A stretch of DNA of 64,000 nucleotides, taken from contig NZ_LMSE01000004.1 of assembly GCF_001428065.1 (NCBI RefSeq), forward strand, positions 489,704-553,703. Direction: 5' to 3'. The notes below the pieces were generated by a model. The model was not told the DNA's origin and did no database searches. It saw nothing but the letters and a program-made list of their open reading frames with translations. The translations under genes and the position numbers were made by a program. Position 1 is the first letter of the stretch, and the number at the start of each line of letters is the position of its first letter. Shown here piece after piece: positions 1 through 64,000 of the stretch. The DNA comes from Nostocoides sp. Soil756. GTDB lineage: Bacteria; Actinomycetota; Actinomycetes; Actinomycetales; Dermatophilaceae.

Positions 1-65
1 TCCACCGGCCGTCGACGCGCCCCCGTTCTGACCCGCCGTCGCCGGTCCGCCCGGGGTCGGGTCCG

Positions 66-884
66 GTGAGCGACCATGCCTCCATGAGCCGGTCGTCGCC
101 ACCACCCCCGGGCGTGCTCGACGCCTTCGGGCTGCGCGGTGACCCCGTCCCCCTGCCAGGAGGGTCGGGCCCGGTCTGGCGGGTCGGTGGGGTCGTGCTC
201 AAGCCCGGCACCGACCCGGCCCACCAGCGGTGGCTCGGCGAGGTGCTGGCCACCGTCGAGCAGCGGGGGTTTCGCCTGGCCGAGGTGCGGCCCACCCCCG
301 ACGGGGCCTGGGTCGTCGACGGCTGGGGGGCGCAGTCGGTCCTGGCCGGGGTGCCGGCCCACGAGGGGCCGCCCGACTGGTCGGCCGTCGTGGCGGCATC
401 CCGGGACCTCCACCGCGCCAGCCGGCACCTGGAGCGGCCCGCCCTCCTCGACGCCCGCACCGACGCCTGGGCCGTGGCCGACCGGGCCGCCTGGGGCGAG
501 GCGGACCCGGCGGTGCCAGCCGTCGCCCGGCCCCTGGTCACCCTGCTGCGTGCCGTGCCGGCACCGCCCGGGCCGGCCCAGGTCGTCCACGGCGACCTGA
601 CCCGCAACGTGCTGGTCGAGGCCGGGATGCCGCCCGGCGTCATCGACGTGTCGCCGTACTGGCGACCCGCGTCCTGGGCGGAGGGGATCGTCGTGGCCGA
701 CGCCCTCGCGTGGCACCACGCCGCACCGTCGCTCCTCGACGCGCTGGGCGTCCCCGCGCAGGCCGTGGCGCGCGGTCTGCTGTTCCGCCTGTTCACGAGC
801 TGCCTGCTCCACGACGCCGACGACCCCCGGCTGCGGGCGGAGGTCGACGGGGCGCGGAGGGTCGCGGCCGTGCTCGGGCTCTGA
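66..884 (+). CDS. TIGR02569-type kinase-fold protein
   Basis: 272-residue protein with an aminoglycoside-phosphotransferase-like fold. A HGDLTRNV catalytic-loop motif lies near residue 175, followed by an IDVSPYWRP segment where the metal-binding Asp of kinases sits. The family occurs next to the AdnAB helicase-nuclease genes in many actinobacteria, and the same order is seen here. Its substrate is unknown to me. The GTG start at 66 is the first in-frame start in the window; the gene is separated from adnA by about 60 bases and is probably co-oriented with it. Family assignment rests on context plus the kinase motifs, so no specific reaction is claimed. Confidence 0.8.
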   Translation: MSDHASMSRSSPPPPGVLDAFGLRGDPVPLPGGSGPVWRVGGVVLKPGTDPAHQRWLGEVLATVEQRGFRLAEVRPTPDGAWVVDGWGAQSVLAGVPAHEGPPDWSAVVAASRDLHRASRHLERPALLDARTDAWAVADRAAWGEADPAVPAVARPLVTLLRAVPAPPGPAQVVHGDLTRNVLVEAGMPPGVIDVSPYWRPASWAEGIVVADALAWHHAAPSLLDALGVPAQAVARGLLFRLFTSCLLHDADDPRLRAEVDGARRVAAVLGL

Positions 885-946
885 CCGACCGGCCCCTCCG
901 CCGCGGCGAGACCGGGGTGTCGGGATGGCGTGATGGAATCGCTCGC

Positions 947-3900
947 GTGCTCGTCCTGACCCGCCCCGACCCCGTGGCCGCCTCCGGCCCCGTGGTGCTC
1001 GACGCCGCGCAGCAGGCCGTGGTCGACCACCGCGGTCCGGTCCTGCGGGTCCTCGGGGCGCCGGGCACGGGGCGGTCCACCACCGCGGTCGAGGTGGTGG
1101 CCGCACGGGTGGCCGAGGGGTTACGGGCCGACGCGTGCCTGCTGCTGGCCCCCACCCGGCTCGCGGCCGCCCGCCTGCGCGACGCCCTGACCACCCGCGT
1201 CGGCGGCACCAGCACCACGCCACTGGCGCGCACCCACCAGTCCTTCGGCTTCGGCATCCTGCGCGAGGCCGCGGCCCTAGTTGGCGACCCGCCGCCGCGG
1301 CTGCTCAGCGGCCCCGAGCAGGACGTCGTCCTCGCCGAGCTGCTGACCGGCCATGCCGCGGGCGAGGCCCCCGCGCCCACGTGGCCGGCATCCCTGCAGC
1401 TGGCCCTCCCCACGCGCACCTTCCGCGGCGAGCTGCGCGACCTGCTGATGCGCGCCGTCGAGCTGGGCCTCGAGCCCCACGACCTCGCCGCTTTGGGGCG
1501 CGAGCACGAGCGGCCCGAGTGGGTGGCCGCCGCCGACGTGCTGCGCGAGTACGACGAGGTCACCGCGCTGTCCGCGCCCGGTGCGTTCGACCCGGCGTGG
1601 GTCCTGGGCGCGGCCGCCGACCATCTCGAGGACGACCCCGTCGCGCTCGACCGGCTCCGAGCGCGGGTCCGGCTGGTGGTCGTCGACGACGCCCAGGACC
1701 TCACCCCGGCCGGGCTGCGCCTGCTCCGCACGGTGGTGGGGCCCGGCGCGGTCGACCTCGTGCTGCTGGGCGACCCCGATGCCTCCACCCAGACCTTCCG
1801 CGGCGCCGACCCCCGTCTGTTCGTCGGTGCCTGGCCGGACGCCACCACGATCGTGCTGACGACCGGCCATCGCTGCCCGCCCGTCGTGCAGGACGCGGCG
1901 ACCCGGGTGGTCGGGCATGTCGGCGTCGTCGGGGGGGCGACCCACCGCCGGCCGGCCCCGGACCGCGAGGGGGGAGCCGTCGAGGTCCACCTCGTGCGCA
2001 CCGTCGCCCAGGAAGCCGCGCTGGTCGCGGGCCTGCTGCGGCGGGCCCACCTCGAGGCCTCGGTGCCCTGGTCGCGGATGGCGGTACTGGTGCGCGGCGG
2101 CTCGCGCACGGCCACCCTGCGACGGGTGCTCACCGGCTCGGGCGTGCCGGTCGGCACCGCCACCGCCGACCTCCCGGTCCGCGACGAGCCGGCCGTCCGC
2201 CCCTTCCTCGCCCTGCTGCGGATGGCGCTCGAGGTGTCGGCCGGTGCCGAGACCCTCGACCCCGCCGCCCTGGTCGACGTCCTGACCTCTCCGGTCGGCG
2301 GGGCCGACGCCGTCGTGCTGCGCCGGCTGCGACGCTCGCTGCGCCGCCTCGAGCTCGAGTCCGGCGGGGGGCGGCCCAGCGACGTGCTGCTGGCCGAGGC
2401 AGTGCTGGCACCGTTCGTGCTCGAGCGCCTGGGCCCGGAGGCCCGGCCCGCCCGGGCGGTCTCGCGCGTGCTGGATGCCGCGGTCGCCGTCCTGTCCGAG
2501 GGCGCGGGGGTGGAGGACGTGCTGTGGGCCATGTGGCGCGCGAGCGGCCTGGCCGGCCCGTGGCGTGAGAGCGCGCTGGCCGGAGGCGCCGCGGGGCGCA
2601 GGGCCGACCGTGACCTCGATGCCGTACTCGGCCTGTTCGACGCCGCCGGCCGGTTCGTCGAGCGGCTGCCCGCCGCCCCGCCCGCCCAGTTCCTCGACCA
2701 CCTGCTCGCCCAGGACGTCGCCGGCGACAGCCTCGTCGCCCGAGCCCCCGACGGCGAGTCCGTCGCCCTGCTGACGCCCGCGGCGTCCGCCGGGCGCGAG
2801 TGGGACCTCGTCGTCGTCGCAGGCGTCCAGGAGGGGGTCTGGCCCGACCTGCGGCTGCGCGGCTCGCTGCTGCGCTCCACCGAGCTCGTCGACGTGGTCA
2901 CCGGCCGCGCCGGCGACGCCCGCGCCGCGCGGGCTCAGGTGCGCCACGACGAGACCCGGCTCTTCCACGTGGCCCTCACCCGGGCGCGTGAGCGAGTGGT
3001 CGTCACGGCGGTGCGCAGCGAGGACGAGCAGCCCTCGCCGTACCTCGACGTCGTCGACCCCCGCACCGAGCCCCGGCCCTTCACCGACGTCCCGCGGCCT
3101 GCGACCCTCCCCGGCTTGGTCGCCGAGCTGCGCCGCGAGCTGGTGGCCGACGACCCCCAGGTCCGCGGGGCGGCGGTGGCCACCCTGGCCCGGCTGGCCG
3201 TCGAGGGTGTCCCTGGGGCCGACCCGAGCCGCTGGTGGGCCCTGCGCGAGACCACCGACGACCGTCCGCGGCGGGCCCCCGACCGACCGGTGGGTGTGTC
3301 GCCGTCGGCCATCGACCGGTTCGCCCGGTGCGGGCTGCAGTGGGCGCTGCGCTCGGCGGGTGGCGAGGGCCCGTCGGTGGGTGCGGCCGACATCGGGACC
3401 CTCGTCCACGACGTCGCCCACGACCTCGGCGACACCGACGCCGCCACCTACGCCGCCGAGATCGAGCGGCGCTGGGGCCGGCTCGGGATGGCGCCGGGCT
3501 GGCTCTCGCGCCGTGACCTGGCCCGGGCCCAGCAGATGGCCGGGCGCCTGGCCACGTACGTCGCGGAGTCCTCGGCGTCCGGCTGGCGGCGCGCGGCCTC
3601 CGAGGAGGCGATGCGCGTCGCTCTCGGCCGGGCCGTGGTGCGCGGGCGTGTCGACCGCATCGAGGTCGACGGCCAGGGCCGGGTGCGCGTGGTCGACCTC
3701 AAGACCGGCGCCAGCAAGCCGACCGCCGACGAGGTGCGCCGGCACGGCCAGCTGGGGGTCTACCAGCTGGCGGTCGAGGCGGGTGCCCTGGCCGTCCACG
3801 GCCACGCGTCGGGCGGGGCGGCCCTGCTCCAGCTCGGCCGGGCGGCCAACAAGAGCACCACCCTCCAGGTGCAGGCCCCGCTCGCCGACGACCCCGAGCC

Positions 3901-4039
3901 CGGCTGGGCCGCAGCGCTGCTCGAGACCACCGCCGACGCGATGGGGGCGGCCGTCTTCACCGCCACCCCCGGCACCTGGTGCGGGTCGTGCCAGCTCCAG
4001 TCCTCGTGCCCGGCGCGCGAGGAGGGCCGGCGCCTGTGA
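947..4039 (+). CDS. adnA: AdnA-like helicase-nuclease subunit
   Basis: About 1030 residues, matching the AdnA subunit of the mycobacterial AdnAB DNA end-resection motor. The N-terminal UvrD-type helicase has a P-loop GAPGTGRST near residues 36-44, a Walker B-like VVVDDAQDLT near 244 and a motif VI VALTRARER near 676. The C-terminal RecB-type nuclease has GRVDR near 900, VVDLKTG near 915-921 and QLGVYQLAV. Four cysteines (near 796, then the CGSCQLQSSC cluster at about 1012-1021) match the iron-sulfur nuclease arrangement of AddB-like proteins. The P-loop has Arg where active motors have Lys, so this motor may be weak or inactive, with AdnB leading. Its stop overlaps the adnB start (GTGA). The start could also be GTG 917, ten codons earlier; neither has a clear Shine-Dalgarno sequence. 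Confidence 0.9.
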   Translation: MLVLTRPDPVAASGPVVLDAAQQAVVDHRGPVLRVLGAPGTGRSTTAVEVVAARVAEGLRADACLLLAPTRLAAARLRDALTTRVGGTSTTPLARTHQSFGFGILREAAALVGDPPPRLLSGPEQDVVLAELLTGHAAGEAPAPTWPASLQLALPTRTFRGELRDLLMRAVELGLEPHDLAALGREHERPEWVAAADVLREYDEVTALSAPGAFDPAWVLGAAADHLEDDPVALDRLRARVRLVVVDDAQDLTPAGLRLLRTVVGPGAVDLVLLGDPDASTQTFRGADPRLFVGAWPDATTIVLTTGHRCPPVVQDAATRVVGHVGVVGGATHRRPAPDREGGAVEVHLVRTVAQEAALVAGLLRRAHLEASVPWSRMAVLVRGGSRTATLRRVLTGSGVPVGTATADLPVRDEPAVRPFLALLRMALEVSAGAETLDPAALVDVLTSPVGGADAVVLRRLRRSLRRLELESGGGRPSDVLLAEAVLAPFVLERLGPEARPARAVSRVLDAAVAVLSEGAGVEDVLWAMWRASGLAGPWRESALAGGAAGRRADRDLDAVLGLFDAAGRFVERLPAAPPAQFLDHLLAQDVAGDSLVARAPDGESVALLTPAASAGREWDLVVVAGVQEGVWPDLRLRGSLLRSTELVDVVTGRAGDARAARAQVRHDETRLFHVALTRARERVVVTAVRSEDEQPSPYLDVVDPRTEPRPFTDVPRPATLPGLVAELRRELVADDPQVRGAAVATLARLAVEGVPGADPSRWWALRETTDDRPRRAPDRPVGVSPSAIDRFARCGLQWALRSAGGEGPSVGAADIGTLVHDVAHDLGDTDAATYAAEIERRWGRLGMAPGWLSRRDLARAQQMAGRLATYVAESSASGWRRAASEEAMRVALGRAVVRGRVDRIEVDGQGRVRVVDLKTGASKPTADEVRRHGQLGVYQLAVEAGALAVHGHASGGAALLQLGRAANKSTTLQVQAPLADDPEPGWAAALLETTADAMGAAVFTATPGTWCGSCQLQSSCPAREEGRRL

Positions 4040-7000
4040 CCACCACCGACACCGGCCTGCGCTGGAGCGCCGTCGACCTCGCCCGCGCCCTGGGCCAGTC
4101 CTACGCCCCCACCGCCGAGCAGGCCGCCGTCATCCAGGCTCCGCTCGCGCCCCTGCTCGTCGTGGCCGGCGCCGGCTCCGGCAAGACCGAGACCATGGCC
4201 GCCCGCGTCGTGTGGCTCGTCGCCAACGAGCTCGTCGAGCCCGACCAGGTCCTCGGCCTCACCTTCACCCGTAAGGCGGCCGGCGAGCTCGGCGAGCGAC
4301 TCACGGCGCGCCTGGCCGCCCTGCGCGAGGCGGGCCTGTGGACACCACGCACCGACGCGGGCGCGGCCGTCCTCGACGACGGCCCCACCGTCTCGACCTA
4401 CCACTCCTACGCGGCCGGGCTCGTGCGCGAGCACGGCGTCCGGCTCGGCATCGAGTCCGAGAGCCGCCTGCTCAGCGAGGCCGCGGCCTGGCAGTTCGCC
4501 CACGAGGCCGTCGCGTCGTGGGACGGCGACGTCGAGGGTGTCGACAAGGCCGAGTCCACCGTCACCACGGCGCTGGTCGACATCGCGGGGGAGATGGCGG
4601 AGCACCTGGTCGACGTCGACGCCGTGGCCGCCCACCTCGACGAGGTCGTCGCGACCCTCGAGGCCGTGCCCCGGGGCGGCTCGAAGCGCAAGGCCTACCC
4701 GGCGCCGGTGCGCGACGCCCTCGCCGTGCTGCGCGAGCGCCGTGCGATCCTCCCCCTGGTGCAGCGCTACGCCGAGCTCAAGCGCTCGCGCGATGCCATG
4801 GACTTCGCCGACCAGATGGCGCTCGCGGCCCGGGTCGCGCGCGAGGTGCCCGAGGTCGGGGCCGGTGAACGGGCGCGCTACCGAGCGGTGCTGCTCGACG
4901 AGTTCCAGGACACCTCCGAGGCCCAGCTCCAGCTGCTCCGCGCCCTCTTCGTCGCCCCTGGCCACCCGGTGCCGGTCACCGCCGTCGGCGACCCCCACCA
5001 GTCCATCTACGGATGGCGCGGAGCGAGCTCGACCACCCTCGACCGCTTCCGCTCCGACTTCGCCGATCCCGAGCCCGCCCGGGTGCAGCACCTCTCCACG
5101 AGCTGGCGCAACGACCACGCCGTCCTCGCGGTCGCCAACCGCGTGGCCGCGCCGCTGTCGGCCTCCGCCCGGGTGCCGGTCGAGTCGCTCGTCGCGCGGG
5201 CCGACGCCGGGCCCGGCCACGTCGCGGTGGCGCGGCTCCTCACCATCGAGGACGAGGCCGAGCACGTCGCGGTCTGGCTCCAGGAGCGCCGGTCCCGGCA
5301 CCGCGCCGCGACGGCGGCCGTGCTGTGCCGCAAGCGGTCCCAGTTCCGACCGGTCGTCGACGCGCTCGAGGCCCGCGGCGTCCCGTACGAGGTCGTCGGC
5401 CTCGGTGGCCTGCTGCACACCCCCGAGGTCGCCGACCTCGTCGCGATGCTGTGGGTCGTCCAGGACCCCACCCGCGGCGACCACCTGATGCGGCTGCTCA
5501 CCGGGCCGTCCTGTCGCCTCGGGGTGGCCGACCTCGACGGGCTGGGGGAGTGGGCCCGGCTGCGCCAGCGCCAGGCCCGCACGTCGACAGGGGACGGCGA
5601 GGACGACCGCGGGCGCGACCTCGCCCCCGACGCCAGCGAGCGGGCCAGCATCGTCGAGGCCCTCGACGACCTGCCCCCGGCCGCGTGGGTGGGTGACGAG
5701 GGTCAGCGGCTCTCCCCACTCGCGCTCGAGCGGCTGGACGGGCTCGGCCGGGCGGTCCGACGCCTGCGGGGCCTCACCGGCCTCGGGCTGGCCGAGATCG
5801 CGGCCGAGGCCGAGACCGCGCTCGGTCTCGACGTCGAGGTCCTGGCGCGCCCGGGCTGGAGCCCCGGCGCCGCCCGGGCCCACCTCGACGCCTTCGCCGA
5901 GGTCGCCGCCGCCTTCTCGACCAGCGCCGACCGCACCTCCCTCGGCGGCTTCCTGGCGTGGCTCGACGCCGCCGTCGACGAGGAGCGCGGGCTCGACCTG
6001 GGCTGGGTCGAGGCCCGTCCCGACGCCGTGCAGGTGATGACCGTGCACGCCGCCAAGGGTCTCGAATGGGACGTCGTGGCGGTGCCGGGGATGGTCGAAG
6101 GGTCCTTCCCGGCGCACTCCGCGCAGACGAGGCTGACCGACGAGGGATGGACCCACGGCGACCCCAACGACAAGGGCTGGCTGGTCGGGCTCGACACCCT
6201 GCCCTACGACCTGCGCGGCGACGCCGACGGGCTCCCGTACCTCCCGTGGCGCGACCTGGCCGACTGGGACGAGCTGGCCGCCGCCCATGCCCGCTTCCTG
6301 GCCGAGGGGGCCGCGCACGGCATCACCGAGGAGCGTCGGCTCGCCTACGTCGCCACCACCCGGGCCCGCCGCGACCTGCTGCTCACGGCGCCGGTGTGGG
6401 GGACCGCGTCCACGCCCCGCATCACCTCGCGCTTCCTGACCGAGGTCCGCGAGGCCGGGCTCACCGACGTCGCCACCCCCTGGGAGCCGATGCCCCCCAC
6501 CGACGACCCCAAGCCGCAGAACCCCCGCACCGCCGAGCCGGTCTCGGTCACGTGGCCCGAGCCGGAGCGCTCGGCCCGCCTGGCCGCGCTCGCCGGGCCG
6601 GCCCGGGCCGTCGAGGCGTCAGTCGCCGCGCTGCGGGGCGGCGCCCCGGACGCCATGGCCACCCGGGGCCGCTGGGCGCAGGAGGCCCGCCTCCTCCTCG
6701 GCGAGCGCGCGGCCCGTCGGCGGGGCGGCGACCTCGAGGTCGAGCTGCCGCCGCACCTGTCGACCTCGGCCCTGGTCTCCCTGGCCGACGACGCCGAGGC
6801 CTTCACCGCCGCGCTGCGCCGCCCCATGCCGCAGCCGCCGGCGCTCGCGGCGCGGCGGGGCACCGCCTTCCACGCCTGGGTGGAGCAGCACTACGCCCGG
6901 GCCGCCTTCGTCGACGTCGACGAGCTCCCGGGCTCGGCCGACGACGACGCCGCCGACATCGGGCTCGAGCAGCTGCGGCAGTCGTTCCTGGCCTCCGAGT

Positions 7001-7347
7001 GGGCCGACCGGCAGCCCGCCGAGGTCGAGACCAGCGTCGAGACGGTGGTGGACGGCATCGCGGTGCGTGGTCGCATCGACGCCGTCTTCGAGGAGCGCGG
7101 CGACGACGGGGAGCTGCGCTGGACCGTGGTCGACTGGAAGACCGGGCCGCCCGCCACCGGGGCCAAGGCCCGATCGCGAGCCCTCCAGCTGGGCGCCTAC
7201 CGGCTGGCGTGGGCGCGGCTGCGCGGGGTCGAGCCCGACCGCGTGCGAGGAGCCTTCTTCCACGCAGCGACCGGGGAGACGGTCTGGCCCGAGCTGCCGG
7301 ACGCGGCCGAGATCAGCCGAGTCCTCGCTGCGGCTCGTCCTCGGTGA
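4036..7347 (+). CDS. adnB: AdnB-like helicase-nuclease subunit
   Basis: About 1103 residues, partner of AdnA in a heterodimeric double-strand-break resection machine. The helicase part has an intact P-loop AGAGSGKT near 45-52, DEFQD near 288-292, and VTVHAAKGLEWD and YVATTRARR motifs. The C-terminal nuclease has GRIDA near 1012, VVDWKTG near 1030-1036 and QLGAYRLAW. It lacks the CxxCx5C iron-sulfur cluster present in AdnA. The GTG start at 4036 overlaps the adnA stop by four bases, indicating translational coupling. Its 3' end overlaps that of the convergent phosphotransferase gene by 35 bases. Confidence 0.92.
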   Translation: MTTTDTGLRWSAVDLARALGQSYAPTAEQAAVIQAPLAPLLVVAGAGSGKTETMAARVVWLVANELVEPDQVLGLTFTRKAAGELGERLTARLAALREAGLWTPRTDAGAAVLDDGPTVSTYHSYAAGLVREHGVRLGIESESRLLSEAAAWQFAHEAVASWDGDVEGVDKAESTVTTALVDIAGEMAEHLVDVDAVAAHLDEVVATLEAVPRGGSKRKAYPAPVRDALAVLRERRAILPLVQRYAELKRSRDAMDFADQMALAARVAREVPEVGAGERARYRAVLLDEFQDTSEAQLQLLRALFVAPGHPVPVTAVGDPHQSIYGWRGASSTTLDRFRSDFADPEPARVQHLSTSWRNDHAVLAVANRVAAPLSASARVPVESLVARADAGPGHVAVARLLTIEDEAEHVAVWLQERRSRHRAATAAVLCRKRSQFRPVVDALEARGVPYEVVGLGGLLHTPEVADLVAMLWVVQDPTRGDHLMRLLTGPSCRLGVADLDGLGEWARLRQRQARTSTGDGEDDRGRDLAPDASERASIVEALDDLPPAAWVGDEGQRLSPLALERLDGLGRAVRRLRGLTGLGLAEIAAEAETALGLDVEVLARPGWSPGAARAHLDAFAEVAAAFSTSADRTSLGGFLAWLDAAVDEERGLDLGWVEARPDAVQVMTVHAAKGLEWDVVAVPGMVEGSFPAHSAQTRLTDEGWTHGDPNDKGWLVGLDTLPYDLRGDADGLPYLPWRDLADWDELAAAHARFLAEGAAHGITEERRLAYVATTRARRDLLLTAPVWGTASTPRITSRFLTEVREAGLTDVATPWEPMPPTDDPKPQNPRTAEPVSVTWPEPERSARLAALAGPARAVEASVAALRGGAPDAMATRGRWAQEARLLLGERAARRRGGDLEVELPPHLSTSALVSLADDAEAFTAALRRPMPQPPALAARRGTAFHAWVEQHYARAAFVDVDELPGSADDDAADIGLEQLRQSFLASEWADRQPAEVETSVETVVDGIAVRGRIDAVFEERGDDGELRWTVVDWKTGPPATGAKARSRALQLGAYRLAWARLRGVEPDRVRGAFFHAATGETVWPELPDAAEISRVLAAARPR

Positions 7348-8401
7348 CGTCGGTGACCTCGGGCAGCACGTCGTCATCGTCGTCGTCGACCACCAGCTGC
7401 GGGGGAGTCGCCGGCCGGTCACGCACCGCCACCGGCGCCAGCGAGAACCGCCGGTAGTCGTCGCCGCCGTCGAGGGCGGTGTGCACCTCGTCGTCGAGCC
7501 GGCGCAGCTGGGTCGCCAGGACCTCGACGGCGCCGGGGTCCTTGCGGGCGAGGGCGTCCATGAGACGGGCCAGCAGACCGAGCTCGGCACCGAGGCGGGC
7601 CCGCACCATCAGGTTGGGGTCCGGTCGCTCCACGCGGGCGTGCGCGTAGGCCTCGAGGACGGTCTCGAGGGCCTCGGGCGAGGCCTCGGTGACCAGCGCT
7701 GCGAAGTCGTCGGCGGGGTCGGCGACCTTGGCGTCCTCCCAGCCCGTCATGGCTTTGACCGTGCCGGTGGCCGCGTCGCGCTCGTCGCGGAAGACGGCGA
7801 GCACCTGGTCCCCGGTGAGGTCGCCGTGCACCGGGGTGGCGGCGAACCGCCACAGCGCGACGTCCTCGAGGGCGCCCTCCCAGCGGGTGAGCAGGGCCGC
7901 AGGGACCCGGCCCGTGGCGGCGGCCCGGTCGAGCTCGGCCAGCCGGCGGGTGCGGTAGGCGTCGGCGTCGTAGGCCGGCAGGCCGGCCTCCTCGAACAGG
8001 GCCGGCGCGGTGTTGTGCAGCGCCGCCACGGCGCGCCCGAGCTCGGCGGCCAGCCCGGGGCCGGGCGGCAGCTCGCCGAACTCGAGGGGGTGGCCCGGCA
8101 GGTAGGGGTAGACGGCCGCGCGGCCGCCTTCCTCCAGGGCGACGAAGCCCTTGGGGGCCGGCACCGCGAACGGCAGCCGGCGCGCCAGTAGCCCGAGGAG
8201 GGTGACGGCCCGGTCCATCTCGGCGCCCGCCACGTCGGTGCGGGGAGCCCGCACGACCCAGCGGCGGTGCTCGGTGTCCTGGACGAAGGCGACGTCGAAG
8301 GACTGCCCGGGCAGGCTCGGGAGGGCTTCGACGCTCACCGGGTCCAGCCCGGGGACGGCAGCGCTGGCGAGCGCTGCGAGGAAGGCGGGGCTGCGGTCCA
8401 C
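7313..8401 (-). CDS. APH-family phosphotransferase-like protein
   Basis: 362 residues with an aminoglycoside/macrolide phosphotransferase-type fold. It has HGDLTGDQVL near residue 191 as the Brenner-type catalytic loop, then GWEDAKVADPADDF, where relatives usually have an Asp two residues before the acidic WED/WSD stretch (IDW). Here that position reads TGW, so the usual metal-binding Asp may be lost or shifted. The C-terminal tail is a long acidic extension including six consecutive Asp residues. The substrate is unknown. The gene is convergent with adnB (35-bp 3' overlap) and divergent from nudC with only 41 bases between starts. Confidence 0.75.
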   Translation of the reverse strand: MDRSPAFLAALASAAVPGLDPVSVEALPSLPGQSFDVAFVQDTEHRRWVVRAPRTDVAGAEMDRAVTLLGLLARRLPFAVPAPKGFVALEEGGRAAVYPYLPGHPLEFGELPPGPGLAAELGRAVAALHNTAPALFEEAGLPAYDADAYRTRRLAELDRAAATGRVPAALLTRWEGALEDVALWRFAATPVHGDLTGDQVLAVFRDERDAATGTVKAMTGWEDAKVADPADDFAALVTEASPEALETVLEAYAHARVERPDPNLMVRARLGAELGLLARLMDALARKDPGAVEVLATQLRRLDDEVHTALDGGDDYRRFSLAPVAVRDRPATPPQLVVDDDDDDVLPEVTDVTEDEPQRGLG

Positions 8402-8442
8402 GGCCCCACGGTATGCCGACGGAGCCCCGTAGGCTGGGAGCC

Positions 8443-9372
8443 GTGCCCCGTGCCGAGCGAACTCTTCCCTCCATCGCCCTCGGGGCCGCGGTCCTCGACC
8501 GCCGCGCCGAGCTGCGCTCCGACCCCACGTTGCTGCCCCGGCTGCTCACCGACCCCGCGACGCGGGTGCTGCGGCTGTACGGGGATGCCGTCGCCGTGCA
8601 CGAGGTCGACGACGGAGCGGTGACCGTGACCGTCGACCCGCCCGAGGCTGCCGACGCCGACCGTCTCGCGGTCTACCTCGGCGAACGTGACGGCGTGGCG
8701 CACGTGGGCGTCGTGTACGACGCGCCGGGCGAACCCGACCCCGGGCTGCGCACGCTGCGCCAGGTCGGGGCGCACCTCGACGACCTCGGCGCCGCCCTCT
8801 TCACGACCACGCTGGCCCTGGCCAACTGGCACCGCACCCACCCGTTCTGCCCACGGTGCGGCCACCCCACCGAGCCCGCCACCTCGGGCTGGATCCGCCG
8901 GTGCCCGGCCGAGGGCAGCGAGCACTACCCGCGCACCGACGTCGCCGTCATCATGTCGGTCGTCGACGACGCCGACCGCCTGCTGCTGGCCAGCGGCAAG
9001 GGCTTCCGCAGCACGGCCATGTCCGTCCTGGCCGGGTTCGTCGAGCCCGGCGAGACCCTGGCCTCCGCCGTGGCGCGCGAGGTGGCCGAGGAGGTCGGGG
9101 TCGAGGTCGACGACGTCACCTACCTCGGCGACCAGCCGTGGCCCTTCCCGTCGTCCCTCATGGTCGGGTTCACCGCCCGGGCCCGGGGCACCGCCCTGAC
9201 GCTGCAGGACGACGAGATCGCCGCGGCCCGGTGGTTCACCCGCGACGAGCTGCGCACGGCCGTGGCCGACGGGTCGGTGCTGGTCCCGGGGCGGGTCTCG
9301 ATCGCGCGAAGGCTGCTGGAGCACTGGCTCGGCGGCCCACTCGACGCCCCCGAGGTCGTGTCGATGCGCTGA
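8443..9372 (+). CDS. nudC: NAD(+)/NADH pyrophosphatase NudC
   Basis: 309-residue Nudix hydrolase of the NudC type, which cleaves NAD(H) and decaps NAD-capped RNA in characterised members. A zinc-ribbon region starts with CPRCG near residue 136, the Nudix box GFVEPGETL...REVAEEVGV spans about 199-221, and the NudC signature QPWPFPSS follows near 230. An ATG at 8413 is in frame, but the GTG at 8443 is preferred because a TAGGCT -10 element at 8430-8435 lies 7 bases upstream, fitting a leaderless transcript. The gene sits at the same place relative to AdnAB and UvrD2 as Rv3199c in M. tuberculosis. Confidence 0.92.
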   Translation: MPRAERTLPSIALGAAVLDRRAELRSDPTLLPRLLTDPATRVLRLYGDAVAVHEVDDGAVTVTVDPPEAADADRLAVYLGERDGVAHVGVVYDAPGEPDPGLRTLRQVGAHLDDLGAALFTTTLALANWHRTHPFCPRCGHPTEPATSGWIRRCPAEGSEHYPRTDVAVIMSVVDDADRLLLASGKGFRSTAMSVLAGFVEPGETLASAVAREVAEEVGVEVDDVTYLGDQPWPFPSSLMVGFTARARGTALTLQDDEIAAARWFTRDELRTAVADGSVLVPGRVSIARRLLEHWLGGPLDAPEVVSMR

Positions 9373-9426
9373 GCGCGCCGCCATCCGCCCCCTGAGGGCT
9401 CGGCCACTCGGGCTCGGGGACCGGGC

Positions 9427-9687
9427 TCAGCCCAGGCGCTCGCGCACCTGCGCGACCGACGGGTTGGTGAGGGCCGAGCCGTCCGGGAACAGCACGGTCG
9501 GGACGGTCTGGTTGCCGCCGTTGACGGTCATCACGTAGTCGGCGGCGTCGGGCTTGCGCTCGATGTCGACCTCGTCGTACGCGATGCCCTCGCGGTCGAG
9601 CTGGGACTTCAGCCGGCGGCAGTAGCCGCACCAGGTCGTCGAGAACATCGTCACGGTGCCGATGGCGGGCAGGGCGGGGGTGCTCAT
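9427..9687 (-). CDS. Mycoredoxin (Mrx1-type glutaredoxin-like protein)
   Basis: 86-residue thioredoxin-fold protein with the redox motif CGYC at residues 20-23, a TVPTVLF cis-proline segment near 61-67 and GSALTNPS afterwards. Mycoredoxins reduce mycothiol mixed disulfides in actinobacteria. The ATG at 9687 gives the usual family length. The gene is divergent from uvrD2. A SigR/SigH-type promoter (GGAAG-18 bases-GTT) reads toward it from 9722, ending about ten bases before the start codon, consistent with induction by thiol-oxidative stress. Confidence 0.93.
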   Translation of the reverse strand: MSTPALPAIGTVTMFSTTWCGYCRRLKSQLDREGIAYDEVDIERKPDAADYVMTVNGGNQTVPTVLFPDGSALTNPSVAQVRERLG

Positions 9688-9696
9688 GGTGCTGGC

Positions 9697-9722
9697 AACG
9701 CCCACGGCCTGCGGATGCTTCC
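9697..9722 (-). promoter_or_regulatory. Candidate SigR-type promoter of mycoredoxin
   Basis: Read on the minus strand, GGAAG (9722-9718) is followed by exactly 18 bases and GTT (9699-9697). This resembles the GGAAT/C-N18-GTT consensus of SigR/SigH-family sigma factors, with one -35 deviation. A sigR-rsrA pair is encoded later in the same window. The transcript would start within a few bases of the ATG at 9687. Confidence 0.5.
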
Positions 9723-9798
9723 CGCCGGCCGCCGGCCGCAGCCCCGGACGGCGGGCCGGCCGCCCCTTCCCGCCGACCGCACCGTCGGCGGCCCCACC

Positions 9799-9804
9799 TA
9801 GGAT
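9799..9804 (+). promoter_or_regulatory. -10 element for leaderless uvrD2
   Basis: TAGGAT lies nine bases before the uvrD2 ATG at 9814. No Shine-Dalgarno sequence is visible, so a leaderless or nearly leaderless transcript is likely. No convincing -35 hexamer is seen. Confidence 0.5.
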
Positions 9805-9813
9805 CGGGACGCC

Positions 9814-11931
9814 ATGACGAGCCTGCCCGTGCACCCCGGAGCCGACGCCGTCCTCGACGCCCTCGACCCCGAGCAGCGTGAGGTCGCGGCGCACCCCCGC
9901 GGGCCGATGTGCGTGCTGGCGGGTGCCGGCACCGGCAAGACCCGTGCCATCACCCACCGCATCGCCTACGGGGTGCTCTCGGGCACCTACCAGCCCCAGC
10001 GCGTCCTGGCCGTCACCTTCACCGCGCGCGCGGCCGGCGAGATGCGCACCCGCCTGCGTGACCTCGGCGTGGGCGGGGTCCAGGCGCGCACCTTCCACGC
10101 CGCCGCCCTGCGCCAGCTGCACTACTTCTGGCCCCAGGCCATCGGCGGGGCCGCGCCCGAGGTCATGCCGCACAAGGCCTCGGCGGTCGCCGAGGCCGGT
10201 GGCCGGCTGCGGCTGCGGCTCGACTCACCCGGCATCCGCGACGCCGCCGCCGAGATCGAGTGGGCCAAGGTCTCGATGCTCACCCCCGACGGGTACGCCG
10301 CCGCCGCCCGGGCCCAGCGCCGCGAGCCCCCGGCGGGGCTCGACGCCACCGCGATGGCGCGCCTGATGAGCACCTACGAGGACGTCAAGACCGACCGCGG
10401 CGTCATCGACTTCGAGGACGTCCTGCTGCTCACGGCGGGCATCCTCGGCGAGCACGAGCAGGTCGCCCGGGCGGTGCGCGCGCAGTACCGGCACTTCGTG
10501 GTCGACGAGTACCAGGACGTCAACCGCCTCCAGCAGACCCTGCTCGACCTCTGGCTCGGCGGCCGCGACGACGTGTGCGTCGTCGGCGACCCGGCCCAGA
10601 CCATCTACTCCTTCACCGGCGCCTCGCCCGAGCACCTGCTCGGCTTCCGCACCCGCCACCCCGAGGCCCGGGTCGTCGAGCTCGTGCGCAACTACCGCTC
10701 CACCCCGCAGGTCGTCGGGCTCGCCAACCTGGTGCTGCGCAGCCCCGGCGGGGGGCGCCGCTCGGGCTCGGTCGAGCTGCGCGCCCAGCGGCCCGAGGGG
10801 GCCGCTCCCGAGCTGCTCGTCGCCGACGACGATCCGGCCGAGTCCGAGCAGATCGCCGCCCGGGCCGCCGCCCTGGTGGAGGCGGGCCACCCCGCCTCCG
10901 AGATCGCCGTACTCTTCCGCACCAACGGCCAGAGCGAGCGCCTCGAGTCCGCCCTCGCCGAGCGCGGCCTCCCCTACCTCGTGCGCGGCGGCGAGCGGTT
11001 CTTCTCGCGCAAGGAGGTCCGCGACGCCGTGGTCCTCCTGCGCGGCGCCGCCCGCACCGACGACGGCGAGGTGCCGCTGCCCGACCTCGTGCGCGACATC
11101 CTGCTCGGCGCGGGCTGGACCCGCGAGGCCCCCACCTCCGGCGGGGCGGCCCGCGAGCGCTGGGAGTCGCTGGCGGCGCTCGCCGCCCTGGCCGACGACC
11201 TCGCCGCCACCACGCCCGACGCGCGCCTGCCCGTCTTCGTCGGCGAGCTCGCCGAGCGCGCGGCCGCCCAGCACGCGCCCACGGTGCAGGGCGTCACCCT
11301 CGCGTCCCTGCACGCCGCCAAGGGCCTGGAGTGGGACACCGTCTTCCTCTCCGGATGCTCCGACGGCCTGCTGCCGATCACGATGGCCGAGACCCCCGAC
11401 GAGATCGAGGAGGAGCGGCGGCTCCTCTACGTCGGCGTCACCCGGGCCCGCGAGCGGCTGGTGCTCTCCTACGCCCGGGCGCGCACGCCGGGAGCGAAGC
11501 CCACCCGCCGTCCTTCCCGCTTCCTCGACGGCACCGAGGCCGTCCTCGGCGCCGCGGCCCGCAGCCGTCCCAAGACGACCAAGAAGGTCAAAGCCGTGCC
11601 GGCCGCGGCTCGCACCACCTGCCGGGTGTGCGACGCGGGGCTGGCCACCGCCAAGGAGCGCACCATCGGGCGATGCGCCGACTGCCCGCCCTCGATGGAC
11701 GAGCGCCTGTTCGAGACGCTGCGCGAGTGGCGCCTGGCCACGGCCAAGGAGAACGACGTGCCCGCGTTCGTGGTCTTCACCGACGCCACCCTCACCGCCA
11801 TCGCCGAGCGTGTGCCGGCCGACCGGGCCTCCCTGGCCGGCATCGCGGGAGTCGGGCCGGCCAAGCTCGACCGCTACGGCGACGCCGTCCTCGAAATCGT
11901 CAAAGATTTTTCTGCTGCTGAGAACGGTTGA
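9814..11931 (+). CDS. uvrD2: DNA helicase UvrD2
   Basis: 705-residue superfamily 1 helicase. The P-loop AGAGTGKT lies near residues 37-44, DEYQD near 231-235, and LHAAKGLEWD and YVGVTRARERL are present. A four-cysteine motif (CRVC near 603, CADC near 620) precedes a C-terminal HRDC domain (about 635-705, ending with an AGVGPAKLDRYG helix-hairpin-helix-like segment). The tetracysteine plus HRDC arrangement is the hallmark of actinobacterial UvrD2, which is essential in mycobacteria. Divergent from mycoredoxin; whiB7 lies downstream on the same strand but has its own promoter. Confidence 0.95.
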   Translation: MTSLPVHPGADAVLDALDPEQREVAAHPRGPMCVLAGAGTGKTRAITHRIAYGVLSGTYQPQRVLAVTFTARAAGEMRTRLRDLGVGGVQARTFHAAALRQLHYFWPQAIGGAAPEVMPHKASAVAEAGGRLRLRLDSPGIRDAAAEIEWAKVSMLTPDGYAAAARAQRREPPAGLDATAMARLMSTYEDVKTDRGVIDFEDVLLLTAGILGEHEQVARAVRAQYRHFVVDEYQDVNRLQQTLLDLWLGGRDDVCVVGDPAQTIYSFTGASPEHLLGFRTRHPEARVVELVRNYRSTPQVVGLANLVLRSPGGGRRSGSVELRAQRPEGAAPELLVADDDPAESEQIAARAAALVEAGHPASEIAVLFRTNGQSERLESALAERGLPYLVRGGERFFSRKEVRDAVVLLRGAARTDDGEVPLPDLVRDILLGAGWTREAPTSGGAARERWESLAALAALADDLAATTPDARLPVFVGELAERAAAQHAPTVQGVTLASLHAAKGLEWDTVFLSGCSDGLLPITMAETPDEIEEERRLLYVGVTRARERLVLSYARARTPGAKPTRRPSRFLDGTEAVLGAAARSRPKTTKKVKAVPAAARTTCRVCDAGLATAKERTIGRCADCPPSMDERLFETLREWRLATAKENDVPAFVVFTDATLTAIAERVPADRASLAGIAGVGPAKLDRYGDAVLEIVKDFSAAENG

Positions 11932-11982
11932 GCCGCAGCGATACCGGGCCTGAATCCGCCCTGCTCGCGCGCCAGGTCGGCG

Positions 11983-12021
11983 ATTAATGCGTTGCCGCCC
12001 GTTCGGGGCCGGTCCTACAGT
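11983..12021 (+). promoter_or_regulatory. whiB7 promoter with AT-rich WhiB7 element
   Basis: ATTAAT (11983-11988) lies three bases upstream of a -35-like TTGCCG (11992-11997), followed by an 18-base spacer and TACAGT (12016-12021). WhiB7 is known to activate promoters that carry a short AT-rich tract three bases upstream of the -35, using its AT-hook, so this looks like the autoregulated whiB7 promoter. Transcription would begin near 12028, leaving a leader of about 540 bases before whiB7. Confidence 0.65.
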
Positions 12022-12089
12022 GACCGTCGTACACCTCGCGTGCCCGCCCGGGCAGGTGACGGACCGAGACCTGTGAGGAGGTCGGCCTG

Positions 12090-12335
12090 ATGGAGACCAC
12101 GACGAAGAACGCCGCGGCGATGACCGCTGCCTGCGTGTCGTACGCCGCCGTCCGCATCGGCGCCACCACCGCCCACGCAGGCGATCTCGGTCGTTTCCAG
12201 GGGCGCACCCTGTCCGCCGCCGGCATCGCCGTGCGCGAGCGCGCCGCCAGCCCGACCGTCGGTCTCGGCGTCGTCGCGATGGACGCCCCGACCCAGGGAT
12301 CCGCACACCCCCGCCTCGAGGGGCCACCTGTCTAG
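12090..12335 (+). CDS. Upstream ORF in the whiB7 leader
   Basis: 81-codon ORF beginning METTTKNAAAM, preceded by AGGAGGT at 12076-12082 with 7-base spacing. It resembles no protein domain I know and ends with TAG inside the apical loop (12332-12338) of a predicted antiterminator structure. In mycobacteria and Streptomyces, whiB7/wblC leaders carry a uORF whose translation controls a downstream terminator; the same design is visible here. The peptide is probably less important than ribosome movement over it. Confidence 0.7.
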   Translation: METTTKNAAAMTAACVSYAAVRIGATTAHAGDLGRFQGRTLSAAGIAVRERAASPTVGLGVVAMDAPTQGSAHPRLEGPPV

Positions 12336-12372
12336 ACCACAGGTCGCCTTCCACCTCGAGGCCGCGGATCCC
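12296..12372 (+). promoter_or_regulatory. Predicted antiterminator helices, whiB7 leader
   Basis: Three nested complementary pairs are visible: 12296-12304 (GGGATCCGC) with 12364-12372 (GCGGATCCC), 12314-12321 with 12354-12361 (both CCTCGAGG), and 12326-12331 (ACCTGT) with 12339-12344 (ACAGGT). The outermost helix uses the left arm of the terminator hairpin at 12360-12389, so the two structures exclude each other. The uORF stop codon lies in the innermost loop, so a terminating ribosome would open this structure and favour termination. Confidence 0.65.
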
Positions 12373-12395
12373 ACCAGGGATCCGCGGCCTTTCCC
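12360..12395 (+). terminator. whiB7 leader terminator hairpin
   Basis: A perfect 13-bp stem (12360-12372 with 12377-12389), loop ACCA, followed by TTTCCC. It lies about 175 bases before the whiB7 start, where an attenuator is expected. It competes with the antiterminator at 12296-12372. Confidence 0.75.
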
Positions 12396-12570
12396 GTGTC
12401 CCGGCACCCACGACCTTTCCGACCAGACCAGCCACGCGAGGACAGAAGCCATGAGCACCAGGAGCGAGCGGGACCACCGCGAGCGCCCACCCAGTACCCC
12501 GTGCCGCACCCGGCGCGACGGAACCGACCAGCGCCACACCCGGCGCGCCGACCAAGGAGGTGACCCCCCG

Positions 12571-12858
12571 ATGCAGCTGACCGACCTGCTGGACCTGCAC
12601 GAGACGTCCTCGACCCGCGGTGACACGATCCCGTGCCGCGAGAACGACGCCGAGCTGTGGTTCGCCGACACCCCCGACGGTGTCGAGTTCGCCAAGGCGC
12701 TCTGCCGGACCTGCCCGGTCCTCGAGACCTGCCTCGCGGGCGCCCTCGACCGGCGTGAGCCGTGGGGCGTCTGGGGCGGCGAGCTCTTCGTCCAGGGAGT
12801 CACCGTGGCGCGCAAGCGGCCCCGGGGCCGCCCCCGCAAGTCCGAGGTCGCCGCCTGA
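12571..12858 (+). CDS. whiB7: Transcriptional regulator WhiB7
   Basis: 95-residue iron-sulfur WhiB-family activator of intrinsic antibiotic resistance. Cluster ligands are Cys22, Cys45, Cys48 and Cys54 (C...CxxCx5C). The GVWGG turn lies at 66-70, and the AT-hook RPRGRPRK at 83-90 distinguishes WhiB7 from other Wbl proteins. The ATG at 12571 follows a near-perfect AAGGAGGTGA at 12554-12563. The in-frame ATG at 12451 is upstream of that site and gives an unusually long protein, so it is not used. Known WhiB7 works with SigA to switch on resistance genes after ribosome-targeting drugs; the leader here is built for such sensing. Confidence 0.96.
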   Translation: MQLTDLLDLHETSSTRGDTIPCRENDAELWFADTPDGVEFAKALCRTCPVLETCLAGALDRREPWGVWGGELFVQGVTVARKRPRGRPRKSEVAA

Positions 12859-12896
12859 GGCGCCGGCCCCACCCGTACCACCGACAGGAGAACGAC

Positions 12897-13028
12897 ATGT
12901 ACACCCGACGGATGCAGCGCGTCCGCCGCTTCGTGCACCAGCGCAGCGTCCACGAGACGCGCCGCCGGCAGCGCGAGGCCGCGAACCGCGAGCAGCTGGT
13001 CGCGGTCGTGCACGCCATCGTCCGATGA
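12897..13028 (+). CDS. Small basic protein downstream of whiB7
   Basis: 43-residue ORF starting MYTRRMQRVRRFVHQRSVHE, with ACAGGAG upstream at good spacing. It is rich in Arg, His and Gln and has no membrane segment or cysteine. It begins 38 bases after whiB7 and its stop overlaps the ATG of the next small ORF (ATGA), so it may be co-transcribed with whiB7. I do not recognise a family. The strong ribosome binding site argues it is translated. Confidence 0.5.
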   Translation: MYTRRMQRVRRFVHQRSVHETRRRQREAANREQLVAVVHAIVR

Positions 13029-13180
13029 GCGTCACGCCCGCCGCGCGCACCGCCCCCGACACCGCGTCGGGGGCGGTGCCCGCCCACCCCCAGGTCACCG
13101 TGCCCCCGGTGCGCGGGCGCGACTTCTGGCGCGCCGTGGTCGCCGACGTCCTGGCTACGCTGGCCCCATGGCCGCGCTGA
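13025..13180 (+). CDS. Possible 51-residue hypothetical protein
   Basis: ORF coupled by an ATGA overlap to the preceding small basic ORF and ending inside the next gene. The sequence is Pro/Ala-rich with a GRDFWRAVVADVLATL segment that could form an amphipathic helix. No family is recognised. Most of its support is the stop-start overlap; it may be spurious. Confidence 0.3.
   Translation: MSVTPAARTAPDTASGAVPAHPQVTVPPVRGRDFWRAVVADVLATLAPWPR
13156..13161 (+). promoter_or_regulatory. -10 element of the HhH-GPD gene
   Basis: TACGCT lies six bases before the ATG at 13168 with no Shine-Dalgarno sequence, fitting a leaderless transcript. Confidence 0.45.
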
Positions 13181-13740
13181 CGATCGCCCAGGACCCCGCC
13201 GCCGACCGGGTCCTCTCGCAGGACCCGTTCGCCCTCCTCACCGGGATGCTGCTCGACCAGCAGTTCCCGATGGAGCGCGCCTTCGCCGGGCCGGCCAAGA
13301 TCCTCGAGCGCTTCGGCACCCTCGAGCCGGCCGCCCTGGCCGCCGCCGAGCCGGAGGCCTTCGCCGACCTGTGCTCGACCCCGCCGGCCATCCACCGCTA
13401 CGGCCGCTCGATGGCCGGCCGGGTGCAGGCGCTGGCCGCCGTCGTGCGCGACGAGTACGACGGCGACGCCTCGCGCATCTGGACCACCGCCGCCACCGGC
13501 GCCGACCTCGTCGCCCGGGTCAAGGCGCTGCCCGGCTTCGGCGACCAGAAGGCCCGCATCTTCGCCGCCCTGCTCGGCAAGCAGCTCGGCGTGCGCCCCG
13601 ACGGCTGGTCGAAGGCGTGCGGCGCCTACGCCGAGGAGGGGTCCTTTCGCTCGGTGGCCGACGTCGTCGACCCCGAGTCCCTGCAGAAGGTCCGTGAGTT
13701 CAAGAAGGCGGCCAAGGCCGCCGCGAAGGCCCAGGCCTGA
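13168..13740 (+). CDS. HhH-GPD-type base excision repair protein
   Basis: 190 residues, helix-hairpin-helix DNA glycosylase-like. It contains LLTGMLLDQQFPMERAF near the N-terminus, typical of HhH-GPD proteins, and a VKALPGFGDQKARIFAALLG hairpin near 115-135. The Lys/Asp catalytic pair of classic bifunctional glycosylases is not obvious, so the substrate is undefined. Actinobacterial members are annotated simply as HhH-GPD base-excision repair proteins. The C-terminus is Lys/Ala rich. The next gene starts two bases after its stop, so they are probably co-transcribed. Confidence 0.85.
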   Translation: MAALTIAQDPAADRVLSQDPFALLTGMLLDQQFPMERAFAGPAKILERFGTLEPAALAAAEPEAFADLCSTPPAIHRYGRSMAGRVQALAAVVRDEYDGDASRIWTTAATGADLVARVKALPGFGDQKARIFAALLGKQLGVRPDGWSKACGAYAEEGSFRSVADVVDPESLQKVREFKKAAKAAAKAQA

Positions 13741-13742
13741 CC

Positions 13743-13946
13743 GTGCCCGGGGGCGCCGACGAGGCGATGCCGGCCCCGGCCCCGGTGTGCGCCACCTGCG
13801 GCGCGAGCCCCGCGCCCGACGAAGCCGCCGCCCGCCTCACCTGGAGCCGCGGCACCGAGAACGGCCGTGAGGTCTGGGCCTGCGCCGCGTGCAGCCGCCG
13901 GCACCTGCGCAGCATCGAGGGGAAGCTCGACTCCACCTGGTGGTGA
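13743..13946 (+). CDS. Small zinc-ribbon protein
   Basis: 67 residues with two CxxC pairs (Cys16/19 and Cys47/50) predicted to hold one zinc, and a conserved-looking C-terminus RSIEGKLDSTWW. It starts with GTG two bases after the HhH-GPD gene and is probably translated from the same mRNA. Similar small actinobacterial zinc ribbons are annotated as hypothetical; the function is unknown. An in-frame ATG at 13767 is an alternative start that keeps all four cysteines. Confidence 0.8.
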   Translation: MPGGADEAMPAPAPVCATCGASPAPDEAAARLTWSRGTENGREVWACAACSRRHLRSIEGKLDSTWW

Positions 13947-13990
13947 CCCGCGGTGCCGCGGCCGGGTCGAGCGGGCCGGAGCGCCCGGGG

Positions 13991-15346
13991 TCAGGCCGCG
14001 TCGGGGGCCGGGGGCCACCGCGACTCGTCGACCCCGGGCAGGTAGGCGCAGATCATCTCGCGCAGCGGCACGGTGCCGCCGAGCTGGCTGAGCACGCCGA
14101 TGCCGCCGAGCCACACCCGGTGGATCAACAGGTACTCCGGCGGCAGGTTGAGCTTGAGCCCGACGAGGAACTGCGGGCGCCGCGGGTCCTGCAGCTGGGC
14201 GGCGGCCCCCCGCAGCCAGGACCGCGTAGGGGTGAACTGCTCGTGCAGGATCGGCTCGAGCAACGGCTCGATGTACTGCACGAGGCCGGCGGGGTCGATG
14301 TCGATGCCGCGCTTGATGAAGCCCTCGGCGCGCAGCACTGTGACGAGCTCGTCGCCGTCGCCCGACAGGGCCGCGGTGAGGATCGCGCCCATCTCGGCGG
14401 GCAGGCCGTCCGGGAGCCGGTTGACGGCGCCGAAGTCGAGGACGCCCAGGCGCCCGTCGGGGGTGATCCGGAAGTTGCCGGGGTGCGGGTCGGCGTGCAA
14501 CAGCCGGGCCCGTCCGGGGGAGCGGAGCTGGAACTCGAGGTAGAGCGAGGCGGCCTCGTCGCGCTGCTCCTGGGTGCCCTCGCGGATGACCTCGGCCAGC
14601 GGCGTGCCCTCGACCCACTCGGTGACCAGGACCTGGGGCGACTCGACCAGCACGTCGGGCACGAACACCTCGTCGTCGTCGCGGAAGGCCTTCGCGAAGT
14701 GGCGCTGGTGCTTGGCCTCGAGGGCGTAGTCGAGCTCCTCCGACATCCGGGCCCGGAGCTCGTCCATGATCGGCTTGACGTCGATGCCGGGCACCCACGA
14801 CCCGGCGACCCGCGCCACTCGCGAGATCTGGTTCAGGTCCGACAGCAGCGCCTTGCCCGCCCCGGGGTACTGGATCTTGACGGCGACCTCGCGGCCGTCG
14901 CGCCACACCGCCCGGTGCACCTGCCCGATGGACGCCGCCGCAGCCGGGGTGTCGTCGAACTCGACGAGCTTGGTGCTGGCCCACCGGGGTCCGAGCTCCT
15001 GCGCGAGGATGGCGTGGACCCGGTCGACGCCCATCGGCGGCCCGGACTCCTGGAGGCGGGTGAGGGTGGCCCGGTACGGGCCGGCGAGCTCCTCGGGCAT
15101 CGCGGCCTCCATCACCGAGAGGGCCTGCCCGAACTTCATGGCGCCGCCCTTGAGCTCGCCGAGCACGGCGAAGAGCTGCTCGGCGGTGCGCGCCTGCAGC
15201 TCGGCGGCCACGGCCTCGGCCGGGCGCCCTCCGATCCGCTTGCCGACCCCGAACGCGGCCCGCCCGGCGTGCCCGAGCGGCAGGCCGGCCAGGCGGGCAG
15301 CGCGCGCGATGGACGACCCGGGGATGCCACGCTCGCGCTCGCTCAC
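13991..15346 (-). CDS. ABC1/ADCK (UbiB-like) atypical kinase
   Basis: 451 residues. The ABC1 signature KFGQ is near residue 70, AAASIGQVHRA is the Ala-rich nucleotide loop, VAVKIQYPG carries the ATP-binding Lys, ADPHPGNF is near 283 and LDFGAV near 301. The position next to whiB7 matches M. tuberculosis Rv3197, reported as an ATP-binding protein linked to WhiB7-dependent macrolide resistance. The GTG start at 15346 gives SERERGIPGSS, preceded by GACAAT seven bases upstream. It begins three bases before the end of the ThiF-like gene (15343), so the two are coupled. Confidence 0.9.
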   Translation of the reverse strand: MSERERGIPGSSIARAARLAGLPLGHAGRAAFGVGKRIGGRPAEAVAAELQARTAEQLFAVLGELKGGAMKFGQALSVMEAAMPEELAGPYRATLTRLQESGPPMGVDRVHAILAQELGPRWASTKLVEFDDTPAAAASIGQVHRAVWRDGREVAVKIQYPGAGKALLSDLNQISRVARVAGSWVPGIDVKPIMDELRARMSEELDYALEAKHQRHFAKAFRDDDEVFVPDVLVESPQVLVTEWVEGTPLAEVIREGTQEQRDEAASLYLEFQLRSPGRARLLHADPHPGNFRITPDGRLGVLDFGAVNRLPDGLPAEMGAILTAALSGDGDELVTVLRAEGFIKRGIDIDPAGLVQYIEPLLEPILHEQFTPTRSWLRGAAAQLQDPRRPQFLVGLKLNLPPEYLLIHRVWLGGIGVLSQLGGTVPLREMICAYLPGVDESRWPPAPDAA

Positions 15347-15927
15347 CCCGCCATTGTCGCCGACGCGCACCGGCAGCCGGGACGGGAGCCCCAGACGCGG
15401 TGCACGACTGTCACGGCCCGCGCGCCGATCTCGGTCGAGATGCCGGTCAGGGTGGTGTCGCCGGCCAGCACACCGAGGGTGGTGACACTCGTGACAGCGG
15501 CCGCCAGCAGCACCGCAGCGTCGTCCGGCGCCGGCGCCGGCGCCGGCGTCGCCACGCCCACGCCCACGCCCACGCCCGGGCGAGCGGCGGGCGGACCGCC
15601 GCCGACGCAGGGCAGGCACGGCGCCCGGCCGGGGACCACGAGCGGCCCGACGACCAGGAGCCCGGCCCCGGCGGTGACCGGGAGCAGCGGCACCGCGAGC
15701 CGGTGCCAGGGCGCGACCGCGGAGGGCGCGCGGCGCCAGAGCGGGACCTCGCCCTCGGCGACCAGGACCACCAGGGCCGGCGCAGGAGCGCCCCCCGCGA
15801 CCTCGAGCTCGGCGGCGTCGGCGGCCAGGGCGCCTGCCCGGACCCGGACCCGCCAGCGGCGGAGCTGGGCGACGGTCTCGGCAGCCAGCGGCCCGGAGCC
15901 GTCGACCACGACCGCGCGCTGCTCCAT
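15343..15927 (-). CDS. Short ThiF/TOMM cyclodehydratase-like protein
   Basis: 194 residues. It has a Rossmann-like start VVVDGSGPLAAETVAQL, then VVGPLVVPGRAPCLPC (resembling the PGxxPCLxC segment of leader-peptide-binding and cyclodehydratase-like ThiF relatives) and a C-terminal VWGSRPGCRC resembling their WxxHPxCxC ending. The M. tuberculosis neighbour Rv3196 is about 300 residues, so this copy looks shortened at the N-terminus and in the middle, where a repetitive GVGVGVGV / PAPAPAP stretch replaces the usual helical region. Transcribed with the ABC1 kinase gene. No TOMM precursor or dehydrogenase gene is nearby, so a peptide-modifying role is doubtful. Confidence 0.6.
   Translation of the reverse strand: MEQRAVVVDGSGPLAAETVAQLRRWRVRVRAGALAADAAELEVAGGAPAPALVVLVAEGEVPLWRRAPSAVAPWHRLAVPLLPVTAGAGLLVVGPLVVPGRAPCLPCVGGGPPAARPGVGVGVGVATPAPAPAPDDAAVLLAAAVTSVTTLGVLAGDTTLTGISTEIGARAVTVVHRVWGSRPGCRCASATMAG
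15527..15578. repeat. Hexanucleotide tandem repeats inside a gene
   Basis: GGCGCC-type hexamers (15527-15548) run directly into CACGCC-type hexamers (15553-15577). They encode the Ala-Pro and Gly-Val dipeptide runs of the ThiF-like protein. Such tracts can expand or contract in steps of two codons. Confidence 0.7.
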
Positions 15928-16023
15928 CACGACCCCCGTCCCGCCCGCGGTCCCTGCCCGGCGATGTCCACGACGTCGCCATCCTGCCCCGCCTGGCGCT
16001 CGGCCCGGGGCGGTCGTCCACAG

Positions 16024-16048
16024 GCGCAGGGCCCCGGACCACGACGGG
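16024..16048. repeat. Left target arm and 10-bp duplication
   Basis: 16024-16040 is the left arm of a split 17-bp hairpin. Its last two bases plus the next eight (16039-16048, CCACGACGGG) are a direct repeat of 17900-17909, interpreted as a target-site duplication. Confidence 0.8.
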
Positions 16049-16145
16049 CGTGTTCGGCTTTTAGTGTTGTTTTGGGTGCGTCCTGACCGGGACCTCTCGT
16101 CCTCTTGACCCTTGGTTGAGAGCCGGGAGGGCCGGTTTCGTGTGA

Positions 16146-16436
16146 CCTGGCGTCGCCGTCGGCAAGGGCCTGCACCTGCTGGAACCGCGCCTGGCCAAGG
16201 TCGCCTGCCAATCGATCGCCGAGTCCCGCAGCCTGGCGGCCGCGCAAGAGGTCGCGACCACGGTCCTCGCCTCCCGCACGACCGACCCGGCCTACGACGA
16301 GCTCGAGCTGCGGATGACGTGGCACGAGCAGGCAGCCGTGCAGGCCGCCAGGGCACAGGCGCCACGGGCCATCACCCACCCGCGGCTGGCTCGCCCCGGG
16401 GGCCGGGTCAACCACAACCCCTACCTACCGCGGTGA
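16146..16436 (+). pseudogene. 3' fragment of an unrecognised gene
   Basis: An open frame follows a stop at 16143-16145 and runs to TGA 16434-16436, with no ATG/GTG start near its beginning. The translation is helical and protein-like (for example AAAQEVATTVLASRTTDPAY) and ends in NHNPYLPR. It lies just inside the left end of the transposon-like element and looks like the surviving C-terminus of a gene whose 5' part was deleted. Not recognised; it could derive from the lost transposition or transfer gene. Confidence 0.45.
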
Positions 16437-16470
16437 CGCCCGGTGTGGCGGCGGGGACGATGATGGAGTC

Positions 16471-16785
16471 ATGAGCGTGGACGTGACGGTGCTGTACTTC
16501 AGCGGCTGCCCCAGCTGGCAGACCGCCATCGAGCGGGTGCACGCCGCTGCGGACCGGACCGATGTGGCTGTCCAGGTGAGCACCCAGGCGGTCGAGACCA
16601 CCGAGGACGCGGACCGGCTCGGGTTCACTGGGTCGCCGACCATCCTGCTCGACGGAACCGACCCGTTCGCCCAGCCCGGCGGTATCTCGGCCCTGGCCTG
16701 CCGGGTGTACGCCACCCCGGACGGCTTGGCCGGTTCGCCGACCGTCGACCAGCTCGCCGACGCACTCAGCCGATGCGCCAGCTGA
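16471..16785 (+). CDS. Thioredoxin-fold small protein
   Basis: 104 residues. VTVLYFSGCPSWQTA at the N-terminus is a thioredoxin-like beta strand followed by a single-cysteine active-site-like loop, and TGSPTILLDGTDPF is the cis-proline region. Similar actinobacterial proteins are often labelled alkylmercury lyase-like, but the MerB catalytic cysteines are not present, so that reaction should not be assumed. First intact gene of the element's cargo, with GGAG just upstream of the ATG. The role is unknown, possibly thiol or metal related. Confidence 0.7.
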   Translation: MSVDVTVLYFSGCPSWQTAIERVHAAADRTDVAVQVSTQAVETTEDADRLGFTGSPTILLDGTDPFAQPGGISALACRVYATPDGLAGSPTVDQLADALSRCAS

Positions 16786-16838
16786 GCCGGTACGTCCGGC
16801 CTCTGGTCAGCAGTGTGGTCCTGGGTGACGATGGGCGC

Positions 16839-17144
16839 ATGGCAGCGGCTGCAGCAGTTGAGCACGAGCAGGTGGAGCGACCTACCTGCTGGTGCTGCGG
16901 GAACACGTTCGACGAGCAGGAACTGTCCCGTCTCGGGTCCCACACCGAAGTCGGGGTCTGCGAAGGTTGTGCGCGCTGGCTGGCCCGGCGCGCCCGCTCC
17001 AGCGCTGAGAAGGGCGCCCACAACCCGGGTGCGGTGATGCGCCGGGCGACGCTGGCAGCCCGTGGGCGGGTCATGCGGGCCGGGCTTCAGGACTGGCCCG
17101 TCCTCGGCCCACTGCTGCGCCGCCTGAACCGGCACCTGCCCTGA
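16839..17144 (+). CDS. Zinc-ribbon hypothetical protein
   Basis: 101 residues from ATG 16839. CWCC near the N-terminus and CEGC about 25 residues later form a probable zinc site, followed by an Arg-rich helical C-terminus. A longer reading from ATG 16773 would overlap the previous gene and add an unstructured extension. The stop overlaps the next ATG by one base (TGATG), so it is coupled to the DinB-like gene. Function unknown. Confidence 0.6.
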   Translation: MAAAAAVEHEQVERPTCWCCGNTFDEQELSRLGSHTEVGVCEGCARWLARRARSSAEKGAHNPGAVMRRATLAARGRVMRAGLQDWPVLGPLLRRLNRHLP

Positions 17145-17704
17145 TGCCAGAGGCCGGGGTGAGCCCGCACGACGAGCCCGCACATCCGGTCGACCGCGGC
17201 GCCATCGCCGCCAGCCTGAACGGGTGCCGCGACGACCTGCACACGCTCTTGGCCGCCGCGACCCCCGCTCGGCTGCGCGGGCCGAGCAATGGCACCAAGT
17301 GGACCAACGAGCAGCTGCTCTTCCACATGGTGTTCGGGTTCCTCATCGTGCGCCGTCTGCTGCCCCTCGTGCGGGTCGTGTCCACGCTGCCGACCTGGGT
17401 CGGCCGAAGCTTCGCCTGGCTGCTCGATGCGGGACGGGTCCCCTTCCACTGGGTGAACTACGCCGGGTCCTGCGGCGGTGCGCTGGTGTTCAACCACGCA
17501 CGGATGGGCCGCCTGTGCGACCACACCATCGACCAGCTGGTCACCGGCCTCGAGCAGGAACCCGAGGAGAGGTTGGGTCGTGGGATGCCGTTCCCGACCA
17601 GCTGGGACCCCTACTTCGAACCGCACATGACCCTGGCGGCCGTGTACGCGTACCCCACGCTGCACTACGCACACCACCGCAAGCAGCTCACCCTCGGAAG
17701 CTGA
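17144..17704 (+). CDS. DinB-like (DinB/YfiT superfamily) protein
   Basis: 186 residues, predicted four-helix bundle. WTNEQLLFHMVFGFLIVRRL near 70 and HYAHHRKQLTL at the C-terminus supply the spaced histidines that bind a metal in DinB/YfiT proteins. Members catalyse thiol-dependent transfers or are uncharacterised; none can be assigned here. It is the last gene in the element and is followed by an imperfect hairpin at 17815-17853. Confidence 0.75.
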   Translation: MPEAGVSPHDEPAHPVDRGAIAASLNGCRDDLHTLLAAATPARLRGPSNGTKWTNEQLLFHMVFGFLIVRRLLPLVRVVSTLPTWVGRSFAWLLDAGRVPFHWVNYAGSCGGALVFNHARMGRLCDHTIDQLVTGLEQEPEERLGRGMPFPTSWDPYFEPHMTLAAVYAYPTLHYAHHRKQLTLGS

Positions 17705-17814
17705 CCTCACGCGGCGCTGCCCGGGAGCCACCCGACATGCCGCGCTCGTCCGGCTGCGCACCTGACGACCCGGGGCAGGGCAGGCTTGGCGTGTCCGCAG
17801 GCGGCGCGCACGAG

Positions 17815-17853
17815 GAAGCGCGCCCCCGGTTCATCGAACCGAGGACGCGCTTC
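17815..17853 (+). terminator. Imperfect hairpin inside the element's right end
   Basis: GAAGCGCG...GGTTC pairs with GAACC...CGCGCTTC around an ATC loop with small mismatches. It could stop transcription leaving the dinB-like gene, or antisense reading entering from the DUF5679 side. No U-run follows. Confidence 0.45.
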
Positions 17854-17899
17854 GATGCGCCATTCACGCACCGTGAACCCCCACTAAAAGCCGAACACG

Positions 17900-17924
17900 C
17901 CACGACGGGTCCGGGGCCCTGCGC
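17900..17924. repeat. Right duplication and right target arm
   Basis: 17900-17909 repeats CCACGACGGG of the left side. 17908-17924 (GGTCCGGGGCCCTGCGC) is the exact reverse complement of 16024-16040, so the two arms once formed one hairpin. Confidence 0.8.
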
Positions 17925-17938
17925 GGCGGAGCGCGGTC

Positions 17939-18100
17939 TCAGGCCTTGCCGAGGATGCGGTTGAGGTTGGTACCGCAGACCGGGCACTGGCCCTTGGCCA
18001 TCCGACGGCCGTTCTCCGAGACGACGACCTTCCCCTCGGCCTCGCGCTTCTCCTTGCACTTCACGCAGTAGAACTCGCCCTTGTACGTCTCGTCAGCCAT
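17939..18100 (-). CDS. DUF5679 zinc-ribbon protein
   Basis: 53 residues beginning MADETYKGEFYCVKCKEKRE. Cys12/15 and Cys39/42 form two CxxC knuckles, and GKGQCPVCGTNLNRILG-like features match the DUF5679 family. AAGGAG lies seven bases upstream of the ATG. The function is unknown; such rubredoxin-like ribbons are widespread in actinobacteria. Its downstream hairpin is the one split by the transposon-like element 15 bases after the stop. Confidence 0.88.
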   Translation of the reverse strand: MADETYKGEFYCVKCKEKREAEGKVVVSENGRRMAKGQCPVCGTNLNRILGKA

Positions 18101-18298
18101 CGACGTTCTCCTTGTCGCCGGCCGGGGTCACCCCACGGCCGCGTGGATGCCGCCGCAGCGGCCTGGACCCGGCCACCCTAGCGATCCGGGGGGCCCCGGC
18201 CCCGTCCACGCGAGCAGCACCGCCCCCGGATTGCGACGCGCCAGCCCCGCAGGTCCCAGCAGCCCCACGGGTGGCCCCGGACGTCGTACCATCCGCGT

Positions 18299-18898
18299 GT
18301 GGGGACGCCGGACGTCGAGGTCCGCCGCAGCGGCCGCCGCCGTCGCACGGTCAGTGCCTACCGCGACGGCGGTCGCACCGTCGTGCTCATCCCCGCCTCG
18401 TTCTCTGCCGCCGAGGAGGCGCGCTGGGTGGCCCGGATGCTGGCGCGGCTCGAGCGCGGCGAGCGGCGACAGCCGCTGAGCGACCAGGCCCTTGCGACCC
18501 GGGCCGAGCGGCTGGCACGGCGCTACCTCGGGGGGCACCCGCGCCCCGACAGTGTTCGCTGGGTCACCACCATGGACAAGCGGTGGGCGTCCTGCACCCC
18601 GGCCACGGGGGCCATCCGCGTCAGCGAGCGGCTGCGCGACGTGCCCGAGTACGTCCTCGACTACGTGCTGCTGCACGAGCTCGCCCACCTGCTGGTCGCC
18701 GGGCACGGGCCGGCCTTCTGGCGGCTGCTGGGGTCCTACCCGCGGCTCGAGCGGGCCCGCGGTTTCCTCGACGGGCTGGCCCACGCCGCCGGCGAGCCGG
18801 CTGCCGACGCGCTGGACGCGGAGGACGAGGTGGCGGGACCGGCCGATCCGGCCTCAGCCGAGGCCGGCGGCCCGGCGGGCGAGCCGCACCAGGGGTGA
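18299..18898 (+). CDS. YgjP-like (M48-type) metallopeptidase
   Basis: 199 residues. The HELAH zinc motif lies near 126-130, followed by HGPAFW supplying the third His, as in the YgjP/DUF45 family. Upstream, WVTTMDKRWASCTPATGAIR matches the conserved RWGSC region. The C-terminus is a low-complexity Ala/Pro/Glu tail. The GTG start lies six bases after TACCAT (18287-18292), so the mRNA is probably leaderless. Convergent with the Nudix gene, overlapping its 3' end by 45 bases. Confidence 0.85.
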   Translation: MGTPDVEVRRSGRRRRTVSAYRDGGRTVVLIPASFSAAEEARWVARMLARLERGERRQPLSDQALATRAERLARRYLGGHPRPDSVRWVTTMDKRWASCTPATGAIRVSERLRDVPEYVLDYVLLHELAHLLVAGHGPAFWRLLGSYPRLERARGFLDGLAHAAGEPAADALDAEDEVAGPADPASAEAGGPAGEPHQG

Positions 18899-19435
18899 GA
18901 GCTCGGCGCGGGTGCCCTCGGGCAGCGCGTCGACCGGCCACCACCGCACGTCCAGCGACTCGCCGCTGACCACGGGCTCGGCGCCCTCGGGGGCCACCGC
19001 CACGAAGCGCACGTCGAGGTGCTCGCGGCAGTGCCCGAAGTCGCCGTCGAGCACGTGCCGGTCGAGCTGTACCGGGTCGGGCAGGGGCTCGAGCGAGGCC
19101 AGGCCGCTCTCCTCACGGGCCTCGCGCCGGGCGGCGGCCCACACCGACGCGTCGCCGGGCTCGAGGTGGCCGCCGAACTGGAACCACTGCCGTGCCTTGC
19201 GGTGGTGGGTCAGCAGCACGCGGGCGCCGGACCCGTCCAGGACCAGGCACGACGCCGTCAGGTGCTCCGGCGGCCCGGCCTTGGCCACACCGTCCGCGTG
19301 CGCGCCCAGGAAGGCGAGGTACTGCCGCCGCAGGGCGTCCTGGTCGACGTCCGGCGCGGCCCAGCCGCTTAGCAGCGCGCCGGCGTCGGCGTGGAGGCGG
19401 GCGAAGGTGCGGGCGACGTCGGGGGCGGCCGTCAC
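18854..19435 (-). CDS. Nudix hydrolase
   Basis: 193 residues. The Nudix box GGHLEPGDAS...RREAREESGL near the centre matches GX5EX7REUXEEXGU except that the first Glu is Asp. The substrate is not predictable. The GTG at 19435 overlaps the stop of the upstream DUF2342 gene (GTGA), so the two genes are coupled. A longer in-frame reading to 19570 lies entirely inside that gene and is rejected. Confidence 0.85.
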   Translation of the reverse strand: MTAAPDVARTFARLHADAGALLSGWAAPDVDQDALRRQYLAFLGAHADGVAKAGPPEHLTASCLVLDGSGARVLLTHHRKARQWFQFGGHLEPGDASVWAAARREAREESGLASLEPLPDPVQLDRHVLDGDFGHCREHLDVRFVAVAPEGAEPVVSGESLDVRWWPVDALPEGTRAELSPLVRLARRAAGLG

Positions 19436-20799
19436 CGCTCGCCCTCGTCGCGCAGCAGCGCGTCGAGCTCGGCGTCGAGGTCGTCGGTGGCCGGCGAGGC
19501 GCTGCGCTCGACGTAGCCCAGCGGGTCGTCGAGGTCGGCCGTCGACGGCGCGAGGTCCGGATGCCGCCACGCCGCGTCACGGGCCGCGCCGCCGCCGGAG
19601 TCGACGAGGGCGCGGAAGAGGTTCGCGGCGTCCCGCAGCCGTCGGGGGCGCAGCTCGAGCCCGACCAGGGCCCCGAACACCTTCTCGGCCGGGCCGCCGG
19701 TGGCGCGCCGCCGGCGGACGGCCTCGGCCAGCGCCGACGAGGCGGGCAGGTGCTCGGCCACGGCCTCCTCGGTGACGACGTCGACCCAGCCCTCGACCAG
19801 CGCCAGCAGGGTCTCGAGCCGGCCCAGCGCGGCCTGCTGCGCGGGCGAGTGCTGCGGCGCGAACATCCGGCCCTGCACCGCCTCCTGCACCGCCTGCGGG
19901 TCGGACGGGTCGATGCTGCGGACCGCCTCCTCGATGGCGTCGGTGTCGATGGTGATGTCGGTCGCGTAGTCGCGCACGGCGGCCAGCAGCCCCGGCGCCA
20001 GCCACGGCACGGACTCGAACAGCCGCACCCGGGCGACCTCGCGCACGGCGAGGTAGAGCCGGGCCTGCGGCTCGTCGACCTCGAGGCCCTCGGCGAGCTC
20101 GCGCACGGCCCGCGGCATCAGGACGACGTCGGGGGAGGCGACCAGCGGCAGCGAGACCTCGCACCCGGTGAGGACCTCCCCGGCGAGGGTGCCCACCGCC
20201 TGGCCCAGCTGCATCGAGAACATCGAGCCGTGCATCCGGCGCAGCATCGGGCCGGCCTGCTCGAGCATCCCCTCCAGGCCCGCGGGCAGTGCGCCCTCGG
20301 GCACGTCGCCGAGCTGGCCGGCCATCGCGGCGGTGACCGCCTCGGTGACGCCCTCAGCCACGGGTTCGACGAGGTCGGCCCAGACCGGCATCGTGGCCTC
20401 GACCCACTCGGCGCGGCTCCAGGCGACCCCGCGCAGCGCGGGCGCGGGGAGGTCGGTGACGGCGTCGAGCCACAGCCCGGCCACGTGCACCGCCTCGGCC
20501 GCGTCCCGGCCGTCGGCGGCGGTGGCGAGGGTGTCGCCGGCGGCCGAGACCGTCGTGCGCGCCAGGTCGGTGGCCATCGTGGCGTCGACGGCGGTGGCCG
20601 ACGGGGGTGCCGAGAACATGGCCTGCACCTGGCCCATGACCATCTGCAGCATCTGCGGGTCGACCTTGTCCAGGCCCATGCCGCGCACCATCTCGGCCAG
20701 GCGGGGGTCCAGGGGCGCTCCGCCGGTGAGCCCGCGCAGCATCTGCTCCAGCTCGGGGGGGAGGTCGGGGGTCTCGTCGTCGTCCGCGTGGTCGGGCAC
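19432..20799 (-). CDS. DUF2342 zincin-fold protein, HExxH not visible
   Basis: 455 residues, Rv3195-like by position and sequence style. The stretch YLAVREVARVRLFESVPWL aligns with the place where relatives carry the HExxH zinc helix (H-E-x-A-H-x-R-L-F...PWL), but both His are absent here, so peptidase activity is doubtful. The C-terminus contains ELRPRRLRDAANLFRAL, typical of the family. GTG 20799 is preferred because AGGAGA sits six bases upstream; ATG 20817 is an alternative. Divergent from moaE. Confidence 0.8.
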   Translation of the reverse strand: MPDHADDDETPDLPPELEQMLRGLTGGAPLDPRLAEMVRGMGLDKVDPQMLQMVMGQVQAMFSAPPSATAVDATMATDLARTTVSAAGDTLATAADGRDAAEAVHVAGLWLDAVTDLPAPALRGVAWSRAEWVEATMPVWADLVEPVAEGVTEAVTAAMAGQLGDVPEGALPAGLEGMLEQAGPMLRRMHGSMFSMQLGQAVGTLAGEVLTGCEVSLPLVASPDVVLMPRAVRELAEGLEVDEPQARLYLAVREVARVRLFESVPWLAPGLLAAVRDYATDITIDTDAIEEAVRSIDPSDPQAVQEAVQGRMFAPQHSPAQQAALGRLETLLALVEGWVDVVTEEAVAEHLPASSALAEAVRRRRATGGPAEKVFGALVGLELRPRRLRDAANLFRALVDSGGGAARDAAWRHPDLAPSTADLDDPLGYVERSASPATDDLDAELDALLRDEGER

Positions 20800-20901
20800 A
20801 GCGGGTCTCCTGGGCATCGGGTGCGATGATGTCGTTCTGTCTGTACCCAACCACGGCAGCGGGTGAATCGTTCCTGCAGGCCGTCCCCCGAGGAGCTCCC
20901 T

Positions 20902-21336
20902 GTGCCCACCGATGACGCCCGGGTCGCGCTCGTCGCCGTCCGTGACGAGCCGCTGTCCGTCGACGAGGCGCTGGCCGCCGTCCGCCACCCCGCGTGCGGC
21001 GGGGTCGCCCTGTTCGTCGGCCTGGTGCGCGACCACGACCACGGTGACTCGGTCACCGGGCTCGACTACTCGGCCCACCCCAGCGCCGAGGCGACCATGC
21101 GCGAGGTCTGCGACGAGGTGCTGGCCTCCTCCGACGCGCTGCGGGTGGCGGCCGTGCACCGCACCGGCACCCTCGCGATCGGCGACCTCGCGGTCGTCGT
21201 GGCGGCGGCCGCCCCGCACCGTGGGCAGGCCTTCGACGCCTGCCGCGCCATCATCGACACCCTCAAGGCGCGCACCCCGATCTGGAAGCACCAGCAGCTC
21301 GGTGACGGCACCGACGAGTGGGTGGGGATGCCGTGA
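20902..21336 (+). CDS. moaE: Molybdopterin synthase catalytic subunit MoaE
   Basis: 144 residues. FVGLVRDHDHG near the N-terminus and LKARTPIWKHQ near 120 carry the catalytic Lys pair of MoaE, which transfers sulfur from MoaD to precursor Z. The GTG at 20902 follows AGGAG at 20891-20895. Coupled (GTGA) to the downstream ylbL-like gene. No moaD or other cofactor genes are in the window. Confidence 0.92.
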   Translation: MPTDDARVALVAVRDEPLSVDEALAAVRHPACGGVALFVGLVRDHDHGDSVTGLDYSAHPSAEATMREVCDEVLASSDALRVAAVHRTGTLAIGDLAVVVAAAAPHRGQAFDACRAIIDTLKARTPIWKHQQLGDGTDEWVGMP

Positions 21337-22451
21337 GCGGGCTTCCCGACGAGGCCCTTCGCCTGGACCACGAGCAGCCGGCCGACACCGCGCCCCGCGA
21401 GCCGTGGCGGCCCGGCCGCGCGGCCGCGGGCGCTCTCATCTCCCTGTTCGTCCTCGTGGTCCTGGCGGCGGGGATGACGTTCGTGGGCCTGCCCTACGTC
21501 GTCCTCTCGCCCGGGCCCGCGACCAACGTGCTGGGCGAGGTCGGCGGCACGCCGGTCCTGACGGTCACGGGGGCGCCGACCTACCCCACCGAGGGGGCGC
21601 TGGACTTCACCACCGTCGGCTTCGACGGGGGCCCCGGGCGCACCGTCACCATCTACGACCTGGCGCAGGCCTGGCTGAGCGATGACATCGCGGTGGCCCC
21701 CGAGAAGCTGTACTTCCCCCCGGACGCCACCGCGAGCGACGTCGCGCAGCAGAACGCCGAGATGATGAACGAGTCCCAGGTGGTTGCCGCGGCGACCGCG
21801 CTGCGCGCCCTCGGCCGCACGGTGCCCACCACCGTCGCCATCGCCGGGGTCCCCGAGGGCAGCCCGTCGCAGGGCCTGCTCGAGAAGGGCGACGTCCTCG
21901 TGTCCGTCGACGGCACCCCCGCCACCGACCCCGCCGCCGTCCGCGACGCCGTCACCGCGCACCAGCCCGGCGAGGACGTCCGCGTCGTCGTGAAGCGCGC
22001 CGGGGCCGAGAAGGCGTTCACCGTCACGACCGGCGGCGCCGACGGGCGGGCGGTCATCGGGGTGCTGCTGCGCACCGACTACGACCTGCCGGTGGACGTC
22101 ACCCTCAACACCGGCCAGGTGGGCGGCCCGTCGGCGGGGCTGATGTTCAGCCTCGCCATCTACGACGTCCTCACTCCCGGCGCCCTCACCGGCGGCCGGC
22201 GCATCGCCGGGACCGGCACCATCGAGGACGACGGGACGGTCGGGCCGATCAGCGGCATCCGGCAGAAGATGGCCGGTGCCCACGCCGTCGGCGCCCGGTG
22301 GTTCCTCTCGCCGGCCGGCGACTGCGCCGACGCCGTGGGGCACGTCCCCGACGGGATGACGCTGCTCAAGGTCACCTCGTTCAGCGACGCCAAGGCCGCG
22401 GTCGAGGGCATCGCGAAGGGCGACACCGCGGGGCTGCCCCGCTGCGGCTGA
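21333..22451 (+). CDS. PDZ/Lon-like secreted protease (YlbL family)
   Basis: 372 residues. There is one N-terminal membrane anchor (about 33-55), a PDZ domain around 180-265 (VPEGSPSQGLLEKGDVLVSVDG) and a C-terminal Lon-type S16 domain with the catalytic Ser in GGPSAGLM near 268 and Lys in GIRQKMAGA near 312. It corresponds to Rv3194c. Probably an extracytoplasmic protease anchored in the membrane. Starts inside the moaE stop codon. Confidence 0.92.
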   Translation: MSGLPDEALRLDHEQPADTAPREPWRPGRAAAGALISLFVLVVLAAGMTFVGLPYVVLSPGPATNVLGEVGGTPVLTVTGAPTYPTEGALDFTTVGFDGGPGRTVTIYDLAQAWLSDDIAVAPEKLYFPPDATASDVAQQNAEMMNESQVVAAATALRALGRTVPTTVAIAGVPEGSPSQGLLEKGDVLVSVDGTPATDPAAVRDAVTAHQPGEDVRVVVKRAGAEKAFTVTTGGADGRAVIGVLLRTDYDLPVDVTLNTGQVGGPSAGLMFSLAIYDVLTPGALTGGRRIAGTGTIEDDGTVGPISGIRQKMAGAHAVGARWFLSPAGDCADAVGHVPDGMTLLKVTSFSDAKAAVEGIAKGDTAGLPRCG

Positions 22452-22481
22452 GGCCCTCGTTCCGGCCGGGCCCCGTGCCGG

Positions 22482-23015
22482 TCACTCGAAGGTCGCGCGC
22501 AGGGCGTGCACCAAGCCGGGGGCGATGTCGTCGCCCAGGGCGACCCGGTCGTCGCTGTCGTGGGCGCGCTGGCGCAGCAGGCAGCGCGACGCGCCGTCGC
22601 GGGTGACCGCCACCACGAGTCGCACGTCGGCCCGGTCGGGGTGCTCGGCGACCGCGCGCAAGGCCTCCTCGGCGTCCTCGGGCAGGTCGCGCTCGGCCGC
22701 CGGGGGCACCACGATGCGCTCGAGGGCCAGCGCGCACCCGGCGACCTGGTCGGGCCACGCGATGCGGGCCAGCAGGTCCTCGATGCCGTCGGCGTCGGGC
22801 AGCTCGTCCTGCTCCACCGCCGACAGGGCCCCGGCCACGGCGTCGTGGGTGGCCAGCCCCTCGGCCAGCTGCGGCTCGTGAGTCAGCAGCTCGGCCGTGG
22901 GGACGAGGGCGAAGAGCCGCACCGGCTGGTCCCATCCCGAGCGCGCCACGTGCCGCTCGGTGTCGAGGGCAGCCAGGGTCAGGGGGTCGGTCACCGGTCG
23001 GGGCGCGTCAGTCAC
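22482..23015 (-). CDS. PPA1309 family protein
   Basis: 177 residues. It resembles the actinobacterial PPA1309 family: TLAALDTERHVARSGWDQP at the start and ERIVVPP then a CLLRQRAHDSDDRV segment toward the end. The function is unknown; the family is regularly found beside UPF0182, as here. The GTG start at 23015 is divergent from the UPF0182 gene. Soluble, with no signal peptide. Confidence 0.85.
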   Translation of the reverse strand: MTDAPRPVTDPLTLAALDTERHVARSGWDQPVRLFALVPTAELLTHEPQLAEGLATHDAVAGALSAVEQDELPDADGIEDLLARIAWPDQVAGCALALERIVVPPAAERDLPEDAEEALRAVAEHPDRADVRLVVAVTRDGASRCLLRQRAHDSDDRVALGDDIAPGLVHALRATFE

Positions 23016-23126
23016 GAGACCATCGTGCCCGACCGAACCACGGGCGGCTCCCGGGCGTTCAGGAGTGCGAGGTAGGTTGACGTTCCTTCCCGCACGACGA
23101 CCCCCGCCAGTGGGACGAGGAGAGCT

Positions 23127-26100
23127 GTGAGTCGCTCGGAGTGGTTCGACGGACCGGACGGACCCGACGAGGGCGCCCCGCGTCCTGGTGGGGCCGACAC
23201 CGGCGGAGGGCGGCCGGCCGCCGGCCGCCGCCGTGGGCCGCTGGTGCCCACGCTCCTCGTGCTGGCGGGGCTGGCCGTGGTGGTCGGCCTCGTGGCCGAC
23301 CTCTCCACCGACGTCTGGTGGTACGAGTCGGTGGGCTTCCGGGGCGTGTTCGTCACCGAGCTCACGACCAAGACCGTGATCTTCGCCGTCGCCGGGCTGA
23401 TCACCGCCGGCGCGGTCGCGGCGAGCCTGGTCATCGCCTACCGGACGCGCCCCATCTACGTGCCCGTCACACCGGCGCAGCAGGTGCTCGAGCAGTACCG
23501 CCAGGCCATCGAGCCACTGCGGCGGATCGCGCTCGTCGTCATCCCGGTGGTGCTGGGCCTGCTCGCCGGCTCGGGCTCGATGGGGGCCTGGCGCACCTAC
23601 CTGCTGTGGGCCAACGGCGGCGACTTCGGTACCAAGGACCCGCAGTTCGGGCTCGACGTCGGCTTCTTCGTCTTCACCCTCCCGTGGCTGAACTTCCTCG
23701 TCAGCTTCGTCACCGTGGTGCTGGTGCTGGCGTTCCTCGCAGCGGCCTTCACGCACTACGTCTACGGCGGCCTGCAGCTGCCCGGGCGCGGGCCGTCCAC
23801 CCGGGCCGCCTACGTGCACCTCGGCGTGCTCGGCGCCCTGATCGCGCTCACCCGCGCGGCGTCGTACTGGCTGGACCGGTACTCGCTCTCGACGCAGAAG
23901 GGTGGCCTGATCACCGGCATCACCTACACCGACGCCAACGCGGTGCTGCCGGCCAAGGCCATCCTCGCGGTCGCGGCCGTGATGTGCGCCGGCTTCTTCC
24001 TGGCCGCCATCTGGAGCCGCAGCTGGCGCCTGCCGATCACCGGCGTCGCCCTGCTGGTGGTCACGGCCGTCGTCGTGGGCGCCATCTACCCGGCCCTGAT
24101 CCAGTCCCTCAAGGTCGGCCCCTCCGAGAAGTCGCTCGAGGCCATGTACATCGGCCGCAACATCAAGGCCACCAGCGCGGCCTTCGGGCTCGACCGGGTC
24201 GAGCGCATCCAGAACAGCGTCCCCGAGACAGCCCCACCCACCCCGGCGCTGCGGGCCGCCGCCGAGGACATCCCGGGAGTGCGCATCATCGACCCCAACG
24301 TCGTGGCCCCGACGTTCCGCCAGCTCGAGGGGCAGCGGGACTACTACGCCTTCCCCGACACCCTCGACGTCGACCGGTACACGGTCGACAAGCGGGTCGA
24401 GGACGCCGTGGTGGCCGTGCGCGAGATCAGCCTCGACGGCCTCCCCGACAACCAGCGGAACTGGATCAACGACCACACCGTCTTCACCCACGGCTACGGC
24501 TTCTACGCCGCCTACGGCAACCAGCGCACCACCGAGGGGGACCCCGTCTTCTTCGAAGGCGGCGGTCGCAGCACGCTGGGCACGTACGAGCCGCGCATCT
24601 ACTTCGGCGAGCTGTCACCGACGTACTCGGTGGTCGGCGCCGAGAAGGGCGCCGCGCCCCGCGAGTTCGACTACCCCGGCGGCTCCGAGGGCGACGTCGC
24701 GGTGCAGAACACCTACAGCGGCGGCGGTGGCGTCTCGATCGGGTCCTTCGTGCGCCGGGTCGCCTACGCCATCAAGTACCGCGAGCCCAACTTCCTGCTC
24801 TCGGATGCCGTCAACGGCCAGTCGCGGATCCTCGACCACCGCACGCCCAAGGAGCGGGTCGCGCGGGTCGCGCCGTGGCTCCAGCTCGACGGCAACGCCT
24901 ACCCCGCGGTGGTCGACGGCCGGGTGCAGTGGATCGTCGACGGTTTCACCACCTCGGCCAGCTACCCCAACAGCCGGCTCGTCGACCTCGCCGAGGCCAC
25001 CTCCGACTCGGTCGCGCGGCGCTCCAACGTGGTGCAGGTGCGCACCGGCGAGATCAACTACATCCGCAACGCGGTCAAGGCCACGGTCGACGCCGAGGAC
25101 GGGTCGATCCGGCTCTACGGCTGGGACGTGAACGACCCCATCCTCAAGGCGTGGAGCAAGGCCTTCCCGGGCTCGGTGCGCCCCCTGTCCGACATCTCCG
25201 GCTCGCTGATGTCGCACATCCGCTACCCCCAGGACCTCATCAAGGTCCAGCGTGACCTGCTGAACGAGTACCACGTCACCGACCCGGGCACGTTCTACAG
25301 CGGGTCCGACAAGTGGCGCGTCCCCCGCGACCCGTCGGTCGCCGGCCAGGACCAGCCGGTGCTCTTCCAGTCGATCGCGCTGCCCGGCGAGAAGTCAGCG
25401 TCGTTCTCGATCACCACCTCGTTCGTGCCGGCGAGCAACAACGAGGCGGGCCGCGAGATCCTGCGCGGCCTGCTCGCGGTGAACGCCGATGCCGGCGACC
25501 AGGCCGGGAAGCCGGCCGAGTCCTTCGGCACGCTGCGCCTGCTCGAGTTCGGAGCGGCCCAGCCGCCGGGGCCCGGTCAGGTGCGCAACCAGATCCAGAA
25601 CTCCACCTCGCGCTCGCAGAACCCTGCCGAGCCGCTCAACCTGGCGCAGTACATCACCAACAACTCCGGCTCCGGCAAGCAGCTGACGTTCGGCAACCTG
25701 CTCACCTTCCCCCTGGCCGGACGCACCTTCTACGTGCAGCCGATCTACGTCCAGGCCTCCGGCGGCTCGGGGTCCTTCCCCCAGAACAAGATCACCGTCG
25801 CGCTCTACGGCACCAACGTGGCCTGGGGCGACACCCTCGAGCAGGCCATCACCGGGTTGTTCGGCGAGGGCTCCGGCGGGGGAGGGGGCGGCACCCCGAC
25901 GACCCCCACGGAGCCGTCCGCGCCCACGACGAGCCTCGAGCAGCAGCTCTCGGTGGCGATCGGCGAGATCCAGTCGGCCTACTCGGCGGGGCAGCAGGCG
26001 CTGAGCAAGGGCGACTTCGCCGCCTACGGGGAGGCCCAGAAGGCGCTGGGCGACGCCATCGCCAAGGCCGACGCCATCGCGGCGCAGCTGGGGGTGCCGG

Positions 26101-26174
26101 CGGCGACGCCGTCACCGTCGGCGACGCCGTCGGCCGCCCCCCCGTCGGCGACCGCGACGGCCAGTGCCGGCTAG
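23127..26174 (+). CDS. UPF0182 family membrane protein
   Basis: 1015 residues, corresponding to Rv3193c. The N-terminal third has about seven hydrophobic helices (residues 30-330), then a large predicted extracytoplasmic domain (RNIKATSAAFGLDRV, DPNVVAPTFRQLEGQRDYY and GDVAVQNTYSGGGGVSIGSF regions are typical). The C-terminus after about 930 is a Pro/Ser/Ala-rich tail. The GTG start follows GAGGAGAG. A TAGGTT element near 23072 could be its -10. The function is unknown despite wide conservation. Confidence 0.93.
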   Translation: MSRSEWFDGPDGPDEGAPRPGGADTGGGRPAAGRRRGPLVPTLLVLAGLAVVVGLVADLSTDVWWYESVGFRGVFVTELTTKTVIFAVAGLITAGAVAASLVIAYRTRPIYVPVTPAQQVLEQYRQAIEPLRRIALVVIPVVLGLLAGSGSMGAWRTYLLWANGGDFGTKDPQFGLDVGFFVFTLPWLNFLVSFVTVVLVLAFLAAAFTHYVYGGLQLPGRGPSTRAAYVHLGVLGALIALTRAASYWLDRYSLSTQKGGLITGITYTDANAVLPAKAILAVAAVMCAGFFLAAIWSRSWRLPITGVALLVVTAVVVGAIYPALIQSLKVGPSEKSLEAMYIGRNIKATSAAFGLDRVERIQNSVPETAPPTPALRAAAEDIPGVRIIDPNVVAPTFRQLEGQRDYYAFPDTLDVDRYTVDKRVEDAVVAVREISLDGLPDNQRNWINDHTVFTHGYGFYAAYGNQRTTEGDPVFFEGGGRSTLGTYEPRIYFGELSPTYSVVGAEKGAAPREFDYPGGSEGDVAVQNTYSGGGGVSIGSFVRRVAYAIKYREPNFLLSDAVNGQSRILDHRTPKERVARVAPWLQLDGNAYPAVVDGRVQWIVDGFTTSASYPNSRLVDLAEATSDSVARRSNVVQVRTGEINYIRNAVKATVDAEDGSIRLYGWDVNDPILKAWSKAFPGSVRPLSDISGSLMSHIRYPQDLIKVQRDLLNEYHVTDPGTFYSGSDKWRVPRDPSVAGQDQPVLFQSIALPGEKSASFSITTSFVPASNNEAGREILRGLLAVNADAGDQAGKPAESFGTLRLLEFGAAQPPGPGQVRNQIQNSTSRSQNPAEPLNLAQYITNNSGSGKQLTFGNLLTFPLAGRTFYVQPIYVQASGGSGSFPQNKITVALYGTNVAWGDTLEQAITGLFGEGSGGGGGGTPTTPTEPSAPTTSLEQQLSVAIGEIQSAYSAGQQALSKGDFAAYGEAQKALGDAIAKADAIAAQLGVPAATPSPSATPSAAPPSATATASAG

Positions 26175-26179
26175 CCGAT

Positions 26180-26209
26180 TTGAGTCAGGGCGCCCCTGTC
26201 GCGTACTGT
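26180..26209 (+). promoter_or_regulatory. Candidate promoter of tRNA-fMet
   Basis: TTGAGT (26180-26185), an 18-base spacer and TACTGT (26204-26209) lie about 43 bases upstream of the mature tRNA. Confidence 0.5.
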
Positions 26210-26251
26210 CGAGCCATACCGAGCACGGCCGCGAGGCTGTGACTCACTCGA

Positions 26252-26328
26252 CGCGGGGTGGAGCAGCTCGGTAGCTCGCCGGGCTCATAACCCGGAGGTC
26301 GCAGGTTCAAATCCTGCCCCCGCTACCA
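26252..26328 (+). tRNA. Initiator tRNA-Met (CAT)
   Basis: 77-base cloverleaf with encoded CCA. The anticodon loop is CTCATAA, with the three consecutive G:C pairs (GGG/CCC) in the anticodon stem that mark initiator tRNAs. The first acceptor pair is a mismatch (C1 opposite U72 here), as expected for a formyl-acceptor tRNA. The T arm GGTTCAAATCC is standard. Confidence 0.96.
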
Positions 26329-26352
26329 CGGTGCTCAGTTTGCGCCGGAAGG

Positions 26353-26378
26353 ACCCCCACCCTGTGGTGGGGGTTTTT
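26353..26378 (+). terminator. tRNA-fMet terminator
   Basis: A 9-bp perfect stem ACCCCCACC/GGTGGGGGT with loop CTGT, followed by a T-run, 25 bases after the tRNA. Confidence 0.85.
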
Positions 26379-26440
26379 CCATACTCGGCCACATATGGGG
26401 GCGTCGAGATCGTGGCTTCTTGCGCATTGTGGACCGTGCG

Positions 26441-26583
26441 CTACACCCGGCTGGTCACGACCCGACACGACGGGCAGCCGGCCTCGAGGGCGGGCGTGTC
26501 GATGAACACCTCCCGGGCCCGTCGAGGGCGCGGGTGACCGCGACAACGCGGTACTCGGGCAGGTTGACGCAGTAGCTGTGCAT
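26441..26583 (-). pseudogene. ISL3-like transposase N-terminal remnant
   Basis: On the minus strand, MHSYCVNLPEYRVVAVTRAL in one frame continues after a frameshift as REVFIDTPALEAGCPSCRVV, ending at a stop. The CPxC knuckle after a beta-rich start is the typical N-terminal zinc-binding region of ISL3-family transposases. Everything downstream is missing, so it is a dead fragment. It marks past insertion activity just beyond the tRNA. Confidence 0.6.
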
Positions 26584-26664
26584 GTGGGGCCTCCGGCGCT
26601 GTCGCGTGGGTTGTGCAGTTTCTCCGAACCTGTTGACGCGGACGATTTCCTCTGTCATCTTTCA

Positions 26665-26686
26665 CGCGGGCGGAAGCCCGCCCGCG
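26665..26686. repeat. Short GC hairpin
   Basis: CGCGGGCGG and CCGCCCGCG form a 9-bp perfect stem around AAGC, between the transposase remnant and the broken gene. Possibly a terminator; no T-run. Confidence 0.4.
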
Positions 26687-26700
26687 TTCTGGGGAGAACG

Positions 26701-27056
26701 AGTATCGGATGGGGGGGTTCGGCCATAGCCGTCTCTCGGGGCGGCGGTGGCTACGGAAGCATCTCCGGCGTCGACTACAACACGCTGGTGCTTAAGAGCT
26801 CGCTCAAGGACCCGTCCTTGACGGTCAGCGCATCTATGTCAGCGGGTACGCCAACTCCAGCTGCGACTTCAAGTTCGAGTCGGGTCGCCGCTCCGATGGG
26901 GGCTCCGGCTACGCCGCCATGGCAGACAAGACCGCTGACTCCTGCTACCCCTTGGGCGTGGCGCAGTACTCCTACCAGATGGAGCTGTGCCGCGACAAGC
27001 CGGCCGCCACGGACCCGTGCTCCGACGACAAGCGAGGCTGGCACGGTCTCAACTAG
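26701..27056 (+). pseudogene. Frameshifted gene, cysteine-containing exported-type protein
   Basis: Two frames read as one coherent protein. One frame carries GGGGYGSISGVDYNTLVLKS up to KDPSL near 26820. The other continues DGQRIYVSGYANSSCDFKFE and has further cysteines in DSCYPLG, ELCRDK and DPCSDDKRG, ending at TAG 27054-27056. No start codon with a signal peptide remains, and the joining region needs a shift near 26815. Four well-spaced Cys in a hydrophilic Gly/Ser-rich sequence suggest an exported protein. Not recognised. It immediately precedes the ABC operon. Confidence 0.4.
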
Positions 27057-27071
27057 AGTCACAACGCATTC

Positions 27072-27102
27072 GGGCCCGGCTGCCAGTCAGGCGGCCGGGC
27101 CC
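27072..27102 (+). terminator. Hairpin between the broken gene and the ABC operon
   Basis: GGGCCCGGCTGCC and GGCGGCCGGGCCC form a 13-bp stem with one mismatch and a 5-base loop, ending 20 bases before the ABC start. No T-run follows; it could be a terminator or a processing hairpin. Confidence 0.5.
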
Positions 27103-27122
27103 GAGTCGACGGAAGGGCGAGG

Positions 27123-27890
27123 ATGAGCAATCAGCTTCTGCGAGTGGATGCGTTGACCCACCGCTACGGTCGCGAACGGGGCCTGGACGGTGTCACTTTC
27201 GCGATTGACTCCGGGGTCGGCGCTCTCGTGGGGGTCAACGGCGCTGGCAAGTCCACGCTGCTGCGCATACTCGCCGGAGCTCAACGGCCGACGTCGGGAT
27301 CGGTCTCCCTGGCGGGGCTGAATCCCTTTGGAAGGGATCGAGCGGACGCCTTGTCGCGGGTCGGGCTCATGCCCCAGACCAGTGACTTTCCCAAGAACTT
27401 GACGGCACACGAGGTCGTGGCATCTATCGCGTGGTTCAAGGGTGTCTCCTCTCGGCAAGCCAAGACCCGGGCCGCCGAGGCCTTGGCCCGAGTTGGACTC
27501 GAGGACAGGGCCAACAGCCGTATGGGTCAGCTCTCTGGGGGCATGGCCAGGCGTGTGGCCTTGGCACAGGCCATCGTGTCGGAGCCCGACATCTTGCTGC
27601 TGGACGAACCGAGCACTGGACTGGACCCTGAGCAGAGGCGGGCCATGATCGCCTTGGTCAGGTCGCTTCCGGCGACGGTCGTCGTCTTCAGTAGCCATGT
27701 GATGGAAGACGTCGAGGACGTCGCCGCCGACGTCTTGATTCTTGACGCCGGCCGCCTCATCTACGAGAACTCGCTCGTCCAGTTGCAGGAACGGGGGGCA
27801 GCCGTGTCCACGCAGTCGGCTCCGGGTAGTCGCGCCGAAGTGGGCTTTCTTGACGTCCTCTCCGATTCGCGGGGCAGGGCCCGGGCGTGA
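27123..27890 (+). CDS. ABC transporter ATP-binding protein
   Basis: 255 residues. Walker A GVNGAGKST lies near 38-46, the Q-loop region in LMPQTSDF, the signature LSGGMARR near 138, Walker B DILLLDEPSTGLD and the H-loop SSH. It pairs with the downstream membrane proteins (GTGA overlap with the next gene) in a CcmA/NatA-type exporter layout. Codon use is less GC-biased than in flanking housekeeping genes, suggesting acquisition. The substrate is unknown; an exported peptide is one guess from the neighbouring broken Cys-containing gene. Confidence 0.9.
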   Translation: MSNQLLRVDALTHRYGRERGLDGVTFAIDSGVGALVGVNGAGKSTLLRILAGAQRPTSGSVSLAGLNPFGRDRADALSRVGLMPQTSDFPKNLTAHEVVASIAWFKGVSSRQAKTRAAEALARVGLEDRANSRMGQLSGGMARRVALAQAIVSEPDILLLDEPSTGLDPEQRRAMIALVRSLPATVVVFSSHVMEDVEDVAADVLILDAGRLIYENSLVQLQERGAAVSTQSAPGSRAEVGFLDVLSDSRGRARA

Positions 27891-29083
27891 CGGTTCTGAT
27901 CTGGGCCAAGAGGGGCCTTGGCTTCTTTGTCTTTACGTTGCTCATTGGCTTCGTGTTGTGGACGTCCATCACCGCACGCCCTTGGCAGCTGGAGTTCGAC
28001 TGGGCGGCGCGGTACGGCGCGGCGTATGTCTACCTCATTGCTCCTCTGCTGGCTGCCGCAGTTTCCTTCGACGTGGGTCGGCGCGCGCGCCCCGAGATGA
28101 CACTCATGGGTGCAACTGCACGGCGCGGTCTCATGGCCTTCATGGCCCCAGCGCTGGCGGCGCTGGGGTGGGCGGTGCTGGCAGCGGTGGGCGGCTGGGG
28201 TGTGATGGCAGCCATCACGACTTTCTCCGGCGGGCTCGCGCCACGCGACCCGTGGATCTTTGTCGAGACGCTCTCCAGCTTGGCTGCGGCCGCAGCGGTC
28301 GGGATGCTCTTGGGCCTCTTGGTCGAGGGCATCCTGGCGGTCGCGGTCTCTGCAGGCGCTGTGCTCGTGGCCGCAACCGTCACCAGTGGCCATGGCGCCA
28401 ACCTCTTTCAGGTCGCCACCAGCTCTGGAACCCTGGTCGGCATCGAACGCACTCCACAGCGAGCGATCGCGACGGTGGTGTGCCACCTGACACTTGTCGC
28501 CGTAGCTGCGGCTTGTGTCGCTGCACGTCAGCGCGCCCACCCCCTGAGCACGCCGTGGTTGCTCACCGCCGCCGTGGCGGCGCTCGTGCCGGTGGTTACC
28601 GCGATGGTGTGGCCCTACTCCGCCAGCGAGTACCGGCCGTCCGGAGAACTTCAAGCGTGCGTGGGCTCGCAAGTGCGGGTGTGTGGCCCCAGTTCCGCCA
28701 AGCCGCTGCTGCTGATGGCGGCCACCGACTTGCAGCAGGCAACAACGAAGTTGCGCCCGTCAGGGCTGCCCCTCCCTGAATCGTTCGCCATCGCACGCGG
28801 TTCCGCCGCCGAGCGGCTCCCGCGGGACCAGACACTCCTCGATTTGGACTCCTCGCAACTCGTCGAGGGGCATCTACCCAGCAGCACCATCGCGAGCGCC
28901 CTTGCGACACCACGCCTGTGCCGCGGCTTTTACTCCAGCCAAGAGGCACCCGCACTCATCGAGCGAGTGAGGGTCGTCTCTGAGTGGTTGACCAGCGCCT
29001 TTGCGGACCAGTCCTCGCCCGGCCCGGCCCCCGAGGTTGTGGTCTCGTCCTTTGCCGTCCTGTCCCAGTGCCCGCAGAAGTAG
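27887..29083 (+). CDS. ABC-2-type membrane protein with outer domain
   Basis: 398 residues. Six hydrophobic helices occupy about 1-245, and the C-terminal 150 residues are hydrophilic and probably outside, with two cysteines close together (ACVGSQVRVCG) and two more near the end (LCRGF, SQCPQK). It begins in the stop codon of the ATPase gene. It resembles actinobacterial ABC permeases with a cysteine-containing external domain, but no named family can be assured. Confidence 0.75.
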   Translation: MTVLIWAKRGLGFFVFTLLIGFVLWTSITARPWQLEFDWAARYGAAYVYLIAPLLAAAVSFDVGRRARPEMTLMGATARRGLMAFMAPALAALGWAVLAAVGGWGVMAAITTFSGGLAPRDPWIFVETLSSLAAAAAVGMLLGLLVEGILAVAVSAGAVLVAATVTSGHGANLFQVATSSGTLVGIERTPQRAIATVVCHLTLVAVAAACVAARQRAHPLSTPWLLTAAVAALVPVVTAMVWPYSASEYRPSGELQACVGSQVRVCGPSSAKPLLLMAATDLQQATTKLRPSGLPLPESFAIARGSAAERLPRDQTLLDLDSSQLVEGHLPSSTIASALATPRLCRGFYSSQEAPALIERVRVVSEWLTSAFADQSSPGPAPEVVVSSFAVLSQCPQK

Positions 29084-29089
29084 GCTCAG

Positions 29090-29644
29090 GTGTATCCCCT
29101 GCTCAGCGCCGCCAAGTCGAGCGGTCTTCGCGCGGTGGTGGTTTTGGGTGTTGCACTGGCCGCGGTCTTGGCAGTGACCGCCAGCGACACTGTGGGTATC
29201 GCCGGTGCCCCGGTACGCTCGAGATGGTTCGTTCTGTTGGCCATGGCTGTCGTGTGTACCGTGCCTTTGACCCCAAGGTTTATGCCAGTCGAGCTCGGTC
29301 TCGCACATCCGCTCAGGTGCTTCGCAACGCGGCTGGTGGTTGCTGCGGTCCCTTTCGGGCTGGGGCTGGGAGCCTGTCTAACCACCGCTCAGAACGACGA
29401 CGCGGTGCGTTGGTGGTTCGTCCTTCTCGTGGCGTCGAGCATCCTTGTGTCCGCGTTCGCGCCTGAGGCGGGATGGTTCGCCTGTTTGGGACTCGGGAGC
29501 GTCTCGATACTGGTAGACCACGTGTCGGCCACTCTGCCAGTGACCAATCTGGTGACGAAGGGCGGAGCGCCGGTCGCTTTCGTCACCTTGGCGGCGGCGA
29601 GCGCCCTGTACCTCGCACGCGGTGGCCGGCCCGCTTCGAAGTAG
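29090..29644 (+). CDS. Membrane protein of the ABC operon
   Basis: 184 residues with five or six hydrophobic helices and short loops. It starts with GTG seven bases after the preceding gene, so it is probably the second membrane component. No conserved motif is recognised. Codon usage matches the two preceding genes. Confidence 0.65.
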   Translation: MYPLLSAAKSSGLRAVVVLGVALAAVLAVTASDTVGIAGAPVRSRWFVLLAMAVVCTVPLTPRFMPVELGLAHPLRCFATRLVVAAVPFGLGLGACLTTAQNDDAVRWWFVLLVASSILVSAFAPEAGWFACLGLGSVSILVDHVSATLPVTNLVTKGGAPVAFVTLAAASALYLARGGRPASK

Positions 29645-29791
29645 CTGCGCACTCTGGGCTGACCTACCTCGAGCGCAGCAGGCGCCGAGCGAGCCTCCCG
29701 GGCGCACCACCACATCTGGAAACCAAACCGGGGGGCAGGTCAGGTTGTCACCTACCGGTGCAGCAGTGCCCAGGGCGCGCCCGCCCGCGTC

Positions 29792-32425
29792 TCAGGGCGT
29801 CACCTCGATGACGCCGTGGGCGCCGCGCTCGGCGTCGACCATGACGTGGTTGACGAGGGGGTAGCGCCCGGGCTCGTCGAAGACCATCTCGACGAACCCG
29901 CCTTGGGCGGCCGCCAAGGCCAGGGCCTGCGAACCGCCGGTGCGCGACGGTCCTCGCGCCGAGCCGAGCAGCCAGTCACCCTCCATCCAGGTGCGGTCGA
30001 ACTGTGCGCCGACGACGTGGAACGACAGGGGGCGGTCGGGACCGGCGTCCAGCAGCCAGATCCGCACCCGCTCGCCGACCTTCACCCGCAGCGGGGCGTG
30101 GTCGTAGGCGTTCCGGTAGCCGTTGAAGACCACGGCGTCGGGCTTCTCGGCCAGCAGCTTGTCCATGTCGACCGGGCCGCTCTGGGGGCCGTAGTAGTGC
30201 TCGGACTGCACCAGGACGAAGGACCGGTCGACCGCCGGCAGGTCGGGAGGGTCGATCACGACCGCGCCGAACAGCCCGTTGGCGATGTGGGCGCTCATCG
30301 GCGCGGACGAGCAGTGGTACAGCCAGATTCCGGCCCGGTGGGCGGTGAACCGGTAGGTGAGTGACTTCCCGGGTGGGATCGTCACCATCACCTCATCGGG
30401 GGCGCGCTGGCCGGCGTGGAAGTCGATGGAGTGGCCCAGCGTCCCGTGGTTGACGAGCTGGATGACGAAGGTGTCCCCGACCCGCCCGTGCAGGGTGGGT
30501 CCGGGGGAGGAGCCGTTGTAAGTCCACATCTGCTGGGTGACCCCGGGGGCGACCTCCATGACCTGCTCGGTGATGGTGAAGGTGCGGTGGTGCACCCGGC
30601 CCGGCTCCACCGGTGGCAGCGCGGGGTCGGGGATGACGGTGTCATGGGCCGGCTCGCCCGTCACCATCTCGTGGCCGGTATGGGCGCCCACGGTCGGCGC
30701 GGAGGCCTCCGGTGTCGTGGAGGGGGCGGCGGCGGCCGGCCGCGCGCCGACGGCCTCGATCGCCAGCACCATGCCCATCTGCCGGTGCCCGACGACGGAG
30801 CACCAGCCGTCGAGGTTGCGCCCGATCACCCCGGCGTCGAGCACCGCGGACTCCCCGGGCGCGAGCCGTCCGGTGTCGTGGCCGGTCTCGAGCACGAGGT
30901 CGTGGACATCGGTCCGGTCGGTGTTCTCGACCGTGATCACCAGCCGGTCGCCGACCGGCACCCGGATGCGCGAGGGGGTGAAGCGCATGTCCTTGGCCTC
31001 GACCGTGACGACGGTGGTGTGCCCGGTCGCGGTGACTCCGTCGGCCGCCGACGTCGGCGCCGCCCGCAGGCCGGCCGGGTCCAGCGAACCACCGAACGCC
31101 ACCGCGGCCATGACCAGGGCGAGCCCGACGACGGCCAGGCCGGTGGTCTGGCCCGGGGGACGGGGGCCGGCCTCGCGGGGTTCGGAGGGCGTCGTCCGAC
31201 GACGCCGGCTCGCGCGCACCAGGATCGGGACGAACGAGGCCAGCGCGGCCAGCACGAGCACGGACGAGACGACGCGCACCAGGCTCGGGACCGGGAGCAC
31301 GCAGACGAGGAGGCCCAGGTTGGTCAGGCTCACGCGCAGAGCACCCCCTGCGTCCAGGTCGCGGTTGGTGGCGCGGACGGCGGCCGGCCCGCCCCCCATG
31401 ACGACCGCGATGAGGTAGGAGGTGGCACCGAGCAGCACCTGGGCCACGAAGCCGGCGGCGAGGTAGGGCGTGAGCCGTTCGGTGGACTCCCCGATGTCGA
31501 GCCACGAGCCGGCGTGCGACACCTGCCACGACATCATCACGACGAGGGCCGACAGCAGGCCGAGCAGCCACGCCATGCCGGCGAGCAGCGACCACGCCGG
31601 GAAGGAGGTGGGGGGCTTGCTGCGGGCGGCACGGACCAGCGGCCACGTCACGAGCGAGGCGCCGACGACGTAGACCAGCAGCCCGGCGGGGACCAGGAGC
31701 ACGACGTCGGCCCAGGCCGCGGTGACCACCAGGGCGATGCCGGCGAGCAGCACGGGCAGAGCCTGTCGGGCGCGTTTCTCCGCGCCCTCGACGATGCGGG
31801 TGCGCAGCATCGTCGGGCCGAGGGTGACCACGGTGCCGAGCACGGTCAGGCCGATCCAGCCGAGCAGGTTGACCGCGATGTGGGCGAGCTGCACTCGGGT
31901 GTGGAGAGGCTCGCCCGGATCGGCCGCGAGCACCGTGCCCAGCGTGACACCGACCAGGAGGAGAGCGCCGGCGGCGATGTAGAACCAGACCGTGCTGGAG
32001 AAGCGGGAGGCGAAGCCGGTGCGCAGACCCCGCACGAGGCCCACCACGTGCCAGCCGACCGCGACCGCGATACCCACGGCGCCGACGACCACCAGCCACC
32101 AGAGGGATCCCGGCACCCCGGTGGCCACGAGCGGCACGCCGAGGTTGAACAGGAGCAGGCGTCGGGACTGCACGCGTCGCGGGGTGGGCGGCAGCCGCAC
32201 CAGAGTGTCGGCGAAGTAGCGGCTCCACACCAGGATCGAGTGGCCCGCGGCGCCGAGAACGAGCAGGTGGATCATCAGCCAGCGCGGTGCGGGCACAGAG
32301 GTGTGGGCGAGCGACACGACGACCACGCCGAGCAGCCAGAACACCACGGGCAGGTCGCGCAGCGGCCAGAAGCCACGCGAGCCCCTCTCGACCTCCGCTG
32401 CAGCGGTGGGGACCGTGATCCTCAC
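29792..32425 (-). CDS. Membrane-fused copper nitrite reductase-like oxidase
   Basis: 877 residues in three parts. Residues 1-430 are a many-helix membrane domain. A cupredoxin at about 465-575 has a complete type-1 site (VHDL, then WCSVVGHRQMGM). A two-domain multicopper oxidase of NirK type follows at about 620-877. In the NirK part, HSIDFH supplies the first His ligands and the catalytic Asp, LYHCSSAPMSAH the bridging His-Cys and type-1 His, SFHVVGAQ the catalytic His and NHVMVDAERGAH the last type-2 His. The axial type-1 Met appears replaced by Leu (ANGLFG). Probable role: reduction of nitrite to NO outside the membrane. Overlaps the next gene upstream by four bases. Confidence 0.8.
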   Translation of the reverse strand: MRITVPTAAAEVERGSRGFWPLRDLPVVFWLLGVVVVSLAHTSVPAPRWLMIHLLVLGAAGHSILVWSRYFADTLVRLPPTPRRVQSRRLLLFNLGVPLVATGVPGSLWWLVVVGAVGIAVAVGWHVVGLVRGLRTGFASRFSSTVWFYIAAGALLLVGVTLGTVLAADPGEPLHTRVQLAHIAVNLLGWIGLTVLGTVVTLGPTMLRTRIVEGAEKRARQALPVLLAGIALVVTAAWADVVLLVPAGLLVYVVGASLVTWPLVRAARSKPPTSFPAWSLLAGMAWLLGLLSALVVMMSWQVSHAGSWLDIGESTERLTPYLAAGFVAQVLLGATSYLIAVVMGGGPAAVRATNRDLDAGGALRVSLTNLGLLVCVLPVPSLVRVVSSVLVLAALASFVPILVRASRRRRTTPSEPREAGPRPPGQTTGLAVVGLALVMAAVAFGGSLDPAGLRAAPTSAADGVTATGHTTVVTVEAKDMRFTPSRIRVPVGDRLVITVENTDRTDVHDLVLETGHDTGRLAPGESAVLDAGVIGRNLDGWCSVVGHRQMGMVLAIEAVGARPAAAAPSTTPEASAPTVGAHTGHEMVTGEPAHDTVIPDPALPPVEPGRVHHRTFTITEQVMEVAPGVTQQMWTYNGSSPGPTLHGRVGDTFVIQLVNHGTLGHSIDFHAGQRAPDEVMVTIPPGKSLTYRFTAHRAGIWLYHCSSAPMSAHIANGLFGAVVIDPPDLPAVDRSFVLVQSEHYYGPQSGPVDMDKLLAEKPDAVVFNGYRNAYDHAPLRVKVGERVRIWLLDAGPDRPLSFHVVGAQFDRTWMEGDWLLGSARGPSRTGGSQALALAAAQGGFVEMVFDEPGRYPLVNHVMVDAERGAHGVIEVTP

Positions 32426-33543
32426 GAGGACGCCACCGTCACGCGGGCCCTGGATGTCCGCGCCGGCCGGGCGGGAACGCCGCGCACGGCGCTGCCGACC
32501 GCCACGACGAGGAACAGCAGCAGCGCGATCGCGTTGCCGGCGCCCCCGATGCGGCGGGCCTGCTCACTGCCCAGGGCGTCCCCGCCCCAGAGTCGCAGGA
32601 CCAGGGAGAGCTGCAGCAGGGCCCAGGGGCCGTACATCGCCGCGCGGTAGGGCAGCGGCACCCGGGTCACGGCGGGCAGGATCGAGGAGGCGTGGGCCAT
32701 GATCATCGAGATCGTGAAACCGAGGAAGACGGCGTGCACCACGGCGTCGTAGGTCGCTCCTCCCACGGTGGGCCCGGCGAGCAGCCAGACGGCCCCGGCG
32801 ACGACCAGCCAGGCCTGCCCGGCCAGCATGCAGGCCGCGGCGAAGCGGGGCAGCCCCGAGCTCCTCACCGTGCGGCGCGCGACGTCGTGACGCGCCAGCC
32901 ACGCCGCCAGCGCGAGAAGGGCGGCACCCAGGAGCGGGGTGCCGACGGTCGGCCACAGGGTGGCCGCCACGATGCCGTTCGCCAGCCCGCTGCTCAGGAG
33001 GACGAGGTCGCGCCCCGCCGTCGGCGGCATGGCCAGGCGCGCCAGCTCGAGGCGCTCGCCGCCGATGGTCAGGATGACGAACCCGGCCAGCCAGGGGAGG
33101 GCCTGGGAGGTGTCCGCACCGCCACGCCAGAGCAGCGCACCGCCGAGCGCGCACACGGCGCCCAGGGCGGAGACCAGGACCGCGTCGTCACGGGTGCGCC
33201 GCCAGAGCGGGACGTAGACCAGGCACAGGGCGAGCGAGCCGGCCGTGAGCAGGACGGCGCCGACCGCTCGGGTGGCCTCGGGGACGACGAGCAGGGCGGC
33301 GAGGCCCAGCAGCGCGGGCGCCAGGTATCCGACGGGCCGACCGAGGGCGACCGCTCGCTCCAGAGCGACGAGGGTGCCGACGAAACCGAACACCATCAGG
33401 ACCCCGTGGACCTCACCGAGGAGGGCCGCGTCCACCGGCGGCCACGCATCCAGCAGGCCGAGCCCGGCGTCCATGCCGACCAGCAGCGCAAGACCCGCAG
33501 GGAGCACGAACAGAGTGCGCACCGCCGGCCGCCGTGCCCTCAT
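32422..33543 (-). CDS. NnrS-like membrane protein
   Basis: 373 residues, about eleven hydrophobic helices. Conserved-looking His in EVHGVLMVFGFVGTLVALER near the N-terminus and HAVFLGFTISMIMAHASSILP near 270 resemble the NnrS/haem-copper-like family tied to nitric oxide tolerance and denitrification. Overlaps the regulator gene upstream and the copper oxidase gene downstream by four bases each, so the three form one operon. Confidence 0.75.
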   Translation of the reverse strand: MRARRPAVRTLFVLPAGLALLVGMDAGLGLLDAWPPVDAALLGEVHGVLMVFGFVGTLVALERAVALGRPVGYLAPALLGLAALLVVPEATRAVGAVLLTAGSLALCLVYVPLWRRTRDDAVLVSALGAVCALGGALLWRGGADTSQALPWLAGFVILTIGGERLELARLAMPPTAGRDLVLLSSGLANGIVAATLWPTVGTPLLGAALLALAAWLARHDVARRTVRSSGLPRFAAACMLAGQAWLVVAGAVWLLAGPTVGGATYDAVVHAVFLGFTISMIMAHASSILPAVTRVPLPYRAAMYGPWALLQLSLVLRLWGGDALGSEQARRIGGAGNAIALLLFLVVAVGSAVRGVPARPARTSRARVTVASS

Positions 33544-34193
33544 CGGCGGACCCCCGGGCCCGCGAACCGCACCAGGCAGGCGTCCGGCTCGGCGAACGGC
33601 TGGAGGGCGACCGGGCCGAGCGCCTCACCCACCACGCCTTCGATGAGTCCCAGGTGCACGCTGCAGACGGCCTCGGGGTGGGTGCGGGCGGCATCGACGA
33701 AGGGGCACCGGGTGAGCCTGGTCACCATCGGGTCCGCGGACGCCTCGGGGCCGAAGCCCACGTGCTCGAGGGCCACCCGGAGCCGCTCGTGCGGGCTCTG
33801 GTCGTCCTCGGCGAACACCGTGCGCAGCTGCTCACCCCAGGCTCGCCCCCCGGACTCGCCGGTCTCGCGAGCCGTGGCGCCCGGGTTGGTCTCGAGGCCA
33901 CGCGCCAGCGCCTGCGCCAACGCGACGTACGGCGCCTGGCGGGCGACGTAGGACCAGGCCGGGCGTCCGCGCCCCACCGGCCGCGCGCGCAGGCGCGTCA
34001 CGTGAGCGGCCTGGTGGAGCGCGTCGAGATGGCCTCGCACGGTGTTCTCGTGCAGGCCGGTGATCTCGACGAGCTGGGCCAGGGTCGTGGGCGCTTCCCG
34101 CGCGGTGAGGGCGGCCAGCACCCGGGCCTGGGCGTCGGTGGGCGCTCGCCCGAGGCCGGATCGGGGGCCGGTGTTATTTTCCACGGAGTTCAT
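33540..34193 (-). CDS. SufR-like winged-helix regulator with Cys ligands
   Basis: 217 residues. The N-terminal helix-turn-helix (LAQLVEITGLHENTVRGHLD, about 39-58) is of the ArsR/MarR type. The C-terminal half has cysteines in TRCPFVD, AVCSVHLGLIEG and DACLVRF, the pattern of SufR-type regulators that bind an iron-sulfur cluster. Such clusters react with NO or oxygen, which fits control of the adjacent nitrite reductase and hemerythrin genes. It is first in the minus-strand operon and divergent from the hemerythrin gene (38 bases between starts). Confidence 0.8.
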   Translation of the reverse strand: MNSVENNTGPRSGLGRAPTDAQARVLAALTAREAPTTLAQLVEITGLHENTVRGHLDALHQAAHVTRLRARPVGRGRPAWSYVARQAPYVALAQALARGLETNPGATARETGESGGRAWGEQLRTVFAEDDQSPHERLRVALEHVGFGPEASADPMVTRLTRCPFVDAARTHPEAVCSVHLGLIEGVVGEALGPVALQPFAEPDACLVRFAGPGVRR

Positions 34194-34210
34194 TGTATGT
34201 TATTCCCACC
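34172..34210. promoter_or_regulatory. Candidate operator in divergent promoter
   Basis: Near-identical direct repeats TGTTATTTTCCAC (34172-34184) and TGTTATTCCCACC (34198-34210) lie 26 bases apart in the only AT-rich stretch between the regulator and hemerythrin starts. They probably bind the SufR-like regulator. Confidence 0.45.
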
Positions 34211-34231
34211 TGATCCTCGAAAGGACACCCC

Positions 34232-35038
34232 ATGACTGCTCTGACGATCTCCTCGAGCTCAGCCGACGCCGAGGCCGTGGATGCCGTGACGAACCACCAC
34301 GCCCTGATGTCCGGTGAGCTGGCCCTGCTCGTGGCCGACCTCCTCAACGCGTCGGGAGGTGACCCGACCGCGGCGCGCGACCGCCTCGTCGCCTGGGCCC
34401 GGGAGTCCCTCGTCCCGCACGCTATGGCCGAGGAGAAGAGCCTCTACCCGGCCGCCGGGGGCCTGGCGGAGGGCCGGCTGCTCGTCGAGGCGATGCTGGC
34501 CGAGCACGTGGCCATCGTCGCGATGGTCGACGAGGTCGAGAAGGCCGCCACGCCGGTGGGGGCGGCCGCCTCCGGGCGCGCCCTCCAGGCGCTCTTCGCC
34601 GTGCACCTGGACAAGGAGAACGACCAGCTGCTGCCGTTGCTCGCGGCCTCTCCGGACCACTCCGTCGCCGACCTGCTCGCCGGCATGCACGAGCTGCTCG
34701 GTGGCCACGAAGGGCACGACCACGAACACCCCGCCGAGAGCGGGGCCGAGGCCGAGCCGGCCTCCCACCACGGGGGGTCGAGCTGCACGTGCGGCACCGT
34801 CGACCCGCCCGGCAACCCCGCGCTGGACGTCCGGGTGATCCCGCACGCCATCCGGCACGCCACGATCTTCGGCGCCCTGGACGCGGTGGCTCCCGGCGCC
34901 GGTCTGGAGATCGTCGCCGACCACGACCCGGTCCCGCTGCTCCACCAGGTCCAGCAGCGCACGCCCGGCCGCTTCGAGGTCACCTACCTCGAGCGCGGTC
35001 CGGTCGACTACCGGATCCTGTTCACTGCCCGCGCGTAG
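34232..35038 (+). CDS. Hemerythrin-like plus DUF2249 protein
   Basis: 268 residues. The N-terminal HHE domain (about 20-150) has NHHALMSGEL, PHAMAEEKSLYP, AEHVAIVAMVDEV and VHLDKENDQLLP, giving the His/Glu ligands for a di-iron site. A His-rich linker (HEGHDHEHP) and CTCG precede a C-terminal DUF2249 domain (LDVRVIPHAIRHATIFGALD). Related proteins handle NO or repair iron-sulfur centres. AAAGGA lies before the ATG. Divergent from the SufR-like gene, so a shared stimulus is likely. Confidence 0.85.
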   Translation: MTALTISSSSADAEAVDAVTNHHALMSGELALLVADLLNASGGDPTAARDRLVAWARESLVPHAMAEEKSLYPAAGGLAEGRLLVEAMLAEHVAIVAMVDEVEKAATPVGAAASGRALQALFAVHLDKENDQLLPLLAASPDHSVADLLAGMHELLGGHEGHDHEHPAESGAEAEPASHHGGSSCTCGTVDPPGNPALDVRVIPHAIRHATIFGALDAVAPGAGLEIVADHDPVPLLHQVQQRTPGRFEVTYLERGPVDYRILFTARA

Positions 35039-35063
35039 GCGACGCGCGGTGCCGTCGTGGGCC

Positions 35064-35097
35064 CGGGCGGGCGCGGGCCCCGGGCGGGCGCGGGCCC
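35064..35097. repeat. Two tandem 17-bp GC repeats
   Basis: CGGGCGGGCGCGGGCCC occurs twice head to tail (35064-35080, 35081-35097) between the hemerythrin and NDH-2 genes. It can fold and may act as a terminator. Confidence 0.6.
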
Positions 35098-35150
35098 CGT
35101 CCGGGCGCGAGAGGGGGCATAGCGACCGCGTCGCCGGTGTTGACCCCGAC

Positions 35151-36578
35151 GTGACCAGCACCCCAGCCGCCCCGCACCGCATCGTCGTCGTCGGCTCCGG
35201 CTTCGGAGGCCTGTTCGGCACCCAGGCCCTCAAGCGACGCGGCGACGTCGAGATCACCCTCGTGGCGAAGACCGCGCACCACCTCTTCCAGCCGCTGCTG
35301 TACCAGGTGGCCACCGGCATCCTGTCCGAGGGGGAGATCGCGCCCAGCACCCGTGAGGTGCTCGCCCGGCAGAAGAACGCCCGGGTGGTGCTCGGCGAGG
35401 TCACGCACATCGACCTCGCGTCGCGCACCGTGACCTCCCAGCTGCTCGGCCGCGAGACCGTGCTCCCCTACGACACCCTGCTCGTCGCCGCCGGGGCCGG
35501 GCAGTCCTGGTTCGGCAACGACCACTTCGCGCGCCACGCCCCCGGGATGAAGTCGATCGACGACGCCCTCGAGCTGCGCGGGCGCATCTTCGGTGCGTTC
35601 GAGCTCGCCGAAATCGCGCGGACCCCGGCCGAAGTCCAGCGGGCCCTCACCTTCGTCATCGTCGGCGCCGGGCCCACCGGGGTGGAGATGGCCGGGCAGA
35701 TCGCCGAGCTCGCGCACCGCACCCTCAAGAACGACTTCCGCCGCATCGACCCCCGGGACGCGCGCATCGTCCTGCTCGACGCCGCCGACACCGTGCTGCC
35801 GTCCTTCGGTGAGCGGCTGGGGGGCGCCGCCCGGCGCCGCCTGGTCGAGCTGGGTGTCGAGGTACGCCCCGGCACGATGGTCACCGACGTCGACTCCACC
35901 GGCATCGTCGTGCGCGAGCCCGACGGCTCCTCCACCCGCATCGACGCCCTCACCAAGGTCTGGGCGGCGGGGGTCCAGGCCAGCCCGCTGGCCCGACAGC
36001 TGGCCGAGCAGTCCGGCGCCGGGATCGACCGGGCCGGCCGCGTCGAGGTCCGGCCCGACCTCACCCTCCCCGGTCACCCCGAGGTCTTCGTGGTCGGCGA
36101 CATGGTCTCCCTCGACGGGCTGCCAGGGGTCGCCCAGGTCGCCATCCAGGGCGCCCGGTTCGCCGCCCGCCAGATCGGCCGACGTCTGGACGGCACCGCC
36201 ACCGAGCCCCGTTTCGAGTACCGCGACAAGGGGTCGATGGCCACCATCTCCCGCTTCAGCGCGGTCGCCTCGATCGGCCGGTTGCGCTTCGCCGGCTTCT
36301 TCGCGTGGCTGCTCTGGCTCGCGATCCACCTCGTCTACATCATCGGCTTCAAGAGCCAGGTGACGACCCTGCTGCACTGGGCCGTCAGCTTCCTCGGGCG
36401 CGGCCGCGCCGAGCGGGTGGCCACCGAGCAGCAGGTCTTCGGCCGCCGTGCCATCGGTGCCCTGAACGAGCGCGAGGTGCCGGTCCTGCCCACCCACCCC
36501 GCGGACCGCGCGGAGGCACCCGACGCCGGTGGTGCGGCGACCACGCACGCGCCCGAGACCACCCGGACCGTCCGCTGA
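35151..36578 (+). CDS. ndh: Type II NADH dehydrogenase
   Basis: 475 residues. An FAD dinucleotide fold VVVGSGFGGLFG lies near the start, a second NAD-binding fold IVGAGPTGVEMAG near 170, and the quinone-site and C-terminal signature YRDKGSMATISRFSAV near 360, followed by a hydrophobic membrane-attachment helix (FFAWLLWLAIHLVYIIGF). It oxidises NADH and passes electrons to menaquinone without pumping protons. GTG 35151 is chosen because upstream residues are low-complexity. The C-terminal 45 residues are a polar tail. Confidence 0.93.
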   Translation: MTSTPAAPHRIVVVGSGFGGLFGTQALKRRGDVEITLVAKTAHHLFQPLLYQVATGILSEGEIAPSTREVLARQKNARVVLGEVTHIDLASRTVTSQLLGRETVLPYDTLLVAAGAGQSWFGNDHFARHAPGMKSIDDALELRGRIFGAFELAEIARTPAEVQRALTFVIVGAGPTGVEMAGQIAELAHRTLKNDFRRIDPRDARIVLLDAADTVLPSFGERLGGAARRRLVELGVEVRPGTMVTDVDSTGIVVREPDGSSTRIDALTKVWAAGVQASPLARQLAEQSGAGIDRAGRVEVRPDLTLPGHPEVFVVGDMVSLDGLPGVAQVAIQGARFAARQIGRRLDGTATEPRFEYRDKGSMATISRFSAVASIGRLRFAGFFAWLLWLAIHLVYIIGFKSQVTTLLHWAVSFLGRGRAERVATEQQVFGRRAIGALNEREVPVLPTHPADRAEAPDAGGAATTHAPETTRTVR

Positions 36579-36623
36579 GCGTGCGCATCCGCGCGGTGAT
36601 GGCCCCCGCCGTAGGGTGACGCC

Positions 36624-37913
36624 ATGCCGCTGGACTACCCCATCCACCGACGGACGCTGCCCAACGGGCTCCGCGTCGTCGTCTCGCCCGACCACACGGT
36701 CCCCAACGTCACGGTCAACCTCTGGGTCGGCGTGGGGTCGCGGCACGAGCAGCCCGGGCGCACCGGCTTCGCGCACCTCTTCGAGCACCTGATGTTCCAG
36801 GGGTCGCGGGGCGTGCGCAGCGGCGAGCACTTCGAGGCACTGATGGCCGAAGGCGGTCGGCTCAACGCGACCACCTGGTTCGACCGCACCAACTACTTCG
36901 AGACGGTGCCGACCGGCGCACTCGAGCTGGCGCTGTGGCTCGAGGCCGACCGGCACGGACACCTCCTGGCCGCGCTCACCCAGGAGAACCTCGACAACCA
37001 GCGCGACGTGGTGAAGGAGGAGAAGCGCCAGCGGTACGACAACCAGCCGTACGGCAACGCCCTGGTCGACGTCTACGCCGCCGTCTTCCCCGAGGGCCAC
37101 CCCTACCACCACCCGACCATCGGCTCGATGGCCGACCTCGACGCCGCCGGCGTCGACGACGTGCACGCCTTCTTCCGTCGTCACTACGCCCCCGACAACA
37201 CCGTGCTCACCCTGTGCGGCGACATCGAGCCAGAGGCGGGGTTCGCCCTCGTCGAGCGCCACTTCGGCCCGCTGACCGCGCGGGCCGAGGCGCCGCGCCC
37301 GACCCTGCCCCAGCTCGAGCCCCTGGAGGCGCCGGTCCGGGTCGTGCGCCGCGAGCAGGTCCCCAACGACCGGGTCCACGTCGCGTTCCGCCTCCCGGTC
37401 GACGGCAGCGACGAGCTGGTGGCCGCGATGGTGGCGCTCGACTGTCTGGCCGGCCTGTCCACCTCGCGCCTCGTGCGCCGGCTGGTCCGACGGGAGCAGG
37501 TGGCCGTGGGGGCGCACGCCACGGCGTGGGGCTTCGTCGACGGCGTCTCCCTGGGTTTCGTCGTGCTCGACGTCGCGCCGGGTGCCGACCCCGACCGGCT
37601 CGAGGACGCGATGGTCGAGGAGCTCGAGCGGCTCGCCGCCGACGGTCCCACCGACGCCGAGCTCGAGGCCTCCATCGCCCAGTCCGAGCGCGGCTGGCTC
37701 TCGGCCCTCGCCAGCCAGGAGGATCGCGCCGACATGATCAGCCGGTTCGCACTGCTGCACGACGACCCCCAGATGGTCAACACCCACCTCGACCGGATGC
37801 GCGCCGTCACCCCCGAACGGGTGGTGGAGGCCACCCGGCGGTGGCTGGCGCCGCACAGTCGCGCAGTCGTGGCCTACCTCGGCGATGAGGCACCGGCCGA
37901 GGCGGTCGCGTGA
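36624..37913 (+). CDS. M16 zinc peptidase, catalytic subunit
   Basis: 429 residues. The inverted zinc motif HLFEH is near 50 with the distal Glu about 75 residues on, as in the pitrilysin/MPP family. LNATTWFDRTNYFETVP follows. TAGGGT lies six bases before the ATG, so it is leaderless. Overlaps (GTGA) the next gene, which encodes its non-catalytic partner. Confidence 0.9.
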   Translation: MPLDYPIHRRTLPNGLRVVVSPDHTVPNVTVNLWVGVGSRHEQPGRTGFAHLFEHLMFQGSRGVRSGEHFEALMAEGGRLNATTWFDRTNYFETVPTGALELALWLEADRHGHLLAALTQENLDNQRDVVKEEKRQRYDNQPYGNALVDVYAAVFPEGHPYHHPTIGSMADLDAAGVDDVHAFFRRHYAPDNTVLTLCGDIEPEAGFALVERHFGPLTARAEAPRPTLPQLEPLEAPVRVVRREQVPNDRVHVAFRLPVDGSDELVAAMVALDCLAGLSTSRLVRRLVRREQVAVGAHATAWGFVDGVSLGFVVLDVAPGADPDRLEDAMVEELERLAADGPTDAELEASIAQSERGWLSALASQEDRADMISRFALLHDDPQMVNTHLDRMRAVTPERVVEATRRWLAPHSRAVVAYLGDEAPAEAVA

Positions 37914-39256
37914 GCGCGCGCCCGGTCGTCGCCCCACCCGCTCCGTGGGCCTTCCCCGCCCCCGTCGAGCACGTCCTGGACAACGGGCTGCGCGTCCTCG
38001 TGCACGACCTGCCGGGGCAGTACGTCCTCTCGCTGCGGCTGGTCGTCCCGGCCTCCCTCGCCGACGAGCCCCGTGACCGCGAAGGGGTCTCGGCGATGAC
38101 CGCCCGACTCCTCGACGAGGGGACGGCGCAGCACACGTCCGAGGAGTTCGCCGAGCTCATGGAGCGGCACGGGATGGTGCTGGGGGCCGGGGTCTCCGAC
38201 GGCGGTCTGATGGTCGACGTCGACGTGCCGCAGGCGCACCTGGCCACCGCGGCCCGGCTGCTGACCGCGGCGCTCGCCGAGCCGGTCTTCCCCGAGGGCG
38301 AGGTGCGCCGCATCCTGCGCACCCGCCAGGCCGAGATCGAGCAGGAACGCGCGTCGGCCGGCCACCGTGGCGCCCGCGAGCTCGCCCGCACCCTCTGGGA
38401 CGACCACGACCGTGCCTCACGACCGAGTGCCGGGAGCAGCGACACCATCGGCGCGATCACCCGTGCCGACCTCGTGGAGCGCCACGCCCGGTCCCTCGGG
38501 CCCCGGGGGGCGACCCTCGTCCTGGCCGGCGCCCTGGCCGGGATCCCGGTGACCGACGTCCTGGCCGGGACCCTCGGGTCGTGGACGGCGCCGGACCACG
38601 TCCCGGCCCAGCCCGCGAGGCCGCCGGTGCCGGCCGCCGACCGGGCGCGGGTCGTCGTCGTCGACCGCCCGGGGGCGGTGCAGACCGAGATCCTCGTCGC
38701 GTGCCCGGGTCCGGACCGGTCGACCCCGCACGGCTGGGCGCCGCACCCGGTGCTCGCGTTCGTCCTCGGCGGGTCGCCCAGCGCACGTCTGGACGCGGTC
38801 CTGCGTGAGCAGAAGGGGTACACCTACGGGGTCCGCGCGGGGTTCCGCCCCCGGGTGGCGGGGGGCTCCTTCGTCACCGCCGGCTCGGTGCGGACCGAGG
38901 TCACCGGCGACGCGCTCGCGATCCTGCTCGGCATCCTCGACACCGCTCGCGACGGCTTCACCGACGCCGAGCTGCGGGCCGGGGTCGACTACGTGGCGAA
39001 GACCGCCCCGGGCCGCTACGCCACCGCCGACGCGGTGGCCGACGAGACCGCCGCGCTGGCCCTCGAGGGGCTGCCGCTGGACTTCACGACCCGCAACCTC
39101 GAGGCCGTGCGCGCCCTCGGCCGCGACGACCTCGACGCTGCCTACCGGCGGACGGCCACGGGGGAGTGGACCGTGGTGCTCGTGGGCGACGCCGCGCGGG
39201 TCCTGCCCCAGCTCCAGGGCCGGGTCCCGGGCGAGGTCACGACCGTTGCCCTCTGA
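37910..39256 (+). CDS. M16 peptidase-like non-catalytic subunit
   Basis: 448 residues with the M16 fold (DNGLRVLVHDLPGQYVLSLR) but GVSAMTARLLDEGT where HxxEH would be, so no zinc site. It has the R/Y substrate-binding motif REQKGYTYGVRAGF near 300. Together with the upstream gene it should form the typical heterodimeric bacterial M16 peptidase. Confidence 0.9.
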   Translation: MSARPVVAPPAPWAFPAPVEHVLDNGLRVLVHDLPGQYVLSLRLVVPASLADEPRDREGVSAMTARLLDEGTAQHTSEEFAELMERHGMVLGAGVSDGGLMVDVDVPQAHLATAARLLTAALAEPVFPEGEVRRILRTRQAEIEQERASAGHRGARELARTLWDDHDRASRPSAGSSDTIGAITRADLVERHARSLGPRGATLVLAGALAGIPVTDVLAGTLGSWTAPDHVPAQPARPPVPAADRARVVVVDRPGAVQTEILVACPGPDRSTPHGWAPHPVLAFVLGGSPSARLDAVLREQKGYTYGVRAGFRPRVAGGSFVTAGSVRTEVTGDALAILLGILDTARDGFTDAELRAGVDYVAKTAPGRYATADAVADETAALALEGLPLDFTTRNLEAVRALGRDDLDAAYRRTATGEWTVVLVGDAARVLPQLQGRVPGEVTTVAL

Positions 39257-39791
39257 CGGCGTCAGGTCCGACGCGTCCGGGTCACCGACCCGCTCGCTGG
39301 TGATGCCGTCGCCGGTCGGGCCGCTCGAGCTCGTCGCGCGCGACGGGGCGCTGGAGGCGATACGGTTCGACGCCGCCGTGCCCGCGGCGGCACCCGACGC
39401 GCCCCCAGCGTGCGACGACGCCCGCGTGCTGGATGCGGCCCGCCACCAGCTCGAGGAGTACTTCGCCGGCGCTCGCCGCGTCTTCGACCTCCCCCTGGCA
39501 CCGGTCGGCTCCGACTTCCGTCGCCGGGTGTGGGCCGCGCTGGCGCTGGTGCCGTGGGGGAGCACCACCACCTACGGCGCGCTGGCCGCCGAGCTGGGCC
39601 TGCCACCCGGTGCGTCCCGGGCCGTCGGAGCGGCCAACGGCGCGAACCCGCTGCCCATCGTGCTGCCCTGCCACCGCGTCGTCGGCGCCGACGGCACCCT
39701 CACCGGGTACGCCGGGGGGCTGCCCCGCAAGGCCGCGCTGCTCCGCCTCGAAGGGGTGGCCACCGAGGCCGACCAGGCGGTGCTCTTCTAG
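39246..39791 (+). CDS. ogt: Methylated-DNA-protein cysteine methyltransferase
   Basis: About 181 residues. The acceptor-site motif LPCHRVVGADGTLTGYAGGL contains the methyl-accepting Cys, and FRRRVWAALALVPWG the recognition helix. It repairs O6-alkylguanine. TTG 39246, inside the end of the previous gene, is my best start because residues before the later ATG 39303 are needed for the first strand; GTG 39300 is another option. Confidence 0.88.
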   Translation: MPSDGVRSDASGSPTRSLVMPSPVGPLELVARDGALEAIRFDAAVPAAAPDAPPACDDARVLDAARHQLEEYFAGARRVFDLPLAPVGSDFRRRVWAALALVPWGSTTTYGALAAELGLPPGASRAVGAANGANPLPIVLPCHRVVGADGTLTGYAGGLPRKAALLRLEGVATEADQAVLF

Positions 39792-40591
39792 TCCGAGGCC
39801 CCGTCGCGCGCGGTGCCGAGGTGGGCCAGCACGACCTCGTGCAACAGCCCGTTGGTGGCCACGGCATTGCCGCCGAACGGACCGTCGGCCCCGTCCAGGG
39901 AGGTGAAGCGCCCCCCGGCCTCGGTGACCACCGGGGCGAGCGCCACCATGTCGTGCAGCGAGAGCTCGGGCTCGGCCGCGATGTCCACCGCCCCCTCGGC
40001 CACGAGCATGTAGGACCAGAAGTCGCCGTAGGCCCGCTCGCGCCAGCACGCGCGGGAGAGCTCGAGCACGCCGTCGAGCCGGCCGATGGCCTCCCACGAC
40101 GTGGTGCTCGAGATCGACAGGGAGGCGTCGGCCAGCGTCGAGACGCCGGAGACGTGGAGCTGCCTGGCACTGGTGAGGCTGCGCCCCGACCAAGCGCCGG
40201 AGCCGGTGGCGGCCCACCAGCGCCGGCCGAGAGCCGGGGCGGCGACGAGGCCCAGGACCGGGACGCCGTCGACCACCAGGCCGATCAGGGTGGCCCAGAC
40301 CGGTACCCCCCGCACGAAGCTGTGCGTGCCGTCGATCGGGTCGATGACCCACTGCCGGTTGCTCGACCCCGTGGGCGGCATCTCCTCGCCGATGACCATG
40401 TCGCGCGGCCGGGTCCGCTTGAGCTGGGAGCGCACGAGCTCCTCGGCGTCGCGGTCGGCGTCACTGACCAGGGTGAGGTCGGGTTTGGTCTCGACGTGCA
40501 GGTCCTCGGCCCGGAAGCGGGCCATCGTCACCCGCTCGACGGCGTCGGCGAGGACGTGGGCCAGTCGGAGGTCGTCGTCGAAGCCGGGCAC
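39788..40591 (-). CDS. hisN: Histidinol-phosphatase (HisN type)
   Basis: 267 residues of the inositol-monophosphatase superfamily. GEEMPP and DPIDGTHSFVRGVPVWATLI carry the metal ligands, and the WSYMLVAEGAVDIAAEPELS stretch is characteristic of actinobacterial HisN in histidine synthesis. The GTG start at 40591 lies six bases after TACGGT (minus strand 40603-40598), so it is leaderless. The 3' end overlaps the ogt stop by four bases. Confidence 0.88.
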   Translation of the reverse strand: MPGFDDDLRLAHVLADAVERVTMARFRAEDLHVETKPDLTLVSDADRDAEELVRSQLKRTRPRDMVIGEEMPPTGSSNRQWVIDPIDGTHSFVRGVPVWATLIGLVVDGVPVLGLVAAPALGRRWWAATGSGAWSGRSLTSARQLHVSGVSTLADASLSISSTTSWEAIGRLDGVLELSRACWRERAYGDFWSYMLVAEGAVDIAAEPELSLHDMVALAPVVTEAGGRFTSLDGADGPFGGNAVATNGLLHEVVLAHLGTARDGASD

Positions 40592-40714
40592 GGGCCCACC
40601 GTACCGGGCGGTGCCGAAGATCTTGCGGCCCAGGACGCGAACTGGTCGCACTTCGGTCACAATCAGGTCTCGGAGCGTCGCGGAACTACCAAAGCGGGCA
40701 TCGGTGGTCTTTAG

Positions 40715-40743
40715 TTGACCCCGGCACGCCGGTCGGCGATGCA
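40715..40743 (+). promoter_or_regulatory. Candidate promoter of the peptide-transport operon
   Basis: TTGACC (40715-40720), a 17-base spacer and GATGCA (40738-40743) lie about 80 bases upstream of the substrate-binding protein gene. Confidence 0.45.
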
Positions 40744-40824
40744 TCGAGTCGGGCCCGATCGGGCCCAGCTCACGGAGCCCATCCGGACACCGGATGGCGA
40801 ACCACTTCACGTAGGAGGACATCC

Positions 40825-42483
40825 ATGCGAGGAACCACTCGCACGGTCGCCGTCGCGGCCATGTCAGCCGTCGCCCTGCTTGCCGCCGGGTGCGGCAGCG
40901 GCGACTCCGGGGGGAGCACCAGCTCCGCCGCCGGTGGCCAGACGGGCGGCGAGATCACCGTCCGCGGTTGCAACCCGCAGAACCCGCTGGTCCCCAGCAA
41001 CACCACGGAGACCTGTGGTGGCAACGTCATCGACGCGATCTTCTCCAAGCTGATCCACTACGACGCGGAGACGGCCAAGCCCGAGAACGACCTGGCGGAG
41101 TCCATCGAGACCACCGACAACCAGAACTTCACCATCAAGGTGAAGAAGGGCAACACCTTCGCCGACGGCACCGACGTCACCGCCAAGAGCTTCGTCGACG
41201 CGTGGAACTACGCGGCCTACGGCCCGAACGCGCAGTCCTCCGGCTACTTCATGGAGCCCATCGAGGGCTTCGGCGACACCCAGTGCACCGGCGAGGGCGA
41301 CGACCCGTGCGCCGGCGCCGGGATGGCCAAGGCCAAGACCCTCACCGGTCTGAAGGTCGTCGACGACTACACCTTCACCGTCAAGACCAGCGAGAAGGTC
41401 TCGAACCTTCCGGTGCGTCTGGGCTACTCGGCGTTCTCGCCGCTGCCCGAGGCGTTCTTCAAGGACCCCAAGGCCTTCGGCGACAAGCCGATCGGCAACG
41501 GCCCGTACAAGCTCGACGCCTGGAACAAGGAGCAGTCGATCGTTCTGTCCAAGAACGACAAGTACAAGGGCGACTTCGGCGGCAAGGTCGACAAGATCAC
41601 CTTCAAGATCTACCAGGACTCCGACTCCGCCTACAACGACGTTCTGGCCAACAACCTCGACATCACCGACGAGATCCCGGCCAGCGCGCTGATCGACGAC
41701 AAGTACAAGTCGGACCTTCCTGACCGCAACGCGCAGAAGGAGACCGGCGTCATCCAGACGGTCACCTTCGCGCCGACCAAGGTCGACCCGAACTACGCGA
41801 ACCCGAAGATCCGCCAGGCGATCTCCATGGCGATCGACCGCGACACCATCAACAAGCAGATCTTCAACGGCACCCGTAAGTCCGCCACCGGCTGGGTCTC
41901 CCCGGTCGTCGACGGCTACAAGGCCGACCAGTGCGGCGAGTACTGCACCTACGACCCGGCCAAGGCCAAGGCGCTCCTCACCGAGGCCGGCGGCTTCAAG
42001 GGTGACAAGATCACGCTGTCGTACAACGCGGACGCCGCTCACAAGGAGTGGACCGAAGCCACCTGCAACAGCATCAAGCAGGCTCTCGGCGTGGACTGTG
42101 TCGCGGTCGGCGTCGTCGACTTCGCCACCTTCCGGTCGCAGATCGCCGACCGCAAGATGAAGGGCATGTTCCGCACCGGCTGGCAGATGGACTACCCGTC
42201 GATCGAGAACTTCCTCGCCCCGATCTTCAAGACCGGTGCGTCCTCCAACGACGGCGACTACTCCAACCCGGCCTTCGACAAGCTCCTCACCGAGGCTGCT
42301 GCCGAGACCGACCCCGCCGCGGCCAACAAGAAGTACCAGGAGGCCGAGGCGCTCCTCGCCCAGGACATGCCGTCCATCCCGATGTGGTACGGCAAGACCA
42401 CCATGGGCTGGTCCGACAAGGTCACCGGTGTGAAGATCACCGCCTTCGGCACGATCGACTTCTCGTCGGTCGCCCTGAAGTGA
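40825..42483 (+). CDS. Peptide ABC transporter substrate-binding lipoprotein
   Basis: 552 residues. A lipoprotein signal ends in LLAAGC (Cys near 23), followed by a Ser/Gly linker and the SBP family 5 fold (IRQAISMAIDRDTINKQIF and WQMDYPSIENFLAP are typical). It binds oligopeptides or similar solutes outside the cell for import. AGGAGG lies well placed before the ATG. Codon use is highly optimised, in line with strong expression. First gene of a five-gene operon. Confidence 0.93.
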   Translation: MRGTTRTVAVAAMSAVALLAAGCGSGDSGGSTSSAAGGQTGGEITVRGCNPQNPLVPSNTTETCGGNVIDAIFSKLIHYDAETAKPENDLAESIETTDNQNFTIKVKKGNTFADGTDVTAKSFVDAWNYAAYGPNAQSSGYFMEPIEGFGDTQCTGEGDDPCAGAGMAKAKTLTGLKVVDDYTFTVKTSEKVSNLPVRLGYSAFSPLPEAFFKDPKAFGDKPIGNGPYKLDAWNKEQSIVLSKNDKYKGDFGGKVDKITFKIYQDSDSAYNDVLANNLDITDEIPASALIDDKYKSDLPDRNAQKETGVIQTVTFAPTKVDPNYANPKIRQAISMAIDRDTINKQIFNGTRKSATGWVSPVVDGYKADQCGEYCTYDPAKAKALLTEAGGFKGDKITLSYNADAAHKEWTEATCNSIKQALGVDCVAVGVVDFATFRSQIADRKMKGMFRTGWQMDYPSIENFLAPIFKTGASSNDGDYSNPAFDKLLTEAAAETDPAAANKKYQEAEALLAQDMPSIPMWYGKTTMGWSDKVTGVKITAFGTIDFSSVALK

Positions 42484-42513
42484 CCTGAGGGACCGTCAGG
42501 TTCCTTGCGACGC

Positions 42514-42551
42514 GCCGTCGGCCTGTCAGCACCTGCTGGCAGGCCGACGGC
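42514..42551 (+). terminator. Intra-operon hairpin after the binding protein
   Basis: A 17-bp stem with a single G.T-type mismatch (42514-42530 with 42535-42551) and loop ACCT lies 30 bases after the binding-protein stop. There is no T-run. It probably lowers permease expression relative to the binding protein or protects its mRNA. TAGGTT at 42618-42623 could restart transcription. Confidence 0.65.
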
Positions 42552-42694
42552 CGCGTCCGGGGGAGGACGTGCCGGGCACACCGGGACCCGTCGCTACCGC
42601 CTCCCACATCGATGGTCTAGGTTCGTCCCGGTAATCCGTCCGACGTCGTACCGGTCACCGCCGGTCATGCGTCCCGAACAGTCAGGGAGGTGAC

Positions 42695-43624
42695 ATGGGC
42701 ACCTACGTCCTGCGACGGCTGCTTCAGATGATCCCGGTGATCCTGGGAGCCACGTTCCTCATCTTCGCGATGGTCTTCGCCCTACCGGGCGACCCGCTCG
42801 CCGGCAAGTGCGGCGAGCGCCCCTGCTCGCCGGCCTACGCCGCGCAGTTCCGCGAGAAGTACAACCTCAACGACCCGCTGCTGGTGCAGTACGGCAAGTA
42901 CGTGGGCAAGCTCGCCCAGGGCGACCTCGGCCAGACCTACAACAACATCAGCGTCGCCGACCAGCTGAAGCTCCGCTACCCCGTGACGGCCAAGCTCGCC
43001 CTGCTCGCCATCCTCATCGAGACCGTCATCGGGATCGCCGCCGGCGTCCTGACCGGTATCCGCAAGGGGGGCTTCCTCGACAACCTGGTCCTGGTGTCGA
43101 CCCTGATCGTCATCTCCATCCCGATCTTCGTCATCGGTGGTCTGGCGCAGTACTTCCTGGGCGTCAAGCTGGGTCTCTTCCCGGTCACGGTCACCTCCAG
43201 TGACCCCACCGTCTACCAGCTGCTACTGCCCGCCATCGTGCTGGGTTCGCTGTCGGTGGCGTACGTGTCCCGGCTGACGCGTACCAACCTGGTCGAGAAC
43301 CTGCGCTCGGACTACGTGCGCACCGCCGTGGCCAAGGGGCTGACCCAGCGCCGGGCCATCGGCATCCACGCGCTGCGCAACTCGCTCATCCCGGTCGTCA
43401 CCTTCATCGGCTTCGACTTCGGCGCCCTCCTCGGCGGCGCGATCGTCACCGAGAGCATCTTCAACATCCCCGGGGTCGGCGGCTACATCTTCCGCTCCAT
43501 CCGCTCGCGGGACGGGGTCTCGGTCGTCGGGGCGGTGACGGTGCTGGTCATCGTCTACCTCGTCGTCAACCTGCTCGTCGACCTCATCTACGGCCTGCTC
43601 GACCCGAGGATCACCCATGACTGA
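42695..43624 (+). CDS. Peptide ABC transporter permease (DppB type)
   Basis: 309 residues, six membrane helices. The BPD permease motif with EAA loop (RTAVAKGLTQRRAIGIHALR) lies near 210. GGGAGGTGAC precedes the ATG. Its stop overlaps the next gene (ATGA). Confidence 0.92.
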   Translation: MGTYVLRRLLQMIPVILGATFLIFAMVFALPGDPLAGKCGERPCSPAYAAQFREKYNLNDPLLVQYGKYVGKLAQGDLGQTYNNISVADQLKLRYPVTAKLALLAILIETVIGIAAGVLTGIRKGGFLDNLVLVSTLIVISIPIFVIGGLAQYFLGVKLGLFPVTVTSSDPTVYQLLLPAIVLGSLSVAYVSRLTRTNLVENLRSDYVRTAVAKGLTQRRAIGIHALRNSLIPVVTFIGFDFGALLGGAIVTESIFNIPGVGGYIFRSIRSRDGVSVVGAVTVLVIVYLVVNLLVDLIYGLLDPRITHD

Positions 43625-44546
43625 GGCTGCTGTCACCGAGGCTCCCGAGGCGACGTCCCGGGGCGAGAACCCGGTCGACGCCGGGCCGCCGCGCTCGCTG
43701 GCGGGGGACGCCTGGCGGGCCATGCGCCGCAACCCGCTCTTCTGGATCAGCTCGGTCATGATCCTGGTGTTCGTGCTCATGGCGACCTTCCCGAGCCTGT
43801 TCACCAGCACCGACCCGACCGAGGCGATCCTGCAGGAGTCGCGAGCCCTCCCCGGTCAGGGCACCTGGTTCGGCCGCGACATCCAGGGCTACGACATCTA
43901 CGCCCGGTGCATCTACGGCGCCCGGGCCTCCATCCTGGTCGGCCTGTTCACCACGATCGGCACCGTCGCGGTCGGCGGGACGATCGGCATCATCGCGGGG
44001 TATGCGGGCGGCATCGTCGACACGCTGCTCTCACGCCTGGGCGACATCTTCTTCGCGATCCCTCTGCTGCTCGGCGCGATCATCTTCCTGGTCTCGCTGC
44101 CCGCCACGAACAACTACCTCTTCATCGTGCTGAAGGTGGTGGGTGCCCTGGTCGTCCTCGGGTGGCCGAGCCTGGCGCGCCTGATGCGCAGCAGTGTCAT
44201 CCAGGTCAAGCCGAACGACTACGTCCAGGCCGCGAGGGCCCTGGGCGCCAGCCCGTTCCGGATCGTGCGCGCGCACATCCTCCCCAACGCCGTGGCCCCG
44301 ATGATCGTCGTCGCCACCATCAACCTCGGTGCCTACATCTCGGCCGAGGCCACGCTGTCCTTCCTCGGCATCGGCCTCCAGTCGCCGGCCATCTCGTGGG
44401 GCATCGACATCAGCCGGGCGATCGTGGGCCTGCGCACCACGCCGCACATGCTCTTCTTCCCGAGCCTGTTCCTGTCCCTGGCCGTCCTCGCGTTCATCAT
44501 GCTCGGCGACGCCGTGCGTGACGCGCTCGACCCGAAGAACCGGTGA
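43617..44546 (+). CDS. Peptide ABC transporter permease (DppC type)
   Basis: 309 residues. A cytoplasmic N-terminus, an N-terminal OppC-type helix, then five helices; the EAA loop YVQAARALGASPFRIVRAHI lies near 203. Pairs with the upstream permease to form the channel. Starts within the 3' end of the previous gene. Confidence 0.92.
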   Translation: MTEAAVTEAPEATSRGENPVDAGPPRSLAGDAWRAMRRNPLFWISSVMILVFVLMATFPSLFTSTDPTEAILQESRALPGQGTWFGRDIQGYDIYARCIYGARASILVGLFTTIGTVAVGGTIGIIAGYAGGIVDTLLSRLGDIFFAIPLLLGAIIFLVSLPATNNYLFIVLKVVGALVVLGWPSLARLMRSSVIQVKPNDYVQAARALGASPFRIVRAHILPNAVAPMIVVATINLGAYISAEATLSFLGIGLQSPAISWGIDISRAIVGLRTTPHMLFFPSLFLSLAVLAFIMLGDAVRDALDPKNR

Positions 44547-45592
44547 CGCCCATCATGACCACTGACACCACGACGCGGCCCAAGGGCTCCGAGGTGACCT
44601 ACACCCCCCAGGACGGGCTGCTCCTCGAGGTCGAGGACCTGCACGTCGAGTTCCACACCCCCGACGGGGTGGCCAACGCCATCAACGGCATCTCGTTCTC
44701 GCTGCACCAGGGTGAGTGCCTGGCCATCCTCGGAGAGTCCGGCTCGGGCAAGTCCGTCACCGCCCAGGCGATCATGGGCATCCTCGACATGCCCCCGGCC
44801 GTCATCCCCCAGGGCCACATCCGCTACTGCGGCCAGGACCTGCTGACCATGGACCCGGAGCAGCGTCGCAAGACGCGTGGTCCGGAGGTCTCGATGATCT
44901 TCCAGGACGCGCTGTCCTCGCTGAACCCGGTCTTCCCGGTCGGCTGGCAGATCGCCGAGATGTTCCGCGTCCACCGCGGCATGAACAAGAGCGACGCCCT
45001 CCAGCAGGCCGTGGCCCTGATGGAGCGGGTCCAGATCCCCGGGGCCCGCGACCGCGTCAAGGCCTACCCGCACCAGTTCTCGGGCGGCATGCGCCAGCGC
45101 ATCATGATTGCGGTGGCCATCGCGCTCGACCCCGCGGTGCTGATCGCCGACGAGCCCACGACGGCCCTCGACGTCACCGTCCAGGCCCAGATCATGGCCC
45201 TGCTCCAGGAGCTGCAGGAGGAGCGCCAGATGGGGCTCATCCTGATCACCCACGACCTCGGTGTCGTCGCTGACGTGGCCGACCGCATCGCCGTGATGTA
45301 CGCGGGCCGGCTCGTGGAGAAGGCCGACGTGGCCGACCTGTACGCGGCGCCCGCGCACCCGTACACCCGCGGCCTGCTCGAGTCGATCCCGCGCCTGGAC
45401 CAGAAGGGGCAGAAGCTGTCCGCCATCGGTGGCCTGCCGCCGAACCTGATGCGCATCCCGCCGGGCTGCCCGTTCAACCCGCGCTGCCGGATGGCGCAGG
45501 ACGTCTGCCGCCGCGACCTCCCGCTGCTGCGCGAGGTCGCCCCGGGCCGGCTCTCGGCCTGCCACTTCGCCGAGGAGGTCATCAATGCCTGA
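44543..45592 (+). CDS. Peptide ABC transporter ATPase (DppD type)
   Basis: 349 residues. Walker A GESGSGKS, signature FSGGMRQR, Walker [14 protein letters not shown]-loop THD, then the C-terminal oligopeptide/iron-sulfur-like Cys region ([15 protein letters not shown]). GTG 44543 overlaps the previous stop; ATG 44555 is an alternative. Confidence 0.92.
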
Positions 45593-46781
45593 GGTCGTCC
45601 TCAGTGCGCAGAACCTGGTCAAGCACTATCCCATCAGGAAGGGTGTGCTCAAGCGGACCGTGGGCCAGGTCAAGGCCGTCGACGGGGTCACCTTCGACCT
45701 CCACAAGGGCGAGACCCTCGGCATCGTCGGGGAGTCCGGCTGTGGCAAGTCCACGCTGGGGCGCCTCCTGATGCGGCTCGAGGCGCCCACCTCGGGGACG
45801 GTGGCCTTCCAGGGCGAGGACTGGTCGGGTGCGTCCGGGCGCGAGATGCGCCGGCTGCGCCGCAACATCCAGATCGTCTTCCAGGACCCCTACACCTCGC
45901 TGAACCCGCGCATGACGGTCGGCGACATCGTCGGGGAGCCCTTCGAGATCCACCCCGACGTCGTCCCCAAGGGGGGCCGGCGCAAGCGGGTCCAGGACCT
46001 GCTCGACCTGGTGGGCCTCAACCCCGAGCACATCAACCGCTACCCGCACCAGTTCTCCGGCGGCCAGCGCCAGCGCATCGGCATCGCCCGCGGCATCGCG
46101 CTCAACCCGAGCGTGCTGATCTGTGACGAGCCGGTCTCGGCGCTCGACGTGTCGGTGCAGGCGCAGGTCGTCAACCTGATGGAGAAGCTGCAGGACGAGC
46201 TCGGCCTGGCCTACGTGTTCATCGCCCACGACCTGTCGGTCGTGCGGCACATCTCCGACCGGGTCGGGGTGATGTACCTGGGCCGGATGGCCGAGCTGGG
46301 CGAGGAGGACGAGGTCTACTCGCGGCCCACCCACCCGTACACCCAGGCGCTGCTCTCGGCGGTGCCGGTGCCCGACCCGACCCTGCGCGGCAAGCGCGAG
46401 CAGATCGTGCTCGTCGGCGACGTCCCCTCGCCAGCCAACCCGCCCTCGGGCTGCCGCTTCCACACCCGGTGCTGGAAGGCCCAGGACATCTGCTCGACCG
46501 AGGAGCCCCAGCTGGTACTGCGGCCCGACGGCCACGGCGAGCACCTCTCGGCGTGCCACTTCGCCGAGGCCCGCGAGGTCGTCCAGACCGTCGACGTCAG
46601 CGACCGGGAGCCCGACACCCGCTTCAGCACCCTCGACGTGGGGGACATCCCAGGGCTCGACACCGGCCCCGACGGTGTCGTCGAGGAGCACTCGGACCTG
46701 TTGCACGACGACACGGCGCGCCCTCCGCGGGACACCACGCGGCTGGTCGACGAGGAGCCCGAGGGCCCGCGGGCCCGCTAG
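45585..46781 (+). CDS. Peptide ABC transporter ATPase (DppF type)
   Basis: 398 residues. Walker A GESGCGKS, signature FSGGQRQR, Walker [13 protein letters not shown] and the C-terminal [11 protein letters not shown] region. An acidic tail of about 65 residues follows the usual end (residues 330-398). GAGGAGG lies upstream of the ATG inside the previous gene. Last gene of the operon, convergent with rsgA. Confidence 0.92.
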
Positions 46782-46790
46782 GGCCCGGCC

Positions 46791-47813
46791 TCACTCCCCC
46801 TGGCCGGGGGAGCGCGACCGCAGCAGGCGCCGCAGCGACTCGAGCCGGGAGACCCCGGCCGGTCCTGCGGCGCCGCTGTCGACCCAGGCACCCAGGGCGC
46901 ACTCCTCCTCGTCGTGGGTGCAGCCGCGTGGGCACTGTGCGGTGCCCGGCTCGAGGTCGGGGAAGTGCGAGATGATCCGGGCCGGGTCGACGTGCGCCAG
47001 GCCGAACGAGCGCACCCCGGGGGTGTCGATGACCCAGCCGTCGTCGTCCGGCAGGGGCAGGGCCACCGCGGAGGACGAGGTGTGCCGGCCGCGGCCGGTC
47101 ACGTCGTTGACGACCCCCACGGCGCGCAGGGCGTCGGGCACCAGCGCGTTGACCAGCGTCGACTTGCCCACGCCGGAGTGGCCGATGAGGACGCTGACCC
47201 GGCCGGCGAGGAGCGCCCGGAGCTCCTCGACCCCGGTGCGGGCCCCGTCGGCGCGCGACGTGACGACGTAGCGCACGTCGAGGGGGGCGTACTGCTCGAG
47301 GAAGGGCGCAGCGTCGGCGAGGTCGGACTTGGTGAGGACGAGCAGCGGCTCCATCCCGGCGTCGTAGGCCGCGACCAGGCAGCGGTCGATCATGCGGGGG
47401 CGCGGCTCGGGGTTGGCCAGGGCCGTGACCACGACCAGCTGGTCGGCGTTGGCGACCAGGATGCGCTCGACCGGGTCGGTGTCGTCGGCGGTGCGGCGCA
47501 GCACGGTCATCCGCGGGGAGACCCGCACGATGCGGGCCAGGCTGCCCTCGTCGCCGGAGACGTCGCCGACCAGGTGCACCTCGTCTCCGACCACGATGCC
47601 CTTGCGGCCCAGCTCGCGCGCCCGCATGGCCAGCACCCGTCGCTCGCCGCCCTGGCGCACCAGGGTGGTGTAGCGGCCACGGTCGACCACGAGGACCCGC
47701 CCGGTCACGGCATCGGCGTGGGCCGGGCGCTCCTTGGTGCGCGGCCGGGAGCCGCGGCGGTTGGGCCGGATGCGGACGTCGGACTCGTCGTAGTCCTGCG
47801 CCGACCGCGCCAT
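46791..47813 (-). CDS. rsgA: Ribosome small-subunit GTPase RsgA
   Basis: 340 residues. An N-terminal OB-fold (about 35-110), then a circularly permuted GTPase with LTKSD (G4) before GHSGVGKST (G1) and DTPGVRSFG (G3), and a C-terminal zinc site CPRGC...HDEEEC. It acts in late 30S maturation. Its ATG overlaps the aroA stop by one base (TGATG). Confidence 0.95.
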   Translation of the reverse strand: MARSAQDYDESDVRIRPNRRGSRPRTKERPAHADAVTGRVLVVDRGRYTTLVRQGGERRVLAMRARELGRKGIVVGDEVHLVGDVSGDEGSLARIVRVSPRMTVLRRTADDTDPVERILVANADQLVVVTALANPEPRPRMIDRCLVAAYDAGMEPLLVLTKSDLADAAPFLEQYAPLDVRYVVTSRADGARTGVEELRALLAGRVSVLIGHSGVGKSTLVNALVPDALRAVGVVNDVTGRGRHTSSSAVALPLPDDDGWVIDTPGVRSFGLAHVDPARIISHFPDLEPGTAQCPRGCTHDEEECALGAWVDSGAAGPAGVSRLESLRRLLRSRSPGQGE

Positions 47814-49099
47814 CAGGCCTCCGCGGGCGCGTGCTGGCGCAGCATCCGGTCCCAGAGGTCGGTGAACTCCGGCATGGTCTTGGCGACCGTGCCGACGTCC
47901 TCGACCACCAGGCCCGGCACCACGAGACCCAGCACCGCCGCGGCCATGACCATCCGATGGTCGGCGTAGGTGTGGAAGACCCCGCCGTGCAGGGGAGCGG
48001 GGGAGATGCGCAGGCCGTCGTCGGTCTCGTCGACGACCGCGCCGAGCGCCCCGAGCTCGCTGCGTAGAGCGGCGAGACGGTCGGTCTCGTGGCCGCGGAT
48101 GTGGGCCACCCCCCGGATGACGCTGGGCCCGTCGGCCAGGGCGGCCATTGCGGCCACCACCGGGGTGAGCTCGCTCGCGTCGTGCAGGTCGACGTCGACC
48201 CCCAGCACCGACCCGGTGCCCGTGACGGTGAGGCCGCCCCGGTCGAGGACCACCTCGGCCCCCATCATGTCGAGGACCTCACGGACGAAGTCGCCGCCCT
48301 GGGTCGTGTACTGCGGCCAGCCGGGCACGTGCACCCGGCCCCCCGTGACGAGGGCTGCGGCCAGGAACTGCGCGGCGTTCGAGAGGTCGGGCTCGACCTG
48401 CACGTCGAGGGCGTTGACCTCGCTGGGCTCGACCCGCCAGGTGTGCGGCTCGGAGTCGTCGACGACCACACCGGCGTCGCGCAACGTCTCGACGGTCATC
48501 TCGATGTGCGGCAGGCTCGGAACGGCCCCGCCGTCGTGGTGCACGGTGACGCCCTGGTCGTACCGAGCCCCGGACAGGAGCAGCCCGGACACGAACTGCG
48601 AGGACGCCGAGGCGTCGATCGTCACCGCGCCGCCGCGGACCCGGCCCTGGCCGAACACGGTGAAGGGGAGCCTGGTGCCGTCGTCGAGACGCACCCCCAG
48701 GGTGCGCAGCGCGTCGAGCACCGGGGCCATCGGGCGGCGCCGCGCGTGCGGGTCACCGTCGAAGCGCACTGCCCCGTCGGCCAGGCCGGCCAGCGGGGGG
48801 ACGAACCGCATCACGTTGCCGGCCAGGCCGCAGTCGACGGTGGTGCCGCCCCGCAGCGGCGCGGGCGTGACCAGCCAGTCGCCGACGTCGAGGTCCTCGA
48901 CGCCGACGCCGAGGCCGCGCAGCGCGGCGGCCATGAGGCGGGTGTCGCGCGAGCGCAGCGGGGCGCGCAGCCGCGAGACGTCGCCGGCCAGGGCGGCCAG
49001 CACGAGGTAGCGGTTGGTCAGGGACTTGCTGCCCGGGAGCAGGACCTCTGCGTCGACCGGGCCGTCGGCGGTGGGTGCCTCCCAGTCAGCTGAAGGCAT
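47813..49099 (-). CDS. aroA: EPSP synthase AroA
   Basis: 428 residues. [16 protein letters not shown] is the PEP/phosphate-binding start, [11 protein letters not shown] corresponds to the usual GTAxRF region with Asn-Val in place of the Thr-Ala, and [14 protein letters not shown] and [13 protein letters not shown] complete the site. It makes 5-enolpyruvylshikimate 3-phosphate in aromatic synthesis. Its start overlaps the end of the DoxX-like gene by 14 bases. Confidence 0.95.
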
Positions 49100-49628
49100 G
49101 CTGCGCCTGGGCGGCCTTGAGCCGGGCCTCGGTGGTGGCCGAGTGCGCGACGTGTCGCGCCTCGCGCCTGGTCGTGCGTGCTGCGCGCTGCACGCTCTCG
49201 CCGGCCAGGTGGGCCCGGTAGGCCAGCCCCGGCCTGCCCTCGGTGTCGACGGCCGCGAGCAGGAGACCGCCGAGCAGCCCGAGGTTCTTCAGCAGGTGCA
49301 CGCGCTGCTGGGCGCGGACCGCGGGGTCCTCCTCCTTCCAGAACTGGTGTGCCGAGACCGTGGTGGGAACGAGGGTGGCGGCCAGCACGGTGGCCGACAG
49401 GCGCGGCATCCGGCCCAGGGCCAGCATCGTGCCGGCGGTGACCATCGCCACGCCGTTGGCGCGCACGAGCAGCTCGGTGTCCTGCGGCAGGCGCAACAGC
49501 GGGGCCACCTTCTCGACGATCGGCCGAGCGGTCTCGGCCTTGGCCGAGGGGTGCTTGAGCTGGTCGACGCCCCCGACGACGAACATCGACGCGAGCAAGG
49601 GACGGGCGACGCGGCGCACCAAGGACAT
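49086..49628 (-). CDS. DoxX-like membrane protein
   Basis: 180 residues, four hydrophobic helices. The start [20 protein letters not shown] is typical of DoxX proteins, followed by a charged C-terminal 45 residues. GGAGGT lies six bases before the ATG. Heads the DoxX-aroA-rsgA operon. The function of this family member is unknown. Confidence 0.85.
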
Positions 49629-49714
49629 CCGCTACCTCCAGATCGGGTTCCTGCTGGTCAGGACTTCCCTCCCTACCGTAGTTGCTCGCGATGCCCGTGC
49701 GTAGCCTGAGCCCC

Positions 49715-50554
49715 ATGTGTGGGCGCTACGCCGCGACGGCCAACCCCGACGAGCTCGTCCTCGAGTTCGAGGTCGAGGACGACCGCACCGGCGAGCCCGG
49801 CCGCAGCGTGCTGGTCAACCCTCAGGAGCCCCCGCCGGGGCGCCCCGACCACAACATGGCGCCCACCAAGCAGGCCCCGGTGGTCCTGGCCCGGGCGCCT
49901 CGCGAGGACCGCGCCGCCGCCGCGACCCGGCAGCTGCGACTCCTCACCTGGGGCCTGGTCCCGAGCTGGTCGAAGGACCCGCGTTCCGGCGCCCGGATGA
50001 TCAACGCCCGCGTCGAGACGGTGGCCGAGAAGCCCGCGTTCGCCCGGGCGCTGGCCGGCCGGCGGTGCCTGGTCCCGGCTGCGGGCTGGTACGAGTGGCA
50101 GGTCTCGCCCACGGCGCTCGACGCGAAGGGCAAGCCGCGCAAACAGCCGTTCTTCACGCAGCGGGCCGACGGGGGCTCGGTGGCGATGGCCGGCCTGTAC
50201 GAGTTCTGGCGCGACCCGGCGGTCGCCGACCCCGACGACCCCCTGGCCTGGCTGACGACCTTCACGGTCGTCACCGGGCCGGCCGAGCCCGGCCTCGACC
50301 GCATCCACGACCGACAGCCCCTCGTCCTCGACCGCGACGACTGGCAGCAGTGGCTCGACCCCGCCACCGGCGCGGCCGACGCCCTGGCCCTGCTGGCCCC
50401 CCACGCGCCGGGGCGCTTCACCGCCCACCCGGTCTCGCGGGCGGTGAGCAGCAACCGCGCCAACGGACCTGCGCTGCTGGAGCCGCTGCCGCTGTCGGAG
50501 CTGGTGGGCGTCGTCGACCCGATGACCGGCGAGATCGTCGGGGGCGACGGGTGA
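49715..50554 (+). CDS. SRAP (HMCES/YedK) abasic-site protein
   Basis: 279 residues. The ATG at 49715 places the catalytic Cys at residue 2 (MCGRY). NMAPT, AGWYEWQ and HDRQP provide the Asn, Glu and His of the active site that crosslinks abasic sites in single-stranded DNA. An upstream start at 49682 would bury the Cys and is rejected. TAGCCT (49702-49707) lies seven bases upstream: leaderless. Coupled to the next gene (GTGA). Confidence 0.93.
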   Translation: MCGRYAATANPDELVLEFEVEDDRTGEPGRSVLVNPQEPPPGRPDHNMAPTKQAPVVLARAPREDRAAAATRQLRLLTWGLVPSWSKDPRSGARMINARVETVAEKPAFARALAGRRCLVPAAGWYEWQVSPTALDAKGKPRKQPFFTQRADGGSVAMAGLYEFWRDPAVADPDDPLAWLTTFTVVTGPAEPGLDRIHDRQPLVLDRDDWQQWLDPATGAADALALLAPHAPGRFTAHPVSRAVSSNRANGPALLEPLPLSELVGVVDPMTGEIVGGDG

Positions 50555-51201
50555 GCGTGGCCCTGGTGGCCACGCCGCGGGGGAGCGCCCGCACGACCAC
50601 CGATGATCCCGGGGACGACCCGGTCGGCACCCTCGTGCTCGGTCACGGCGCCGGCGGACTGCGCTGGACCGCCGACGTGCTGGCCGTGCGTGACGCTGCC
50701 CTGGAGGCCGGCTGGCGCGTGGTGCTGGTCGACCAGCCGTGGCGCGTGGAGGGCCGGCGGGTCGGCCCGGGCCCGGCGTCGCTCGACCCGGCCTGGCTGG
50801 CCGTGCTGGCGTCGGTGCCCCGGCGCGGGCCGCTGGTGGTGGGCGGCCGCAGTGCCGGCGCCCGCGTGGCCTGCCGCACCGCCGCGACGGTCGGCGCGGA
50901 CGCCGTCCTGGCACTGTCGTTCCCGCTGCATCCCCCGGGTCGGCCCGACCGCTCCCGCGCCGAGGAGCTCCGTCGGCCCGCGGCGCAGGGCATCGCCGTG
51001 CACGTCGTCCAGGGCGACGCCGACCCCTTCGGGACGCCGGACGAGCTCCGAGCGGTGCTGCCCGCCGGCGCCGGGCTGGACGTCGTCGGCGGCGCGCACT
51101 CGTTGGAGCGCGCGGCCCCCGAGGTCGCCGCCGCCGCGGTGGGCCTGCTGTGGAATGTCCGCGGGGCAGGCGATGTTCCAGCCGGGGACAGCATCCCCTG
51201 A
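50551..51201 (+). CDS. Alpha/beta hydrolase-fold protein
   Basis: 216 residues of the KANSL3/TEX30-like type. LVLGHGAGG forms the oxyanion region, [10 protein letters not shown] carries the nucleophile Ser, GDADPFG the Asp and GGAHSLE the His. The substrate is unknown. The GTG at 50551 overlaps the SRAP stop. The sigR promoter lies within its last 50 bases. Confidence 0.82.
51152..51177 (+). promoter_or_regulatory. SigR-dependent promoter of sigR
   Basis: GGAAT (51152-51156), exactly 18 bases, then GTT (51175-51177) match the SigR/SigH consensus. The transcript would start near 51185 and include a Shine-Dalgarno sequence (AGGAAGG) and GTG 51215, an in-frame earlier start of sigR. Confidence 0.75.
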
Positions 51202-51254
51202 GGAAGGTCAGCCCGTGTTCGTCCTCGACACCACGACCCGACCGCCGGCCCGGC

Positions 51255-51260
51255 TAGGGT
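51255..51260 (+). promoter_or_regulatory. -10 element for leaderless sigR
   Basis: TAGGGT lies eight bases before ATG 51269. It would give a basal leaderless message for the shorter protein. Confidence 0.55.
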
Positions 51261-51268
51261 GGGGGGCG

Positions 51269-51901
51269 ATGAGCACCCCCCAGACCCCGCTCGACGAGAC
51301 GCCGACCGAGGTCGACGTCGCCACCGAGACCCCGGCCGAGCGCCAGGCCCGCTTCGAGCGCGAGGCGCTGCCTCTCCTCGACCAGCTCTACGCCGCCGCC
51401 ATGCGGACCACCCGCAACCCGGCCGACGCCGAGGACCTGCTGCAGGAGACCTACGCCAAGGCCTACGCCGCGTTCCACCAGTACCGGCCCGGCACCAACC
51501 TCAAGGCGTGGATGTACCGCATCCTCACCAACACCTACATCAACACCTACCGCAAGAAGCAGCGCGAGCCCCAGCAGTCCGACAGCTCCGACGTCGAGGA
51601 CTACCAGCTGGCCCGGGCCGAGTCGCACACCTCCGCGGGACTGAAGTCGGCCGAGGCGCAGGCGCTCGAGCACCTCCCCGACAACGAGGTCACCCGGGCG
51701 CTCCAGGAGCTGCCCGAGGACTTCCGGATGGCGGTCTACCTGGCCGACGTCGAGGGCTTCGCCTACAAGGAGATCGCCGAGATCATGGGCACCCCGATCG
51801 GGACGGTGATGTCACGGCTGCACCGCGGGCGTCGCCAGCTGCGCGCCCTGCTCACCGGGTACGCCCGTGAGCGCGGCCTGGTCGGAGCGGAGGAGAAGTG
51901 A
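51269..51901 (+). CDS. sigR: ECF sigma factor SigR/SigH
   Basis: 210 residues from ATG 51269. Region 2 ([20 protein letters not shown], then [20 protein letters not shown]) and region 4 ([35 protein letters not shown]) are typical of the thiol-stress sigma factor. An in-frame GTG at 51215 with its own AGGAAGG adds 18 residues ([17 protein letters not shown]...), giving a possible long isoform like SigR' of Streptomyces. The anti-sigma gene overlaps the stop by one base (TGATG). Confidence 0.93.
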
Positions 51902-52170
51902 TGGCAGAGCACCAGCACCAGGGCCACAGCGACTGCTCCGAGGTCCTGCACCACATCTACGAGTACCTCGACGGTGAGATGAGCCCGGAGGACGTCAAGC
52001 GCGTCGCCGGCCATCTGGCCGAATGTCGGCCGTGCCTGGCCGAGCACGACCTCGACGCCGCCGTCAAGGAGGTCGTGCGCCGCTCGTGCGTCGAGCAGCC
52101 GGCCCCGGCGGCCCTGCGGATGCAGGTCGTCAGCCGCCTCACCACCATCCGGATGGACCTCGACGGCTGA
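51901..52170 (+). CDS. rsrA: Redox-sensing anti-sigma factor RsrA
   Basis: 89 residues from ATG 51901 (GTG 51898 is one codon earlier). The zinc anti-sigma motif HLAECRPC (HxxxCxxC), an upstream Cys in SDCSEVLHH and a later Cys near RRSC are present. In Streptomyces, oxidation of these thiols releases SigR. GGAGGAG precedes the start. Confidence 0.92.
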   Translation: MAEHQHQGHSDCSEVLHHIYEYLDGEMSPEDVKRVAGHLAECRPCLAEHDLDAAVKEVVRRSCVEQPAPAALRMQVVSRLTTIRMDLDG

Positions 52171-52187
52171 GGGCACTCCAGACGACG

Positions 52188-52221
52188 AAGGGCCCGGTGT
52201 GCACGTGCACACCGGGCCCTT
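52188..52221. terminator. Bidirectional terminator, rsrA / bL37
   Basis: A perfect 34-base palindrome (arms 52188-52204 and 52205-52221) with flanking A and T bases on both sides. It lies between convergent rsrA and bL37 genes and would serve both. Confidence 0.85.
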
Positions 52222-52235
52222 TCCGTACTCGCCGC

Positions 52236-52310
52236 TCAGGCGTTGGGGCGTCGGCCGTGGTTGGCCTTGCTGCCCTTGCGCGTGCGGCGCTTGCGGGCGC
52301 GCTTGCTCAT
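52236..52310 (-). CDS. 50S ribosomal protein bL37
   Basis: 24-residue very basic protein MSKRARKRRTRKGSKANHGR..., ending RPNA, matching the actinobacterial bL37 seen in mycobacterial ribosome structures. GAGGAG lies upstream of the ATG. Convergent with rsrA, divergent from the secreted-peptide gene. Confidence 0.9.
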   Translation of the reverse strand: MSKRARKRRTRKGSKANHGRRPNA

Positions 52311-52343
52311 GGGGTGCTCCTCAGATGGGTCGTCGAGCGCCGT

Positions 52344-52397
52344 CACCTGAAACAGGTGTGGCCTGAGCGATTGTCGCACACCCGTCCACGTGCGACA
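52344..52397. promoter_or_regulatory. Palindromes upstream of secreted-peptide operon
   Basis: Two perfect inverted repeats lie in the 153-base divergent region: CACCTG-AAA-CAGGTG (52344-52358) and TGTCGCAC-10 bases-GTGCGACA (52372-52397). The second has the size of a dimeric regulator site. They could control bL37, the peptide operon or both. Confidence 0.5.
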
Positions 52398-52463
52398 CTT
52401 CTCAGCATCTCCTGAGCGCCCGGAGCGCGTGGTCAGGAGTGTCCACCTCTGAAAGGAATGTCC

Positions 52464-52595
52464 ATGCGTACTGTTCGCACTGCTCTCGCCGTTCTCGCTC
52501 TCGCCGCCGTCAGTGTTGCCGTCCCGGCTGCCGCTCACGCGGCGCCCTCCGTCGGCAAGACCCCGATCCACAACGGCTTCTCCTGGGGTGGCTGA
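52464..52595 (+). CDS. Secreted small peptide precursor
   Basis: 43 residues. The Sec signal peptide MRTVRTALAVLALAAVSVAV runs to PAAAHA (residue 26), a canonical Ala-x-Ala cleavage site. The predicted mature product is 17 residues, APSVGKTPIHNGFSWGG. GAAAGGA lies six bases before the ATG. The stop is eight bases before the start of a membrane HD-domain protein, and a second such gene follows, so all three look co-transcribed. No cysteines. I recognise no family. The layout suggests a signal peptide for the neighbouring membrane proteins, but that is inference. Confidence 0.7.
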   Translation: MRTVRTALAVLALAAVSVAVPAAAHAAPSVGKTPIHNGFSWGG

Positions 52596-52603
52596 CATCT
52601 CAC

Positions 52604-53872
52604 GTGACGTCTGACGTCAGCCCTGGAGGGCGGCCGTCTCCGAGAGTCGCCAGGTCGACGGCGATCTACATCGGGGCGGTCGCCCTCCTTGCCGTATCGC
52701 TGATGTGGCTCAGTATCGCCCGCTTCGGCCTCGAGCTCAGCCCTGACCTCGCTGTCTTGGTCGTGCTGGCCCTGGGCGTCGTGGTGGCGGGAGAGGCCGT
52801 TGTCGAGGGGCAGGTTCGCCTCTCCTTGTCGAGTGTGCTCCTCCTCGGGGGGCAGGCGCTCGTCGGCCCGTCAGCGGCGGGGATGATCGGAGTGCTCCTC
52901 GGCCTCCTTCAGGTTCGAGGCGCGCCTGCTCACGTGCGCCTGTTCAACGCCGCCCTGGGATGTAGTTACGCCACTCTGGGTGGCTTGGCGTTCATGGCTG
53001 TGGGGGGAGACGCCGACCTGGGGTTGGACCGGTCGGTGTGGTCCATCGTCGCGCATCTCGCGTTGCCCATCCTCGTGGCCGACCTGGTGCAACTCAGTGT
53101 CAATCTCCTGCTTCTCGCCGGGGTGGTGCGCGTCACCTACGGGGTGCCGATCCGGCATCAGGTGGGTGAGCTCCTCGGCAGCGTGGGTCTGACCAACGCG
53201 GGCTACGGCGTCATCGCCTTCCTCCTCGTCCTGCTCTGGGTGCCGGCCGGGATGGGCGCGGCCGCCGTGCTGCTCGTGGTCGCCCCGCTCCTGGTGGCCC
53301 AGTGGGCCTACCGCCAGCACGCCGAGGAGCTCCGGGGGCAGGAACGGGCCCTCCAGGTGCTCGTCGCCGCCGTCGAGGCCAAGGCCCCGCACCTGACCGG
53401 ACACAGCGCCCGGGTCGCCGACCTCGCCGCGGCCATGGGGGAGGCGCTCGGCTTGCGACCCCATACCGTCGCGGACGTCCGGATGGCCGGCATGCTGCAC
53501 GACGTCGGCCAGACCAGCCTGCCCACCGCCCTCGTCCGCAGCGTCGCCTCCACCTCACCCGCCATCGACGACTACCCGCGCCGCAGCGCCGGGATCCTCG
53601 GTGGCCTCAGCTTCCTCGACGGCGCGCTGGCACCCATCACCGACCACCGCACGGCCTTGGACCGCCCGGACGCCCGGGCCGGACTGGCGAGCCGCATCGT
53701 CGGCCTCGCCGACGAGTACGACCTACTCTGCGAGGTCGGAGGCCCGGACGGTGACGTGACGGCACGCAGCGACGCGCTCGAGCAGCTGCGCGCGCGCCCC
53801 GGGGTCGACGACGCCCTCCTGCGCGCGCTCCTGGTGGCGCTCGGACGATCCTCCGCGGCGGCCACCCGGTGA
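52604..53872 (+). CDS. Membrane HD-domain phosphohydrolase-like protein 1
   Basis: 422 residues from GTG 52604. About seven or eight membrane helices occupy residues 15-250, then a cytoplasmic HD domain: GHSARVADLA near 266 and MLHDVGQ near 297-303. It resembles HD-GYP proteins (cyclic-dinucleotide phosphodiesterases), but the Lys after HDxG is Gln and the HHE/GYP motif is only weakly recalled by DHRTALDRP near 348, so the substrate is uncertain. The membrane part could be a sensor. Eight bases after the secreted-peptide stop; overlaps the next gene (GTGA). Confidence 0.8.
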   Translation: MTSDVSPGGRPSPRVARSTAIYIGAVALLAVSLMWLSIARFGLELSPDLAVLVVLALGVVVAGEAVVEGQVRLSLSSVLLLGGQALVGPSAAGMIGVLLGLLQVRGAPAHVRLFNAALGCSYATLGGLAFMAVGGDADLGLDRSVWSIVAHLALPILVADLVQLSVNLLLLAGVVRVTYGVPIRHQVGELLGSVGLTNAGYGVIAFLLVLLWVPAGMGAAAVLLVVAPLLVAQWAYRQHAEELRGQERALQVLVAAVEAKAPHLTGHSARVADLAAAMGEALGLRPHTVADVRMAGMLHDVGQTSLPTALVRSVASTSPAIDDYPRRSAGILGGLSFLDGALAPITDHRTALDRPDARAGLASRIVGLADEYDLLCEVGGPDGDVTARSDALEQLRARPGVDDALLRALLVALGRSSAAATR

Positions 53873-55197
53873 GAGCTGCTCTTCGGGTCGCTCGGCCGCT
53901 GGCCGCAGCGGTCACCCTCGTGGCCGCGGGCCTGGTCGTGACGTCACTGGTCCTCTCCGGTGCGGAGCTGCCCACCCTGCTCGGCACCCACGCCGTGACG
54001 CTCGTGGTCTTCCTCGGAAGCATCGTGATCGGCGAGCTGGTGCGGCTGCGGATGCCGAGTGGGCGTGACACCGCGCCGCTGGCGTCGGCATCGGCCCTGG
54101 CGCTGGCGGTGGTCGGCCCCATCCAGGACCAACCGGTCTTCCAGGTGGGCCCGGGGCTCGTCGTCCTGGTCGTGGCGATGGGCCTGGCCCTGGCCGCGGG
54201 GGCCCGGCGCCTGCGTCACCTTCCGGTCAGCGTGGCGCCGCTGGCCGCGCGGCTCCTCGGGGTCGCGCTGACCGCGTCCATGGTGCGTCAGTGGAGCGTG
54301 GCCGGGTGGAGCCTGTGGGAGGACCAGACCCGCTCCGACATCCCGCGCGGCGTGGTGGCGGTCGGGATGGCGCTGGCCGCCGCCGTGGGTCTGGTCGTCG
54401 AGCTGCTGCTGGTGGCGACCGTGCGGGCGGAGCGCCAGCGCACGCCGTGGACCACGGCCACCCGCGACGAGCTGGGGGAGGCGGCACCCCTCACCTTCGC
54501 CGTGGCCGTGACGGGCCCGATGGTGGCGCTGATGTCGCCGATCCTCGGTCTCCTGGCGCTGCCCGTGGCGCTGGTGCCCCTGGTGATGGCCTACAGCGCG
54601 GTCGGTCAGTACGCCCGCAACCGCGCGACCAACCGGCAGCTGATCGCCACCCTGTCGCGCCTCACCGAGGAGGGTGGCTACACCCCCTCCCGGCACGCCG
54701 AGCGGGTCAGCGACCTGTCGGTGCGCGTCGGCCGGGTCCTCGGCCTCGGGGAACGCGAGCTGCGCGACATCGAGTACGCCGCGCTGCTCCACGACCTGGG
54801 CCAGATCTCGCTCACCGACCCCATCCCCGACGGCGCCACCGTGCTCGCTGCGCCCAGCGACCAGCGTGACATCGCGGCCGAGGGGGCGCGCATCATCCGG
54901 CGGGCCGAGTCGCTCGACGCCGTGGCGCGCTACGTCGAGCTGCAGACCACCCCCTACCGCCGAGTCCGTGAGCTCGGGGAGGAGGTCCCGATGGGCAGCC
55001 GTATCATCAAGTGCACCAACGCCTTCGACGACCTCACCGGAGGCTCCGACGAGCCCGCGGCGGTGGAGGCCGCCATCGAGCGCATCCACCTCGGCCTCGG
55101 CTACGAGTACGACCCGGACGTGGTCGATGCGCTGACCCGGGTCGTCGAGGACGCCACGGCGGGTCGGGTCGGGGAACGGCGGCTGGTCTCGCGCTAG
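53869..55197 (+). CDS. Membrane HD-domain phosphohydrolase-like protein 2
   Basis: 442 residues. About seven or eight membrane helices (10-250) are followed by an HD domain: RHAERVSDLSVRVGRVLGLG near 275 and ALLHDLGQISL near 305-313. It shares the HDxGQ variation with its neighbour. The second-half motif reads ELQTTPYRR where HD-GYP proteins have HHExxDGxGYP. The shared architecture suggests an ancient tandem duplication and perhaps a heterodimer. Starts in the stop codon of the first HD gene. Confidence 0.8.
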   Translation: MRAALRVARPLAAAVTLVAAGLVVTSLVLSGAELPTLLGTHAVTLVVFLGSIVIGELVRLRMPSGRDTAPLASASALALAVVGPIQDQPVFQVGPGLVVLVVAMGLALAAGARRLRHLPVSVAPLAARLLGVALTASMVRQWSVAGWSLWEDQTRSDIPRGVVAVGMALAAAVGLVVELLLVATVRAERQRTPWTTATRDELGEAAPLTFAVAVTGPMVALMSPILGLLALPVALVPLVMAYSAVGQYARNRATNRQLIATLSRLTEEGGYTPSRHAERVSDLSVRVGRVLGLGERELRDIEYAALLHDLGQISLTDPIPDGATVLAAPSDQRDIAAEGARIIRRAESLDAVARYVELQTTPYRRVRELGEEVPMGSRIIKCTNAFDDLTGGSDEPAAVEAAIERIHLGLGYEYDPDVVDALTRVVEDATAGRVGERRLVSR

Positions 55198-55236
55198 AGT
55201 GCGGTACCGCCACCGCCCGCGAGCCCCGAGGACCCC

Positions 55237-56397
55237 GTGGACCGCCTCACCCCCGTCGTCTTCCACGACGCCTGGGGCTCGCACGTCGCGATCGCCGAGC
55301 TGCAGGGGCGCGCGGTCCCCACCCCCGAGCCCGAGTCCGAGCTGTGGATGGGTGCGCACGAGAGCGGGCCGTCCGCGACCGAGCGCCCGGGGCGCCCGGA
55401 CCTGGCCGCTGTGGTCGCCGCGGACCCGCAGGCCGAGCTCGGTGCGGCCTGTGTCGAGCGGCACGGTCCGCGGCTGCCGTTCCTGCTGAAGGTCCTCGCC
55501 CCCGAGCGCGCCATCTCCATCCAGGTGCACCCCACCGCCGACCGGGCGGTCGCGGTGCGTGCGCTCACCGGTGACACCGTCTACGTCGACGACTCCGCCA
55601 AACCCGAGCTGCTGCTCGCGATCGCGCCGTTCGAGGTCTTCGTCGGCATGCGCGAGCCGGCGGCGGTCGCCGAGATCGCGCGGCGGCTCGCCGTCCCGGC
55701 GTTCACCCGCCTGGTGGAGGGGGCCGCTCAGGTCCCGGACCCGGGGCACGCGGTGCTCGCTGCCGTCCTCGCCACCCCCGCCGCCGACGTCGCCGCCCTG
55801 ACCGGCGAGGTCGTCACCGCGTGCGGGCGCCTGGCCCACGACGCCGACGAGGTGGGGCTCGCCGCGGCCGCGGTGGTCGAGGTCGCCCACCTGCACCCCG
55901 GGGACATCGGGCTGGTGGTCCTGCTGCTCATGCACCACCGGGTCCTGGAGCCGGGGGAGTACGTCGACGTGGCCCCCGGGGTGCTGCACTCCTACGTGCG
56001 CGGCCTCGGCATCGAGGTGCTGGCCAACTCCGACAACGTGGTGCGCGCCGGCCTCACGCCCAAGGAGGTCAACGTCCCCGAGCTGCTGCGGATCGTCGAC
56101 CCGACGGCTGCTGCCGTGGCAGGGCGGGGGAAAGCGGCCGGCGACGGCGTCGAGGTCTTCGTCTCGGCCTCCGACCACTTCCTGCTGCACCGGGTCGCCC
56201 CGGGCCGGGTCCTGCCGGGTGCGGGTCCACGGCTGGTCTTCTGCCTGCGGGGTGAGGTCAACCTCTCGAGCGCGTCCGGCTCGCTGACCCTGGGCGACAC
56301 CGGGTCGGCGTTCCTGCCCGCGGGCGAGGGCGAGGTCGTGCTCGCCGGCCGCGGTGAGGTCTACGTGGTGACCGTGCCGGGGCTCGACGCGGGCTGA
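55237..56397 (+). CDS. manA: Mannose-6-phosphate isomerase
   Basis: 386 residues, type I. Zinc ligands lie in ISIQVHP (Gln, His near 91-93), KPELLLAI (Glu) and GVLHSYVRGLGIEV (His near 251), and the active-site Arg in NVVRAGLTPK. It interconverts fructose-6-P and mannose-6-P for glycan and GDP-mannose synthesis. GTG start with GAGGA upstream. Same direction as the HD genes but with its own spacing of 39 bases. Confidence 0.92.
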   Translation: MDRLTPVVFHDAWGSHVAIAELQGRAVPTPEPESELWMGAHESGPSATERPGRPDLAAVVAADPQAELGAACVERHGPRLPFLLKVLAPERAISIQVHPTADRAVAVRALTGDTVYVDDSAKPELLLAIAPFEVFVGMREPAAVAEIARRLAVPAFTRLVEGAAQVPDPGHAVLAAVLATPAADVAALTGEVVTACGRLAHDADEVGLAAAAVVEVAHLHPGDIGLVVLLLMHHRVLEPGEYVDVAPGVLHSYVRGLGIEVLANSDNVVRAGLTPKEVNVPELLRIVDPTAAAVAGRGKAAGDGVEVFVSASDHFLLHRVAPGRVLPGAGPRLVFCLRGEVNLSSASGSLTLGDTGSAFLPAGEGEVVLAGRGEVYVVTVPGLDAG

Positions 56398-56409
56398 GGC
56401 CGGACACGA

Positions 56410-56445
56410 CGACGGCGGGCACCCCGGAGGGGGTGCCCGCCGTCG
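56410..56445. terminator. Bidirectional terminator, manA / sodN
   Basis: A 16-bp perfect stem (56410-56425 with 56430-56445), loop GGAG, lies between convergent manA and sodN. Confidence 0.88.
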
Positions 56446-56457
56446 CGGAGCGGGAGC

Positions 56458-56853
56458 TCAGGCCTTCTTGGTCTCGGCGAAGATCGCCGCGATCTCGTCG
56501 ATCTTGGCGAGCAGCTCGTCGGCCTTGGCGGCGTCGAGCTCACCCTTGGTGCCGGAGGCGCCCGCGAGCTTCGTGGCCTCGTTGAAGAGGGTGTGCAGCT
56601 GCGGGTACTTCTCGAAGTGCGGGGCCTTGAAGTAGTCGGTCCAGAGCACCCAGAGGTGGTGCTTGACCAGCTCGGAGCGCTGCTCCTTGATGAGGATGGC
56701 GCGGGTGCGGAAGTCGGGGTCGTCGTTGTCGGCGACCTTGGCGATGATCGCCTTGATCGACTCGGCCTCGATGCGTGCCTGGGCGGGGTCGTAGACGCCG
56801 CAGGGAAGGTCGCAGTGGGCCGAGACCTCGGTGATGCGGAACAGGGACAGCAT
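56458..56853 (-). CDS. sodN: Nickel superoxide dismutase precursor
   Basis: 131 residues. A 12-residue propeptide MLSLFRITEVSA is followed by the Ni-hook HCDLPCGVYDPAQAR; after cleavage His1, Cys2 and Cys6 bind nickel. The rest (EAESIKAI, HHLWVLWTDYFKAPHFEKYP) matches the SodN helical bundle. An earlier in-frame GTG exists at 56865, but ATG 56853 fits the known propeptide length. The protease gene sodX lies just upstream. Confidence 0.96.
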   Translation of the reverse strand: MLSLFRITEVSAHCDLPCGVYDPAQARIEAESIKAIIAKVADNDDPDFRTRAILIKEQRSELVKHHLWVLWTDYFKAPHFEKYPQLHTLFNEATKLAGASGTKGELDAAKADELLAKIDEIAAIFAETKKA

Positions 56854-56900
56854 GGTGTCGCACACTCCTTGCGGTCGGGACTCGGTGGTCGTTCCTCAAC

Positions 56901-57230
56901 CTACCCCAGCGTCCGCCAGAGGCGGCCTGCGACCACCGCGAGGACGTCGTCGCCGGTCACGGACCCGACGTCGAAGGACGTGACGCCCTCGGCCGGGTTG
57001 TCCGAGTCGAGCCACCAGCGGGACGGGTCGTCCGGGTCGGGCCCGGTGACCCGCTTGACCGCCACCGGCCGGGGCGTCCCGTCGGCGGTCGGTGGGAGGC
57101 GGACGACGTGGGCCCGGCCCGCTCGGGGCCGCAGGCCCCGCACGACGAGCAGGACGTCGCCGTCGCGGTAGGTCGGCACCATGGAGCGCCCCCGCACCCG
57201 CACCAGGGCGGGCAGGACGGGCAGGCGCAT
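56901..57230 (-). CDS. sodX: Ni-SOD maturation protease SodX
   Basis: 109 residues, S26 signal-peptidase-like but with no membrane anchor. The Ser nucleophile is in GRSMVPTYRDGD (Ser16) and the general-base Lys in VAVKRVTG (Lys59). It removes the SodN propeptide to expose the nickel hook. Lies 47 bases upstream of sodN on the same strand. Confidence 0.92.
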   Translation of the reverse strand: MRLPVLPALVRVRGRSMVPTYRDGDVLLVVRGLRPRAGRAHVVRLPPTADGTPRPVAVKRVTGPDPDDPSRWWLDSDNPAEGVTSFDVGSVTGDDVLAVVAGRLWRTLG

Positions 57231-57456
57231 GGCGCGATCCTGCCACCGCCGGTGGCGCGGCGGTGGACCGACCGTCGGGCGCGACGCGGGTCACATCCTC
57301 CGGCATTGCCACGCGGCGGCACCGCCGGTCATGATGAGGAGCCGGCGGCCACCCCCGCCCCGTGACGACCGAGACGCACCCTCCCTCGGGCCCGCACCAC
57401 CCCCTCGCGCAGCGCCCTGACGGCGCGCGCGCTTCCGTGCCCCTGGAGGAGCCATC

Positions 57457-58647
57457 GTGTCCGCGTCCCCCGTCCTGCCGTCCTTCGACCCCGAGAGCCC
57501 GGTCTTCCGCGCCCACGAGGGCGGCAAGCTGGGCGTACACGCCACGCAGCCCCTGCGCGACCGGGCCGACCTGGCGCTGCTCTACACGCCCGGGGTCGCC
57601 GAGGTCTCGCTGGCCATCGCCGCCGACCCGACCCTGTCGGCCCGCTACACCGCCCGCGCCAACACCGTCGCCGTCATCAGCGACGGGACGGCGGTGCTCG
57701 GGCTGGGCGACATCGGCCCGCTGGCCGCGATGCCGGTGATGGAGGGCAAGGCGGTTCTCTTCAAGCACTTCGCCGGCATCGACGCCGTGCCCGTGGTGAT
57801 GGAGACCGGCACGGTCGAGGAGCTCGTCGAGGCGATCGCCCGCATCGCCCCGAGCTACGGCGGGATCAACCTCGAGGACATCTCGGCCCCCCGGTGCTTC
57901 GACATCGAGGAGCAGCTGCGCGAGCGCCTCGACATCCCCGTCTTCCACGACGACCAGCACGGGACCGCCATCGTGGTCCTGGCCGGTCTGCACAACGCGG
58001 TCCGGGTCCTGGGCCGTCGCCTCGAGGACCTGCGCGTCGTCGTCGCCGGGGCCGGGGCCGCGGGGGTGGCGGTGACGCGCCTGCTCCAGCGGGCCGGTGT
58101 GCGCGACGTCGTCGTGTGCGACTCCCGCGGCATCCTCATCCCTTCGCGGCTCGACCTCGCCGAGCACAAGGCACGCCTGGCCGTCTCGACCAACCCGCGA
58201 GGCGTCGCGGGGTCGCTGGCCGACGCGCTGGCCGGCGCCGACTGCTACATCGGCGTCTCGGGCGGGACGGTGCCCGAGGAGCAGGTCGCCACCATGGCCC
58301 CGGGCGGCATCATCTTCGCGCTGGCGAACCCCGTCCCCGAGGTGCACCCCGACGTCGCGCACCGACACGCCGCGATCGTGGCCACCGGGCGCTCGGACTT
58401 CCCGAACCAGATCAACAACGTGCTCGCGTTCCCGGGCATCTTCCGGGGTGCTCTCGACGCCGGCGCCCCGCAGGTCACCGAGGCCATGAAGCTGGCCGCG
58501 GCGCGGGCCATCGCCGACCTGGTCACGGACCCGACGCCGGAGCGGATCGTGCCGTCGGTGTTCGACCCCGGTGTCGCGGACGCCGTCGCCGCGGCCGTCC
58601 GCCGGCTGGTGGCCCGGCCGTCGTCCGGAGGTGGCCGCGCGCGGTGA
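57457..58647 (+). CDS. NAD(P)-dependent malic enzyme
   Basis: 396 residues. YTPGVAEVS (catalytic Tyr region), NLEDISAPRCFDIE and FHDDQHGTAIV (metal and substrate site), GAGAAGVAVTRLL (nucleotide fold), and LANPVPEVHPDVA are present. It converts malate to pyruvate and CO2. It lacks the phosphotransacetylase-like C-terminal domain of long malic enzymes. GTG start; GAGGAG lies upstream. Coenzyme preference is not predicted. Confidence 0.92.
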   Translation: MSASPVLPSFDPESPVFRAHEGGKLGVHATQPLRDRADLALLYTPGVAEVSLAIAADPTLSARYTARANTVAVISDGTAVLGLGDIGPLAAMPVMEGKAVLFKHFAGIDAVPVVMETGTVEELVEAIARIAPSYGGINLEDISAPRCFDIEEQLRERLDIPVFHDDQHGTAIVVLAGLHNAVRVLGRRLEDLRVVVAGAGAAGVAVTRLLQRAGVRDVVVCDSRGILIPSRLDLAEHKARLAVSTNPRGVAGSLADALAGADCYIGVSGGTVPEEQVATMAPGGIIFALANPVPEVHPDVAHRHAAIVATGRSDFPNQINNVLAFPGIFRGALDAGAPQVTEAMKLAAARAIADLVTDPTPERIVPSVFDPGVADAVAAAVRRLVARPSSGGGRAR

Positions 58648-58693
58648 CCCGGTCCGGCTCGGTGCCGCGGCCGCGGATCGTCCTCCGGAAGGC

Positions 58694-59298
58694 TCAGCTC
58701 CGCCGCTGCGCCAGCCCGAGGACGTGCTCGCGGCAGGACTCCCAGGTCGGCAGGGCGCCGGCGGCCGAGGCCTCGCGCAGGGTGGGGGCGGCCGCGTCCT
58801 TGGCCGACAACAGCGGCTCGTCGACGGGCCAGTCGATGCCCAGGTCGGGGTCGAGCGGGTGCACCCCGTGCTCGCCGGTCGGGCGGTACGCGGCCGTGCA
58901 GAGGTACAGGGCGGTCGTCCCGTCCTCGAGGGCGCAGAACGCGTGTCCCAGCCCCTCGGCCAGGTACACCGCGCGGCGCTCACGGGTGTCGAGCAGGACG
59001 GTCTCGACCGCGCCGAAGGTGGGTGAGCCGGTGCGGAGGTCGACGATGACGTCGAGCAGTGAGCCGGCCAGGGCGGTGACGTACTTGGCCTGACCGGGAG
59101 GGACGTCGGCGTAGTGCACGCCGCGCACGGTGCCGCGGGCCGACACCGAGACGTTGGTCTGGACGACGTCCGGGCGGTGCCCGAGGTGCTCGGCCAGCAG
59201 GTCGCCGCGGTAGGACTCGAGGAACACCCCCCGGGCGTCCGCGTGCTGGTGCGGGGTCACCACGAAAGCGCCGGGGATGGCGAGCTCGGTGATCTCCA

Positions 59299-59299
<1 letters not shown>
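58694..59299 (-). CDS. rfbC: dTDP-4-dehydrorhamnose 3,5-epimerase
   Basis: 201 residues, RmlC cupin. RGVFLESYR at the substrate end, GTVRGVHYADVPPGQAKYV with the catalytic His near 64, and YLAEGLGHAFCALEDGT with the Tyr-bearing strand TALYLCTAAY are present. Third step of dTDP-rhamnose synthesis. Its ATG overlaps the rfbA stop by one base (TGATG). Confidence 0.94.
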
Positions 59300-61230
<1,931 letters not shown>

Positions 61231-61231
<1 letters not shown>

Positions 61232-62091
61232 TGGCGCGCTGGCTGGTGGCGGGAGCTGCGGGGATGCTGGGCACCGACCTGTCGGCGGTCCTCGAGGAGG
61301 CCGGCCACGAGGTGACCCGGGCCGACCTTCCGGGTCTGGACATCCTCGACCCCGCCTCGTGCGCCGCGGCGGTGGCCGGCCACGACGTCGTGGTCAACTG
61401 CGCTGCCTACACCGCGGTCGACGCCGCCGAGACCGACGAGGCGCGGGCCTTCGCCGTCAACGCGGTGGGTGCCGCCCACCTGGCCCGGGCCGTCGACGCG
61501 GCGGGCGCCTCGCTGGTGCACGTCTCGACCGACTACGTCGTGGCCGGTGACGGCAGCCGGCCCTACCCGGCCGACGCGCCCGTGGCGCCGGCCTCCGCGT
61601 ACGGCCGGACCAAGGCGGCGGGGGAGTGGGCGGTGCGGGCCGAGTGCCCCCGCACCTGGGTCGTGCGGACCGCCTGGCTCTACGGCGCCCACGGGCGCAG
61701 CATCCCGGCCACCGTGGCCCGGCTGGCGGCCGAGCGCGAGACCTTCGGGTTCGTCGCCGACCAGGTCGGCCAGCCGACGTGGACCGTCGACCTGGCCCAC
61801 GGCATCCGGCGCATCGTCGAGGCCGGTGCGCCGCACGGCATCTGGCACGCCACCGGCGCCGGCGAGACCACCTGGTACGGCCTCGCGCAGGCGGTGCTCG
61901 AGGAGCTGGGGCTCGACCCCGCTCGGGTCCGGCCGCTCACGACCGAGGACTACCCGCTGCCGGCTCCGCGGCCCGCCTACAGCGTCCTCGCCCACGACAT
62001 GTGGGCCGAGCACGGCCTCGAGCCGCTGCCGCACTGGCGTGACGCACTCCACCGCGCTTCACCGGTGCTCTTCGGGGGAGCGGCTCGGTAG
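61231..62091 (+). CDS. rfbD: dTDP-4-dehydrorhamnose reductase
   Basis: 286 residues, RmlD. GAAGMLGTDL (NADPH loop), NCAAYTAVDAAE, VHVSTDYVVAGD, YGRTKAAGE (YxxxK) and RTAWLYGAHG are all typical. Last step to dTDP-L-rhamnose. Its stop codon TAG is part of the -10 hexamer of the next gene. Confidence 0.94.
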
Positions 62092-62100
62092 GGTCGGAGC

Positions 62101-63069
62101 ATGCTCGCCGCCTTCGCGAAGTCCCAGTCCGCCGCCGACCCCTTGAGCGGCCTCGAGGTCGCCGAGCGGCCCGACCCCCAGGCTCGTGACGGCTGGACCA
62201 CGGTGCGGGTGCGCGCCGCCGCCCTGAACCACCACGACGTGTGGTCGCTGCGCGGGGTGGGTCTGCCCGCCGACCGTCTGCCGATGGTCCTGGGCTGCGA
62301 CGCCGCGGGGACCACCGAGGACGGCACCGAGGTGCTCGTGCACGCCGTGGTCGCCTCGCCGGGCTGGACCGGTGACGAGACCCTCGACCCGAAGCGCACT
62401 CTGCTCTCCGAGCTGTACGACGGCACCCTGGCCGAGCTCGTGGCCGTGCCCACCGCCAACCTCGTCCCCAAGCCCGAGGGCCTGTCGTGGGAGCACGCCG
62501 CCTGCCTGCCGACCGCGTGGCTGACCGCGTACCGGATGCTCTTCACCAACGCCGGCGTGCGCCCCGGCGACACCGTGCTGGTGCAGGGCGCGGCGGGTGG
62601 GGTCGCCACCGCGCTGGTGCAGCTCGGCTCGGCGGCCGGCATCCGGATGTGGGTGACCAGCCGCGAGGCCGCCAAGGGCGAGCAGGCCGTGGCGCTCGGC
62701 GCCGACCGCGCCTTCGGGTCCGGCGAGCGGCTGCCCGACCGCGTCGACGCCGTGATGGAGACCGTCGGCGCCGCGACGTGGTCGCACAGCATCAACAGCC
62801 TGCGTCCCGGTGGCACCGTGGTCATCTCCGGAGCGACCTCGGGCGACGCCCCGAGCAAGGCCGAGCTGACCAAGATCTTCTTCAAGCAGCTGCGGGTGGT
62901 CGGCTCGACCATGGGCAGCCGTACCGAGCTCGAGAGCCTGGCCCGCTTCGTCGTGGGCTCCGGCATCGAGCCGCTCGTCGACAGCGTGCGCCCGCTGGCC
63001 GAGGCCCGCGACGGCTTCGCCCGGATGGTCGAGGGTCAGGTCGCGGGCAAGGTCGTCTTCACCGTCTGA
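62101..63069 (+). CDS. Quinone-oxidoreductase-like MDR protein
   Basis: 322 residues of the medium-chain dehydrogenase/reductase superfamily. ALNHHDVWSLRG and GCDAAGT lie at the N-terminal catalytic fold, VQGAAGGVATALVQLG is the nucleotide motif near 163, and MGSRTELESLARFV is in the last third. No structural zinc cysteines are seen. The substrate is unknown. TAGGGT (62089-62094) lies six bases upstream of the ATG: leaderless. The 3' end overlaps the convergent methyltransferase gene by 11 bases. Confidence 0.85.
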   Translation: MLAAFAKSQSAADPLSGLEVAERPDPQARDGWTTVRVRAAALNHHDVWSLRGVGLPADRLPMVLGCDAAGTTEDGTEVLVHAVVASPGWTGDETLDPKRTLLSELYDGTLAELVAVPTANLVPKPEGLSWEHAACLPTAWLTAYRMLFTNAGVRPGDTVLVQGAAGGVATALVQLGSAAGIRMWVTSREAAKGEQAVALGADRAFGSGERLPDRVDAVMETVGAATWSHSINSLRPGGTVVISGATSGDAPSKAELTKIFFKQLRVVGSTMGSRTELESLARFVVGSGIEPLVDSVRPLAEARDGFARMVEGQVAGKVVFTV

Positions 63070-63976
63070 GCGCGGAGGCCACCGCGGCCACGCCGGCGGC
63101 CGAGGTCCCGCAGCAGCCGCCGACGAGGGCGGCGCCGCGCTCGACCCAGCCCCGGACCGTCTCCGCGGTGAACACCGGGGTGCCGGCGTCGGCCCAGGTC
63201 TTGCCAGCCGGGTCGTACCGCGCTCCGCTGTTGGGGTAGACCACGAAAGGCACCGGGGCGCTCGCCCCCTCGAGCAGCTCGTCGACCAGCGCGGGCGCGG
63301 TGCAGTTGACCCCGACCGCCACGCACGAGCCCCGGGCCGAGGCCGCGGCCTCGGCGAACGGCGCCCCTCCGGTGAGCCGCCCGCCGGTGGTGGCCGAGAA
63401 CGAGAGCCAGTACGGCATCCCGGCGGCGATCTCGTCGACGAGTGCGGCGACGACCTCGGCCTCACGCACCTCGGGCAGCGTCTCGACCGCCAGGAGGTCG
63501 GGCTCGGCGGCCACCAGGTGCTCGAGGCGGCGGGCGTGGAAGTCGCGCAGGGCGGCGCGGGGGACGTCGGGGTACCCGGTGTACTCCGACCCGTCGGCCC
63601 GGGCCGCGCCGTAGGGCCCGACCGACGCGGCGACCAGCGCCCGGTCGCCCGCGGCCTCCCGTGCGATGCGGACGGTGGCGAGCAGGTCGGCGTCGCACTG
63701 GGCCGCGGTGAGCCCGGCGGCCTCGTAGCCCGAGTACGACATCTGGTACGAGGCGGTGATGAGCACCCGCGCCCCGGCCTCGACGAAGCCCGCGTGGGCG
63801 GCGCGCACCTCGTCCGGGGCATCGCGCACGAGCCGGGCCGACCACAGCGAGGTCGACAGATCGTGGCCGCGCTCCTCGAGGGCGGTGGAGAGGCCGCCGT
63901 CGAGGACCACCGGGCCCGCGGCCAGGAGGTCGCCGATCGCGCTGGGGCTCAGGCGATCCGGAGCCACTCGGCCCAT
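63059..63976 (-). CDS. mmuM: Homocysteine S-methyltransferase
   Basis: About 305 residues. LDGGLSTALEERGHDLS at the start, GVNCTAP and GGCCGTSAAG at the end supply the three zinc cysteines of the Pfam S-methyl_trans family; ITASYQMSYSGYE is also typical. It uses S-methylmethionine or similar donors to make methionine. The start could be ATG 63976, an in-frame GTG slightly later (VAPDRLSPS), or lie upstream at the window edge (GTG 63997). Confidence 0.88.
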   Translation of the reverse strand: MGRVAPDRLSPSAIGDLLAAGPVVLDGGLSTALEERGHDLSTSLWSARLVRDAPDEVRAAHAGFVEAGARVLITASYQMSYSGYEAAGLTAAQCDADLLATVRIAREAAGDRALVAASVGPYGAARADGSEYTGYPDVPRAALRDFHARRLEHLVAAEPDLLAVETLPEVREAEVVAALVDEIAAGMPYWLSFSATTGGRLTGGAPFAEAAASARGSCVAVGVNCTAPALVDELLEGASAPVPFVVYPNSGARYDPAGKTWADAGTPVFTAETVRGWVERGAALVGGCCGTSAAGVAAVASALRR

Positions 63977-64000
63977 CCGTTGTGCAGCACCAGCCACGCG

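Follow-up and report, generated by a model that had tools for sequence, protein, structure and literature searches.

A tiny gene beside two membrane signalling proteins: a strong candidate for a new and widespread bacterial peptide signal

In the window analysed here, a stretch of 64,000 nucleotides from Nostocoides sp. Soil756, a very short open reading frame (ORF) lies ahead of two genes for membrane HD-domain proteins, HD1 and HD2 (Table 1), and the question that it raises is whether so small a gene might encode a signal that its neighbours read. A sequence-only reading had proposed a secreted peptide and a receptor. When the sequence was re-read, its account of the ORF was borne out: the frame (product MRTVRTALAVLALAAVSVAVPAAAHAAPSVGKTPIHNGFSWGG) runs on the + strand from an ATG at 52464 to a stop at 52593-52595, has 43 codons and a Shine-Dalgarno sequence and, as read by eye, carries a signal segment with an A-H-A site, after which a predicted cysteine-free peptide of 17 residues ends in FSWGG. 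The spacing of 8 bases to the GTG of HD1 at 52604 was also correct, as was the description of two overlapping membrane HD genes; the overlap is 4 bases, Pfam HD_5 matches both products (4.9e-13 for HD1, 4.4e-10 for HD2), and AlphaFold models HD1 with eight helices ahead of the HD domain. The locus had been placed directly after sigR-rsrA, and both genes are indeed found upstream, but a 24-aa gene on the minus strand, which we take to be bL37-like and which has short tblastn matches in some relatives, intervenes. Of 49 loci examined, 43 have an upstream rsrA that points the same way, while at two it has the other direction and at four it was not found within the stretch.

Table 1. Features of the peptide locus in the window
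Feature	Position	Strand	Remarks
sigR, ECF sigma factor, conserved neighbour	51269..51901	+	NCBIfam TIGR02947, E 3.6e-103
rsrA, mycothiol-system anti-sigma-R factor, conserved neighbour	51901..52170	+	NCBIfam TIGR03988, E 3.1e-25
24-aa gene, presumably bL37-like, between rsrA and the peptide gene	52236..52310	-	translation MSKRARKRRTRKGSKANHGRRPNA
Promoter-like pair TTGTCG - 17 - GACACT	52371..52399	+	TTGTCGCAC in 12/12 Phycicoccus leaders
Small leader hairpin, CCGGAG loop	52409..52439	+	alifold, 12 Phycicoccus leaders
Shine-Dalgarno GAAAGGA of the peptide gene	52451..52457	+	similar in relatives
Peptide precursor gene, 43 codons	52464..52595	+	ORF at equivalent place in 12/12 Phycicoccus genomes
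Sec-type signal segment, codons 1-26, A-H-A site	52464..52541	+	by eye from sequence
Predicted mature peptide APSVGKTPIHNGFSWGG with C-terminal Trp core	52542..52592	+	core is the part co-varying with HD1 in relatives
HD1 / HdgA-like: S-component-like membrane domain and degenerate HD-GYP domain	52604..53872	+	GTG start, 422 aa
Segment inside HD1 gene	52727..53263	+	
HD domain of HD1, residues 252-400, HHE and GYP lost	53357..53803	+	
HD2 / HdgB-like: second membrane HD protein, degenerate HD-GYP	53869..55197	+	GTG start, 442 aa

The earlier claim that no such system had been described does not hold for the HD pair, which corresponds by layout to HdgA/HdgB of Streptomyces venezuelae. There, likewise, two membrane-HD genes are neighbours (HD1 and HD2 are equated with them by layout only), and the position after sigR-rsrA is as in Streptomyces-like genomes. 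The genes vnz24090 and vnz24095 are described as encoding a membrane-bound 6TM-HD-GYP and a 6TM-degenerate HD-GYP protein, very likely in one operon, and the activating signal of proteins of this type is stated to be unknown (PMC6205966); S. venezuelae strains that lack hdgA or hdgB are reported to show no detected phenotype, developmental ones included (PMC6205966, PMC13232838). Unlike in that pair, HD1 of the window is degenerate too: it keeps HD and H348 and lacks the HHE and GYP of HD-GYP enzymes, that is, the active-site motif HHExxDGxGYP of c-di-GMP phosphodiesterases. HD2 is also without HHE..DG.GYP. Thus, of the nucleotide-hydrolase-like nature that had been claimed for these proteins, the HD domains stand but the HHE and GYP residues of HD1 are missing, although HHE..DG.GYP is kept in 72 of 133 HD1 proteins of the family. 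PF13487 has only two matches in the genome, HD1 and HD2, and GGDEF has six. Among the literature matches listed, no description of a peptide together with an HD pair was found.

Named relatives of HD1 were mostly from Phycicoccus, for which reason we take the window to belong to that genus, and in our genus set of 12 Phycicoccus genomes HD1 was matched in all 12, each time behind an ORF of 43-54 residues with a basic start, a hydrophobic stretch and an AxA-like site. The peptides of this genus end in FSWGG, LGWGG, GYTWQG (four times), SFSWGWGN, LSWNWGK, GSWSW, ASWTW, SSWGW (twice), NSWSYGG, LGWSYGG, LGWGYGG and FGWNG. In the family as a whole (f1 of the genome search) HD1 was found in 164 of 186 genomes and 46 of 53 genera with an eight-sequence model at E <= 1e-30, and the loci of 136 HD1-bearing genomes were read for an ORF of 18-110 codons with a Shine-Dalgarno sequence, a stop between -300 and +40 of HD1 and a Trp within the last 12 residues. 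Such an ORF is present at 121 of the 136 loci by this rule, whose terms (Trp, Shine-Dalgarno, position) were fixed only after the first loci had been seen, against 12/136 on the reverse strand, 69/680 in dinucleotide shuffles and 3/136 inside HD1. At each of the other 15 loci a Trp peptide was seen by eye, though not blind; by-eye peptides include SVLTWRP in four copies (L096), MITQPSLRRSWWWQP (L174) and, in genus g27, multi-repeat units of the NVDWA, NVEWA, SWDWA, NIDWA and GADWA types. The automatic picks at L138 and L172 were poor, and different Trp ORFs were seen at both. It is therefore confirmed that the peptide ORF occurs at family loci beyond chance, and the check that had been proposed, for a small ORF upstream of orthologous HD pairs, found one at nearly every locus examined. 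As to conservation of the peptide, the ORF is kept at its place, but most of its sequence drifts.

Twenty-two family genomes had no HD1 match, and an rsrA query that covered 16 of them found rsrA in 15. Four of these 15 have HD1-like genes below the search threshold and no clear peptide, and in 11 rsrA-bearing genomes neither HD gene was found in the downstream stretch of about 1.5 kb (one shorter). Candidates for a peptide without HD1, in 4 of the 11 and in 2 of the four, were rejected by eye as the end of rsrA or as unconvincing ORFs.

Repeats and co-variation were scored in sets of 134 precursors (L138 and L172 poor, L135 and L141 without a start, L140 and L142 missing). A Trp core of at least four residues is exactly repeated in 27 of them, of five residues in 24 and of six or more in 22, while residue-shuffled precursors gave a mean of 0.84 with a repeated core and a maximum of 4. 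The DNA of the copies differs in 20 of the 27 and is identical in seven; these differences are silent because residue identity was the rule of the search. Whole genes are also repeated, since L092 has four ORFs ending in GPVSIWGWGG with two kinds of leader and the three ORFs of L104 hold 5, 4 and 5 copies of a GYHNWEPKA-type unit. Species of genus g44 share the N-terminal MKxITTxFESxL, while the two cores within a precursor shift together from one species to the next. A crude rule marks 40 of 133 precursors as probably Sec-dependent. The lineage of the window has such a Sec-type signal, but the proposed secretion does not extend to the whole family. A degenerate HD1 accompanies 34 of these 40, versus 27 of the 93 others, an association for which a single clade may account. 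Nei-Gojobori-type substitution ratios for equal-length peptide pairs within genera were 0.69 in g42 (31 pairs), 0.57 in g50 (19) and 0.56 in g44 (5), and for single pairs 0.38 in Phycicoccus, 0.05 in g45 and 0.97 in g15; one g17 pair has a single replacement and no silent change. Being not uniformly low, these ratios suggest constraint on the peptide that is moderate at best. Ten representative peptides had no match above curated cut-off in Pfam and NCBIfam, and weaker matches, among them SP_0009 (E 0.16), one to the Phr N-terminus (E 0.65) and BRCA2 OB2 (E 0.0054), were not counted as evidence.

If the core is read by HD1, the two might be expected to diversify together. Core distance, taken over nine positions around the last Trp, was compared with membrane-domain distance, HD-domain distance being removed, and gave r 0.46 (p 0.002) over all 133 loci in Mantel tests, which like the column tests below leave shared ancestry and close linkage partly in. 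Within genera the values were 0.53 (p 0.001) in Phycicoccus, 0.65 (p 0.003) in g50, 0.81 (p 0.006) in g30 and 0.64 (p 0.001) in g42, and co-variation was absent in g44 (r -0.06, n.s.). With the membrane domain removed instead, the core did not follow the HD domain significantly in any set, g44 coming nearest (0.30, p 0.074). The leader correlates less than the core (0.09-0.29; significant in Phycicoccus at 0.29, p 0.026), and the core correlation persists with the leader also removed in Phycicoccus, g50, g30 and g42. When all four domains of HD1 and HD2 were modelled at 47 loci, the core followed the membrane domain of HD1 (0.36, p 0.001), with 0.09 (p 0.053) for that of HD2; removal of the HD2 HD domain alone left the HD2 membrane domain correlated with the core at 0.21 (p 0.001). 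In a scan of single columns, run on five genera together with 300 permutations and corrected for HD distance, those with z > 3 were 6/13 in L1, 3/12 in TM2, 4/11 in TM3, 3/20 in TM4, 6/28 in TM5, 5/16 in L5, 2/21 in H0, 2/14 in TM7, one each in L3, L4, L6, TM1 and TM6, none in L2, the first loop or the linker, and 4/160 in the HD domain. In S-components L1, L3 and L5 line the substrate site.

Our main reading, to which we give a probability of roughly 0.68, is that HdgA-type proteins have the Trp peptide as the ligand of their S-component-like domain. Four observations carry this reading: the linkage of the genes is conserved, cores recur identically, core and HD1 membrane domain diversify together, and the fold of the model is S-component-like. 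We infer direct binding, release of the peptide, an output through c-di-GMP or another nucleotide and the side of binding, and our confidence in secretion, binding side and output is much lower than in the reading itself.

Loci beyond the family bear on this reading and on its first rival. Near-full-length HD1 was found in f1, f2 and f5 in an order sample of 396 genomes (E <= 1e-40), other matches covering the HD domain alone, and a membrane-domain model matched 112 of 394 genomes of a class sample. At loci outside f1 that are not Streptomyces-like, a short ORF with Trp in its last five residues was found at 45 of 49 (L231 left out; the forward match at L249 looks like chance) against 7/49 on the reverse strand, and on inspection by eye the ORF is also visible at L222 and L227, which are among the four misses. 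The peptide types are M-K/S-K-I-xx-A-V-E-x-F-L...WxW, GW(S/T/N)WW, GISWT and EPGVSWR. Streptomyces-like HD1 loci, which we take by layout to be hdgA, differ in having no Trp peptide upstream at any of the seven examined; in all four of them whose upstream part was read, HD1 comes soon after RsrA, and one of these RsrA proteins matches PDB 5frf (2.8e-55). Since these seven loci and the four family genomes mentioned above show no peptide, HD1 can exist without it. At 27 aligned loci of other families (28 candidates from 51 scanned, L195 left out) a long closing helix surrounds the peptide ORF, and the RNA has a second hairpin and a motif, AGCGGAGCGGA; RNAalifold gave 30 pairs, 22 of them with at least one two-sided change. 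No Rfam family was matched by this RNA at gathering threshold for seven loci or, for one locus, at E <= 5.

Trp codons close to the end of the frame, an HD1 that follows at a median of 41 nt over 131 loci and overlaps the ORF at 16 of them, and an ORF enclosed, in other families, by structured RNA with a long helix would all suit a regulatory leader peptide, in which ribosome stalling at Trp codons, on starvation or by nascent-chain arrest, would control transcription or translation of HD1-HD2 and the peptide would have no further role. Some precursors (RTWWWTPVAR, MITQPSLRRSWWWQP) do resemble trp-operon leaders. A codon sensor, however, would not be expected to carry the Sec-type signals of 40 precursors, to hold identical multi-residue cores that differ in DNA, to occur as repeated genes or to co-vary in its core with the HD1 membrane domain, and a consensus scan of 51900-55400 found no terminator. 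We consider this explanation unlikely.

The ligand reading leads to the question of where the peptide would be met. By fold match of the predicted model, the membrane helices of HD1 have the S-component arrangement. Basic residues lie at the N-terminus, in L3 and L5 and less clearly in L1, with few in the other loops, and K+R in N/L1/L3/L5 together exceeds that of the opposite side at every one of 133 loci, whether the type is Sec or non-Sec. Eight helices and this pattern place L1, L3 and L5 in the cytoplasm, and from the charge pattern and an additional helix at the end the domain seems to be inverted, canonical S-components having the opposite orientation. With the pocket side inside, the ligand would probably be met on the inner side, and a simple extracellular pheromone receptor is thus not the natural reading; of the proposed pheromone and receptor, the general idea gains from the repeated cores, the co-diversification and the fold, but the extracellular receptor does not. 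A cytoplasmic pocket side sits oddly with Sec signals and a secreted ligand. The charge patterns suggest either that the peptide is exported and then taken up again or that it is sensed directly within the cell that makes it.

The same pocket side, together with precursors that have no export signal, the co-variation with HD1 and the constant gene order, would also fit a small membrane subunit, a structural or inhibitory micro-protein permanently docked on the HD1 membrane domain of the same cell and never released. Several identical cores per precursor, repeated genes and N-termini that can be exchanged are easier to reconcile with a short ligand that is released or presented than with one stoichiometric subunit, and a docked subunit seems to us improbable.

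As a ligand system, the locus might work as follows. The ORF would be the precursor of a species-specific peptide signal, whose C-terminal Trp core (FSWGG in the window) would be the ligand of the HD1/HdgA membrane domain, and whose first half would serve delivery and be interchangeable: a Sec signal in the lineage of the window, and elsewhere a segment that is amphipathic or hydrophobic, or next to nothing. Core binding would alter the assembly of HD1 with HD2, whose genes overlap and are fused in one frame at L072 and L089 (two genera), and this would change HD-GYP activity or, in lineages that have lost the active site, such as Phycicoccus, the signalling state. More tentatively, at somewhat less than even odds, HdgA may be a peptide transceptor, in which an inverted S-component domain reads the species-specific Trp peptide from the cytoplasmic side, either re-imported or not yet exported, and drives a second-messenger enzyme or pseudo-enzyme of HD-GYP type. 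The system, which in many families has a structured RNA of its own, would then be an ancient peptide code of Actinomycetes. If the ligand reading is true, HdgA/HdgB-type proteins would have a candidate ligand, and a peptide signal, an S-component-type domain as its reader and an HD-GYP protein would be linked; no peptide read by such a domain linked to an HD-GYP protein was found among the literature matches listed. Because core and receptor co-diversify, the reading can be tested with synthetic peptides and receptor swaps.

Like the precursors described here, ComX of Bacillus is made from a short precursor with a variable C-terminus, its gene adjoins that of the membrane receptor ComP, and a constant Trp usually stands 3-4 residues from its end (PMC5331326). 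In the window peptide, likewise made from a short variable precursor, two residues follow the Trp, which thus stands third from the end. The differences are that no comQ-type prenyltransferase is a neighbour (PF00348 has three matches in the genome, none within the window and the nearest about 341 kb off on the contig), that the neighbours are HD proteins, HD1 joining an S-component to HD, rather than a histidine kinase, and that other precursors of the family bear Sec signals or repeated cores. In LytS/BtsS kinases an S-component membrane fold is joined to a signalling output domain (PMC11109136), whereas the output of HD1 is HD-GYP, a term absent from the main text of that paper. The HD1 domain differs also in its apparent inversion, which the extra last helix and charge pattern suggest. 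Phr, PapR, SHP and XIP, some of which have a Sec signal and some not, and among which XIP-type peptides carry Trp, are read inside the cell by soluble receptors, while the receptor candidate here is a membrane HD protein. No radical SAM enzyme (PF04055), as might modify a RiPP, was matched on the window's contig. On our main reading the system would work like a pheromone-receptor pair; it falls outside the definition of ComX and, in the window genome, outside that of an intact HD-GYP enzyme.

A small, Trp-rich, variable peptide, in some cases with a Sec signal, might also act as a toxin or bacteriocin, for which the HD membrane proteins would provide immunity or maturation, and the structured mRNA of other families recalls type I toxin mRNAs. 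The HD gene, however, occurs without the peptide at the seven Streptomyces-like loci and belongs to the HD-GYP signalling proteins, and in the family loci examined the linkage is near-constant rather than patchy, which makes this very unlikely. That the ORF is untranslated and its conservation that of an RNA or promoter element, as the leader hairpin and conserved upstream sequence of Phycicoccus and the covarying RNA of other families might allow, is most improbable, given that the loci of the f1 family keep Shine-Dalgarno, start, frame and Trp core and yet have no such RNA motif (0/136), and that exact amino-acid repeats lie far above residue shuffles with most copies differing in DNA.

With regard to the leader of the peptide gene in the window, a sigma-70 consensus scan found no site there. 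An nAnnnT stands 17 nt after TTGTCG in 12 of 12 Phycicoccus leaders, and the promoter-like pair may belong to the divergent bL37-like gene instead. The leader hairpin is weak, with 4 consensus pairs, each present in 10-11 of the 12 Phycicoccus sequences and in several pair types, and the alifold energy of the whole leader is -4.8 kcal/mol over the 12 sequences.

Among the family of the window, in which 133 precursors were scored, the HD1 active site was degenerate in 34 of the 40 loci whose precursor looks Sec-dependent by a crude rule, whereas an intact site was commoner with the other precursors (66/93). HD2, the second of the two overlapping membrane HD proteins, lacks HHE and GYP in the protein alignment. 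Nonetheless, residues of its own are under strong conservation (e.g. PIPGGATV, TPYR, NAFDDL and GYEYDP), and HD2 is thus probably more than merely a decaying enzyme. In two genera a single long frame was found to span HD1 and HD2, suggesting that the two proteins work jointly.

The small hairpin in the leader of the peptide gene is conserved within Phycicoccus. In many other actinobacterial families the peptide ORF is enclosed by a structured RNA (27 aligned loci), composed of a closing helix of ~20 bp, a second hairpin and the motif AGCGGAGCGGA, with two-sided changes in 22 of 30 pairs; Rfam gave no match for it. In one family two consecutive short Trp ORFs lie 5' of HD1 (L225, L226, L230), MGKLRSVLEQFLSAGSTAKWE followed by MREENWKWG, the latter only nine residues in all.

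Positions of leader, RNA and fused-frame features
Feature	Location	Remark
Small hairpin, CCGGAG loop	window 52409-52439	5' of peptide gene
Structured RNA	L219:1189-1467	with L221, 25 further loci in alignment
Structured RNA	L221:1195-1466	
HD1+HD2 in one frame	L072:3090-6074	
HD1+HD2 in one frame	L089:1358-4231
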